DNA from: Ectocarpus siliculosus
Lineage: Eukaryota; Sar; Phaeophyceae; Ectocarpales; Ectocarpaceae
Direction of reading: 5' to 3'
DNA length: 64,000 nt
Assembly (NCBI GenBank): GCA_000310025.1
Contig: FN649732.1
Span: 1,239,951-1,303,950, forward strand
Part shown: positions 1-64,000 of the stretch, piece by piece
Position numbering within the stretch: the stretch's first letter is position 1
Layout of the letters: each line of letters begins with the position of its first letter
Position numbers and translations under genes: made by a program
Notes under the pieces: model-generated
The model's input: only the letters and a program-made list of their open reading frames with translations
Told to the model about the DNA's origin: nothing
Databases searched by the model: none

Positions 1-592
1 GGTAGGTACGTACGCCGCGGTGTTGGTGGGGATACCTGGAGCACTTGGGATGGTTTTAGTGTAGCATTGTTTTGTGGCGGAAGGGGGGGGGGGCTTGGAG
101 CGCTGCAGTTTTATGCGCGTCAAGCGTAGCCTAACTACAATGTGTTAGTGCACTTGATTGAAATAGACCCTGCTAGGGTTCGCCGTCATTGATTCCGCGT
201 CTTTCATGATATTTAGTGATGTCGCTGCTTCGGACACGATGTCGCTCATTGCGAAGAACACAATAGAGCACAATCACAGTTGACCCCCTCGCCTCCCCGC
301 CGCGGATGCGCCACAAATCATACGACTTCCCCCCTCAATCGTGCGCGGCGTTCACGGCGGTAGGTCCACATTCTCCACCTTCCCACGCTATGGCGGGCCG
401 CCTGGCAAAGACCGAAGCGCGTCGTGCGGACGTCACTAACCCTAACCGCACGACAACGACACATGCTGCGTAGGCAATTGCGTTCAACATTATCACCCAG
501 CTCTGTTTCTGCTCTGTTCTGTACTTGCCAAGCAAGCGAGCCGACTGTGCAATGCGTCACCACGTGGGTATCTGTAGCAGAATGCGGGCCTT

Positions 593-638
593 AAATGAAA
601 CTTCAAGGTGTTTCTAAATGAAACTTCAAGGTGTTTCC
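593..638. repeat. 23-bp tandem duplication
   Basis: Two adjacent copies of a 23-bp unit beginning AAATGAAACTTCAAGG, differing only at the last base. It lies in sequence with no convincing gene and looks like a local slippage duplication. Confidence 0.85.
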
Positions 639-1406
639 CCCAATTTCTGCTGCAGATACAAAAACCGACTCTAACTTGTTCACGTGGTGTGATGTAATGT
701 GACAGAAATCCTGGCACAGAAACTGAGACTGATTTCTTCGTAGCTGACGAAATTCCAGGACGTTCACCCTTGGCGGTGACCTCGCGGAACCAAACTGAAA
801 CAAGGTAAGAAGTCCTACAGTATGGCTCGACTCGTCGAGTTGACGGAATACCTGCAGCTTCATTCAGTGCAACGCAACGATACAGTCGAAGTCACTTTGA
901 AACGCTACACCCAAACCAAGACATGTTACAGTGCACACGAGTTAATGATGAAAATTCTCCTCTTCGCCCCAGCTGAATTCTTCGAGCTGAACAATATTGC
1001 GACGACGAGGTGCGCCGCCCTGCCTCCGCACACACCAGCCCTTGACAGCGCACCGAGGATTTCACCTTGCATCGAAGGCAGCACCAGCAAAACAGTAAAG
1101 AAACCACACGTCCTCGCACGCGCCATGGCGTGGAGGCCAGACGCACGAAATAATTGCCCATGACCTTTAAAACCGAGCAAGGTACAATGCCATGCCAGCC
1201 GCGGCTGATTGCGCTAGGACAGAGGAAGCCTGCTCCGCAAGTCTCGGCGAGGTCGGTGGCCAGGCGAGCGGCTAAGTCTACATGTTGGATCAGCATTCGG
1301 CCTAATGCGGCGGTATTCCGCCGCCCGGTCAATCAAACCATATATTCTCCTTGTCGATAGCTCCCCAGCCTGCTTACCAAAAACGAAGTATAACATAAAA
1401 TTTAGG

Positions 1407-1443
1407 CTTACGACAGCACCGACACCAACAACGAACCCAAACA
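1407..1443. repeat. Dispersed repeat, copy 1
   Basis: A ~37-bp stretch starting GCTTACGACAGCACCGACAC recurs almost unchanged at 6309-6346. Sequence just upstream of both copies is A-rich and weakly similar, so the repeat family is probably longer than the conserved core. Confidence 0.7.
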
Positions 1444-1626
1444 CCACTTAGAGGGGTAGTGAACGTTGTATTTTAGAGAAATTCGAAGCCATCTATATGT
1501 AGTCTATTTCCGATTCTCGTGCCAACTCTTTAACCATGTTCCTTTTCCTGGCTGCCCTACAGATGGTGATTCTGATGGAGTGATTATTAGTCAGTCGCGC
1601 CGATACATTACGTAGCTGTAAGAATC

Positions 1627-2683
1627 TCAACTTCTCCTTGTGACAAGTGCCAAGTGTAATGGTAGAGACACGCGTAGCAATCCCTGAAGACCCTTCCTTG
1701 GTGAAGACTCACTTGTTGATTCATCTCTCTCTCTCTTTGGATAGCAGTGCATGCTGATTCCTTGCTCTTTGTGGTAGACTGAGCATGTGGGGGCAGACCA
1801 GCTCCCTCTAACAGGGTTTACCAAGGTCCTGTCCCCGGCTTTATCCTTCAATCGGGAGTTACATCTCCCGCACTTTCCTCTGGGTATTAGCCCGCACTAC
1901 CGTTGGTTCTTTCCTACACATTCAAATCCCATAACAGCAGTATACTGTGGCGGGCCGTTGATTTTCGGTGTTCTTGCGAAATTCATGTCATGCAAGAAAG
2001 AGCGAACAAGGCCTGCTGATTCAATGGTGCAGACAGTTCCATCCCCGGGTGCCAATAAAACGCTGCCTTTCCACTGAGCCGTCCCTTGTCTGAAAGCCCT
2101 ATCCAATTGTCCCCTCGAAATCGTGGGGACATTTGAAATGGCTTTTAGACAACAATTAGCGGGAGCGTGGTAAACGGGGCACGAAAAGGAGGTTTCGGGA
2201 AAGCGAAACCTTCTAACCCAAGCCCTAGATTGCCCGGTGCCTCCTCTTATCGGTGAGCTATGTATTATAGGTACTTCTTCCGCGCTTGCACCAAGAAGAG
2301 GCGCTTTCCATCCAAGCGTAGAGACACGCGGCGCAACTTCGCATAGTCTAATCGTCCCGCCATTCGACCTGTCATTACCCTCATACTCCTCCACTTTACA
2401 AAACATCCAGAATAGACTTCAGAGATGTAGAGCTGTCCCCGTGTACCCCGGCAACCCCCTTGTCGAGTAGTTCAAAGGAGGGGGCAACCATGTCATTCGT
2501 CGCGAGGTGAAGCAGGTGAAGAAGATGGGTCCCCAAAAGCCGATCTACAGTTAGTAGCCCTACAGACATCCCGCTCAGAGGAATATCTGTTCCGTTTGGA
2601 GAGCAGCGCCAAGAGTTTCTGGACCAAGCAAGTCGGTAACCCACCTGGTCTATCTCGCCCTTCAGGTCATGAAGGACTGTCAT
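1627..2683 (-). other. Overlapping minus-strand protein-like ORFs, unidentified
   Basis: Three minus-strand open frames follow one another in different frames: about 2683-2396, 2406-1897 (169 codons, the longest) and 1851-1627. The first two overlap by 11 bases. Their predicted peptides have mixed, non-low-complexity composition, unlike most random frames nearby. I recognise no domain. This could be a decayed coding sequence or transposable-element remnant broken by frameshifts, a real gene with introns I could not place, or chance. The first ~1.6 kb of the window (1-1626) shows no supportable gene. Confidence 0.2.
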
Positions 2684-2771
2684 TGTTGGTTGTCATTGTT
2701 GGTTTACGACGGCCAGGGGGTGGCACCTTCAGCGAAAAGAAGGTCAAACGAGACCGCGGCGGTAGTTCATC

Positions 2772-5188
2772 ATGCCACGAACGAAAACTTGGAGGGTCGA
2801 GCAAGCACGGCTAGCAATGTCAGCGGAAGCAGGTGTGAAACAAGCAGAAGAAGATGAAAAGAATACAGCGGACAAGGCCAGGGATGGCGAGACTCTCCCA
2901 CACGTTGCTGTGGTAAGTTTGAGTACGCGGATTTGCCGTAGGCGTTTCGACCACATAGTGAAGCCGTAGACAGAGATGGTGTTTGGGAGGAAGAAATCTG
3001 GAATGGGGACCTCGAAGACTAGAACCACCCGCTACGCTCGCCGATCGCCAGAGGCACTCCCGATTCCCCTCTCTTCCTTCCTATCCGACTTTCCTACTTC
3101 ATTTATTGATGTTTTCAGGACAACGTTTTGTTGTCGATGAAGCTGCAGGTAACAGACGTGGCTTCGCGAGAACAGGGACATGCCAAAATCAGACTGCTGG
3201 TCTCTAACGTTTCTGGTGAGATGGGTGTGTCTCGTTCATTGTTGGGGCAGTGATATCTGCAGCAAACCTGAAGAGCTTCCACATCACACGATATAGTAAT
3301 CAGTAGAAATCGGTTACTCGGGATGAACCAAGGATGATCAGCGTTCCCTGATGCTTCACAAACACACACCCCTCGTGAATCTTTGCCACGCACCCTCTCT
3401 CGCCGTCATCACTTTTTGAAGCGCACACAGAGTCACCCCAATCTCAAGCACCCACGCCATCTCCCGTTGATATTATACCGTCGGTGACGTCCGAACGTAT
3501 GCTTGAGTTCGCGCGTATGTATGGCAGCATCGATTTTCCGCGTTGAATGAAGCACTCTGGCGAGTTTTGTGAAGGTCTTGATTGAGTGAAAATGTCAGTC
3601 ATATTGATGGGTGGCATTCTGAGGAGGAGTCAAAGCCATCTGTTTCCACCTCTTGTGCTCTCGAAAGCCACAATCTATCAGTTTCCTCTTGTGTCCCCTC
3701 TTTGACCAACGCCCTATCATTTTCCCCAACTGCCTTGGACAGATGGTGGTTATTCGGATGATAACTTCGAGAGGGACATGTTCCTCCTCGGCGGGGTGCT
3801 AGTCGTCTTTGGCGGGCGGGCCTTGGTGTTGATCACCAAGTATTGTCTGCAAGAAATTACGCCATCGGCGAGATGATGTCCATGAAAACTGTGTACCATA
3901 TGCTTCAGGGTGATGGCTACATGTGGAGATCGACGTCCATGGGCTCGTCCATGACGGAGGAATAGAGGACGATGAGCGCTGGAGGGCGGCCCGTAGCATT
4001 CAAGAGCAGACCCTCAAGCGCATCACTCATCTCTTGTCGGACCATGTGCTCTCGTTGGGGGTAGAGTACAGTTTCAGTCCGTTCGTAGGGGCGTAGAGCC
4101 GGACTCGCAGGAACCCGTATCATCGCCTTGGAAAAGGTTTCAGATCTACATATACGCCGGCGTAACAACCTCAGGTGGCGGTGAGCCTTTGACAATGAAT
4201 ACTGAATGCGAGCGCCAGGTGTTAGGTGCCTGTCTCCCAGAATTCACTAATATTGTTTTGTGCACGGTCTGAGAACATAATCTTACCAAGCACCCCCTCC
4301 TCCCCTTCCTCTCCTATCCTGTTCTTGCTACCACTTCGTATTGATTGTGCCCATTGTGAATTGCCCGATGAACCGGCAGCAAGATGCGGCAACGCGAGAT
4401 GGCTTGCCAGCATCAGATCTCTGGCGTCGGAGGGGTATTTGTTTGTCGTTCGTTGCTCGAGCACCGTGCGTGCGTGGGGATGAAAACCTGAACCTCTCCA
4501 CAGCAGTATTCAGCATTGCATGCGCTCTGAATGAGAACCACCCAGTCCCCAATCGTCGCACGGTCGAGGTCTTGGTCTCATCACTTTTAGAAGCGCCCAC
4601 AGCGTCACCCGAGGTCCAACCGCCTACCCTATCTCCCGGGGATAAGACCGCGTTGGTGTTGTTCGAAGGGGTCCTTCTTGGGCGTGTGAATATGACGTCA
4701 TTGGTGTTTTCCAATGCGGCTGAGTGAATTATAGCCATCACATGAGAAGTACTCTACGAGTGAGTTCGAAGCACCGTTTGTTTCAATATCTGTTTTCCTC
4801 TCTTTGACCACAGGTACTCCCCTGGCTCCCCTGGACCGGTCGCAATATGGTTATTTACTATCGACATCTTAGTCTGGTGAGTGTGACGCAAAATCGCGTT
4901 TGGTGGTGCGACCTTGGTACGTATTGATCACAAGGCATTTTCTAGAAACTTTCGCCGCGGCGGAGCAGTGGTCAGGGTCAACATTTGGTTCTGTTGTATG
5001 TACAGTAGATGGAGGATGAAAAGGACAACGTCAATCAGCGCTGGGGTGAGAGTTTCCGCATCGCTCATCAGAACACATTCAATGAAGCTGTGTCACCCTT
5101 GGGCACCTGTAGTCAGCATACTCGCGTTGGCTATGCGCAAATCCGACCCGATCGCGAGGAGCCCTTGGCAGCAAGAAATTTGAACAAG
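2772..5188 (+). CDS. Candidate multi-exon gene of unknown function
   Basis: I do not recognise this gene. A possible first exon is 2772-2912: an ATG, 47 codons rich in Glu, Lys and Ala (helical or coiled-coil character), then a good donor GTAAGT. A second exon may start at 3119 after TTTTCAG, reading in the same phase to a donor near 3148 or 3215. Further protein-like open segments lie near 3400-3560 (Ser/Pro-rich), 3968-4105 (charged helix-like), 4570-4727 and 5009-5188. The 3.4-4.1 kb segments resemble those at 4.6-5.2 kb, so this may be one gene with duplicated exons, two tandem genes, or a gene plus a decaying copy. Exon joins after 3215 are not resolved. Some pieces may be non-coding. 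Confidence 0.3.
3406..5062 (+). repeat. Diverged tandem duplication of about 1.1 kb
   Basis: Matching landmarks occur twice in the same order: TCATCACTTTT followed by a Ser/Pro-coding stretch (3406 and 4578), CTCTTTGACCA (3698 and about 4799), TTGATCAC (about 3830 and 4925), and a GGAGGA...GCGCTGG block (3976 and 5038). Offsets fall from 1172 to 1062 bp, consistent with indels after an old duplication. In the first block one reading frame stays open in both copies, which hints at coding origin. Confidence 0.55.
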
Positions 5189-5824
5189 GTACTCCGAAAC
5201 CTTGCCGTGTCTCCACGATTGAGCCCAAGCGTTTTCTTAGTGGTGCCGGGTATTAGTCCAATTTCATAGTTATTATCCATATTTCTATTCCAAACTGGGG
5301 GATGTACACACTGATTTGTGTGTAGAGGATACGGTAGTTATAGTTCGGAGACATCACCGAAATATTGGGACAGTATGGAGATCGGCTCACTCAAGTTAGT
5401 CTGCACAAGGGTATTACTATGCGGCAAGCAAAGTCAGCAGCCACCACTTATCAATACGTAGGCGTGGCACGGCTGAAGGTTCGAAAGTAGGCAACGACAC
5501 AGCTTTCGGACAGGAGTTCCTCAGCGATAAAACCTGGACTGACGATCATCAAGCCTCCAGGACTAAAGACGACAGAAGTTTTGTTTCGGGACAGCTCAAG
5601 CTTACACGCCACTTTTGAAGAAGCCTAATCGTGCGTGCTGCGTGCGGAAGACGTCGCAGTGGATCTCTCTCCGTCGTGTCTCTGGCAGAGTGCTGCAGCG
5701 ACAATTCTGTAGGTGAGGCAAAAAGGCATGCCGCCCGACGAAGAGGTACGTATTCACGTCACGTCTAGGACATAAAAACCGAAATTATCAGCTGTGAGCC
5801 TGTTGGAAACCCTGAGTCCATGGA

Positions 5825-5880
5825 TGTCCGTCTATATCACCGTGGGGACGTCCGTCTATATCACCGTGGTATAGACGGAC
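5825..5880. repeat. Direct repeat plus hairpin
   Basis: An 11-base arm GTCCGTCTATA occurs at 5825 and again at 5850, and its exact reverse complement lies at 5870-5880. The second and third copies form an 11-bp stem with a 9-base loop (TCACCGTGG). Confidence 0.8.
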
Positions 5881-6308
5881 ATTAACGAGAGCAAGTTTAT
5901 TATTTAACACAACGAGAACAAGAACGGCCGACATTTTTCCGATTCATGAAGCCCCCGCTACTGCACGTGGATGACGGCAACGCGCGACGCCGAGCAAAGA
6001 ACACTCGAGGCCCATCTCCATCAACCAACGCCCGTCGAACTTGAGGCACAAACACGTCTCACTACATCAACACCCAGTAGCGTCTCCCAGGACGGCATAC
6101 CTATACCCTAACCTTACCTCTAAAATTGCATACTTTTTGTGTCACGCCACAGGACGTGCTGAGAAAGGCATCGCGAATCACAAACACAGCACACTGATGA
6201 ACTGAAAATAATGCCCCACACGGAACGACAACACGCTTCATGAGCGTCGTCCTCCTGACGAAGAAAACATGCAACACCGCAAAAAAAAAGTTGTACGAGA
6301 AACAAATT

Positions 6309-6346
6309 GCTTACGACAGCACCGACACCACCAACGAACCCAAACA
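6309..6346. repeat. Dispersed repeat, copy 2
   Basis: Second copy of the ~37-bp element seen at 1407-1443, same orientation. Confidence 0.7.
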
Positions 6347-6974
6347 GAGCAGAGACACAATAATCGATACTTGCCACTCACTACGGCCTAGAACGTCCTT
6401 ACCATGACAATGTTGTATGTATCACAACGTTGTCACGACGAACAAGGTCGTGAAGCGACCAACCGGCGGGACACAAAAAAAAAAAGTGTTTCTTCTGGGT
6501 GGCAAACAATCAAGAAGATGAAATCCCAAGTGATGTCAAATATCCCTCACTCACCCGCCGACCTCTAGGGTTATGCCCGCAAGCTACGGGAGACACGTAC
6601 CGCCATAGCGTGGTGCGGCCACCTAGGAAACCAACTCCCTTCGTAGGGCTCTTCCAAGCCATAGAGGTAGGGCAACTTCTGCTGCCTCGAGGCCCGCTGT
6701 CTTGGAGGCCAGAAATATGCCATCGGTTGCCCAGGTACAACACACCCCCGGGACCGATTTCCAAAGCCCGACTTCTGCACGAGGAGGATGATGCCGGAAC
6801 GAACTGATCCGTTTTCGTAAAGCCTCTTGACGAGACGGTTCCAACGCCGCCACCATCTTCAGCACCGTCGCCGCTTTTTCTCCTCGAGCTTTGCAAATCG
6901 CTCCAGGGGTGTGATATCTTACGTCATGCAACCTAAGGTAGGCGTCAAGACACCCAACATTGGTCGGTTCGGCC

Positions 6975-7006
6975 GACAACAACAACAACAACAACAACAA
7001 CAACAG
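6975..7006 (+). repeat. (CAA)n microsatellite
   Basis: About ten uninterrupted CAA units. It would encode poly-Gln in one plus frame and poly-Leu on the minus strand, which inflates the open frames around it. Confidence 0.9.
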
Positions 7007-7684
7007 GTAGTCATCATACTTGGAACTGCCCCGGCCCGAGAAGGGGCGACGCCTCCCCCGCCTGGAACCGCTTGCTACCCCCCCACCCCCCTCCGACGTC
7101 CCTCCTCTTCTCCCTTGTCCTCCACGGCCGCCGGGACCCCAGCTCAAGCCAGAACTCCTTGCCCAGCCAAGACCTTCGACGTTGCCGATCGTACACCCTG
7201 GGGTTGTTCCAACTGGTGCCGCCGTGTCGTGGAGGGGGTGGCGTCCGCAGACCCAGCCGCCTCCTGCAGGACCTCACCTGAAAATCGCGGCACAGCAGGA
7301 GGGAGGATGGGGCGGGCATAAAGTGCAAAGTTAAGGGAAACCATTGTTTTTCGTTCTTGGTGCGTCAAGCCAAAGTTATAACGGGCGTATGGGAGAAGGG
7401 AGGAGAGGGAACGTGTGTGCGCTGCAATCTGCTGCTGCTCACGCGTGCGGGACAAGGTCTGCCACAATTATTGAAAGGAGGTGTTATTCTATCACTACTT
7501 GACTGCTTGTATCTCGACTACCGCGATGTGTGATACCGTACGGTAGAGTGCTCCGAATACTCATGTCATTGTGCCGTGGAGGCGCTGCGTGTAGCCTAGC
7601 TCTGTTGCCACTACGACTGTTGTAGTGTCAAACAACACCGTTTTTCATCCCTCTGTACTTTCTAATCTCACAGGCATTGTGTCT

Positions 7685-7876
7685 ACATTTAGCGGCACCC
7701 CCACGAAGCACACCCAATAAAAGCTGCAGGTAGACACAGGTGGCGACATCTTCTACTATATCAGTCGCAAGAGCACGCACACATTTAGCGACGCCCCCAC
7801 GAAGCACACCCAATAAAAGCTGCAGGTAGACACAGGTGGCGACATCTTCTACCATATCAGTGGCAAGAGCAGCACG
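7685..7876. repeat. Tandem duplication, 96-bp period
   Basis: Two near-identical copies starting ACATTTAGCG at 7685 and 7781. The copy starts are 96 bp apart and the copies differ at only a few bases. It sits just beyond the 3' end of the copper ATPase, so the second copy could lie in its 3' untranslated region. Confidence 0.9.
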
Positions 7877-7996
7877 TGCCACGTCACAGAACGCGCTATT
7901 TCTTCGACTTGGACATGATACCATTCAATGTATTCCACCCTCGACACGCTCGCTTCCCATTGCCCGGTCTAATGTGGGACTTCTAGCCTAGGCTAC

Positions 7997-10900
7997 TCAA
8001 TAACACCAGACGAGGACTGCAACCAACGTTCCCCCGCACACGACAATCGGGCCTAACGTGCGATAAAAAAGGAAGGTAGGGGACACTGGGTGCTCCGCGC
8101 CACTTCCATGACATGCAACAATCGCCGCCGGTACCACCGCCAACCATCGTGGTCCAAGTTCGACTTGGCTTACCACTGACTCTCTCGGGGCTACCTCTCC
8201 AGGGCGGGTGTACAGCTTCAGGCCGAGGCTGCTCAAGACGACGAGGCTGGACGAAGAAGCCATGAACAGGGCCGCGAGGGCAGGGGTCACGCCCAGGCCT
8301 AACCACGGCTTCAGGAGACCCGCGGCCAGCGGTAGAGCCACCACGTTGTAGCTGCATGCACGCACGCCAGAGCAAGCCGAGATTGGGGGAATAAAAAAAT
8401 AGTGTAGTCGGATGCATTGTGTGCGTGGTGTTTCGGCGGCGCCACGAAACTCTGTTCAAACTGAAAGACGACGCTTACGCATCTGGTTTCGATAGCCACC
8501 CGCATACAATATATCCTTGCGATTCGATAGACAGACAGCAGCGACCTACCTGAGGGCCCAGACGAAGTTCATCCGGATGCGGCGGAATACCGCTCGGCTC
8601 AGGTGAAGTGACACCACCACGTCCCTCAAGTCGGACCGCACCAGCACCATATCCGCGGCCTCCACAGCCACCTGACGAGACAAACAAAATGTTGGGAGAA
8701 CAGAAATGTCTTGAAACTATACACTTCTACTCGTACCGGCAGTTTGATTCGAAACCCGGTGACACGTGAATGCTGTCCCTCTCCCTAAGCGAGAAAAGCA
8801 AAGCATGTCACATGGCGTGTCACATAGCCGGGCTGGTTGTTGGCACGGCTGCGGGAGAGGAGTATCCACTCTTCGTGGCCCCCACATCAGGGCTACCATA
8901 TGTTTTGGGTGGATAGCCGGTTCAATGCCGAGGGGACCAAAGGAAAGGGACCAACTGAGGGGGCCGACGGACAGGAAAGGCTGTGGGTGTGGAAAAACAA
9001 CAAAGATTACGAACATGTTACGGTCACCGCTCTCCATCAAGGCCGCCGCACCTCCAGGTGCTTCATCTCTATAGAGTCGGAAACAAAAGCAGCACCTACA
9101 CGAAAGCAAGGCCAACCTCTCTCCATCTACAATTTCCGCCGTGAATGCTGCGTGGGAGAGCTCACCTGGGTCCCTGCTCCGACGGCGATGCCAACATCAG
9201 CCATGGCCAGGGCGGGAGAGTCGTTGACCCCGTCCCCGACCATAGCAACCGCCTGTCCCATTCTCTGCAGCTCCTGAACTTTTCTTGACTTGTCTGCAGG
9301 AAGAACGCCGGCCATGACCTTCCCCCTCGGGATGCCGACAATCGCTGCCACCGCCTCTGCGGTAGCACGGTTGTCTCCGGTCACAACCCACACGCTGATC
9401 CCCATCCTGCCGTATTCGGGGATCACATCAAATATTGAGGGTGGGAGGGGAGTCTCGTGGCTAGTCCATATGCAAGTCGGCTCTATTTTTCAAGGGGAAC
9501 AAAAATGGCTGCGGGGCCATAGGCAATCATACCTCGACCAGCGCGTCGCCTGTAAACAAAAACAAATCGTGTCAAAATCGCTACCGTTTTCTGGGGATTC
9601 CTAAGTTCTTACTTTTCGCCAGCAGACTTTGTGCCGGTTCGGACTAGACGAACTGCTTGCAGGGAAAACGCCCGAAAAGGACAGCCGGTTTCTTTTTGCG
9701 GCGGCGGTGTGCTGCCTGCATCTACCTGTGCAGCGTCCCCACGGCCTCCCTGGCCTCCGGCCTAACGCTGTCCGCGACAGCCAGGACTCCTTTAGTCTCC
9801 CCGCCGCCCGCGACAAACACCACGGTCTTCCCTTGCCACTCCAGAGACGCGGCGTGCCCCTCTATCTCCGGGGGGATGCGTACGTGGTGGCGAGACAGCC
9901 AGGTCCTAGACCCGACGAGCACGAGGTCGCCCTTGGACATCTTACGGTGACGCTCGCCGGTTGTGCCGGAAGCAGACCCTGAGATGTCGGTAGAGGGGGG
10001 GGAGGGGACAGCATTAGAAGGCGTGCGCAAAACAGAGAGGTAAATAGGGGCATTGGGGGTCTGGCCAGAGAGACAGAGAGACAGAGAAAACTGCATCTGT
10101 CACAAGACCACCACCACCAACAACAACAACGACAATAACGGAAAAAATAATCATACCATCAGTCAAGCAAGGCAACGAGGCCCGGTCCTGGCTCACCCCC
10201 CCTTGATAAATGAAGCAAGACAAACGAGGCCTGGTCCTGACTTACCGCCACGGTCTTTGACGATCGTGCACGAAACCCCCATCCCCGGGGTAGACTGGAA
10301 CCCCTCGACGGCAGGCTCTAGCTTGGAAACCCCTCTTGCTCGAGACGCCTCGACGATCGCCGTGCCCACCGGGTGCTCGCTAGAAGCTTCGGCAGAGGCC
10401 GCCAGGGCTAGGACAGAGTCCTTCGTGTTTGCTGCACCCTGAAAGAACGAAAAAGAAGCGTCGACAGGAAATAAGTCGAGGTCTGCAAAGCGAGAGTTCT
10501 GGATGGAATGCGACAGCTGGGTTCCGCGGCAGGGTATTTGATTAAGCAGTCAAATACCCTGCCAAAGAAGGGTGTAGGGCACAGTTGAAAGTGTACGGTT
10601 GCTCCAGGGTCATGGTGTGCCAATACTTCGGAACACCTGTATGACTGTGGTAATATCTCGAATGGGTAGTATTTCTGTGTCATCACGTATTTTTCCTGCT
10701 ATAAGTACATATGGACGTCTCACCTATGCTCGCTTGAAAGTGGCCGTCATCCTTGCTATTCTGAAAAAAAAAAAAAATCTTCGAGCTTCAGCGGGGCTCC
10801 GAGGCACAAACCACCAACGGTCACCGTAAGCCGATCGGGCTTCCACGCGGGCCACACTACCAAAACCTTGGTCGAAACAGGGTAGACACAGCAGTAAGCC

Positions 10901-13547
10901 TTGAAGACAACGCCGTACCTGCGACAACACGTCCGTGAGGGTGGGTTTGTTCATCGTAAGCGTGCCGGTCTTGTCCAGCAGCACCGTGTCCACCTTGTGC
11001 GCGGCCTCGAAGGCCGCCCCCCCTTTGATCAGCACCCCGTTCTTAGCGCCCACCCCCGTGCCCACCATGACCGCGGTGGGGGTCGCAAGGCCCAGGGCGC
11101 AGGGGCAAGCCACCACAGTGACGGCGACAGCGGTGAGCAGCGCGAACAGGAAAGGGTCCGTGGCCGTGCTCCCTACGGGAGGATCGGCGAGCTTTCCGAG
11201 CCAGGTGGGTCGGGGGTCTTGAGAGAGCAGCGCGTACCTGATGCCGTGTGGCATGCGGAGACAGGGGAACACAGAGACGGTGGCGGAATGGGTTGGGTTT
11301 TAGAGTATACTTCGGTCGGGGCGGGGGGCGGCGCGGCGTGCTGCTTGTGCGGCAGAACCTGTTGGTTCAAGTACACGTGAGGGTGTGTACGTTTGGTTGT
11401 TTCGCATGCCGTGTCGATTGCTCGTAGGATGCTGGAGTTGGTCGACACCGATACCCTCTGAAACAATTCCCAGCGCGTGCTGATTCCATCTCGAAGTGAG
11501 TGTGCTAGCCCAAGGGCGTATGCGTGCGACCTGAAACGTCTGCGATTCTCTTGCTTTTAGCCATTTGGCGCGCGCCATGTGGTGGTACCTACTCCACACA
11601 CAAATAACGACCGTCCCCACGACCACAAGCACAACACACGCCCTCCACCAGTACGGTGCGTGGGCAAACACCTCACGCCCACATCCATCGCCACAACATG
11701 TCCAAGCCCGACCCAGCCTAGTGTAGCTTAACATCTCTTGTCGGTCGATGCGGGTCGTCCGTAATCTTACCAGGAGACAAAGGAGACCATGGCCATCGAG
11801 AGCACCACTGGGGCGAAGATCGAAGACATGCGGTCCGCGAAGGCCTGGATGGGCGCCTTGGACGACTGCGCTTCCTGGACCAACCTCACCACCTGGTTGA
11901 GAGCGGTGTCCTTGCCGACGCCCTGTGCCAGCATCGTGAAGGAACCCATCTGGTTGACGGTGGACCCGAAGACTAGGTCTCCCGCAGCCTTCGTCACTGG
12001 CATGCTCTCGCCGGTGATCTAACATACAGTACAGTAGGCGGTCGTTGTAAAGATGCGGACGGCAAGCATCGGTCGTTAGAAAGGCTTGGACGTTTGGGGG
12101 ACGAGGTGACGACGTGAAACGGGCAACGCGGATACCGCTCATGTGCCATGCTATCGCTGGGGCTATATCTAGAATAGAATGTCCAGAGAACAACCTAGCA
12201 TCCTTCCCGCTACCCTCTCTCTTGTCTGTCTGTCTCTGTCTCTGTCTCCCTCTCTCTCTTCGTGTCTTTCATTATCTCTTTAAATTTCTGTGTGGGTATC
12301 TTCCCCGTTGAGCCATAAATATATATATATATATTCTCGTCGTCTTCTGATCTCATCTCTTACCATGCTCTCGTCCACGGTGCTGTTTCCGGAGACCACC
12401 ACACCATCCGCGGGCAGCAGCGACCCGGGCTTGACCAGAAGGCTGTCCCCGACCTGAACTCGAAAGAGAGCACACCACCATTTCAACCAACGCTTGGTAA
12501 GTGTTTGGATACCAACGAAATGTAGAACCTCAGCCATCAACCTTTGGCACCACCAGCACCATCACAGCGGTGGTGGCAGACAGCTCTGCTCTTCTCGTGG
12601 TGAACAGCCCAAGGTGGATCACGAAATACCCTCGTTTGTACGTGGACACAAAGGGGCAATATGATAGCTTGTCTGCATGCTGAGACGACGCCGAGGATGC
12701 AGGTTGGTTGAATGGCTAGGAATAGCAAACCCATCTGAACATTCATTCGATGCATAGTGCAGCGTTTACCTTCTACTACGACCTTCTTCAAACTTCACAA
12801 CATTGGCGCTCTCGTGCGAGCAACAAAAACGCAGGAGCAAGAGAGCAAGAGCGAGACAGAGACGACACCGAGAGCGTACTTTTCATTTCGCATAGCGATA
12901 CAGACGCAAGCACAAGAAAGCCGTTTTGCGTCCACAAAACGCGCCAAAAAAGACATGCTTCACGCGAGATCGATCGACATCCTTCACCTGGACGAGGCCA
13001 GCGTCGATTTCCTTGTACTCCATCTCCATCTTGTTTCCTCTCCGCTTCTTCTTGAAGACCGCACCGCCGTGCCCATTGACGCTTCCCGCCACCTCGGTGC
13101 CCACGGAAACGCCTGGCGGAGGCAATAGCAGGGCCGTCCTAGGCTGGAGCTTCACGAGAGCCGTGAGGCTCGATGAGGTCTGCCCCTTGGCGATGGCCTC
13201 CATGAGCTTGCCGAGGCTCACGAGGGTGAGCAGCATCGCGGCGGTCTCGAAGGTGCACTTGGAAGGGAACTCGGGGTCGAACGAGCACTTCACCAGCAGC
13301 ACGCACACGCTGAACAGGTACGCGCTTGACGTGCCCATCACGACCAGGGCGTCCATGCCGAGGCTGCCGTGCTTGACGCCCATCCAAGCGGCGCGGTAGA
13401 AGCGTCTCCCGACCACGAACTGCACTGGCGTTGCCAGGACGAACATCACGAAGTCGCACAGCGAGATGCCCCCCAACACCGGTGGCCCCTCCCAGAGCAT
13501 CAAAACCTGCCTCGCCGCCGGTGCGTTAGCGAACGGACATCGACAAT

Positions 13548-13581
<34 letters not shown>

Positions 13582-16500
13582 GGGGAACTGCTCTAGCGCG
13601 ATGCAAAGGCACTGCAACAGTCCCTTCCCGGATTGCAAGAGAGGGCGTGGGCGTCATGTTTCCCGTCAGGATCGGTAGTGTCGCATGCCAATATGTCGTC
13701 TACCTTGTATAACAGCGGCAATAGACCGATGCCATGACAGCTTTGACCTTGTATCACTTTGACCTTGTGATACAGTAGAGGCTTCTTGCTCCATGCTCTT
13801 ACGGACTGGTTCGACGCCAAGGCACCATGTAGCAACAAAAACAAAAACACAAACAAATAATTCGTTTCTAGGGGTACCCAAAGGCATACCTGAAGCCAGT
13901 GCGCCAACAACAGAGGCACCGTAAAGAAGACTGAGAGCAAGAACAGACGCCGCCACATGGCCACGTCCTTCCGCGTCATCTCCTGCAACCGCTTCACGCC
14001 CGAGAGGGCGTCGCCGCCTAGGTCGACAGCCTTCAAAAAAAGCAGGCAAGCGCAAGAGACACATCGGAGCAGAAGAACAGACAGGTCACCAACACACGCC
14101 CGAGTCAGGTTGACCACCAAGCCTCGATCCTAAACGAAGTCGTACCCATGAGCGGTATTGACCCTTTTGGGTCTACAGGCGTCCTGACAGATCATGGATT
14201 GATCATTTGTAAGTGCTGGCGTTGTGGCATGCCATGGAGTTGCCGCCCTGTATCCCTCCACGCCAGGTGTTGGCAAGTCAATAGGCAGGTGCGTCTATAT
14301 TATTCGCATCGACCGGGCTACCCGGTGACCAATAAAAAGACGTTAGTCCCTGGAACAGCCAAAATTCGAAAATGCACACTGCTCTAAATGCGAATGCCAC
14401 CATGAATCTCTCCCCATAAGCCTTTCACAGAGACACACATCAATAGCTCCACATACATGCCCTCCCCCGAATCTAGCAAGTCACTATTGAACGCAAAGAC
14501 AGGAGGACGGCGAAAAGGGGCACTTCAAGCCCAACCAGGCCAGGATATCGTGGTATGCTGCATACCCTCCAAATTTGAAAATCGTGCACTCCCAAGATCC
14601 AGCAGTCATCATGTCAGCAGCTATACTACACAGCAGCAGCAGTATAGACGAGTCCAACATACAGCAGTGCTGTAGTAACACATACGTTATGATCATAGCC
14701 CCCCACACACCCTCGCCCGAACCTAGAGAGCCACTGATGCAATGGTAGGTGTGTGCTGGTGTGCTTGCGTGCTTGTGGGAATTGTGGGAAAATCACAGGA
14801 GCTGTAGTGAGCCGGCAGGGCTCACATTGGGGAGGGGACAGAGAAGCACAGAAGTACAAGAACCAGCCACGGGTCTACAAGCCCTCTCACTGATCATTTG
14901 AACATACTGAGAATAGAGTAGTTTAGGCGGCTTGACGACTGATCTTTTTGAGGTGTACGAGCCTAACTTGCCCTAGCGGCCGCACCGCGACCACGCATCA
15001 ACCCTTCTACGACCCTGTCTGTGCCCACCGTCCTGTCGCGGGCAGCCCTCATGGCCTATGGGTGGAGATAGCTGTTGCGTCTACAGAAGTACACCAGTCT
15101 CTTTCTGCTGTACTTCTGTCTCTCTCCCCGCACTCTCTCCTTCCGTTCTTTTTATCCGCAAAAAAAAAAAACAAGAGCTAGACTCAAAGGGGTTAATGAA
15201 CGGTACACACCTCAGTCATGTAACCGACAGTTCTACCACCCAGAAAGCATCTAGGTTCCCACGAAAAAATGAGAAAGGTTCTTCTTCCTTCCATGTACTT
15301 ACCTTGGCGCCAAACCCGAGACCTTCCACGGCGCGGATGACGTCACGCACTCCGCTCGCCTCTTTTCCGGTACCCTCTTCCATTGACGAAGGCTTGCCAC
15401 CGCTTCCGTCGCCTTTGAAAGTGATGCTAGCGCGGCCTGTGGTAACGCTGACGGAGCACGAGGCCACTCCGGGAAGGGCCAACACCGCTCGCTCCACCTA
15501 ACACGGTGGCGGCGTATTTGGGGGGTAAAGAAGCCGTGATGACGCGTCGGGAAAGGCAAGGACGGTCAAGTCACCAACAGCAGGCTCTGCACTCTGGCCC
15601 TCAAACCAAAGCGAAAGAGATGCCCACACGAAATAAACAGGCCGCAAGTTTGGCGAACAATTCATCAGCTCCTCAAACCTCGTTTACCTTCCCGCTGCAC
15701 GAGGTGCACGACATTCCGGTAACCTCCACCTCCAGGGTGTTTGGCCTACCCCCCCCCCCTCCGCCGCCCGCCTTGCTGGTTCTGACAGTCCGGAGGTGCT
15801 GGCACTTGTACCCCAGGCCGGACACTCCTCGTGCGATGTCCTCCGGGGCAAGCTGTTCCGTGTCATACTTCACCTCTGCCTGCTCACATCAAAACATAGC
15901 GTTACCCGTAAGCGTAAGAGTGAGAAGGGCCGTGGAAGGTCTAACGAGATGCATGAAAGAACCGCATGCTCGAATTGGACACGCGCCACATGACAAACGA
16001 GCGACAAGCCGAAGTACAACATCGTCTAGAACGAAAATGCACTATCGGCGACCCCCGTGCTGACGAAAGCAGCGGTTTGTGAGCGGGAACCTGCTCCCGA
16101 ATCAGCAAAAAGGCGTGACCATCGTCAAAGAGTACTTCACAAGCCTTAGCCTTTCAACCGAAACCACAAAGAGTACTTCACGAGAAAAAGCCAGCAGCAG
16201 TGAAATAGATACAGCAGTTGCCGTTGCCGTTGTCGCACCTGGCCGGCGAGAAGAGCAACGCGAACTTCCCCGACGCCCCTCATCGCACCCACGAACCGCT
16301 CCACCTTGCCCACACAGGCCGCGCACGACATGCCTTCCACGGTGAAGCTCCCGGTAGACAACACCAGCTGCCCGCCGCCGCCGCCGCTGCCGCCGCTAAC
16401 GTCGCCGCTCCGGCCTCCTTTGGCGCCACCGTTCGACGAAATGACGACGGCACTGGCACTCCTTCCCCCGTTCTTCGAGCCACGACTTTCGGTATTCAGC

Positions 16501-17492
16501 TCTCTACCGGTGACGGAAGACGGCCGTAGCTGCTGCCGTGGCTGCTTCTTGGCAGGGATAGGGGCCCCTCCATTCACACCGGCCGGTGGTGGTGGTGGTG
16601 GTGATGGTCCCGGCGCCGCGGCGCCGCTCGCATCGAAACCCACCGTCACCACGGCGTCGACAAGGGTCCCGGTGGACAGCAAAACCCCCCCTCCGCTGCT
16701 ACCCCAGACCCTGGCCCTCTTCTCGGCGAACGAGACCTCCGCGCGCGACACTCCCGCGACGTTCTCGAGAGCCTGCCGCACGGTGGTGCCGCAGCTGTTC
16801 TGGCACATCATGCCGGAGACCTCCAGCTCAACGGCAGGGGCTTCGGCTGCCTCGAAGCCGATCGTTTCGATGGCGTCCACGAGGTCCGCCGACCTCAAGC
16901 CCACCCCTTCGCTGCCGCCACCGCCCCACACGCGCGCTCGCTTCTGCGCGAACGAAACCTCGGCGCGGGAGACGCCGGGCACGGCCTCAAGGGCCTGCCG
17001 TACCGTCGTGCCGCAGTTCTTCTGGCACATCATGCCCCCGACCGCCAGCAAAACGGCCGGAGCAACCTCGGCCCCAAACCCGACCCCTTCCACAGCAGCA
17101 ACTAGGGCGTCCTCGGTCCCGCCGTTAAGCCAGACCAGGGCCCGTCGGTCGGCGAAGGACACCTCCGCCCGGTGCACCCCGGCGACGGCCGCGAGAGCGG
17201 CTTGGACCGTGGTTCCGCAGTTTCGCTGGCACATCATACCCTCCACCTCCAGCACCACGTCCGGCAGCACCATTGCGCCGAAACCGACGCTCTCCACCGC
17301 CCCGACAATAGAGTCCAACAAGGCGGGGTCGCCGCCGGCGCTGCTGCCGTCGCCGGTCCACACTCTCGCGCGGCTTTCGGCGAAAGACACCTCCGCGCGG
17401 AGGACTCCGGGGACCGAGGTCAGAGCCTGCCGTACCGTGCTGCCGCAGTTGTTCTGGCACATCATGCCCTCGACGGCTAAGACGACGACCAT
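7997..17492 (-). CDS. ATP7: P1B-type Cu(I)-transporting ATPase with six HMA domains
   Basis: Exports Cu(I) across an endomembrane or the plasma membrane using ATP; family ATP7/RAN1/CopA. Thirteen exons join in phase: 17492-16239, 15879-15688, 15497-15303, 14030-13890, 13506-12988, 12453-12364, 12018-11771, 11237-10919, 10438-10246, 9978-9726, 9406-9166, 8671-8550, 8351-7997 (1373 aa). HMA domains 1-4 carry GMMCQxxCG (Cys 12/16, 88/92, 156/160, 230/234), separated by a ~100-residue Gly/Ser-rich linker from HMA 5 (GMSCAAC, 390/393) and HMA 6 (GMSCTSC, 476/479). The catalytic core is complete: TGES (799-802), CPC (924-926), DKTGT (Asp968), SEHP (1006-1009), [12 protein letters not shown] (from 1192). 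The Cu(I)-site residues are YN (1257-1258) and MxxSS (Met1286). The start is the first Met after an in-frame stop at 17535; an upstream exon is possible. The last ~80 residues are not conserved in the family. Confidence 0.95.
10528..10563. repeat. Perfect 14-bp stem hairpin in ATPase intron
   Basis: GGCAGGGTATTTGA and its exact reverse complement are separated by 8 bases (TTAAGCAG). It lies inside the intron between 10439 and 10918. Confidence 0.9.
12197..12335. repeat. Simple repeats in ATPase intron
   Basis: A TCTG/TCTC-rich tract (about 12218-12265) and an (AT)n run (about 12317-12335), both inside the intron between exons ending at 12364 and starting at 12018. Confidence 0.8.
13548..13581. 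repeat. (ATC)n microsatellite in ATPase intron
   Basis: About eleven ATC units just upstream (on the minus strand) of the exon starting at 13506. It is intronic despite giving a poly-His open frame on the plus strand. Confidence 0.9.
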
Positions 17493-19675
17493 CGTGGTTC
17501 TGGCGCTGCTGCCGCCGTACAGCAGTGCCGATGCCTATTCCTTGTTGCTGACGCCGCCGGCGGTCAAAACCTCTCTTGTAACTCGCCGCTTGTCGTCGCC
17601 GCCGCAATCACGGCGAACGTGAGTCCGAGCCTAAAGGTCGTCGAGGTGCCGTCAGGCCCGGCGCGCTCATGCACCACTACCGTCCCCCCGAGCTGGTCGA
17701 AATAGCGGCCGCCCTGTCTGATTCCACGTCAAGACTCCCGACGTCCTCGCACACCGACGCCAATACCAGGCGCAGGAGGTGTGGTGTTTGAGGTACAAAC
17801 CGATAGTCCTGTTGGATGCACGCAGGAGGGTCGTGCGGACGTTGAAAGGGAGATGGTCACATTGGTGTCGGTGCGCATGGCATAGCAGCGTGGTGCGTGT
17901 GGCATGACTCGAGATGAGGGACGTGATCTGTTGGTGCATTGCGAAGCCTATCCACAGTATTTAATGCATTTATTTTGCGCTGGTTGCGACTGCCAAACAA
18001 GGCGAGCGGTGTCCGCCTTGATGTCAAGGCAAGAAAAAAAACACCACACCCACTACCATTCTGTCTTCTCCCGTGACCCCCCCCCCTCACGGGGTACCAT
18101 ATCATAAAAACCTGTAAAAGTGTTGCCAATTTGTGCATAGGAAAGCCGACAGAGACGAAATCAACGTATTTTCATTGATCAGCCCGTTCGCGTGGTGATT
18201 ATTGGAGTATCGATCAAGACAAAAAAAATGGCCAAAATCGCTCTCGTCTCGGCACCAGCAAGCTGGGCTGTATCAGAGAATGCTCCGAGCGCAAATTTCA
18301 CTCTGGAAGGAGACAGAATTATGGGTCTCCCCAAGAGCTTCTCGTGGGGCGCACACCATCGCGGCATTCTACAACTTGCTTCGCGCTTCGCCCTTTTTGT
18401 GTGCGCTTGTGTACTTGCACGGCACGCTGCTCGGACGTGACTTCCAAGGGATGATTGAACCACTACTTTTTGCTTGTGACAAAACGTTAAACGCAAAACA
18501 CAGATCCCATACAGTCAGTTTCTGTGCGACAATAACAAGGGGAGCAAACAAGTGCTGCGGGTGTTTTCGCGGAGGGCATGAAACAAAAACAGAGACACAC
18601 TCCATGCACTCCTTCTGTAGACAGAGTATTCTGCACTCCGTGCTCCTGATGGGTACAAAAAATGACGGTGTTGCAGATTTTTCACGTGAAATTGGGGAAA
18701 CACAGCAGTAGCCCTTGGTATGCCCTCATAAACACGAACCGCGACTGAGCGTCCAGTAGCTCTTGGCCTAAGCTCCCCAAGGCAAACGGGCATGTGCAGC
18801 ACCGTACCTGCTGCCTATTGCTATCCAGGCGATCATGAGAGGGCGACAGGATACGGCGGGCAAATAAAGCTATGGATGTGTAGATAAGGCATGGCGACAG
18901 CCCCCTTGGGTGTCTAGCAGCTTGGCACACCCCTTTTCGGAGAGCCTGGTGGGTACATCGACCACCCTCGCCCATCTATCCTGACCAGCGTGATGGCAGC
19001 AGGCACCTACTACTATCGTCATATGGACGTATACAGCAGTAGTACATACAAAAGTCCCCCGCTCAACCGCCGTGCTTGTTTTGTACCGGTAGTCGTCACG
19101 GTTTCTTGGGAGGCCAAGGAAGGTCAGTGACCCCATCCGTGCAAAAGTTGGACACTGACAGAAAAACGATAGAGTAGGCTTTACCGGGGAAGACGTCTTC
19201 TATCAAGCACGTGCTATGCGATGGCCACGCTTTCCCCGCTGGACTGCGTGCTTTGCACATCATAAACTGCCCTGCTACGTACAGCAGTAGATCGACACAA
19301 AATGATGCATACCTCGGCACGCGCAGATTTGTCAATCCGTCCGCTAACTTCAGGCAACGCGCTGTACCATCAAGTGCCCTCCAGCTTGCTGCTGAAACTC
19401 GCTGTCCCCGCAGAGATCTAGATGAGCAGTTCCGCACCCACCAGCTAACGCCCGGCAGGTCTTGTCGCGGGCTGGCTTGGAGTGCGCTACGGCGTGTGTG
19501 CCCCTGCAACCCCTCAAAGCTCTTGCCCTCTCTTCCTCTGACTCTCTCGTCTCATAAAAAGGTTCTCGGCCCTTTCCGGACATTGCGAGGTTGCGCCGCA
19601 CCTGTGTCATTTCAACCATTTTTCACCACAGCACCAAACCTCGTCCACACCTCGTGCGGCTATGTACCACGCATC
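17493..19675. other. Divergent intergenic region (ATPase / PUS7-like)
   Basis: About 2.2 kb between two genes transcribed away from each other, so it should hold both promoters. I see no clear TATA box or other recognisable element. Open frames are present, but none is convincing. One continues upstream from the PUS7-like start codon to 19211, discussed under that gene. Confidence 0.5.
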
Positions 19676-22600
19676 ATGACCTCCTCCTCTTCGCTGAATG
19701 TGATTGGTATCGAGGATGACATGTTCATGGGCGAAGCTCCTGGTTTCGGTGGCTGTATCAAGCAGGTGGCGGCTGACTTTTTGGTAAGCGTGATACGCTC
19801 GCTTGATGCATCGTCAACCTGTATGCTAGCAGTGGTTTACACCAGTGTTATCAGACATGTGTCTCTCATGCAAATGTGCTGCGCTTGCACCGCCCTTCAA
19901 TGCAGCAGGTCTTGTCCTGATTAACGAGTTGGTTTGCAGAGGGCGGGTCCAGAGACAATACCAGAGACACCATAATTGCTTTATGTGTGCGGATCGATCG
20001 CTCTTGCTTTTCGGCATTGTGCGGGCGCTGCTGCAAGCACGCACAACAGCTTCCAGCAGCAGCTGTGTGCAATCACGGCGTGTATGTGAACGAGATCCTC
20101 CGAACACATGTAGGTAACCAAATTACCTATCAATTAGCACGCAAGCCATGTCATCAGCTGCTCATTCCGAGCTGCTGCACTTGAGCCTGTGGCATTCCAC
20201 AAATTCCAGCACGAATTTCATTGGAAGGAACCGCCAGTGCTCCCATCTTTGCTACGCTCCGCTTTTCGTGGTAGAGGAACCGTACCAGCTTGAGCTATGT
20301 CGAACCTTCCGCGCATGTCCTATGGGCACTTGCGCACTCTCTGCAGGTGAACGAAATCGATTCGTCGGGCCGGCTGGTGGAGGCATCAAGCCTCACCCTT
20401 CCTCCCGCGCCCCCAGCGCCAGTGTCAGCATCTGGGCGACCCATACCATCAACGGCGGCCGGGAATACCATGGAACAGCAGTCCAACCGCAGCAAGAGTG
20501 GAGATCATGGCGCTGGCTCTTGCACGCGGGTGGGGCAGGCGGAAGATGACTCTGAGCTCGACTGGGCCCAAGAGCTGCGGCGGTGTCTAGCGGGGTCAGA
20601 GTCCGATTTTTCGAGGCTAGCAAGGCTCGACGCCGCAGCGAGAGGAGCCTCAGCACCAGCCCAAACGGCACCGTCGCCAACGCCAGTACCAGCAGTAGCG
20701 GGAATGGGCTCAGCCGAGAAGAACGAAGGAATGACACTCGCTGGGGATGTGACTGGGCAGGAAACTGGAGCTTCTGAAGCAAGGGAGCAACAATTGGCGG
20801 AGGCGGAGAAGGGAGAGACGGACGGCGCTGTACTTGTATGGGTTCATGCCGGGCAGGGGGCGGACAAGGCCGCTCGGGCCAGGGTGCATCGTGCGGTACA
20901 GGAGACATTTCCATTCATCAAGGTGATGAACGGCTACTTGTATATCAGCCGTGTTTCTTTGAGTATGCGAGAGTTAAATTTTTCTTGAGGATAAATCCAG
21001 CGGGGTTAGCCATCATGGTGAGCTAAAAATGTTGCTTGGCTCTTGTTCGGCGTGTGTGTACATCTCTTGCCGTCATTGTGATTTGGAAGACTACAACTGA
21101 GAAGGCCCCCGATGGGAGCGTTACGGTGGTGTGCACCCAGGCATCGCCACTTCCGGCACTTCGTGGACTCTTATCGGGACCGGATTTAGAGGCTTTACAA
21201 AGGTAAGATATCCTGCAGAGATCGGTAGTCTTGTCGCCGTGTGTTCCTGTTTTAGCGTGCCGACGATGGTTGAACCCATCACCGAAGCGTCGCATGCTCG
21301 TCTTGAAGGTGGACGATTGCCTCGCAAACAGTTATCACGAGCCATCCCACACGGATGCGGCTTCGGCTCGACCCACCGGTCTCGGCAGGTCCGCCGTCCG
21401 ATATTGCCTGTCGGCGTGTATCCCTTGACACGGTTCATTTTTAACATCTTCCCAGGCTGGTCAACCGAGGGCCGAGCGGGAAAGGCGCAGATTCAGGCGT
21501 GACTCTGTCATCCGACATGGACCGAGCGAACAGAACCCTGGTTCATCGGGCCATTTCAGGTACATACTGCTGTTCTTGTTCCTTTTGCTCTCTTGAGAAT
21601 GCGGGTAGCATAATGGCCATCGCTCAGGAACAGGGCAGCGGCGGCGATTCCACCTTTACTGTTGAGGCTAAGCTACGGACAGGTGTCTCGAAGTCCACCC
21701 GATGTGCACCGACTAACGGCGGGAGTCCCGGGGCCGAACCCGACGATGCCATCCGAATATCAAAATATCAGTTTTGGCCGTTTTGCTGAGGCGCAACTGC
21801 CGATTTTTCGGCCAAAGCCGAGACTTACGCACGCATGTCTATACCCTATTTTTACGTGGTGCGATCGGCCTTTCTTTCGTCTTGATGGGAAGCCGCTGAT
21901 ACGCTGAGGGATTCACCGCGTGTGCTAGCTAGACCTCTGTGACGATACGGAACCCCCGCGGAACAAACAGTCGTTGCGTGGAAAGGCCGAAGATTTACGA
22001 GATCCTGTCGTGCTTGGCTTCCACCCCCCCTGTTCCCCCCGAAGAGGCGTTTCCGTATCTGCAGACCAAGACGTGCAACGACCCGAAGGATCCAAGTTCG
22101 CAGCGGGTGTCCGTATTCTGGAGCAAGCGCAGGGGCGGTGGCGGTGGCAGAAAGCGGAAACGCCAGGGGTTTGACTCCCACGGCGGCAACGATTCAGGGT
22201 GAGAAATCGGTGTGGCCCCGACCTATCAAACACGTTGGCACGAGCGAGGGAACCTTCGGCTAAGTCGCAGGGCTTAGAATAGTGCTCGAGCGGCTGATGG
22301 GCGTTTTTCGCGTCAGCCTGAAAGGTCTGCGGCTGTCTGTACTGGTAGAAAGGGGGAAAGGCTCGGCTCGCACCAGGGGCGGTCTTAGCCATGTATGTCT
22401 CAAAATGATGCACTAGGGGCAGTAAGGTACACGCCTCCGCCAATGTGTGATCGGGGTACGCAACACACGAGCACCTATCCTATGTACAAGCCGGAGCTTT
22501 ACTCCAAACCTCCCCACCCGTCATTCACCTTGCTCCGCCCATGCACAATACCTGTGACAGCCGCAAATGTGGGGGCGCTAACGAGGGCTCCGGAACACGA

Positions 22601-25600
22601 TGGGTTCGGTTTGGCCTCCGCAAAGAAGGGCGCGAGCACCACGTGACCGCGTTAGCGTTGTCCAAGGTACCCTTAGTTCCTCATGCGGTTGTACCGCTGT
22701 CTTGTCTTGAATGGAGCGGTTTGTTTGTTGAGCTGGTGAACTGGGTAGTAAACGTGCATGATTGGCCATGCGTTGGTGTTCGCGAAAATGATTACTTCGA
22801 CGTCAGAAGCTTGGATTGATCGGTTTGATGTCGTGGATTCACTATTTCGGCTGGTCTGACGTAACTCAAGTACATCCTTTCTTTATTCTCTCTCTCCTCC
22901 CCTCCCCCCCCCCCTCTCTCCCTCTCTCTCTGGGTTCTTGATTCGTTCGTTTTTTGCCCGATTGGCTCATCGAGGTTTGCGTTTGCCCAATTTTGTACCG
23001 GCGTCGTAAAACCGTTTTCGGACTCCATTTTGACACAGAGCCTACGGCTAGGTGTAAGAGCTCCACTTAGGTTGACCCCTTTCATATCTATTTCGCTCTC
23101 TTTCGGCGTACAATCCGTGCCTCGTTGCCACAGGCGCTGCGCGTCCCTTTGTCGGCGTTGTCCTTCGGAGGCATCAAGGACAAGAGGGCCATCACCACGC
23201 AGGCAGGTTTCAACATGCCCCGTTTTGCTGTGCTGCTATTCAGCCATCAGTTCATATCCACTGAGTTGCCACCGGCTTGAACGTTTTTTCGTGGCAAGAT
23301 CATGGCATGTGCGGCAGACTGAGAGGGTAGAGAGGTCTCAGCGGAGATAACCCTTGTGCGTGACCCCGTGTTTTCCATAGTACCTGAGGGAGAGAGGCCA
23401 GATCGGTGTAGAGACTACTTATACACGATATGGAGGGAGCACAAGAAAACAGTTCGTGCCGCGGTAGACGGCCTTGTCGGTGCCTACACATGTTACTCTA
23501 CTTCTACAGTGCCACAACTTTCCTTGGTTTCCTTTGCCTTGTGTTCGGTGCAGTGAATCGAAGGTATGTTTATTGGACCATGCCGTGTTCTGTTGTTGTT
23601 AGGGGGGGGGGGCTGTTGAGAAGCTCCACCAAGACTACGCTCACCGCCGGAGTGTTTTGTAAGCACCTTAGTCTAACATTGAATGGGTAGAACCCTCCAG
23701 TGTACTCGGAGAGCAATGCAGCATGGTTTTCGTTCATTGGCAGCAAAGCCGCACTTTTGGATGGAGGCCATCTATCGCGTTGAGCAGAGTACACCAACCA
23801 CCAACGGACAAGAACAGCGTTTCACCCCTTTGGCTCCCATCATACCAGAATGAGAAGGCGTCGACTTACATAAAGATAGTCATTCAGGTTGGCGAGAGCT
23901 TTGCCATGGCTGGTCGGAGGTGATCACGAGCCGTTGTTCCTCTTCCTGCACGAAGTACGGCCCTAATACGTGACCATTTCTTCTATGTTTTTTATATTAT
24001 TTTTGGCCCTCGATTCTTTCGAGACAGGCGTGCATCGTGAAAGGGGTTCCGCCAAGAAAAATCCTGGAAATCAACGGCTCTATTCCCGGAGTTACCGTTG
24101 GCAACCTATCATACTGCGCTCGTGGCCTCAAGTGAGTACAGGGCTATGGGGGATGAGCAGCGAGAGGCAGATGGCGTAACGACCTTTTGTTTTTGAGATT
24201 GATGTGTCTAGCCGAAGCAAATCACCGAAATCTACCCCACTGTCATCGTCTGGATCACATAATCGCTTCTTGAAACTTCGGGCAGCAACCCTGCTTCCCT
24301 TCCCCTCTCCGTTCTTCGGTGTTTCAAATTCCGACGACCGCCCCGACACAGTTTGGGGGAACTGTCTGGCAACAAGTTTTCGGTCGTAGTGCGAGGCGTC
24401 ATGGTGCCGGGGGCGGCTGTGAAGAGCTCCCTTGAGGAAGCATGCTCTAACGGTTTCATAAACTTCTATGGAACACAGAGGGTTGGGTCGCCGCTTGCCG
24501 CGGCTCGAGGACAGCCGCTTCCGTACCAGGCAAGGGATTCCGACCGTTTTTTTCGTTTTTGGGAAACAGTTTCATTCGTGAGAGCGCGCAATGAATCGTG
24601 TCATGAGTGATTAACACGAGGGGTGTCATTTTGTTTCGTTGCAATCATACCAATTACTGTTTTCGTTCTAGTGAAATGGCATCCAGACTTGTTTATTACC
24701 TTGCTAGGGCGTTGTATTGACGCCCCAACCTTTTAGGAGACCAGTTTTGTCGGGCTTCCAGACGAACATTGAAGCCGGGTAGGCAACCAATATCGCCGCA
24801 GCCCCAAAATCCTGAAAGACACACCCGTGTCTCATGAGGCGGTGCAAAGTCCCATCTCTGAAGGCAGTACCACGAGAGACTCAACAGGAGCAACGATGAC
24901 ACGTCGTGATGACAGTTCGAGCAGCACGAGTGGACGGGGGACAATGGAATAAGTAACGGCAGCACAACTAGACCAGGAACCGACCGCTTAGTGTCGTGTT
25001 TTTTTTTTTTCTGATACTTCTTTCAGATCGGCAGACACGTTTTGGCCGGCGACTGGGAAGCAGCGGTGAAGAAAATTCTACAGCCCAGAGACAACGATCC
25101 ACCCTTCCTGCACTCGGCCCTCGCTGAGTTTTTTGAGGGCAAGATCACCGCAAAAGATTGCGCAGCGCGCGTGAGGGGCCGAAAGTGAGAAGCATAGCTC
25201 CACATGAATGTAGCTGGGTTTGCGGCGCATGGTGTGTTGACGATGACGGATACTAGTCGGTGTTGCTGTTTGCGATTGCCCGCTGATACCTTCCCAATTC
25301 CCGAGCCAAAGCCTAAACGAAGCCGCTTGCAAGATTGCTTTCGGCTTTCTGTCTGCCCTGCCTTGGCGTTCTGTGGTCATTTATGTTTTTTCGTCATTAT
25401 CGCTACCGTATGATATGAACTGGCAGTCGCTGTCGTCAACGAAAACCCATATCCCGTTAGAGGGGTCGACGTGGTGGTGAACTGTTCACCCCCTTTCATT
25501 TTCATCTGGCTAACCTTCGCAAGTATTGGTTCATGGGGATAAAGGTGGTGTTGCATACCGTCTGTTTCACGGATGGTTTTTCCTTCCCTTGCCCCATGGG

Positions 25601-28388
25601 ACTGTGCTCGTTGCCGGTCTCAACTCGTGGTCCGAAGAAGAACGCATCTTCCCGGGTGGAGAACGTATTTGTTTATTCGTACCTTTAGACTGTGACGGCG
25701 AGATTTTTCCTTCAAAGGGTACGGAGGAGATTCTGGAAAAGTAGAAGCAAAGCTAACGTTTTCTAAATCTGTACATACATCTGCCAACATGCCTCGTGCT
25801 GTTCGTTTCCCATCTACGGTAGCCGACTGTCCACGGAGCGATTAGTTCTGCAGGGCTTGGTTCGCTACGGCGCTTCCGCTTTCCAAGCCGCTATTCAGGT
25901 TTGCGGAGATTATTTTTAGCTGGCTTGGCTTACACTACGGTTTTGCCAAGCCGCTTTTACGGTCGAGCTTCAATGTCCGTTCAAAAGGGGCTCATTTTCG
26001 TCCTATTCGGGTGTGTACCAACGGCGAGACACCTACAATCTCACGTGCTCTATTCCACTGGGAGCGATATTTTTTCCGGCCTGTGGGCGCTCGACGACTA
26101 TCTGCGGGTTTTGATCGAGAACCCTTGTGCAAGGAGCACTAGCCTCACTCTTTGCCTCCCGCCGATCGAAACAAAAAGTGCTACTATTCAGCAAGCACGC
26201 CTCCGGCGCGTAATTTCTTTGGCGGCACGAAGGACTAACGATCTCCTGGTCTTCCCCTCGCCCCCCCACGCGCAGTGCGTCCCTTTTGGCATGCGCACGA
26301 TGTGGGTGCACGCCTACCAGAGCCATGTTTGGAACTCCTTGGCCTGCGCGAGGATTCGCCTGCTCGGGTCTGAAGCGGTACCCGGCGACCTCGTACTCCC
26401 GGCCGACGTTTGCACCGCCACCGAGGAAATCGGGGAAATGTCCCCTGCATTTACCGGTGCTGTGTCGGCTGGGACCGAGGATTCACTCCCATCTTCTTGT
26501 GCTGCAAGAGCGCCTGCTGCAAGAGAGGATGGCGAAACCGAGGAAACATGCCCCGGGAGGCACGTCAACGGACTGCTGTCCTCTACCACTGCTGCGGTCG
26601 GCGACGGTGCTAAGGGGAGCGGGCATGAGGCCGGGGATGGTCACACCGGTAGGGAATCTGCCGGCAGCAGTTCCGTTGCGAGTGGCAGAGGGAGAGGGCT
26701 GGTTACGGCCTTGACGAGTGAGACGATACAGGCGTTCGCGTCCGAGGGTGTGACACCTAGGGACTTGCTGCGACGAGTCGTCCTACCGCTGGCCGGAACA
26801 TCGATTCAGTATCCCCTCCATCAGGTAGGATTGACCCACAACAGTATTTACTGTCCCCACGACAGCATCTTCAGACAAGCACGCGTGCACCCCCTACGCG
26901 ATCGCTAGAAGTTGGAGCTCCAAAACGGTGGGACGTTGAGTCTAATTGGTTTCGTCAACAAACTAACCGACCCTCGCTTGTACTCGCCAGCCTCGGACCG
27001 TAGAAGACTGTAGTTATGAGGCTGAAAGTGCCCTGCTTGGCGCCACCTGTATGTCTCCCACCGTGTAGAGCAACTACAATCGTCGCGATTCGCCTCTATA
27101 CGAAGATTTTTGCTGGCACGAGCTTGACTACTGTGTTGAGGCACTTGCCAGCGTGCGTCTCACGGTTCGGTTCCGATCCTCTGTGTCGGCCGTGCGTCGA
27201 TCAGGTCCGCACACCAGCCGGATCGTCGCTATTATTTCCAGGCGAACACCCCAGCTTTAGCCCCCAGCATACTTTCCCCCGCCGGTCCCCGCGCATTTCC
27301 GCGCCCCGAAAAGTGTAGTATTTCGCCCCGGAATAAAGAGAAACCTTGACCCCTCCCTCTCCGCTCTGGAGACCGAACAAGTGCCCGCTGACTTCCTACC
27401 AAAGCCGCACCTTGTGCTCTTCGTTTCGACGGGATGTTCGTGCATATCTCTTTCTTTCTCAACCGGTAGGGCGCGGCAAGCAGCGCAAGTATTGTAGGTG
27501 GGCCGTCTACCATTACCACTATTGGCGGCGAGCTTTCATCGTGTGCTTCCTAGTCTTGAGCACTCCGGCTCCAACGGCAACATAAACCCCGCCTGCCCTA
27601 CCCGGCCGACGAACCGCAAGCAGATCGGAAGCATGTACCGGCAACGGCTCCAGGAAGATGGTGTCGATCCTCTCATGTGGCCGGCACCAACACCACCCTT
27701 CAAAACACATTTTCCTCGACTGCCTGACGGGACAACACGTGCGACAGCAATTGACGCGGCGGGGTTAACGGCATCCCAAGCACCTCTGACCGGTGCCCCT
27801 TGCCTGTCGCGGGGGATAGGAGGTGATGTTGGCGGCAGGGACAGCACGGCGGCGGAAACCGTGACGGTGGCGACTGAGGAGGCGGTCGCGTCCTCTACGC
27901 TAGTACCAAGGGGCGCCTACCGCCGGCTGCTGTGCGTGCCTGTGGATTCGTCTTGGGAAGCGGTGGCTCCGTTAACGAAAGCCGACGATCCAGAAGAGGT
28001 TCGAATCAAACGGTCGTCCATGTCTGGCCGCGGCCAACCAAACGGGACCACCCCTCCAGGTGATGCGGCTACTGCGCCTGGTGATAAAGGGAGAGTACCA
28101 TTAAAAGACGGGCATAGTGATGGCTCGCAAGTATCGGGGGATGGTGGGCAATCGGGAGGGTTTGCAAAGGATAGAGGCGGGGCAGATCTTAAGGCTGCGT
28201 CTGCCAACGACGTGTTGACCGACGTTCGCCTCACGTTCACACTGCCCCCCGGCAGCTTCGCGACCATGTGTCTTAGGGAAGTAATGAAGAGGAATGATGA
28301 TGTTGGTTGGGGGTCACGGGGTGCAATGGAGGAACCACAGGAGGAGGGGGGGGTTGCGGACACCATTGCGGTGGACAGGACGTTGTAG
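19676..28388 (+). CDS. PUS7: TruD/PUS7-family pseudouridine synthase
   Basis: Converts uridine to pseudouridine in tRNA and some mRNA; nucleus or cytosol. Twelve exons join in phase: 19676-19783, 20347-20922, 21090-21202, 21971-22198, 22561-22666, 23134-23202, 24028-24131, 24352-24529, 25027-25184, 25823-25898, 26276-26824, 27624-28388 (1009 aa). Family landmarks occur in order: GFGGCIK...DFLVNEI near the N-terminus, GGIKDKRA with the catalytic Asp (about 393), LGELSGNKF (about 436), GFINFYGTQRVG, a Tyr-Gln/IGR junction, HAYQSHVWN, GDLVLP, and LPPGSFATMCLREVM near the C-terminus. It is longer than human PUS7 because of low-complexity insertions at about residues 45-200, 610-690 and 775-950. 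Exons 3 and 4 are the least certain. Introns 6 and 8 seem to start with GC. The open frame continues 155 codons upstream of the chosen ATG, so a longer N-terminus cannot be excluded. Confidence 0.93.
22884..22931 (+). repeat. Polypyrimidine (CT/C) tract in intron
   Basis: A long C/T-only run with a 12-13-base C stretch, inside the PUS7-like intron between 22667 and 23133. Confidence 0.85.
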
Positions 28389-28880
28389 GGTTAGATTCCG
28401 TGATTCTCTTGGCTGCGCCAACGGACGTCAGGAATCATGACACGGGCAAGCTTGCCAAGGCTCGGGGAGCAGTCTGCCTGTCAGAGTTGCGTCGTTCAGG
28501 TTCACTAACGTATTTTCTAGAAGCTGCAGCTGCGAGATGAAAATCTTCACGGATTCCGAGAGATTGCGAGGGGTGCGGTGTCTTCTCTCCCTTACGGCAC
28601 GTACTTCGTTCCGAGTATTCGACACCGGCGAAAGTTGATGCGGTAGTGCCGCAACAAAACCAGTTTCCTTATTGTTCAACATCGGGTGGTGCCGCCGATT
28701 CTGATTGCGCCAAGAAACCTTGGCGATGAGTATTTTCAGCCAACGTGAAGACGTCACACTTTGATCGAGAAGGGTAGCGACCCCTTTCTCTCTGTCTCGT
28801 GTGCCGAGATGCCATGCACCATGACCGGCAACACAGCAGTATGTCCCCATGAACATCGCAGGCACCCAAACGAAGCCGGT

Positions 28881-29192
28881 CGCCCCGATGGTCTAATTGG
28901 CATCCTCGCAACCTTCTAGAGGTCAGGTCAGGGGTTCGAATCCCGGCGTAAGCGAGCTTTTCTTGCAAAGTGAGTTTTTCTCTCGCTTCCGCTCCTGGTC
29001 TATAGTGGATAGCGCTAGTTCGCGTGTACACAGAGGGAAGAGAGTGCTGAACTCTTCTCGCATTAAAAATCGAAGGCAAAGTACATCAGAAGGGAAGGGT
29101 AGAGAGGGGCTCTTCTGTGTGACCACAGGTTGGAGTAAACGGCACTAGTGCTGTGAGGGCTGATTTGAAGTGAAGAAAAAAAAAAAAAAAAC
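28881..29192 (+). mobile_element. tRNA-derived SINE candidate with poly(A) tail
   Basis: The 5' part has both internal RNA polymerase III promoter boxes: an A box TGGTCTAATTGG (28889-28900) matching TRGYnnAnnnGG, and a B box GGTTCGAATCC (28933-28943) matching GWTCRAnnC, at tRNA-like spacing. The D-arm can pair (GATG/CATC), but the acceptor and T stems cannot, so it is not a working tRNA gene. About 220 bp of unrelated sequence follow, then an uninterrupted A run (about 29175-29192). Head, body and A tail together are the standard SINE layout. I found no clear target-site duplication, so the exact ends are estimates. Confidence 0.6.
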
Positions 29193-30029
29193 TTGCACAA
29201 ATCTCAAGGTTCTTTCTATATCCTCCGACGGAGAATAGGTAGGAAAACACAGCACCGCTCCCCCACAAAAGTCGCTCGGATGCAGCCACGAAAACAAGAG
29301 GGCGCAAGTAGAACACGTGACAAGCTTGCGGTCGAGTGATCGTGGGTTAGACCTTGGCCCTTACGCCACATTCCCTGTTGTGTGTTCTCGTGAGGTTCCA
29401 ACATTTTCCCCGGAATTGCCCGAGAACATATTCGGCAATTTTTTATTGCTGTCTGGCCAGCTTTGCGCGCTCGTGCTCTCCAGAGATGTTGCTACCTTGC
29501 CTGCTGTCTGGCCAGCTTTGTGCGCTCGTGTTCTCCAGAGATGTTGCAACCTTGCCCGAACTGTTGCCATCCCAACGCTGGGTCAATCTAATCTCGTGTC
29601 CAGGGGCTTGCATAGCCCTGGTTCCGCAGCGACAGGCGTAGTTGGCGGTGTTCGGGGTGGTCGTTCTGCCCCGCCGAACCGAAGAGGCCGTGCTGAAGGA
29701 GATACTGGGGAATACCGTGCGTGCGTAAAATACCTGTTGTTCTGGCCCCCTCCTTGGGGGCTAATCTGGACGAGTTAACCCTTCTATCCAGAATGTTACG
29801 AGAGGCGCAATCGGTATGAGCGTAATCAACAGCTGAGTAGGATGTCTCTAACTGGCGCGGTTTAACGAATACAAGCGACTGGGGCACGAACACAACACTG
29901 AAAACGTGTGAAACTCGCACCAAAACACAAAACCAACTCGAGCTACTCTGGCTTGCGAAACCGCTGAAGACCCCAGTCACTACACAATACGAAGCTGACG
30001 GTCCGATGGTCAACATTGCAGCACGCGGC
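29193..30029. other. Intergenic sequence, no gene seen
   Basis: Open frames here (for example plus 29317-29778) have no recognisable domain and cross a short tandem duplication. I see no supportable gene. The part from 28389 to 28880, just 3' of the PUS7-like stop, is likewise featureless. Confidence 0.5.
29447..29556. repeat. Tandem duplication, 55-bp period
   Basis: Two adjacent copies beginning TGCTGTCTGGCCAGCTTTG at 29447 and 29502, with three or four differences between them. Confidence 0.9.
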
Positions 30030-30970
30030 CGAAACTCGTACCATGAGCTTTGTCAATCTCACACCAGGCAAAAAGGGCTTTGAGTGTGAAGCAGACGAGT
30101 GCAAAGCAGATAAACCAATCCCGACGAAAAAAAACAGAAAAAAAACAGTCCCACAGGATACGTGCACGACGGCAAGCCCGATGATTTCGTAATGTCACAC
30201 CAGGCTCACAAGGGCTACAACTGTGAAACAGGACAAAGCAGAGAAACCAACCAATTCTTCGGGTTCAAATCTTGATCCCGACGAATAAAACCAGACAGAT
30301 ATAGTTCCACAGGATACATGCCCCACGGCAAGCCCTAACTTTTCGCATTCTCACGCCAGGCTTAAAAGGGCCATGACTGTGAAGCAGAAGGACAAACGTA
30401 CATTATACAAGTACAATCACAAGTTTGGGTTCCTCGTTAACCGGACGAAAAACAGCGGACAGAGATAGTCCCACCGGATACGTGCACCACGGCAAGCCCG
30501 ATATTCTTGCATTCTCACACCAGGCTTAAAAGGGCTTTAGCTGTGAAAGGATAAAGCAGAGCAGAGAAAATCACCAACTTTGGATTCAGTAATTGATCCC
30601 GACGAAAACAAGCAGACAGAGATAGCCCCACAGTATACGTGCACCACGGCAATTCCGATGTTCATGCAATCTCACACCAGGCTGAAAAGGGCAATAACTG
30701 TGAAAGGATAAAGCAGAGACAATCACCAACTTTGGATTCAGTAACTGATCCCTACGAATAAAGGCAGAGATAGTTCCACGGGATACATGCCACGCGGCAA
30801 GCCCGATATTTTCGTAATGTCACACCAGGCTCAAACGGGCGATCACTGATCACTGTGAAACAGAAGGACAAAGTAGATACAATCACAAGTTTGGGTTCAA
30901 CTCTTGATCCCGACCAATACAAGCAGACAGAAGTAATCCCATAGGATACGTGCACCGCAGCAAGCCATAT
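30030..30970. repeat. Degenerate satellite array, ~148-165 bp units
   Basis: About six and a half diverged tandem copies. Each contains the landmarks CACAGGATACGTGC, ACGGCAAGCCCGAT, TCACACCAGGCT and GATCCCGACGAA in that order. The CGGCAAGCCC-type landmark recurs near 30170, 30322, 30490, 30645, 30795 and 30957, so unit length drifts by indels. It lies about 460 bp beyond the 3' end of the two-pore channel. It has no coding potential and no short identical repeats with unique spacers. Confidence 0.85.
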
Positions 30971-31432
30971 TTTCTACTCCCCAATTGAACATGCGACGGT
31001 GGTCCCCAATATACTCTGATAGTCGCTTGCTTAGCCCGCTTTCGTATTTCGTTTAGTTTCATGCACATCGAAATGTTGATGACCACAATCGATAAAGTAC
31101 GGTTTACGATAGGATCGAGTAATGTACAGGTGGAGACTTAACATATATGTATGACCGCCTACGGCAGGATGGACAGTAAAATACTCGAACCGGACAGGAA
31201 AACATTCAAACCGGACCGTAAAACATTCGAAATCACGCAGTGAAACATGCAAATCGGAAACAATCGATACACGAAGAAATCGGCGAAGGTTGAGAATAAC
31301 CGCTGCGTCCGCTGTTGCCGCCGACACCACCGCTATTCCCGCCGCACCTTTTCCAGCGACGGTGGCGACCCACTTCCTTACCCTTGAAGGTTGGTCTGTT
31401 TTCATGGTGGGATACCCTTCGGAAACACGTTC

Positions 31433-34400
31433 CTACTCGGGGCTGCTGTTATTGCTGCTGTTGCTGCTGATGCTGATGCTGACACCGCGCTGGCCGTAGT
31501 TCGGGAGGCCGCCATCGACAGTGGTCAATAAAATGGTGTCCTCGTCAACGCTGCTGGCCCTCCGCAAGGTCCCCACCACCCTGTCCTGCGAGGGGTCCCC
31601 TGCCAGCAGGTGTGATGAAGCCTGGCGCATGGGCTGGCGTGGACCCGTTCCGCCGCTGTTGCCACGCACAAATCCTAGTAGTCGACGCATGGATTCCCCA
31701 AGGGGATCATCCGCAGGCGTTGAGTCGGACAACTGTCCAACCCTGTCTCTTTGCTCAAGTTGAAGGAACCTGAGGTAGGGTTCAAGAGAATCACACTTTA
31801 GATGGTGGGGGGGGTGATAGTCGCATCATATCTTTTCAACCATTGGAGCACAACAACAATCGGATCGCTCGGAACAGCAGCGTGGAAACCAACGATGTTG
31901 AAACCAATGACGAAGGCGTGAGGGAAAGAACAACTACAGTTGGTCCTTCGTCAGCCAAAATTGGATCAGCCACCCTAGACAATTCTTCGCATCCTCGAAG
32001 CGCGAGGGCTTCGGTTCTCTGCAAGATGTGCATGCACGAGTACCCCTACGCCCCAAAATTTGGAGGATCCTTTCCAAAAGAGCAAAGTCACTCAAAACAT
32101 CCGGGCACATATCCCAGCTACATATGCATGCGATGAGCGTGGTACGTTTCGGTCGAATTTTACAAAGGGCGGCCACCATCTGACGAAGCCGAGGTCTGCG
32201 AACGATTCTATACCTCTGTAGACACAACAACGCGCAGTCTTCAGCAACGCTTGCGGGGTAAACACGTAATATTATTATGGATGCACGGTTTTGAACAATG
32301 CTGTACAGAACCGAACTGCTGCGAAAACCTCTACAGCGTAACACCGGGAAGTTTCATCCACACAAAAATCTGACAATTATACGAGGCCGCTGCCCTCACC
32401 GCTTGATGACGTCATCCTTCTCGATCATCTTGACGGAAGACGCCAGCCTGACCCTGTACTGAGCCCCGTTAGGCTTGCTGGTGGTCCGGTGGTCCTCCAC
32501 CTCCTCGCTCTGGTCGTGCGCGTGTTGCTCTGCGCGGTGGGCGGAGGATGGGGCAGCGTTTCGAGTTGGCTTCCGTAGCATCTGACATTGGCGAATGAAC
32601 GTGTTTTATCGTGCGGGATGCGGAGAGTACTTATCTAGCGAAAATGACAGGTTTGCGTTTGGTAGTGGGAAGGGGTTCTCACCTAGGAAGTTCATCTTCT
32701 CCGCGTGCCTCGTGCGCCTCGCTGTCCACTGAATGATGAAATTTTCCAGCACAACCGCGATGACCAACTGACACATACACGCCGACGAACGCACACAAAG
32801 CATGTTACAAGCAAGCATCGGTACAACATAAACATCGTCAAACCCGTTAGGTAGAACTTTGCTTCAAGTCTCACCAATGGTGATGATATGCAATCCTGCG
32901 CAATAGGCTGTCATGTTCGAGAGGAGAAAAGAACTTCAGTAAGTACACGCCCACCGGAAGGAATCGATTGACTTTTTTCCCGTCCCTCCCTGCCGTCGTC
33001 CAGGAAGTCACAAGCCCGTGACAATCAGTTAAGGCAATTAAGGCGTGTATTTGAGGTCCTGGAATCAAGAAAGAAACGAAAAGAGAGCTGACCATAGACA
33101 AAAAATGCCTTAAAAGCAAGACACAAACTTACGACCAGTGCTATAAAAACGCCATCATGCCGATGTTTATCCCAACATGGTTGGGGTACGTAATATGAAG
33201 CACACACACATACACCGGGGTGAATCATCACCGGACACCTCGCATGCTCCGTAAACATCCCATTTACACCAGAACAATACACCACTTGACATGTCATGTC
33301 AGGTACCGATGGTAAATCTAGCACATTCCGTCCGGTCCACGTGTCACCGCGCTCACGTTTAGGATCACGAGCACGCCGAGCACATAGAAGGCCACGAAGA
33401 ACCATCGGTTCCACTTGTTGTCGCCGCTAGCTTTGACGAAGACATCCACAAACACGAACCTAACGACGAGAGTTGAACGACAACAAGGTGAGCAGAGTAG
33501 TGCCGAAGACCACAACAATCACACGAGGGTCAACTTTCGGGTTGCGTTTGTTCAGGAGCATCACCGACACGAACAACTTGGACTACGCGAACCTGCACAC
33601 GACGGTACAACAATCCGAGGACAAACACAACAAAGGAGGGAGGCCTGCATCTCAGCTAAGGGCGGCAGGACACATTCGTTGATCCTGATTGTGATGTTTC
33701 GTTGTGTATTGTACGTTAGTTAGACGATACGATCACACGTCGTAGTCCGGATGAAAAGGCAAAGCTTGAGCAACACGAGAGAGAGAGAGATTTGTACCAT
33801 GCTACGTAAAGGTGGACATCATGTGAAACACGTTTCCAGGCCACCCGTCTACCTCGATGCACCATCATCGCCATAAATATGCCGTGGTCAGCCATATATA
33901 GTGCAGAGGAACAAACGAGGCCTACCCATGTAAACAACTAAACAATACCAGTCTTATCTCGACGCTTGGTACGAAACAATTTCCTGTAGCAAAACAACCC
34001 CGAAGTTTCTGTGCTGCACACGTCAAAATAGTGCTGAAAAGGCGTCTCGCGTTTCCGAGCAACTGTTGAACTTCGTATGCATACAATGGCGTTCACTCAC
34101 CAGTTGTTCAAAACCAGAAGGCAGAAGAGAGTCCCCATCCCGCTCGGCATGTCTGAAGCAATAGGCGGTGTCATGTGCCATCCAGCGGCGCACAGATAGA
34201 TCCAGGACAGCACATTTTCAAAAGCAGAAACGTCGGGAATCAGTAGTCACGAACGGAATTTACTGATTTTCTTATGGTGCCGTCAACAATATGGGCGTGT
34301 GCTCGTCAAAACATAGTTGGAAAAGCGCACATCGGGTCAACCATGATTGAATCCTTCCGTTGTTTCGTTCGTAGAATCCGACCCAACTCAGCGAAGAGTC

Positions 34401-37400
34401 TTGCAGTATATGAAGCAGTACAGTATACAATACACGGTTCGACGGAGATGTTGGCGATGGAAAGAGGATCGCTCAACTATCCCGGCGATGAACTGCTCGC
34501 TGTGGCCTGGGGTGCAGCTCGTCAGCCTCACCAGAGAAGGCGAGACCGCTCACCAGGGGGTGCATGGCCGCCGACCGTACCGGTATGATCCACACTTGAT
34601 CGATCGTTCACCTCCACACGTGTCACACTGCATGCCAAATTGGTCTATATTCCCCCTCAACATGTCTTCCTGCATACCTTTTCTTGTTTCGATTTCAACA
34701 CATCTTTGTTTTCTCGTTAGCTCCGACATGTTCCAGAACCTCAAAACACGACATGCCGTTCGTTGTAGTCGGTCATGGTTCGCTAATTCCCGTGACCGCC
34801 ACCACCCCACCCACGATGACCGAGAGCCTTTTTCTAATGCTCCTTACCGTTAAAGTTGAAAGCCCAGTAGTTGGACTGTCCGTATGACGTATCCTGAACA
34901 ACAAGCAGAGGGAGTCCATACAGCGCACGCGGTACATAGCACGAGCGGGGAACAGATTAGCAGCACCAACAGCAGGCAAATGTCCAGACCAAAACATACG
35001 CTTCCTTACAGTCGAAGATGGGCACCAACAAAATGCAACCAAAGCAACAACCGCAGAAACAACTACCACGTTTTTGTGGTGGTTTTTACCAATCGTTTGC
35101 TTTACAACCTTGGAGTGTCGACGTCCGTCGCCGCGGAGATGCCGAATCATGATGCTCATCGCAAGAGCAGCGTCAGTGATCGGGGCTGTTGCAGCACAAG
35201 ACCCACGCCTCACAAAACGCCGCAAGACCCATCTTGAAGCAGCGAAAAACACACCACACCAACAACAAACGGGAGGGTACACCTTTGCATTTCCTCGGCT
35301 CATTGTTACAGAGAGCAATCCGACGCACAGCGCCAAAAGGCCTTGATGGGTCCATACGCTTAAGAAGGGGGGTGATTGCAGGGAGAGCACCGGCGGCCCA
35401 CGGCTTGCGCATTCCTTGATGCAATCATCACCACGCGCGTTTGCAAAACCAAAAGGTGGGGGTACGTAGACAGGGGGGCTTGCTTCCGAGTCGTCGGCCA
35501 ACCTTGAGGTGCTCGTTGGTTGGGCTGTCGGGGTCGGAATGAACCAGGCCTCCGAAAAGCTGCACTCCGAGCACGCAGAAGGTGAACCCGCAGACGAAGA
35601 GCAGCATCATGAACTGAAACGCCTCCGGTGCTTCGAGACAAGTGTCGGGTGGGCGGAGAGAGGAAGGGGGTTGCAGGTTGTACGAAGAAGAGATGGGGAC
35701 GGGGTAGGGGTAGCAGGTGTCATCGGAGTGATGCCAACGAGGAATGAAATCGCCATAAGCGAGCATCCGATTTTGTGCCAGCACATGGCAATGTCTACGA
35801 GCATCACCTCGGGTACATGTAACTGTTATCGTCACCAATAACATCTCGCGGGAAGCCGCGCATGTACCAAACTCCGCAACTCGTTCATAAATACACATAC
35901 CATTCCAAACTCTCGAGAAACGATACGTGCGGAATGCCATGCCAACGCTCTGAGTGAAAGCGAAGTGTCAAGTCTGGGAATAAAAACGTCGCAAGACGGC
36001 CTGAACAAATCGTACCAAGGTGCTTGAATGTCATTTTGGTGACTCAAATGCTTGTGTATTTTTCTTCCGTAGCCCAACACGGCAACTAGGAGACTCAGTC
36101 TTAGCGATCCAGATGAGGAGTAACGTACCGATGTTGCCGAACGTAGTCATGACGATCCTCATCTCAGGCACAGCCACCATCAGGCGGGCGACTCGCAGCA
36201 GTCGGAAGGTGACGAAGTAGACCACCACGTTTTGTAGGTTGAGAGTCGTAGAGATGGTCGTGGTCTTGAGCAGCTGTTGGTGTTGTGGTGTTGTGGTGCA
36301 GTGAAAGATTGGCAACACGGCGAACATGCAGCACATAAACTTTCGTCGCTTCAACATATCTTGCTACTGCGCAAGAGAAACACGTGTTCCTTCAAGCGCC
36401 CCTCATCTCACCCGTGTAACAACTTGTAATAATATCACAATAGAGGTTGAAGAACACCAAAACAAACACCACAATCAAATATTTCAACAATAACCCGCCC
36501 ATGCTAAATGAAACCCGCATCCGACTGTCCTACTAAGCGCTCTTCACACGTCGAAACGCCACCCACGTACAATATCTTGTATTATTTTCGATCTCTGGAG
36601 AGAAGGGCAAAACTGCCGCTAACTCACGAGTTCAGTGAAAACACCTCCGAGGGTGATGACCCCGTCGAACCGGTTGCGATTCTTGGACCAGTATCCTATT
36701 TCATCAACGCATCCCCAAAAGAACGAACGCCCATGCAGCGCGGCACAAGGGAGAAGAATTGGCAGGCATGTACAACCGGTGGGGCTGGTAGTTGGACCGC
36801 GGTCGCGCCGGTAACTGTGGATTCCGTTCGTACGAAAGTGTCCTCGCACAGGCCGTCCATGCCATCTGCGTTAGGATTCCAGGTTCTTCATGCGATGCAA
36901 CACGAGTGCAGCATTGTCTGGGAAGAAATATTGGTCAGGCTTTATTCTAACCATGTATCGTACGCCGTCCCACGGGCAAAACAAAACATGCTTTGTATGG
37001 GCCGTGTACGGGGACTTCCTACCAAACGCCGGGACCGTCACGGCGAAGCCCTTAGCACCCAGCGCGACACAACGCATACCCAAGCAGTTTCCCTTCGTAT
37101 CTTGAAAAACAAGAAACCTCATCACCATCAACCATCGATAGAATGGCGACTTAGTAGCTCACCGTTCCAGCCAAACACGAGAATCTTGAGGGTCATTTCC
37201 ACCACGTACACCCAGCCGAGCAGAGAGTTGAGTCCGTGATCCGTCCCCTCCGCTTGTAGCCAGGCGTTCTGGTTCTCCAACATAAATAGAAAAAACCGCA
37301 AGGTAGAAAGAACAAGAGGAAGGCCCTCGACAGTTCAGAACGATTTTCATGTTGAACACGTTCCAACGACCACATTTTTATCAAAGGAGAAGTTTCGGGT

Positions 37401-40400
37401 GAGTCAAAGATCGCTCTCGTTGTCCTTATGTAGAGTAGACAGAACAAGGAAACACACAGTAGCTGGAAGCCAAGAAACGAAAGAAAACAATGTTTAGTTA
37501 GGGTAGGGGTTGTCAAATGTGATAAATAGTACTCAGATTAGATTTTCCAGGTCAGTTCTGTTATAGCCTAGCCAAAACACCAGGCACAACGCTAATATTT
37601 GGAGCTGCTGTGTCAAAGAATGATATCGAGGCATTGAACATTTTTCAGCGCTCCGTTTGCACTTAGAAATCAGTTGGAGGGTCCATAGATAAGGGCACGC
37701 TTGACGAAAAATGCAATCGAATCATGGAGCATTTCGATCAGTCGCAGCCAAAAGCTTCACGTCGGCCAACACATGTGTGGATTTTATAGGGCCCAGTATG
37801 TCAAGGGCATCACGTAAATATGTCGTGGGGCGTTTGAGTCGACGTGAGCAGAACCTTCCTGAGACAGAACGCCACCAACATGGAATGCTGGAACCTTCAC
37901 CGCTCACACTTTCGAAACGATACTCAAGAAGGACATGCAACATAAGAAGCATATGCCAAAGAACGTTTTCAAGGTGCAAAATTTTTACTTGTAACAACTT
38001 CATCGAAGCAATGCTTTGATCCAGCCGGACTTGTGGGGTGCGACAATACCCCCTGGCAGTCGTTTCTCGTCGGTGGAGCTCGAACGGAATACAGAGGTGC
38101 CGAGTGCAAGAACAGGTTGCTGAGGGTGGGGATGACGGTTAAAACATCAGCAAGCCCCGAAAACAAGGGCAATATCGGCCATACAACATTGTAGCAGCTT
38201 ACCTTTTCGGAGATGCCGCCGTCTCGTTGGACAGCCTCTCCCGAAAGTGCTTCGGCAGATTCCACCAGCAGAAGAAGGGCGTTCAGCATGAGCACCGCGT
38301 CTACGCCGTACTCGAACCACGGGTGCTTAATGATCTTGCACAGCCGCTGCCAGAAGCTGCTGTTGTACAAATCTGAGATTGGTGTCGTCGTGGAGAAGCA
38401 TGTTGCCGTGGGGCAGTTTTGGGACAGTTTTCAACAGGAAGATAACGCGCAGCGGACACGCAATTGAGTCAAGAAAATAGACCAGGTGAGAGAGACGATG
38501 GAGATTGTTGGGGGCGGTATTCAGAGTCAAGCAAAGGGAGCTAAAACTAGAACCTTCGCAGCCCGGGCGTTCAAGCTGCCGTGGGACAATGGCTAGCCTT
38601 GCGCCATTTTTCAAGCGAAACGCGGCGAGATGGCTTCATGCCGAATATTGGAAGGACAGAAGACCCAAAAGATCCCAGGTTGCAAATATCATTTCGATTT
38701 TCATGCAATGAAACTCGTCAGCCACAGCTTCAATTGCCGGCGGGGGGGAGGCTTGACAAGAGGCCAATGGTACGCGCAGAGCGGAGCTCGAAGGGGCCGG
38801 CGTGAATGGGTGCAGCAAGTACACAATAAATTTATGTGCCTGGAGTCCACTTCAAAAATAGCGTCTTGCGCTTCATATTCTGGCGCATACCATTGCCTGT
38901 GAGTTGGATTGAGATGTGCGCAGCGATAAGTGAACTGTCATAGAACGACGCCAGGACAAGAAAACCGCTAGAGAATCGTGGAGGGAGACGAGAAGCCCCC
39001 GTGAAGAGAGGCCTAACGGTTCACGCCACTACGACGAAAAACACACCCACATTTGTCTTCGACTCCAGCAGGCACTAATCTGCGGGGCAAGAAGCACGAC
39101 AAGTCAGGCAGTTTTTCCTGCAGGTTTCAACTCCTCTGTCGCCTACTGCCCCCGTCTGTGATTACCAACTGTATAGGCATCAAGAGTAGAATCGCCTCGT
39201 TGCCTCCCACCTACACATACATTTGGTAACTTTTTGAAAGCGTAAACACGGTACCGCAAGCTCGTGTCTAGGAGATAGTTATGGATCATCGATGGATCGC
39301 TAGGCGATGGTTTTTCAAAGATGAATGAACCTTCTCCCGCATCGTTACCTGGGAGCCATGTCTCGACGAACGTCTTTGGAGAAAATTTCTCTAACCGTAA
39401 CTGGAGAAGCGTGATGACAGCATGGAACTCGTTCTGCGATTCATCACGAACCACAGCAGCAACAGCAGCAGCAGCAGCAGCAGCAGACGACCACGGCGGA
39501 GCGGGGGGTAACTGAGTACGCATGTCTTCTTCAAGAGCGCGCCTTTGGCACTGCGTCTATCGCGCGATTCATAACGGGAAGCTTCTCCCCTTTCCTCTGC
39601 ATCGCTCTGATTTCTTCTATCGCGCCATTCTCCGCGCCGAGCTAATGTACAGCTGCCAGCCCTGTGTTTCCGTTCCTTACCTTGCTGATGCCACAATCTC
39701 CGTCGTCGTCCATCAACTGTCGTCCCAGAGCCCCACCATCATTATCCACGGACGGCATCATCATCACCCCCAGCACCGCCGACGCCGCCAAAGAATCACC
39801 GCCGTGCCATCAGGCCGCGTCGATGCGCCGAAACAGCGCCGAGAACACCGAACCGTGTGTGCTGTCAATACACACATCTGTGTTTCCCCTCCCGCGAAGG
39901 CTGTATGCACTCCCTTCTTGCCGAGTTCCATGCACTCCTATCCTTGAGAGACAGCAGAACAGCTTCCCTCGTCCACAATGACTGCGGGTGGAGCCCTTAC
40001 GAATGAGCCTTCGGTGTTGTACGCAACGTCTCCTGCTGAAATTCTAGAGACGGAAAGATCGAGCAACAACGCGGTAGAGTGTTACTCTCCCTGCTTCCCA
40101 AGGGTTGCCTTTAACTTTCTCACCTGAACCAGCAGCGTTCTCTGATCGGCCGCCAGCCTGTCCAACTCCGCCGGCCCTGCTCCCAGGCATACGTTGACCT
40201 CGGTCAGGAGCTCCTCCATCACGCTGGTGCTCAATTTGCTTTCGCCGCTTGGTTTTTGCGCAATAAACACAAAGGGGATGAATACAATAGCAAAGACATG
40301 TTCTCACAAATAGTTTCGCATAGAACAAAACGCGCACCACAAGACTAAGAAGGAACTTAGTGAGGGATATCTACATCATCAATAGCAAGGATAGTAATCT

Positions 40401-43400
40401 AACCTGCACGCAACCTGATGCGGCTCGAACAGGGTATCACGCGAAGAAAAGAGAGCGACAATAAACAAAACGAAAGCAGGCAAGAGCTCCTTAAACTCGT
40501 CGCTCTTTCGTCCGTGTCAAAATTTCAGCCGGCCGTAGCGACTAGTCCCAACATCCGAAGGCATGTCGCAAGCGTTCCAACTGCCACAACACAGCAAGAG
40601 CCAAAGCTCTCCCGCCCTTTTCACCAAGGAAACCACAACGCAGGGAGAGCTTTACAGTACGTCGTGTTGTGGGCCGCAACTTGGTTTGGTTGTTTTTGGG
40701 CGAATCAACCCGCACCATCGATCTGTGTAGGAGTGTTCCATGTCATGACCGCGACGAACACCATACAGTTTTCTTCTCCAACACGCGCCGGCACATTCCC
40801 TAGAACGGTATTACCGTCGCCCATGTAATCGCAAGCTAGGGGGGGCACGAGACAAAGCGATATCAAAATACACACGCGGGTGTTCCCGTCCCCACTCACT
40901 CCGCGGCGAGACGGTCGAACGCTGCGGCGCAGTTCTTGTCCCGCATGTGCAGCATCTTATCCAGCAGCTCCTGGTGCCCGTGGGAGTACTTGTCGTACGT
41001 CGACGCCAGCAGGAAGTTCATGAGGACGAAGACGCCCAAGACCACGGCGGGGAAGAAGAGAAGGCCGGCGGCGCGGTTGCGGGTGTAGGCCGGCACCAGA
41101 ACGTCCGGGAAGTTGGCGGTAGTGAGCATCACGAGCAGGTTCCAGCACGCGTCCTGCCTCCCAGCAAGAAGAGAAAGAGGGACAAGAGAGAGGCTTCAAG
41201 CATATCCCACATTTTGACAATATGGGCAGAAGTGGTACATGTGCAACTTTAACTTTCTCACCACAGGGGGTCATGATCATACCCAAGTGCAACTTCCATG
41301 CCCCCAAACTACGACTTGTCAACGAGCGACAACCCACCAAAAGAGTGAGGGCTTTAGCCTTAGCCTGGCACATTGACCAGCAAGAAATGACAATAAGCTC
41401 ACCAACCAGAGTGTAAGCACTCTTGAGGTCTCTTCAGCGCCAGCCTAGGCTATCGACACAATCCAGGTTTGGCAGGATGTTTCGAGAACACGGCAACATA
41501 TGAAAATCATCACGGACTTCACGGAGCTCAAGAAGATGCGAAAGACGATACTAACCAGGCACCGGGACGATTGCCGGCATCTCAACGCCTCAACACCAAT
41601 TACGCGGACACAAACCAAAATGGTACATTGGGCGAAACGGTACGCTTGATGAAACGTAACTTGGATGAAACCACATGTTTGACGAAACGGCTATCAGAAA
41701 TTCTCGACAATCGACTACCCATCATCAGTTCGGGCCGTTGGATCTAGGGCGACGATCATTGTCGCTTATCTTGTCTCCTGCAGGGCGTGCGTTGATTGAA
41801 GACTTGCTCACTTCTTCAAAGAAACTCCCCACTGCTCGACACGCACCACACTCACCACGAAGTTTGGGAAGTAAACCGATCGTTCTTCTCCCGCAAAGGT
41901 GACATTTCCTGACACACAAACACGCAGCAGATGCGTGACAAAAATCCACACAGAATCATTGAACAATTGAGACCGGGGGTACAGAGAATAAATGCACGTG
42001 AGAGAGTACGGGGGAAAGAGACGGGGAAGACAAAGAATAGTTCGGGGAAGAGAAGGCAACACGCACGGAGAGAGAAGGCCATCCTGGGGTTGAAGGGGAT
42101 ACAAACCTCCGCGAAAAACGGTGCTGAAAAGCTAAAGGGCGAGAAACAGAATGGCGTCATATCCAACAGGGCAAACCAGCGGCACACACAAAAAAACGAA
42201 GCACATTCTTGGAGTTCGTGTTGGTGTACCGCGAAGAGAGGGGGAGGGGTGGTAAGCACCGACTTTCTTGCGTCTACTCACCGAACCAAGCGAAGAATCC
42301 AAGGAACATAGCGACGACCGACAAGATTGACGCGAACTCGGTCAAGATTTTCCCGAACAGCTTCATCTGGGCCATCATGTCGGTGGAGTACCCGATCAGC
42401 AGAAGCGCACGCATGTCTTGGGAACAAAAATCACGACAAAAAACGCGAATAACATCCAAAACGTTGACTTTTCGTGGCGACAAACGTGAAATCATGAGAG
42501 TAATTTCCGTCCGAACAGATTCGAAGGCATCACGCAAAGCAAGATCTACCATTTTGAGTTCGTGGATACCAAGTTTTGTGGGGTTTTCCAGAGATGTGAC
42601 ACAGGCAGAGTGAACTGAAAGATCATCCTGCAATTAATTGTTTTTGTAGGCTCGGTGTTGATGCCAATATAGTAGAAACTCCTGGATGACAATTTTGGAG
42701 CACGATCAGAACAAAAGCATGACACTGGATTACCCACGTTGTATCCTTCCCTCCCTCCCTCCCTCCCTCGACACGTCCATCTCTCTCTATCGACGTATTG
42801 ACATACAATAATCTGGTTGCTTGAGGGATAGGGGCAGCCAGGTGTCAGCTATCGTTTCAGTACGGACATTGAGGATCAACTAGAAGAGAAAAACCATCCG
42901 CTTGGAGGTCACAGGAATGTTTACGGCAAGGAAAATGTATGTCTACTGTACCTGGGAGAGAACGCGTAACCGAAGCAACATTTCTTTCACAGTGTGAACT
43001 CTTGTTCACGCGGAACCTGACCCCCAACCCTAGAATTTCAGAGAAAGCTGTGTGACAAGATCTACTGTCGCACCCAAGAGCTGCTGTCGCTACACCCCCG
43101 CCCATCGTTGTTGCCCCGCCCACCAATGGTCGCTACAATGGCGAATGTCTAGCACTTTTACATTGTTCCCTCACATGGAGCGATGCGAATGTGCGGATGT
43201 CCGTGCACCACCGCAACCAGCAGATCAAGGGCGAACAAGAACAGCACCAAATCCAGCAGCACGAAGGAGAGCATCTTGGCCCTAACTCATGGCGCATCGC
43301 AAGGTGAGGCGAACACACAACAACAACGACGACCAAATGACGCCAAAGGGCGGACAGACGGTCAGGTGGCAAGAGAAGAAGGACAGGGATATCACGCTGT

Positions 43401-46400
43401 GCCGCCAAGGGGCACTTGCACTGTTGCACAGCTGTACACGAAACTATCATGCCCCACAAGTTGGGGCCGTGTATGCAGTAAAATGTAAAATGATTGTGTT
43501 CCGCATGTTCTGCCGCCGCCACACCAGGGTTTATCTAGAGCCCGTCCAAAGCGAACGAAGCACGATACTTTCTGGCCTCAACAGAGTGCTCTCATGCCAA
43601 AGCAACGAATACGGCCTCAACAACAGGAGGAACACCATCTGTGGACGACGACGAAGAAAGGGAGACATCATGACAGGCGAAAGTAAATGGCGGGGAGGGA
43701 GGGGGAAACCCAAATTACTCTGGTTCCTGACCCCCTTGTACACAGGAAGGGCTCGGAACTGGTACTACGATTCTACGGTATCACCGAAGTCATGCGCCTA
43801 AGTTCGGTTGCCGACCGACAAAATCTGTCTACCTGGCAAGGTCCTACCCCCGATCAACTAGACGGCCGCTTCATGTATGGATCGTCGTAGGAACCACCCG
43901 GCCTGGAGCAGAATAGAATCAGAACACGAACCTCTCGCTCGTTGCCCTTTCCCCGACTTTTGGTACATGGGCATTACGATATGCCGCGCAAAGATATCCC
44001 TCCGCCCGTAATAACACGTCACACAAAACATTCGACGCAGAAAGCTCCAAGGTCCGCATGACCACAAAAAAACTGGTTGCATTACCGAACGATGGGTGCT
44101 GGGATCGCTCTCCATGCATATCTCTCATCGACAAGATCTCGGCTTTCCATATCCGCCAGAATCTACACACCAGGCAAAACCAAACATTTGGTGGCATGAC
44201 TTGGACCCATTCAAACATGTGTGGTCTATCTTGGAAGAACGGCTACACACATCGCCCCTTTTTTCTTTTTTTGCTGCGGGGGTATCGAATATGGAAGTCG
44301 GAAGATGGCCCGGGAGTAGGTTGTATCTTACGCGAGGTACGGTGCCACAAAAAAAACACGTACCGGTATGCGATCGCGTTCACAACCTGGTGAATGAAGA
44401 GAGGCAGGAGCAGACATGCCTCGATCAACAGCCCATACCCAAACGGGAGGTAGGGAGGGGGGTGTCCCGTGCCCTGTAGTACGGAACAAACAAACCGGGG
44501 GAATATTGCGGCAATGGTGAAGATCGAGAGAGAGACAGACAAAGAGGGGGGACAACACGGGGAGGAGGCAGAGCGATAGATAGGCAGAGGACGAGGAATT
44601 GGCACAAAAAGATGAAATAGAACTAACGGGATGCTTGCTGTGGACATTCCACGGCAGGACCACGACTACGTTCTGGGCGGGAAAAAACGATGTACATTAT
44701 TGAGGATGGGACATGGTGAAAGGGGGAGACCACGTGGCGGGACATTTAAGGACGCCACAACAAACTGAAAAAGAAAAACGAAAACAGGTGACCGGAAATT
44801 TGCAATCTATGAACTGGAAGCCTCGTTGCACAACACCCGGAAGACGTGTTTGGGAACACCACATACAAGGCTTGTGAAAATACGAAAATACGGCATATTG
44901 CCTGTACAACGGGACTAAACAACATGCTATTTTGGCATCGAACGGAAGAACGCATCCAAACTTCCAGACACGTCCACCGACTCAGCAAACCGCGTGAGTG
45001 TCAAAGCTTGCGGTCCTTACTTGGTCGTCGCAGGGAACGTCGGTACTCTCGTTGCACCAGGCAGGAAACTCGAAGAACGTCAACACGATCAACCCGACCA
45101 CAGCGGCTACCGACACCGGCTTGAGGTGCACGGCCAAGTGGTGGCAGCGCCGTGAAAGGACGGTCGGCAGCGGCTTGGCCCGATAGATGCCTGGACGGGA
45201 ACGGCGAAAACAATGGAAACGACACCTGTGTCAGAGCCAACAACACCAAAACAACGTCGGGGAAGAAAATAGCACCGTCGCCGGCAAGGGTTCCAACGGG
45301 AGAGACAGACAGACAGACAGACAGAGGCAGAGGCAGAGGCAGAGACAGAGACAGAGACGGAGACAGAGACAGGCAGGCAGGCAGACAGATAGGCAGACAG
45401 AGAACAGGCACAGCAATGCTTGCGACCTTTCTCTTACTGCAAACCTAGTTGTCGCCTGTTCTCTTCCGCATGTAGGCTAGATCGATCTCGACCAATCACA
45501 GAACAGTTGCCACCACCTCACGATCTTGGCAGTTGCAGTATTGCTATTGCGGCAACTTCAGCCATAAAACACAAGAAACTTCTGAGGTATACGATTGCGC
45601 CCATATTGACACCTGTCACGTGATCGATTTCGAGTTGCGAGGTTTGCCACTGGGGTAAAAGAACGCCCCGTTCTTTTCTAGGTCGGGGGGGATCCCTACG
45701 AGTATTGTGACACCCGGTGGTGCCATGTCCTAACCCCCGAGGTTGCGCCCAAGGCTAAGGTTGAGGTGGGTTGAGGTTGGGAAGCGACCGGATGTTTGGT
45801 CCGGGCAGTCGGACAACCTGGATAGGTAGAAAAGCAACGCCGTGACATCGTCTGGCCAGTGTGCGTCGATCACGCAATGGGTGCGGACAGTAGTGGAAAC
45901 TGTCGACAGTTTCCATTTCTGTCGACAGTCGCCAAGCTTGTACCAGTGTCGCCTTTCGAATCGTATGATTGCGATAGCCGTGGAATGTTGAGGCGGGGGC
46001 ATGAATCACTTTCTTGGAGGGTTTTTACAGCCCATATCCCGCCATGGACGCGAAATGCTGCGACAAGCGCGAGCTTCAGAAATAGGTGGCGATGGGTCCG
46101 GGGAGGACGATGGCCAGGATTTTGCGGCGGGGGAACGGGCTTGGGAGGTGGGGGCCAGGCAAGCAACAAGGAGGAAGACGTGGAAGACGCCGGTTCCAGC
46201 GACGAAGACGATGTCGGCAAGTCTTGTTTTCACCATCGCCTTTATGTTGTAGTTCTTGGTGGTGGTGTTGTGGCTTTCAAGCAGGCCTGGCTTCGATCAG
46301 CGTCTGTAGGGGTGCGGCATTGACAAATCTCGGCGTGGATTGCGATGCCTCTTAATCTATGGTCATATGATGAGCTTGGAACTTCAGCATGAAGACGACA

Positions 46401-47962
46401 GCATGAGCCCGCATGACCAGATCCACGGCGTGGAGACCCCGGACGGCTTCCGTATTCAAGCGTCTATATCCGTTGTTCTTGACAGCGTATGGCTTCCGCG
46501 TGGAGAAAACGAAAGGACGGGCATCGGTTGGTTTCGTGGGCTAATCACTCGGTAGGGAAACCCGCCACGACTGCCTTGTCAAGCCCGAGCGTGACCAGAG
46601 TACGTGCGACAGGAATCTACAGAAAAAAACTGTACAGCGTGGAGAAAATATCGTGGGGTTGGCTCAAGTCGAAAGTGGAAGGTGCGGCCACCGGAGCTGT
46701 AGCTACCAAGAGATCGGGGGAGGGGAACATCGCTCCCCGTCGCCCGTGTGAGCGTGTGAACCAAGCAAGTTGACGATTGCTCCATGATACCGTGCGTTTC
46801 TAGCGCTAAGCATTCATCGGCGTACCGCCGTGGTAGGGTAATGCTGACAGCGGAGATAGTGGAGGGCTTGCTACTTCGAAGTACTTAGCGAAGCCGGTCG
46901 TCCTCTCACATCCAGGATAGGGGCTATTGTACCTCTGGTGCGAACGCAAGCCATGAACATGTGCCAAACTTCTTACACATTACTGGTTGTATGACAGCAG
47001 TGGCTAAAAAAAAAAACTGTTACACAAGTATGTACCGGCTGTATGTTGTGGTGACGCATCTACATATAAACTAGACGAGTCTACTACACTTCCGATGTGT
47101 TACTTCTGCGGCGGTTATTTGGCCGGTGACCCGTATTCCTTGCTGTACTTGTACAAGTACAACCTGTAGCCGAACCCAAAGGAAGCATGGAGTGCGAACG
47201 CTGTCATGTAGAAGACATGGGGCAGTTGTCACAACCACAACAAGAAGCGGCCAGACATGCTCGGTCGAAAAAACGAACTTGGCTACTGTGAAGGTGCTCG
47301 GTTTGGGGCAGCCAGGTGATAGGCCTCGCGCAAAAGGCGCCGTCTGTACTTCATGCATAAGTAGAGCTTTCAGGTGTAGTACACGCTGAGCAGAGATGGG
47401 AGAACAGCAACAACAACAACAACATGCGCAAAAAAAGGAGGGTCCAGTAGCAAACGGGTTGTGTGCTTCGTGCTTCGACCGGCCTTCACTCGACTGGAGA
47501 ACAAAACTAGACCCAAACAAGACCAACAAGGCGAGCTATCGTCCTCGAAGTTGCAGTGGGCAACCAACTCGGAATTGTCTCGACACAAACATAGTCTCAG
47601 GTAGGAGTAATAGTAGATCCCCACGCTCAAGTCTTTTGCCACGGTTTGTATACGTGCATGCAATCAGCTAGTCTATGTACTTCAAAGCACATTGCACACG
47701 CAATTATCTCTGGTCAAAGAGCGGTACAGAGTACCAAAATAGCAACAACAGCTAACAGCAGTTTATTACTGATGTTATGAATGGACATGCCCTGTGGGCC
47801 GAAACTTGCCGTGCCATATGGTAGTGTGCAGAAACAAAACACATACAGATGAGAACAGAACACTTCATCGTGGTTACCTTCCATGGCCTCTAGCACGAGG
47901 ATAGCAGCATCCTGCACTGCTAGAGAGTGCTTGAACTTGGTCGGGAGCGCCGATTTCTCCAT
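31433..47962 (-). CDS. TPC: Two-pore channel (TPC), vacuolar/endolysosomal cation channel
   Basis: Voltage- and/or lipid-gated cation channel of acidic organelles, built from two six-helix domains. Twenty exons join in phase: 47962-47878, 45190-45021, 44473-44364, 43281-43175, 42416-42282, 41908-41856, 41153-40900, 40247-40124, 39433-39349, 38372-38203, 37274-37163, 36695-36628, 36273-36129, 35630-35503, 34893-34848, 34152-34101, 33459-33357, 32767-32683, 32529-32400, 31769-31433 (832 aa). Domain I: S1 with LTFFEFPAWC, S4 with RIAPYMRALL, pore LTTANFPDV (Thr232-Asn234). The linker (about 290-375) resembles plant TPC1, with a degenerate EF-hand. Domain II: S4 with FRLLRVARLM (Arg515, 518, 521) and pore VLNNW (611-615). 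The Ser-rich tail is about 150 residues. The start at 47962 has a good context (GCCATGG), but the frame is open up to 48238, so the N-terminus may be longer. Confidence 0.95.
45300..45404. repeat. CAGA/CAGAGG microsatellite tract
   Basis: A run of GACA, GGCAGA and GACAGA units in TPC intron 1. It creates long Arg/Gln- and Leu/Cys-type false open frames. Confidence 0.95.
45895..45914. repeat. Perfect 20-bp palindrome
   Basis: GGAAACTGTC followed directly by GACAGTTTCC, a perfect palindrome. Its central 10 bases (CTGTCGACAG) occur again 14 bp downstream at 45919-45928. It is within TPC intron 1. Confidence 0.9.
47144..47161. repeat. Perfect 18-bp palindrome
   Basis: TGTACTTGT followed directly by ACAAGTACA, within TPC intron 1. 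No function is evident. Confidence 0.85.
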
Positions 47963-48821
47963 GGCGTGCTGCTGGCTCGCTGCTGCCCTGGCTTGTTGCG
48001 GGTTACGGGTCGGTCGCCAGCAGAGGGAAGATCCCGCCTCTGCCCTGCTGCCTGATGCTGCTGCAGGTCGTGGACGTCCCTTTCGTGGTGACTTATGCTC
48101 TGTTGCCAAAGGGCAGAAGCCACACACCACCGTGACCTCACTAGTTAGGTTATCTACAGGGACATTCAGGTGGCGCCGGGTCTGGCGTGCGCTCCACGTG
48201 CTCGCCAGAAAGACGGAACCGAGGCACAGGGAGCACACCAGCAGAGAAGCAGTTTATTGCCCCGCAGAAATGATGAATTTGCCCAAGGAACAAAAGACGA
48301 CTGCCTTTACGTACGATTGGATGGTCGCTGTTAACGCGGGATGCCAGTTGTTTTAATTTTTTTGTATGTTATGTATGGAAGTTGCCAACCGTACACTCAA
48401 CCAAACACACAACACACAAACAAGCCGCACACCCTACCCCACGTTACCCAACCCGAAATTACGGTACAACTGCTGCGTACGTACTGGTATCCGTAGAAGA
48501 AGACCGAAACGAAAGCCGGAAACAAACAATTGATACCGTGTGTACTGACTGGTACCACCTCAGATGGAAACGACACAGTTTTTTGTTGTCACGCCATAGC
48601 CAAACTTGCATCAAACACAAGACAAGACCACTCACTGCATGGAAACCTGCTACGTACCAGCCTACGTTGCCGTTACCGGTCGGTGTGCTTCCAACCAGCA
48701 ACAACGGTACCTACACGTACGTACGTACGTGTGGTTCTGTACCGATCGATAGTCAACTAGCGTGCGTGTGAAGAAGACCGTGTTTGTGTGTGGGTTGCCT
48801 ACACTGGTATCAATACTATCG

Positions 48822-49000
48822 TACCGGTCGGGGAGATGGTACCGGGGTGCGTGCATACAACTGTATTTTATTGGGAATGGCACCGGTCGGAGAGATCGCG
48901 CCGGGGTGCCTTGAAAATCATAAACGAAATGATATAAATGCATTTCCGCACCGGGATCGGAGAGATGGCACCGGTTGGAGAGATGGCACCGGGGTGCGAT
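48822..49000. repeat. CACCGG-rich short repeat cluster
   Basis: The unit CACCGGTCGGAGAGATGG, followed by a CACCGGGGTGCG element, recurs with small changes near 48825, 48880 and 48950-49000. At least three clusters are spaced about 60-70 bp apart, roughly 0.9 kb upstream of the TPC start. Confidence 0.8.
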
Positions 49001-49928
49001 GAAAAACCCGAGGAAAAAACATTTGAAAAAACGATCGCACCCGGTACCCACTTTCCGACTATTACGGCATTTGATTCAGCGTCGTCGTAGTTGTTAGTAG
49101 TTCCCAAGATTTGTTGTCCGTGCTGTATAGACAAATAAATGGGTCTGGCTTTATTTACCACTCTGTCTGGCACACACAGTCGGCGGATTACGAACCATCA
49201 TCATGTTTGGTTGTAAGCAGTATCGGAAATAAACCTGTTACATCAGTGTTTGCGATGTTGCAATGTTGCAATGTCTGGTTCGAAACCCCCCGCAGCGATG
49301 ATGATGTGATGAACGGATCTATCTTCGCTACAACATCAAACAACGGGGACGAAGGGCGGGGGGCGGGCGGGGCTTGTGCACCACACCAGTTGCTGCGCAC
49401 TCTGTGTGCGAGCCCCCATTCTCCCTCGACAAACGAAATCGGGGGGTTCCACCAAACAAACAAAATGAAGAGGCTGGCTTCAGTGTGAGATCAATCCTTA
49501 CTTAAGAGCGGGGCACAGAGGCTCCACGGCAGCAGCAGTATTATGTATGACAATCGACTTAGATTCGTTTTCGCACCCCTCGATAGATTGGTGTTCTTCT
49601 TAACGTGGCCGATTTCGTTTGGGTCCGCATCCCAAACCGCTTGTTCCAATTAAAATTATGAAACGAACAAGATATTCTTACCACTCTCGATCACCTCCTC
49701 CTAGTCCAACGCACAACCAATCAATCCAGCCGGCGCCGAAAATTGAATTCCGGCGTATTACAGGCCTCCATTAGTACAAAAAGCAAAACATGCGTATCTA
49801 CTGTACTCTAGACTACTTGTTTTTTCAGCTGAACAAAAACTACACGATACCTTCTACCACACAATACCTTTACGATATATAGCACGACATATGTTGAACA
49901 GCAGTCAAGTCATATTTTTCACAAGGTA

Positions 49929-50145
49929 AGAGCTCCATGCTAGCGCAAGCAAAATGAAGCTCTCGTCCAAGCCAGCAACACCTGTGGAAAGGCGAGGGGC
50001 ACACACAGAAGTCCATTCTATATTACCATGTAAGTGCTCTACGCTAGCATAGGCAAAGTGAAGCTCCTCAAGAGATGACAGGCACACAGCTACTTATATT
50101 TTACGCACGCAACTGCTCCACGTTAGCGCAGGCAAAGTGAAGCTA
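49929..50145. repeat. Three-copy degenerate repeat, ~80-100 bp spacing
   Basis: A conserved core of about 30 bp (GCTC-ACG-TAGC-AGGCAAA-TGAAGCT) recurs near 49930, 50034 and 50112 with diverged sequence between copies. Confidence 0.8.
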
Positions 50146-50701
50146 GCTCTCATTCAAGCGAACAACACATGGAAAGAACACAAGACAACGAAGACATCCA
50201 GACGGTAGGTGTTGAAACAGAATATATACCCGACCACAAGAAGAGCGGACCGATCGCTACGAGAAAGAACGAGGAAGAAGAAGTGAAAAACGGCACTCCC
50301 TCCTCCCACGTGCGCTCCCCCAAACGTTGACGAAAGCCAAGCTATTTATTCCCCGCAATCGGCGCGATGTTTCGGGGCGACGTAGGCTGCATCATGTGGG
50401 CTCTAACGAGTGATGTTCTCGTCAACGAACACCTCCAGGCAACGGTAAACAAACGACAGACAATGTGTGCGTACCCTCTTCCACCCCCACCCCCCCTCGC
50501 CGAACACTGACACTCAATGTGAATAGCACGGTTGTATACTGTATCTGTTTACAACAAGATATAACCATCCAGCCAAATATGGTAAAGCACGAAACATAAA
50601 TGTGTCAGGACGTGAATTGAAACATATGGTCATCACGACGTTATTAAAGAAATAGCAAACCGCCTAGATATCAGAGACGCCTGCTAAATACCAAGACTCA
50701 A

Positions 50702-51486
50702 CTACGAGCTCTCCCCCTCATCACCCAGTATCGTAAACCGGTACACAAATAAGGCGCTCGGCCTTCTGCATCGTGGCCAGCACCACCACTGAGCAGCCGG
50801 CCTACTCTCGACCTCCTCGCTGAAATCGCATCCCAGCCGGGTCTCGTACAATTGCTGGACACGCGGGATTCGTCCCAAATAAATCTGAAACATGCTGCAA
50901 ACATGATAAATTACTTTTAACTTCATCCGTAAACCAATCGGTCAACAGCTCCCCACCCCTTCCCCCGCCCTTGGCCCCAACCCCAAAAATGTGCCCCTCC
51001 TCTCGTTCTACTTGACAAGCGCCTCAACCGCTCTCGGATGCCGAACTCCACCTCCTTACCAAGGGCAAACAATTACTGCATGTGAGTCTCGTCAGCTTTT
51101 AGCGACTGCAGCAGCTTCCATGGAGGTTTGACATCCACAAGGTGTGCGTAAGACCATCGAACCTGGTGCCTGCTGTGGCAACGCCCACCATGAACGAGCG
51201 CGAGTCCGTGCCCCAGCCACTCTCGCGCCAATCAACCGTATTCTGGGAAAACTCTGGGTCTATCTCCCCAAATAGAATTCCGCCCGAACTCGGAGCCAAT
51301 CCTTCCCTCTCCCATCTCAAATTACACCGCCTCAGCGACCCAATACATTTTCCCCATCCTTCACAATTCCTCGCCGCGTGTTCGGATTCAAACACACCCG
51401 CAGACACAACACAGCTGTTCGCAAGGGGAAAACGTAGATCGGCAACTAATGCATCCTTCAGGGTGGTCCGAAGGCGCCAAGCATAA
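50702..51486 (-). CDS. Possible small exons downstream of the 7TM gene, unidentified
   Basis: Two protein-like minus-strand segments. The first starts at 51486 after an acceptor GGCAG and stays open for about 129 codons to 51099, with mixed, non-repetitive composition. The second begins near 50904 after TTTGCAG and runs about 67 codons to a stop at 50702 (an Arg/Glu-rich start, then Trp/Cys/Arg). The first is in the right phase to follow a donor GTGAGA at 51812, so these could be the last exons of the long-tailed 7TM gene. The donor of the first segment and the link to the second are not established. I recognise no domain; either could be non-coding. Confidence 0.25.
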
Positions 51487-51764
51487 AAAATCATGAACTG
51501 CCGTGAAGGCTAACTCACAACCCGTATAAATAACAATTAACTTTAGTTGGTGCCTGGTAACACGTAAGGGTGCTTGTGTGTGATATTGCTGGTCGGAACC
51601 GGCTATTAAAGACAATGCTGGCCGTAGCTGAAACGTGCACTTCGTTCCTATTCTCAAAAATCGGCTCCTGTAGGCAAAAGCCGCCGTCCGTAAAGACGTT
51701 TGGAACAGAAACACAGTTCTACTCGTCGACGCCCAAGAACCCAACTGTTACGAACCCCAAGAAA

Positions 51765-53001
51765 CTAGCCGTTGGAGTCGTTGCCCTCATAGAACGACGC
51801 CGGAGATCTCACCGTTGCGGCGGGAGCGCCCCGCTGGTTGTCGTTGCCGTCGAAGCTGCTGGAGCACCACGAGGCCGCGCTGAAGGCCGACCACGCTGCC
51901 GCGCTGTACCTGGACCGATTAGTCGCGGAAGAAGAAGTGCGCCTTTCTAGGGGGGGTCTCTTGCAAGTCTCTGCCGCGTGCGCCCCGACATCGTTCGTGG
52001 TCGCCGCAGAAGCAGCCGAAGCGGGGGCGTCGGGTGCCTCGGGGTGCGAACATGTCCCTTGAAGCCCGACCTCCCTCCACAGAAAAGAAGAGGGGGGCCT
52101 GCCCCCAGAGGCTGCCGTAGCTGAAGCTGCCGTGATAAGTGTTTCCGACTCCGTTTCGGTGACCTTCTTCGCTCGTTTCTTGTGGTGCCAATTCCGCCTG
52201 GATCCCGATCCCGTCCGTCTGGCCTCCTTTTTCTCCGCTCTGACTTTCGCAGCTGACGGCGATGAAGCCAGGGTCCGCGCGGACAGCCGTGCGTGTCGCT
52301 TACCGCCGGACGGGGGGCTCGCACGACTCGAGGCGTTCAACGGAAGGGGCCAAACAACCGTGTGCGCAGCGGCTGCGGCTGCGGCTGCGGCCGCAATCCT
52401 GACGCCGTCGGGAGTCTCGGTCGCCATCTTCTTGTGCGCCTCGGCGTGTCTCTCCGGACTGCTGGACGACGTCGTTTCGGACGAAACGGCGGAAAAGGAC
52501 CCACTTGAAGCGTCGGTGGCTAGCGCTACTTTCATCAGGCGGCTGCTTGCCCAGTTGTTGGTCGACCGGAGAGGCCGCTGAAGTTTTGTCAGCCCCGGCT
52601 GCTGATGCCACTTCCAGGGGGCAGCGGTCACGACGGCGTCCGGAATTCCTAGCCGGGAGGTGGCGACGGCGGCGCCGGGTTCGCGATCGTCGCCTGCTAG
52701 CTCAGGCGCTGCGGCCGGCATCGTCGAAATCGAGCTGCACCTGCTTGGTATCCTATCCGCAGCAGTGCCCCCCGCAGCAGCAGTTCCACCACCACCAGTC
52801 GTGAGACTAGCAGTTGACGCAGACCGGACAGCACTAGTCGATTCATCATGTTTGGCACCAGCAGCACGAGCAGACATCGATCGAGGAGGCATACTGCGGG
52901 CGATGGCAATGCCGGTATTGACCACTGCTCCATCCGCGTTGCCCAAGGCTGTTCCGCTCGAAGAGGATCCGGGCGTCCTCCGCATATTCTTGGTTGTACG
53001 G
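51765..53001 (-). CDS. Long disordered Ser/Ala/Arg-rich exon, probable tail extension of the 7TM gene
   Basis: A single minus frame stays open over this whole stretch and beyond (upper limit about 53531). The peptide is low-complexity: Ser, Ala, Thr, Gly and Arg, an 11-Ala run, and a basic cluster with KKRAKK that could serve as a nuclear or membrane-proximal signal. An acceptor TAG before 53001 is in the correct phase to follow a strong donor (GTGAGG) lying just before the stop codon of the 7TM gene's last exon, so the two may be one transcript. A second donor (GTGAGA) at 51812 would skip the stop at 51765. The opposite strand also has an acceptor (CATAG at 51789-51791) opening an 88-codon frame, so strand is not beyond doubt. 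Confidence 0.4.
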
Positions 53002-53593
53002 CTACTCTCGAAAACAAACGGCATCCCGTTTTTTCCCGTTTCGTTTGATGGCACACAGCAGAACCGCATCAGCGGCAGCGGCAGACATGGAGCGAGAGAT
53101 GGAAAAGTCACTTGGAAGGGGGACGAGTGGGGCGTACAGCATACCAGGAATACACCATCAAAAGCGATTTTTTCGGATAACGACAACAACAGGACGAGCA
53201 AACAAGGTGGTGGCACTGCCGGATGCCAGCGGGCACAACAGTGCTGGACTCTACCAAGATGGCAAGTAGCGAGACGAGCGCCAACACATTGGTATAGCAG
53301 CATTTCGGGGGCGTGACGAGCGAAACATGGCGGTTGTCCGTTCGTTCGGAGGACGAAAACGGAAAAGATCGCGTGCCGGCGCATGGCACCGAGGACGACC
53401 AATGGGCCCCTTCTCTCGCTGTCCCCCAGCCTCTTCTCTACCAGCCATGGTCCCCCGTGTCCGGTTTGACCAAATTCCAACCAAGTCGCAGGTATCGTCT
53501 GTCCTCTTTGGATGCAACCGCAGCATTTCACTTCTATGCCCTACATCACGGACGAGCTCCGGCAGACCCTAGCTCTACCTCCAGCCAGCGTCC

Positions 53594-56500
53594 TCACCTC
53601 GCGAAGTAGAGCGCTCCAACTGGCCTGCCGTACCGTCCAGACCCTGATCCTTTCTCCACGGCACCTCTGGCACGCGCAGTGTACGGAGTTCCCCTCGACG
53701 AAGAGGGTGATACTTCAGCCACGCCTGGCGTTCTAGCCGATGCAATCGAGCTGGGCGATGGCCCGGGCCCCACGGACGGAGTCCCGGTCAATGGAGGCGA
53801 GCTGGGCGATGGCCCGGCGACCACAGAGGGAGTCCGAGACGGTGGGGGCGAGCTAGGCGAAGGAGCAGCAGCCGTAAATGGAGTTCCACTTGCCGGAAGC
53901 AGGCTGGACAGGGGCCCAGCAGCCGCAGAGGGAGTTCCACTCGACAGAGGCAGTATCGTAGAGGGCGCAGCAGGTGCAGCGGGGGCTTCACTCTTCGGAG
54001 GCAAGTTCGACGAGGGTACGGCGGGCGGCGGGGATTGACCACGCGAATTGGAACTAGACCGGGAGAGGGAACCGTGACCACTGCTCTCAGGGGACATGTC
54101 CACAACTGGCGGCAGCCTCCTGATGGGTCCCGAGCTGTAGCGCCGCTGGAGGGACGAAGCACGAAAGGAAGAAAATGAGGGCGTGGATGATGTCACCCCG
54201 ATTGAGTGAGGGCGGGGGAGCCGACCTCCAACGTTGCTGCTGCTCCCGTATCCGCTCCCTCCCAGCCCTCCGATGTCTCCGCGGGCGCTGCGTCCTTCAG
54301 CGTATCCCCTGCCATCGGCGCTGATACTGCTTTCAGACCGCCTGGACGACGAAAAAACGTGCAGCTTGCGGTGTTGGTTTTGATCTTGGCTGCTGGTGAC
54401 GATCATCATCATCTTCATGTTGTGGAAGTGTTTGTCTTACACACAAGGAGCTCTCACCAAGTACAGAACACTACACCTCCCGACGTTCCTTAGTGGTCTT
54501 CCTCGAGTAGCGGATGACTCCCTTGGTAACCAGGTTAGTCTCCAACACAGTCCGTATCTATTACGATGTACTCGCGCAAGCTTGAGAATAAAATGGGACT
54601 GAAACGCTTCCAACAACACAACCAGGCCCACCTTCTGCCACGATATGCGCCCACGCTACGGCTGCCACCAAAAGAGGCGTTGCCACCAAAAGGGACGTTG
54701 CCGCCGAAAGAGCCCATCAGGGAGCTAGACGTATTGCCGGAACTCGCCGAGTCAAGCAGCTGAGACAGGCTCTTTGGGCGGGGATGGAAAAATTTCGGCC
54801 TCGCGTGGACAGCGTAGAAGATTGCTGCTAGGTTGACGATGTTGTCGAGCACCTCCACGGCGAACACCTGCGCAGAAGAAAACACAACACGGCACGGATT
54901 TCGTTCTATCGAGGTTGAAGTAGGTCGGAGACGTCCGCGAAGGCATGAACGTTTCTGCCGTCCTTAGATGACATACATACGAACAGCCTATAATGGCGGT
55001 GCTCTGACGAAATCTTCGTTCAACCTTCGAAAATTTATATCAAGCAACGAGGGTCGCCACATAGACGGACTGCCATCACCCGCCAAACTAGAGCTCCGAC
55101 CCACCAAGACAACTTGTACAAGGTGGTGGTGCACCGGGAAGAGGGCTGGAACGTACAAAAGTGGCAGGTCGAGCAGCACGTCTCTAGCGGAATTAAAGGA
55201 GATGATGGAAGATACAACGAGGTTCTCGACCAGTACCGGTTGCCGAATCGAAGGGGGGATAGAATGGCATAGATGGACATACTGTAATGATACACCTTTT
55301 CGGATTCGACGCAATATTTCGAAAAACCTCCAGCTGTTCTTTGGCACGGACAAGGATGAAACTCCAGCTGTGAACACAGAACACAAGTGTTCTCCCGTAG
55401 ATTGGTCCTCACCGGCGTGTTGCCCAGCCCCCCCTTAGCCTTGGCCAACGCAATCCCGGCCACGGTGATTGTCATTACCAGAGACAACCCCTCCGAGATG
55501 ATGGTTTGCCAGACCTTGTCATGGGCGGTACGTACGTGGAATGGACGACGTTGTTGGAAGCGATGTTTTGCATAGTCCGGGTTAGAACAAGAGTAAGTGC
55601 TACCTTCGTACGTCTCCCCTTTCATTTTGTTGGGAGAAAGCAAACCCCAAAACGGTGTTGTAACCTCGTCAAGGACACAAGAGAAAGTCAGAAAGAGGTA
55701 CAGTAAAATCTACTTGGAGGGTTGGTTCTATGGGCTCCAAGGAAGGACATTCGGTCCAGACCAAACCGGACCACGCGTACTACGACAAAACAAAATCAGA
55801 TTGCGTGGGTGAACAGGAGTGGGCATCGGTTATGTCGGGGGTTGATAGCAGGAATGTCCCCATCAGGATGTTACCGGAATTTTCGTCTACAACAATGGCT
55901 TCAACTGCCATGACGACAACAACAGCAGCAGCAAACGGTCGCGACAACAACCCCGGCCGCACTAACACCACCACAGACACCATCAACACCCCATACAAGC
56001 GGCAAGGCTCACGGAGATGTTCAGACACTTTCTGCAGCTTCCAGTAGCTTTGAGACCGCCGGAAAACAGCCGCACACCATTGGCGGCTCCAGCCACCGGC
56101 ATCCGCAGAGGAACGAGAAACGCCACCGTCTGGTCCATTCCATCAAATCGGACGTGGACAGAAACGGGGCACAGTCAATAGGGCGCAACTCGGGTTGGAC
56201 GTGAAAGCTGTGCAAGTGAAGAAATACTTGGAGTGCGCCGTACCGACGGTTTGCGACGGGGTGGGAGGGAGATAACAGCGCATCTACGCGTGGCGCGGTC
56301 AGGAAAATATACCACCTTCGTATCCATCCTTCGGCACGTCCACACACCACAATATGTACAATACAATACCTGCACATATCTGCACAGGTGTCCCCCCTGA
56401 CTGCAAACGCAACAAGGGCGTATTGTATATGAAATATGCCACAACAGTTCGTGCTTGCACCATATGCATCATAGGTTTTGGATCATACAGCCTAGTTCAG

Positions 56501-59500
56501 CTACAAGGATTTCGATTGGATCGACGGACACTGCAATATCCAAGCCCTTTCTTTTTTCCGCAGACTAGGCAAGGCGCATGTGTAACTGCCTCGCTTTTCA
56601 TCAACTGTGTACCGCCCACTCGCCTGCTAAGCAACCAAAACACGTTGACACACCTTTGACACTCTTGATGCCTGACGTTGTCCATACACATACCCCAACT
56701 ATGGTCTACCGACTACGACATGCAGTTCAATGAGCACAACCCCGTATCATTAGCGTAGCGACCAGCGTCGCTTCTCTGGCGCCGCGATGGAATCATCCCA
56801 TCCACTCTTCGCCCCCGACTTGGCGCCCACGCTCTCGAGTCCAAAGGGATGCACCGTTCAGCTACTATAGGCCACCTCTCGGACCCCTGCGGGGTTGTTT
56901 TTCCTATCACTTCGTTCTATTTTTTTCATCCGTATGCCACGCGTCGACGCGATGCCTACTGCGATCGTGCGAACAACAACGAAAACATGCCGGGGTGGTA
57001 TCGTACAGAACAAGACACGAACACAACCACCTCCAACTGTCGCTTCAAGTTCCTTGGTAAAACATGGTAAATAGGAGAGTATTTAGGTCCTGCGAGAATT
57101 TTAGCATGCGAAGTGCTGAGCACCGTCCCTTCGAGTACCCGGCCACCAGTAGTCATACTGCACCATCCATCAACCAAGTAAACTACCCGCGAACCCGGAC
57201 GGGGTCCTCCAATTGGGAGAGGCAACGTCGCAGGGTAGGCAGTACATGGGATGGCTCAAAAAGAGAGATATGATGAGAGAGACAGTCTCACCTGGAACAA
57301 CTGGTTCAGCAGCTGCGCGACCCACTTCACCGCCAACGCCAAGCCGTCCACGTCGGTCACGCAGCGAGACTCCCCAGCGCATCCCCCGTGCTCCTCCTTT
57401 CCCGCCGTTCTCGTTCCCTCTAGCGCCACCAGAGCAACCCAATGGAACACCGTGATGATCACGCCGAGCCAACGGAAGTGCTTCCACCTGCGGCAAGCGG
57501 ATGGTTGTGTTTTCGTTGTTGACGATGCCGGCTAGGGCTCGAGTCAATGCTAGGGTTTCCCAGAGAGGCAGAGGTCCTACTGAAGACAACTGCAACGATT
57601 GGATGTTTAATCTTTTAGTCCACCCACCCTATGTGAACACCACCGAGAGCGGGCGTCGGCTTCATGGGTGATCGGGCTTTCGGTCTCAAAACATGCAATT
57701 ATAGCGCTTCGGTATGCGTCTGATGTTCTTTAGCCAGAGGCCGTGGCACGGAGAAATTGGCGGGGGGTGCCGCAAGAGTGTACACGTTGCATGCCCTCCT
57801 CGCAGACAAACATGTCCGTATGAGTCTTGAACACGGAAGAAACCTTTGCAGTACGAGAGGAGTTTAGCTGCACAGATAAAAACAGCAAGGACCCAAACGA
57901 CTGAAGCCGTGTTCAGGCGGTAGACAAGCTGGCGCTAGAGAACAGAGTTGACATCGCAGAACAAGAGCCCGCCCACCGGAACCCCAGCGCCCGCACCACC
58001 GTGAATCCCCTCTCAAGTCCCGTTTGAGGAATCAGCCGGCTCCAATACAAATACTGTACAATGTAGATGTGATCGGAATGTGACAAGAAAATGTCAAAGC
58101 AGTTCGAATTCACCACCGACCCATCTGATCTGAACCTTTAAATTGGAGAGAGAGAGGTGGGTACAGCAGTACACCGTTGCGGTGGAGAGAATGAATAACG
58201 TTGACTGATTGGCACCTGGAGTTTGCCCGATGCATCGAATTGGAGAGGATGAAGAGGTGAATGAAGGCCATCGCGTTGCTCGCAGAGAGAGACGCGCCCA
58301 TGACCGTCGAGAACGCCAAGCAGTCGTAGCCGCCGATGCCGTTGAACCAGTACGCCAGCCCTGTGAAAGCCAGCAGCGGTGCCAGAGGAGAGAAATATCC
58401 TTCAGATATATACGTGAAAGAAAGACCATTACCCGTTCGCGAGATAATACCCCTTTCAAGAGGATGTGCGTGTTGAATGAAGTCTTTACACCGAGGTTTT
58501 CGAAGAGAGACTGTCGTTTGAACCGGCGTCTAAACTCGCGGATGAAAACAGGGTTGGTTGTTAGGGGGCACCGCGCTGAGGACGTCACGGCGGTGGTGGT
58601 AACAGCATATAGTAGGGTTCCTCAATGGGCAGAGATGCGAATACACGTAGGTCGCGCAATACGGTAAGGCGACTGCTGTGCTCAACTGCCATGGCTCCCG
58701 TTGACCACCTACTGTAGCGCAATCCACGAAGAAGGCGGCCAAGACAGGGTTGACCACAAAAACACCCTGACGAACAACCCCAATCCAACCACAGCGAAAA
58801 AAGACACCGTGTTGTCTCTTGAATACCTACCTGGTAGACTCTCATCGTTTACCTGCTTTATATACGTTTTCCCTCTCTCAACTAGAGAGATTTCTGACCA
58901 TACCCGTCTGGCAAAGACTATTCAGATTTCCAAAATTTCGAGGAGCATGTCTTTACTCGCCATCGCTGTAAGGGTTCAAAACCTCCTCTTTTCCAAGTCT
59001 CCTCAAACAAGCGATTGGTTCGTAAGCCCAAGTGTGCCATGAAAAAAATCAACTCCTCGCGGGGACTGGGTCTCAAGACCACGCCCAAAGAGCATGAGCA
59101 AAACTGGCCTACGGAGGTAGACTGCCTCTGTACAAGCAGGAACGTCTGTCCCTCAAGACTAAACGACCGGGACGGGACCAACCGACTATTTTCGAGAAAC
59201 TATTTGTAGCAGTGCTTGGATGTTGCGTGTCGTCAAAAGGTGCGCACCCAGCACAAAAGCGTGGCACGGAAGCTTATAATTTGTTGTGCGGTTCTTGCCT
59301 TAGTTGTTGGTCGGTCAGCTTCGTGCAGGTGTCGCCAGGCGCGCGAGGAGCGGCGGGTGCGATCTATGCTCTATTCATGCATACTATTTACGCATTGTTG
59401 TTGTTGTTGCTGTTGTCTTCACATTAAAACTCGTGTCAGTTGCTAATTAATCCCAAAATCTAGCAAAGACACGGTCCGTGGTCACAAAAATGCTAGAGCC

Positions 59501-60261
59501 ATCAGAAGATCCAAAGAACACGCAGACTAGCAAGAAAAGGCAAACCTACATCCCTGCAGCACGTTTGCGTGCCCAAAAACTGAACTACCCGTCCACACAC
59601 TACATTCAACTACAGCAGCATCACCCCCCTGTCCTACACTTTACCAAAATGCATATTATAGATCCAAATACGGTAACGGCAATCCAATGTGCGTGTATGC
59701 TGCCTTGGCTTGGTTGGGGGATCCACATCATGCATCGTGTATACGTAGTGCAGACTATGCATAACTGCTGTTGTTCACAGCTTTGCAGGAACGGCAGCAG
59801 CGCTGTCCCGATAGGGTTTGGAATGGTGTTACGGGGTAGAGATAAGCTACCGGGTACATTCAAATAAAACGCTTTGAAAGGGGTTGTATGCTATGCATAC
59901 GAGTCCTGCAGTAGCTGGCTAGAGCCCATTCATAGAGAACAACGTACCACAAGCGTGTTCGCCCGCACGTTTACAACAACCCGGGTTCTGCACAGAAATC
60001 TACAGGAGGTTTAGCATGCAGGACACAACAGGAGAGAGCCCACAAGATACCAACAACAGCAGCAGCAGGCCGCTCACCGTTGAGGCACAAAAAAAGGGTT
60101 AGGAGCGCCGCGGCTAGCCCGGAGACGGCGGCGGAGAGGTCCGCGGTACCGCTGCATTGGTGCCATCGAACGACAAAGCGAGAACCGACGACGCTAGCCA
60201 CCGTCAAGGCAGCACCCAACGCCGCCACCTCGAACAGCGCCGCGAACCCTGGGGCTGGCAT
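53594..60261 (-). CDS. Seven-transmembrane protein with long Ser/Pro-rich tail, family unknown
   Basis: Seven exons join in phase: 60261-60078, 58360-58216, 57487-57292, 56129-56013, 55514-55413, 54867-54632, 54341-53594 (575 aa). Hydrophobic segments lie at about residues 6-31, 42-66, 73-101, 115-132, 158-185, 219-238 and 249-269, with short connecting loops. This is the layout of a G-protein-coupled-receptor-like or other 7TM protein, N-terminus outside if the positive-inside rule holds. No signature I know (rhodopsin DRY, cAMP-receptor, GPR-type) is evident. A tail of about 300 residues follows: first Gly/Ser/Phe repeats, then Ser/Pro with a 17-residue repeat, typical of a phosphorylated cytosolic tail. 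The start codon sits in a good context (GCCGAGATGCC). The last exon has a donor overlapping its stop, so the tail may be longer. Confidence 0.6.
53685..53945 (-). repeat. 51-bp coding minisatellite in the 7TM tail
   Basis: About five diverged units of 51 bp encode a 17-residue repeat of the form (G/R)TPS..AGPSPSS.P... The plus strand is also open across it, but with no continuation into flanking exons. Confidence 0.8.
59395..59626 (+). repeat. Segmental repeat, copy 1
   Basis: Shares ordered blocks with 61687-61987, such as ACTCGTGTCAGTT, AATCCCAAAATCTAGCAAAG, AGAAGATCCAAAGAAC-type and GCACGTTTGCGTGCCC. It lies in the first intron of the 7TM gene (58361-60077). Confidence 0.85.
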
Positions 60262-61686
60262 CTCGGCTGCTGTCTGTCGTGCCTGTCTGTCAGGCCAGGC
60301 CTGCGTCGCATCGAGGAAGGAAGCATTTGTACCATCAGCACGGAGCGCGACGGGTATAGTCTATATTGTGCACGAAGCGGACAGCGGCCGTTAAAATATT
60401 CATGGGTGAGGAGACAGCAGAAACTACCGGCACGCAGAGAGGATCCCTCAACGGCAAGAATACCCCGGCATTACAGCAGCTACCCGGCATTCTTCGCGTT
60501 GCAACCTTTCTGAACGGAAAAAAAAGAGACGGCGGGCGGGGCAAAAAGGCCGCTACAACTACACGCACGCGTAGATACCGTGCCTCTCCCAGGCAGGCAG
60601 AGTTGGCGAGGGTAGATGGTACAAACGGCCATTCTTTTCTTGCCACGACAAAAAGTCTCCCGGAAAACTTACAGCTAATAGCAGCAGAACATCAGCGACT
60701 GAACGTCAGACAAGAAGTGGTCAGCCGGTCACGCCCTGCGGCTTCGGAAAAAAGGAGACACGCAACCCACACAAACAGACCGGGCGGACGATCATGGATG
60801 GATGCAAAGCAACATCTCCACCGCGCCCTGCTCTTCCCAACTGTTTTGTGCTGATGCAACTTGAACATCTTTGCACGTGCGTGCTGCTATACGCATCGAG
60901 ATCATACCCGCCGCCAGTGCTTTCCCCGTGTTTTTCTCTCGCTCGTGTGTTGCCTGCTGCTTGGATCCACCCCTTCCGCTCACGCCTTTTGCTTTCGCCC
61001 AGCAGCGTGCGTCTCCGCGCATAGATGTACCGCCGCTCTCACGACCCTCCACCACCCAGGGCTTCAGCTCTCTCTCTCTCTCTGCTATCTCACGCGTTGG
61101 CGGCCATATCCAAAAATTCTTGCCACCTGTCGTGTATGTGGTGTGATGTTGGTGGTGGTCTGAGCTATGTACCCAACTCCCTGTAGCACAGAAAAATTGC
61201 TCCCCTGGAGGGCTGGATTCCATCCTCTGAAGACCCCAGCAAAAAAACATCTTGAAAAATAGTACTGTTCTTGAATCTTCATGTCCGGTTCAGGCCATTC
61301 GGGCGGCGTTTTTCCAGGGGGCGAGGTCTCGAGTGTCCCCGGAGAAAATCTCGAAATCCCCCAACCTATGCATACATCTAGCCTAGGAGCTCTCCGGCTC
61401 CCTGCAGCACAATCTACGGCAGCAGCAGCCCGCTGGTGAATTGAAGTCGTGGTAAGGCAGATGCAAACCGCAGTTGCGCGAGAGAATGGCTCGATTTTTT
61501 TTTTTTCCAAGCACCTTCCTGGAAATATCGGCCGAATGATTTCCTCTCCCATACCTTTCTTACCGACTACTAATATTATACATGATAATAGCAGAAGCGA
61601 GACTGCGGTGGAAAGAGGAGTCAGTTTTTCTGCCACGCTCTGCTCTCGCCTCGAGAACCTGTTCTCTCCATCTACGCCAACCATGT

Positions 61687-61987
61687 GGTTGTTGTTGTCG
61701 TCTTCAGATTAAACTCGTGTCAGTTAGTTGCTGTAATCCCAAAATCTAGCAAAGACGCAGTCCCTGGCCACAAAAATTAAGGAATAATAAATACACACAC
61801 ACACAGAAAGACTAAATATGCTAGAGTCATCCGAAGATCCAAAGAACAACACGCAACACTACTATTAGCAAGAAAAGGGTACACAAGCCCGAAGAGGTAC
61901 ACCTACATCCCTGTGCAGCACGTTTGCGTGCCCAAAAACTGAACTACACCCGTCCACACACTACATTCGACTACAGCAGCATCACCC
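61687..61987 (+). repeat. Segmental repeat, copy 2
   Basis: Second copy, same orientation, longer by several insertions including a (CA)n run near 61795. It lies about 1.4 kb upstream of the 7TM start codon. Confidence 0.85.
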
Positions 61988-62169
61988 ATGTGGTGCAGTA
62001 TTTATTTGGTACAGCTACTACAAGATCTACCTTCCTTGTGTTTTGTTACTCGTGACTGTTCTGTTGCTGTTGTATTGTGGTAGTCTGCTGCTGCTAACAT
62101 GTATATACAAGTATATATATTCATACCTGCAGCAAGCTTGCACAAAAACAGGGGAGTATTAAATATTTC

Positions 62170-62733
62170 TTAAGTGTGTTCGTAGGCCTTAGAAGGGCAC
62201 ATTATATGCATGCCTGGTACCGGATAAATGTTATGATGAAAGAGCCGGGGGGGGAGAAAAGTGAGCCAATGATCGGGTGGCCTACGGGAACTCTTCTTAA
62301 ATATTGCGAATAAATCTAATCTCCCCGAGGGAGACATCCATGCCAAGGCTTCTGTTCTGTGTAAAGCAATTCTTCGTCTGTCTGTCTTTGATTTATCCTT
62401 TAGTACATACGGCACGGAGTTTCGCGGCCGCGCAGCCAATGTTATCGGGGTGTACCTACCTCCTATCGTAGGACAACTCTGAAGTTCGGTTGCAGTAATT
62501 ATTTCGTTCACAGACAGACAGACCAAATACATTTCGTGGGGTTTAGTATTACTGTCAGGTAAAGACAGTTTATTTGAGTGTACCTTCTTAGGGTAACCTG
62601 TGACCACGGAATCGACCGCGTCGAGTGTTGGATGAGTACGGACATTCGAAGGTAGTGGGTAGAGAGAGATCGGGACGGTTTTTAATGTGAAGACAACAAC
62701 AACAACAAAGACAATTTCGTCTCTGCAAATCAC
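62170..62733 (-). CDS. Hypothetical ORF, 187 codons
   Basis: An uninterrupted minus-strand frame with mixed composition: a hydrophobic start, then a basic middle (KDKSKTDRRR). No domain recognised and no splice context examined further. It is long for chance in this base composition, yet the surrounding 3.7 kb has no other gene signal. It may be a transposable-element fragment or spurious. Confidence 0.2.
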   Translation of the reverse strand: MICRDEIVFVVVVVFTLKTVPISLYPLPSNVRTHPTLDAVDSVVTGYPKKVHSNKLSLPDSNTKPHEMYLVCLSVNEIITATELQSCPTIGGRYTPITLAARPRNSVPYVLKDKSKTDRRRIALHRTEALAWMSPSGRLDLFAIFKKSSRRPPDHWLTFLPPRLFHHNIYPVPGMHIMCPSKAYEHT

Positions 62734-63225
62734 AATTATTACTTTGTTTCGGTCGCCGCAAGAACCTACTACGTGGCGGCAGGTGAATGTCGGTCACATC
62801 ACCGCCGCAGCATTGGCGATTCATGTTTTGTTACCTATAGGTTGCACAAAGTCAACACCTTGTGCCTCCACAGCAGTTGTTGAAGGAAGTCAGCTCCTTG
62901 TTGTTGTGTCCTCAAGCTTGCACGAAGTCTAACCCTTGCCTTGGAAAGGTTGCACGAAAAGTAGATGCGTTGTACCGTTGGGATACAACGAACGAAGGTC
63001 GGGAGACTTGTCTTGCACAACGAGCGCTTTCTTACAGCGTTTCCCACTGGCCACCTATACTATGAACTCTAACGAAGAGGGTGCCACGTGAGCGGTGCGT
63101 GACCACCAAGTTTGCTGTCGAGTCCCGCTCGTTGCCGTAGCAACAAAAAAACACAAAAACAAGGAAGACCGTCTCTTCTTGATCGCGTGTCTGCATTGCT
63201 ATTATAACAACTACAACGCACATGG

Positions 63226-63259
63226 ACGAACGAACGAACGAACGAACGAACGAACGAAC
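63226..63259. repeat. (CGAA)n microsatellite
   Basis: Eight uninterrupted CGAA tetranucleotides. Confidence 0.95.
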
Positions 63260-64000
63260 TACTGGCTGGCTGGGTTATGACACACGGCACCCAGGGCAAG
63301 AATGAAAGCATTCAGCACCTAACGAGAACCGGCGCGGAAATTTTCGTTCGGTCTAACGAAAAAATACAGTCTACTCCCTTCACCAAGCAAGAGGGCGACG
63401 TACCGTAAAGGGATTCCCGGCTAGACAATACTCTTGTCACTGTAACCTAGCTGACCCGGGCAATTAAAGCCTGACGGGGTTACACTAACCTGTGAACAAG
63501 GGATCCCGAAAGAAACAAGAGCTGATGACGCGCACACGCACGCATCAACGTAACGAAAAGAAAAAAAATGCTATATAAAAAAAAAAGCACGCGGCCAGTA
63601 TACCAACATTGCAACCTTGCGTGTGTCTTGCTCTGGATACTCCCGCCAACACAACTAACACAGAGTGATTTTGAATGCCGCACACCGAACTCGAACTGCC
63701 TTTTCCTAGAGCAAGGTTGCCCTGACTGGTACCTTTCCCTACTCCCCTCTCCCTGCTATTATATTATAAGTAAGTTGAATGATTGCCATTTTTTATCTTT
63801 CGTCGTCTTCTCCCTGAACAGGTTTTTGATTCTAGAAGATGAGTCTTTGGCGAAAAGTAACACATCAACACTCCATTTGATCATCGGAGTAACACCACTA
63901 CACGGACACAAGAAAATCGACCCGAACGAACACCCAAGGAATCATACACCATCACAGCTTAATAGCTATGGAATCGACAAATGACAGGGGGGGGGGGGGG

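Follow-up and report, generated by a model that had tools for sequence, protein, structure and literature searches.

The presence in one predicted copper pump of four HMA domains whose metal-binding cysteines are separated by three residues (Cys-X3-Cys, or CxxxC), together with two domains that keep the canonical CxxC spacing, raises the question of whether the additional residue marks a distinct role for these domains or is a change of spacing without functional meaning.

Six HMA domains and two cysteine spacings in one pump gene

The gene contains introns and lies on the minus strand, extending from approximately 17.5 kb down to 8.2 kb of the window (the entire 64-kb stretch of DNA analyzed here, the G+C content of which is 49.8–58.2% per 4-kb block). 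Together with the introns and the style of the genes, this composition would suit a stramenopile such as a brown alga. Its first exon (16239–17492, minus strand; 1254 bases, phase 0) opens at 17492 with the first ATG in the frame, is followed after 16239 by a GT donor, and encodes HMA1 to HMA4, a low-complexity linker and the first part of HMA5. The four variant domains, all on the minus strand and delimited by translation and alignment (for HMA3, which was also modeled, by structure prediction as well), are HMA1 (17259–17492; GMMCQNNCG at 17442–17468), HMA2 (17061–17261; GMMCQRNCG at 17214–17240), HMA3 (16839–17057; GMMCQKNCG at 17010–17036) and HMA4 (16629–16835; GMMCQNSCG at 16788–16814). 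The metal motif of HMA5, GMSCAAC (16314–16334, minus strand), is a canonical CxxC, and this domain is completed by exon 2 (15688–15879, minus strand; AG acceptor, GT donor, phase 0; 26.7 bits against the PF00403 cut-off of 24.8), which also encodes the start of HMA6 with the motif GMSCTSC at 15697–15717. The remainder of HMA6 is found in exon 3 (15303–15497, minus strand; AG acceptor, GT donor, phase 0), whose PF00403 score of 24.8 bits equals the cut-off. Splicing was carried out for these three exons, and the later exons were located by motif and read as separate pieces. Joined in phase 0, exons 1–3 translate into four Cys-X3-Cys domains followed by GMSCAAC and GMSCTSC, which is the six-domain N-terminal organization of the ATP7 type with the variant sites distal and the canonical sites proximal. 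The linkers within HMA1–4 consist of a few residues each, so that the block measures about 290 residues, and about 90 low-complexity residues lie between HMA4 and HMA5.

The four variant motifs read on the minus strand as the original prediction had stated, but the interval that it assigned to the array (16780–17492) omits the C-terminal half of HMA4, a domain that reaches about 16629. The Pfam HMA model PF00403 matches exon 1 in five stretches at 132.2 bits (cut-off 24.8), and the GMxCxxC motif, present in both HMA5 and HMA6, is absent from HMA1–4, where all four domains are Cys-X3-Cys. A DNA pattern for GMMCQ-x2-CG, with up to 2 mismatches allowed, finds 4 matches in the 64-kb window, all with 0 mismatches (100 shuffles: mean 0.01, largest 1); an assembly error would have had to occur four times at one place. 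When a profile of the variant domains was compared with the PDB, one extra residue was seen between the cysteines in each of the three alignments examined. The cysteine pair is retained in every variant domain (8 of 8 cysteines) within invariant surroundings, GMMCQ..CG, and in the alignment of HMA1–4 the motif itself gains no acidic or histidine ligand. The model DUF6286 (PF19803) also exceeds its cut-off on the exon 1 region (16149–17534, minus strand; 38.6 versus 35 bits, three stretches) and weakly matches a Bacteroidota HMA protein; the match may reflect a relationship between this family and HMA or a cross-match.

The signatures of a P-type ATPase core, viz. TGES, CPC, DKTGT, SEHP and GDGxNDxP, are each found on minus-strand exons downstream, as are the membrane-site residues YN and MxxSS (the latter as MASSS), which are P1B-1 motifs. 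In order along the gene, and all on the minus strand, these exons contain the first membrane segments (motif span 13333–13952, over two exons; TIGR01511 62.7 bits on piece 12886–13548), the actuator domain with LLPADG and TGES (11977–12453, also over two exons; PF00122 80.2 bits on 11770–12018), the CPCALG transport motif with the DKTGTLT phosphorylation motif (10955–11113; PF00122 33.1 bits on 10727–11299), the SEHPVG nucleotide-binding motif (10355–10384), the TGDN and hinge motifs (9184–9384; PF00702 56.9 bits on 9130–9489), and the last membrane segments with the YN and MASSS metal-site motifs (8198–8350; TIGR01511 36.4 bits on 8000–8455), where the recognizable gene ends. TIGR01511, the model for copper-translocating ATPases, ranks first or second on all five of the core exon pieces scanned, each taken singly and each scoring below a cut-off of 397 bits that applies to the whole protein. 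The identification of the protein as a copper ATPase is thus borne out by its P1B-1 motifs and by the Pfam and TIGR01511 matches, and the gene is best read, from its architecture and signatures, as encoding a six-HMA, ATP7-like P1B-1 ATPase that probably exports Cu(I).

Other features of the window include a tandem repeat with two copies of 96 bp immediately beyond the last recognized pump exon (7685–7875), pieces resembling a TruD/PUS7-type pseudouridine synthase in head-to-head orientation relative to the pump gene (20275–28385, plus strand; all Pfam scores below their cut-offs), a 157-bp unit repeated in tandem about 5.4 times (30120–30966), and a piece resembling an ion-channel domain (35431–35967, minus strand; Ion_trans 20.4 bits versus a cut-off of 25).

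Age of the four copies and predicted fold of HMA3

Comparison of the six pairs among HMA1–4, over 45 aligned codons per domain, gives synonymous differences of 50–71% (pS 0.50–0.71) and nonsynonymous differences of 12–22%. In view of this high synonymous and low nonsynonymous divergence, the copies are old and have been held under purifying selection; a recent duplication, as originally suggested, is ruled out by the synonymous divergence.

Structure prediction for HMA3 with AlphaFold, based on a 33-row alignment, gives an HMA fold with a mean pLDDT of 83.1 in which helix 1 starts from the second cysteine, at residue 15, whereas in a CxxC control domain (from locus L006; pLDDT 97) predicted with the same rows helix 1 starts from residue 12, right after the first cysteine. 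The additional residue therefore seems to lengthen the metal loop, which we take as a hint only, the loop block having a pLDDT of 78 and the alignment consisting mostly of CxxC rows. The first Foldseek matches of the HMA3 model are domains of PacS, NmerA, ATP7B and HMA7, with TM scores of about 0.8; the best structural matches are copper or mercury HMA domains, and complexes of rice HMA domains with effectors are also among the matches. Fold modeling, suggested as a check in the original prediction, accordingly returned, at modest confidence, an HMA fold of the usual kind whose metal loop accommodates the extra residue.

A lengthened loop could favor a different soft or borderline metal, viz. 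Ag, Zn, Cd or Hg, in which case the array would sense or buffer one of these metals on a copper pump. The later start of helix 1 relative to the CxxC control agrees with such a change of preference, as does the MerP model, which matches exon 1 at 126.7 bits (cut-off 92.55), a score that is summed over the repeated domains. Other NCBIfam models also exceed their cut-offs on this exon (viz. UxxU_metal_bind, several CopZ models and TIGR00003), and since whole-protein scores add up over repeated domains, none of these matches is taken as family membership; those to MerP reflect general HMA similarity. The P1B-1 copper signatures of the core and the lack of any acidic or histidine ligand added by the motif also argue against a changed metal preference, which we consider improbable.

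The presence of the rice complexes among the structural matches is relevant to a further explanation, that HMA1–4 are metal-free structural or protein-interaction repeats, plant HMA folds being known to serve in protein interaction, or that exon 1 is not used at all. The first of these is opposed by the retention of all eight cysteines in the face of high synonymous divergence. As to the second, exon 1 contains the first ATG together with the beginning of HMA5, and a transcript without it would lack both the start of the protein and an intact HMA5; the 1254 bases of the exon are divisible by three, which leaves room for skipping from an unseen upstream exon. Taken together, we regard this explanation, in either form, as very improbable.

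Cys-X3-Cys HMA domains in bacteria and their relationship to the array

A scan of genome contigs identified 35 related loci, of which 32 read CxxC at the match and two, both from Bacteroidota (L033 and L034), read CxxxC. In the remaining locus (L011:4977–5195), a bacterial HMA-like domain reads GMTGNLC and has lost the first metal cysteine; it was counted under neither spacing. Profile A3, built from 18 rows (4 from the window and 14 from Bacteroidota, four near-identical Bacteroidota domains having been dropped), matches 179 of 198 Bacteroidota genomes at E <= 1e-6. Thirty of these Bacteroidota loci were read, with 18 of them (L100–L117, E <= 1.6e-21, each from a different genome) showing CxxxC and the other 12 CxxC, the first match below the 18 having an E value of 4.3e-16. 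At least 18 of the 198 Bacteroidota genomes thus contain a CxxxC HMA domain, a lower bound that is biased in that 13 of the 18 genomes (including G001) had contributed to profile A3. All 18 domains lie in open frames of 119–207 aa, which are too short for a pump, and a loose pattern picks out a lipobox-like N-terminus in 17 of the 18 proteins; one Bacteroidota protein of this kind (L158:2776–3384) scores 65.5 bits with PF00403.

In other bacterial groups, no CxxxC was found among the best-scoring 30 loci from 200 Pseudomonadota genomes (29 with CxxC in the center and one, L080, with CxxC elsewhere in the locus), the best-scoring 12 from 199 Bacillota genomes or the best-scoring 12 from 188 Myxococcota genomes, the loci of the latter two groups all reading CxxC. 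For the phylum to which L007 (a Victivallales record) belongs, 194 genomes were scanned, and the best-scoring four loci comprise three with CxxC and one with CxxxC (L132), a Cys-X3-Cys HMA protein outside Bacteroidota with an open frame of 92 aa. A pattern match at position 8378 of L030 and an opposite-strand match in L118 were set aside as unlike HMA. Among the best-scoring bacterial loci that were read, the X3 spacing does not occur in any frame of P-type-ATPase size. A search for viral relatives by DNA pattern yielded one match in viral contigs (L001), the frames of which are unlike an HMA protein, and a viral profile scan yielded 12 stretches, none of which proved to be a relative by tblastn.

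The gene for the Bacteroidota CxxxC HMA protein often adjoins a gene for an EamA-like transporter (recognized by Pfam in L158, L159, L163, L165 and L034, and by eye in L162 and L033; not adjacent in L160 and L164), and GldD (L159) and COX15/CtaA (L034 and L161) are also encoded nearby. These surroundings look like an old conserved neighborhood.

The finding of Cys-X3-Cys HMA domains in Bacteroidota weakens the idea that the motif is peculiar to the array. The search for the spacing elsewhere, envisaged with the original prediction, has therefore located it in at least the Bacteroidota genomes counted above and in one genome of another phylum, with no example in an ATPase; as for the motif being a common and already characterized HMA variant, its presence in bacteria is established, and no characterization was found in the portions of the literature that were searched.

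The relationship of these domains was examined in a tree of 50 rows (6 from the window, 15 Bacteroidota X3 domains and 29 CxxC domains) and 68 columns, from which the loop residues and four near-identical Bacteroidota domains had been removed. This tree was made by a quick method, 21 of its 47 inner branches are open, and its CxxC rows are strict-pattern catches only, loci L037–L069 being omitted. In it, HMA1–4 form one side of a branch with SH-aLRT 90, not starred, and they look like descendants of one variant domain, so that the common ancestry claimed in the original prediction survives where the recency did not. The Bacteroidota X3 domains stand apart from those of the window in the best tree, and a joint clade is not rejected (p-AU 0.20); neither is a grouping of HMA1–4 with HMA5–6 in the same tree (p-AU 0.16).

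These results also bear on the explanation that the spacing change is neutral, HMA1–4 being ordinary Cu(I) acceptor and transfer sites in which an extra residue became fixed a single time and was passed on by duplication. A single origin suffices for the four domains, the fold of HMA3 is predicted to be unchanged, and the single-copy domains of Bacteroidota indicate that the spacing can persist in different contexts. However, GMMCQ..CG has stayed invariant over four old copies while HMA5 and HMA6 stayed CxxC, and a neutral change sits poorly with the lack of X3 in ATPase-sized frames among the best-scoring loci noted above. We consider neutrality rather unlikely, though it deserves to be kept in mind.

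A putative sensor or buffer block and comparison with known systems

The layout of the pump, in which a flexible linker joins the four distal sites of variant spacing to the canonical pair next to a Cu(I)-type core, fits a regulatory or buffering block joined to a pair of exchange sites. The chances seem to us about even that HMA1–4 are a modified Cu(I) sensor or buffer block and HMA5–6 the exchange sites of an ATP7-like pump. Under this sensor or buffer reading, HMA1–4 would have arisen long ago through tandem duplication of a single Cys-X3-Cys domain; they most likely bind Cu(I) through both cysteines and would act as a copper-responsive regulatory and buffering block rather than in transfer; the linker would hold this block apart from HMA5–6, whose CxxC sites would exchange copper with a chaperone and with the membrane entry site, and the extra residue may alter affinity or exchange rate and, as originally suggested, could change the Cu(I) geometry. 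A sensor or buffer role, as also proposed originally, gains plausibility from the analogous cases of ATP7B and LpCopA: a study cited in PMC11970713 suggests that the first three metal-binding domains (MBDs) of ATP7B are autoinhibitory, and that paper's own data assign a sensing role to the MBD of LpCopA. Work cited in the same paper suggests that, among the isolated domains, direct delivery to the M-domain of an altered ATP7B is confined to MBD6; all six isolated MBDs are, however, described as able to deliver copper to wild-type ATP7B (PMC11970713), which counts against a clean split between sensing and transfer. The Bacteroidota CxxxC HMA proteins, being single-domain and outside any pump, lend no support to a pump-regulating role. 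It is conceivable, but on balance doubtful, that in a eukaryotic pump lineage the Cys-X3-Cys HMA domain arose as a second type of metal-binding domain and has been retained in a distal array devoted to copper sensing, whose affinity or exchange rate is unlike that of the CxxC sites in the protein. If this is true, "sense" and "transfer" sites are naturally separated within the protein. The domains of most pumps look alike, which makes their roles hard to separate, and here four domains with one spacing and two with the other occur in one protein, so that the question can be asked by adding or removing one residue per site. The array is a well-kept variant of a known domain in a known pump, of more interest as a natural experiment on sensing versus transfer than as a new motif.

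Among known systems, the pump most resembles the ATP7A/ATP7B type (TIGR01511, P1B-1), with which it shares six N-terminal HMA domains and a Cu(I) core with CPC, YN and MxxSS. Every HMA domain of ATP7B is CxxC, and ATP7B chains are the top PDB sequence matches, and in both aligned chains each of the six domains reads CxxC; the present pump differs in having CxxxC in four of its six domains and in setting this block apart with about 90 linker residues. A published overview of copper ATPases in eukaryotes likewise gives GMxCxxC for each sub-domain in the part consulted (PMC3308323). Within Ectocarpus siliculosus, the copper-induced P1B-ATPase Esi0023_0054, reported to have an N-terminal HMA motif (PMC4108028), is by description a possible relative of the pump, and the available part of that report mentions no CxxxC array for it. 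In the portions of the literature that were searched, no Cys-X3-Cys HMA array was found in algal or protist copper pumps.

The CxxxC spacing is described in several other metal proteins. It binds copper in Sco, where a distant histidine completes the site (PMC7558416), binds Cu(I) in Csp3 (PMC5171941), and is required for function in CutF, for which copper binding has been proposed (PMC8456105). None of these is an HMA domain, Sco being thioredoxin-like and Csp3 a four-helix bundle; copper binding by CxxxC in Sco and Csp3 counts for the sensor or buffer reading, and the different folds, with the additional histidine of Sco, count against it. In bacterial CadA, two CxxxC motifs are reported to flank a His-rich stretch (PMC7283390). 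The Bacteroidota proteins of the GMTCAVGCAKTIE type share both the HMA fold family and the X3 spacing, and differ in having one domain each and no ATPase, in their 20–33% identity to HMA3, and in their separate position in the best tree.

The nearest precedent is fungal CrpA. This copper-detoxification ATPase and Candida Crp1 are described as carrying, at the N-terminus, a pair of CxxxC motifs ahead of three GMxCxxC HMA domains (PMC6981102), while the primary paper on fungal CrpA gives CxxC for the same two motifs (PMC5447758). The likeness, drawn from these partly conflicting descriptions, lies in variant elements placed distally and classic ones proximally if the former spacing holds, and the difference lies in the distal elements of CrpA and Crp1 being termed motifs, where those of the present pump are HMA domains.
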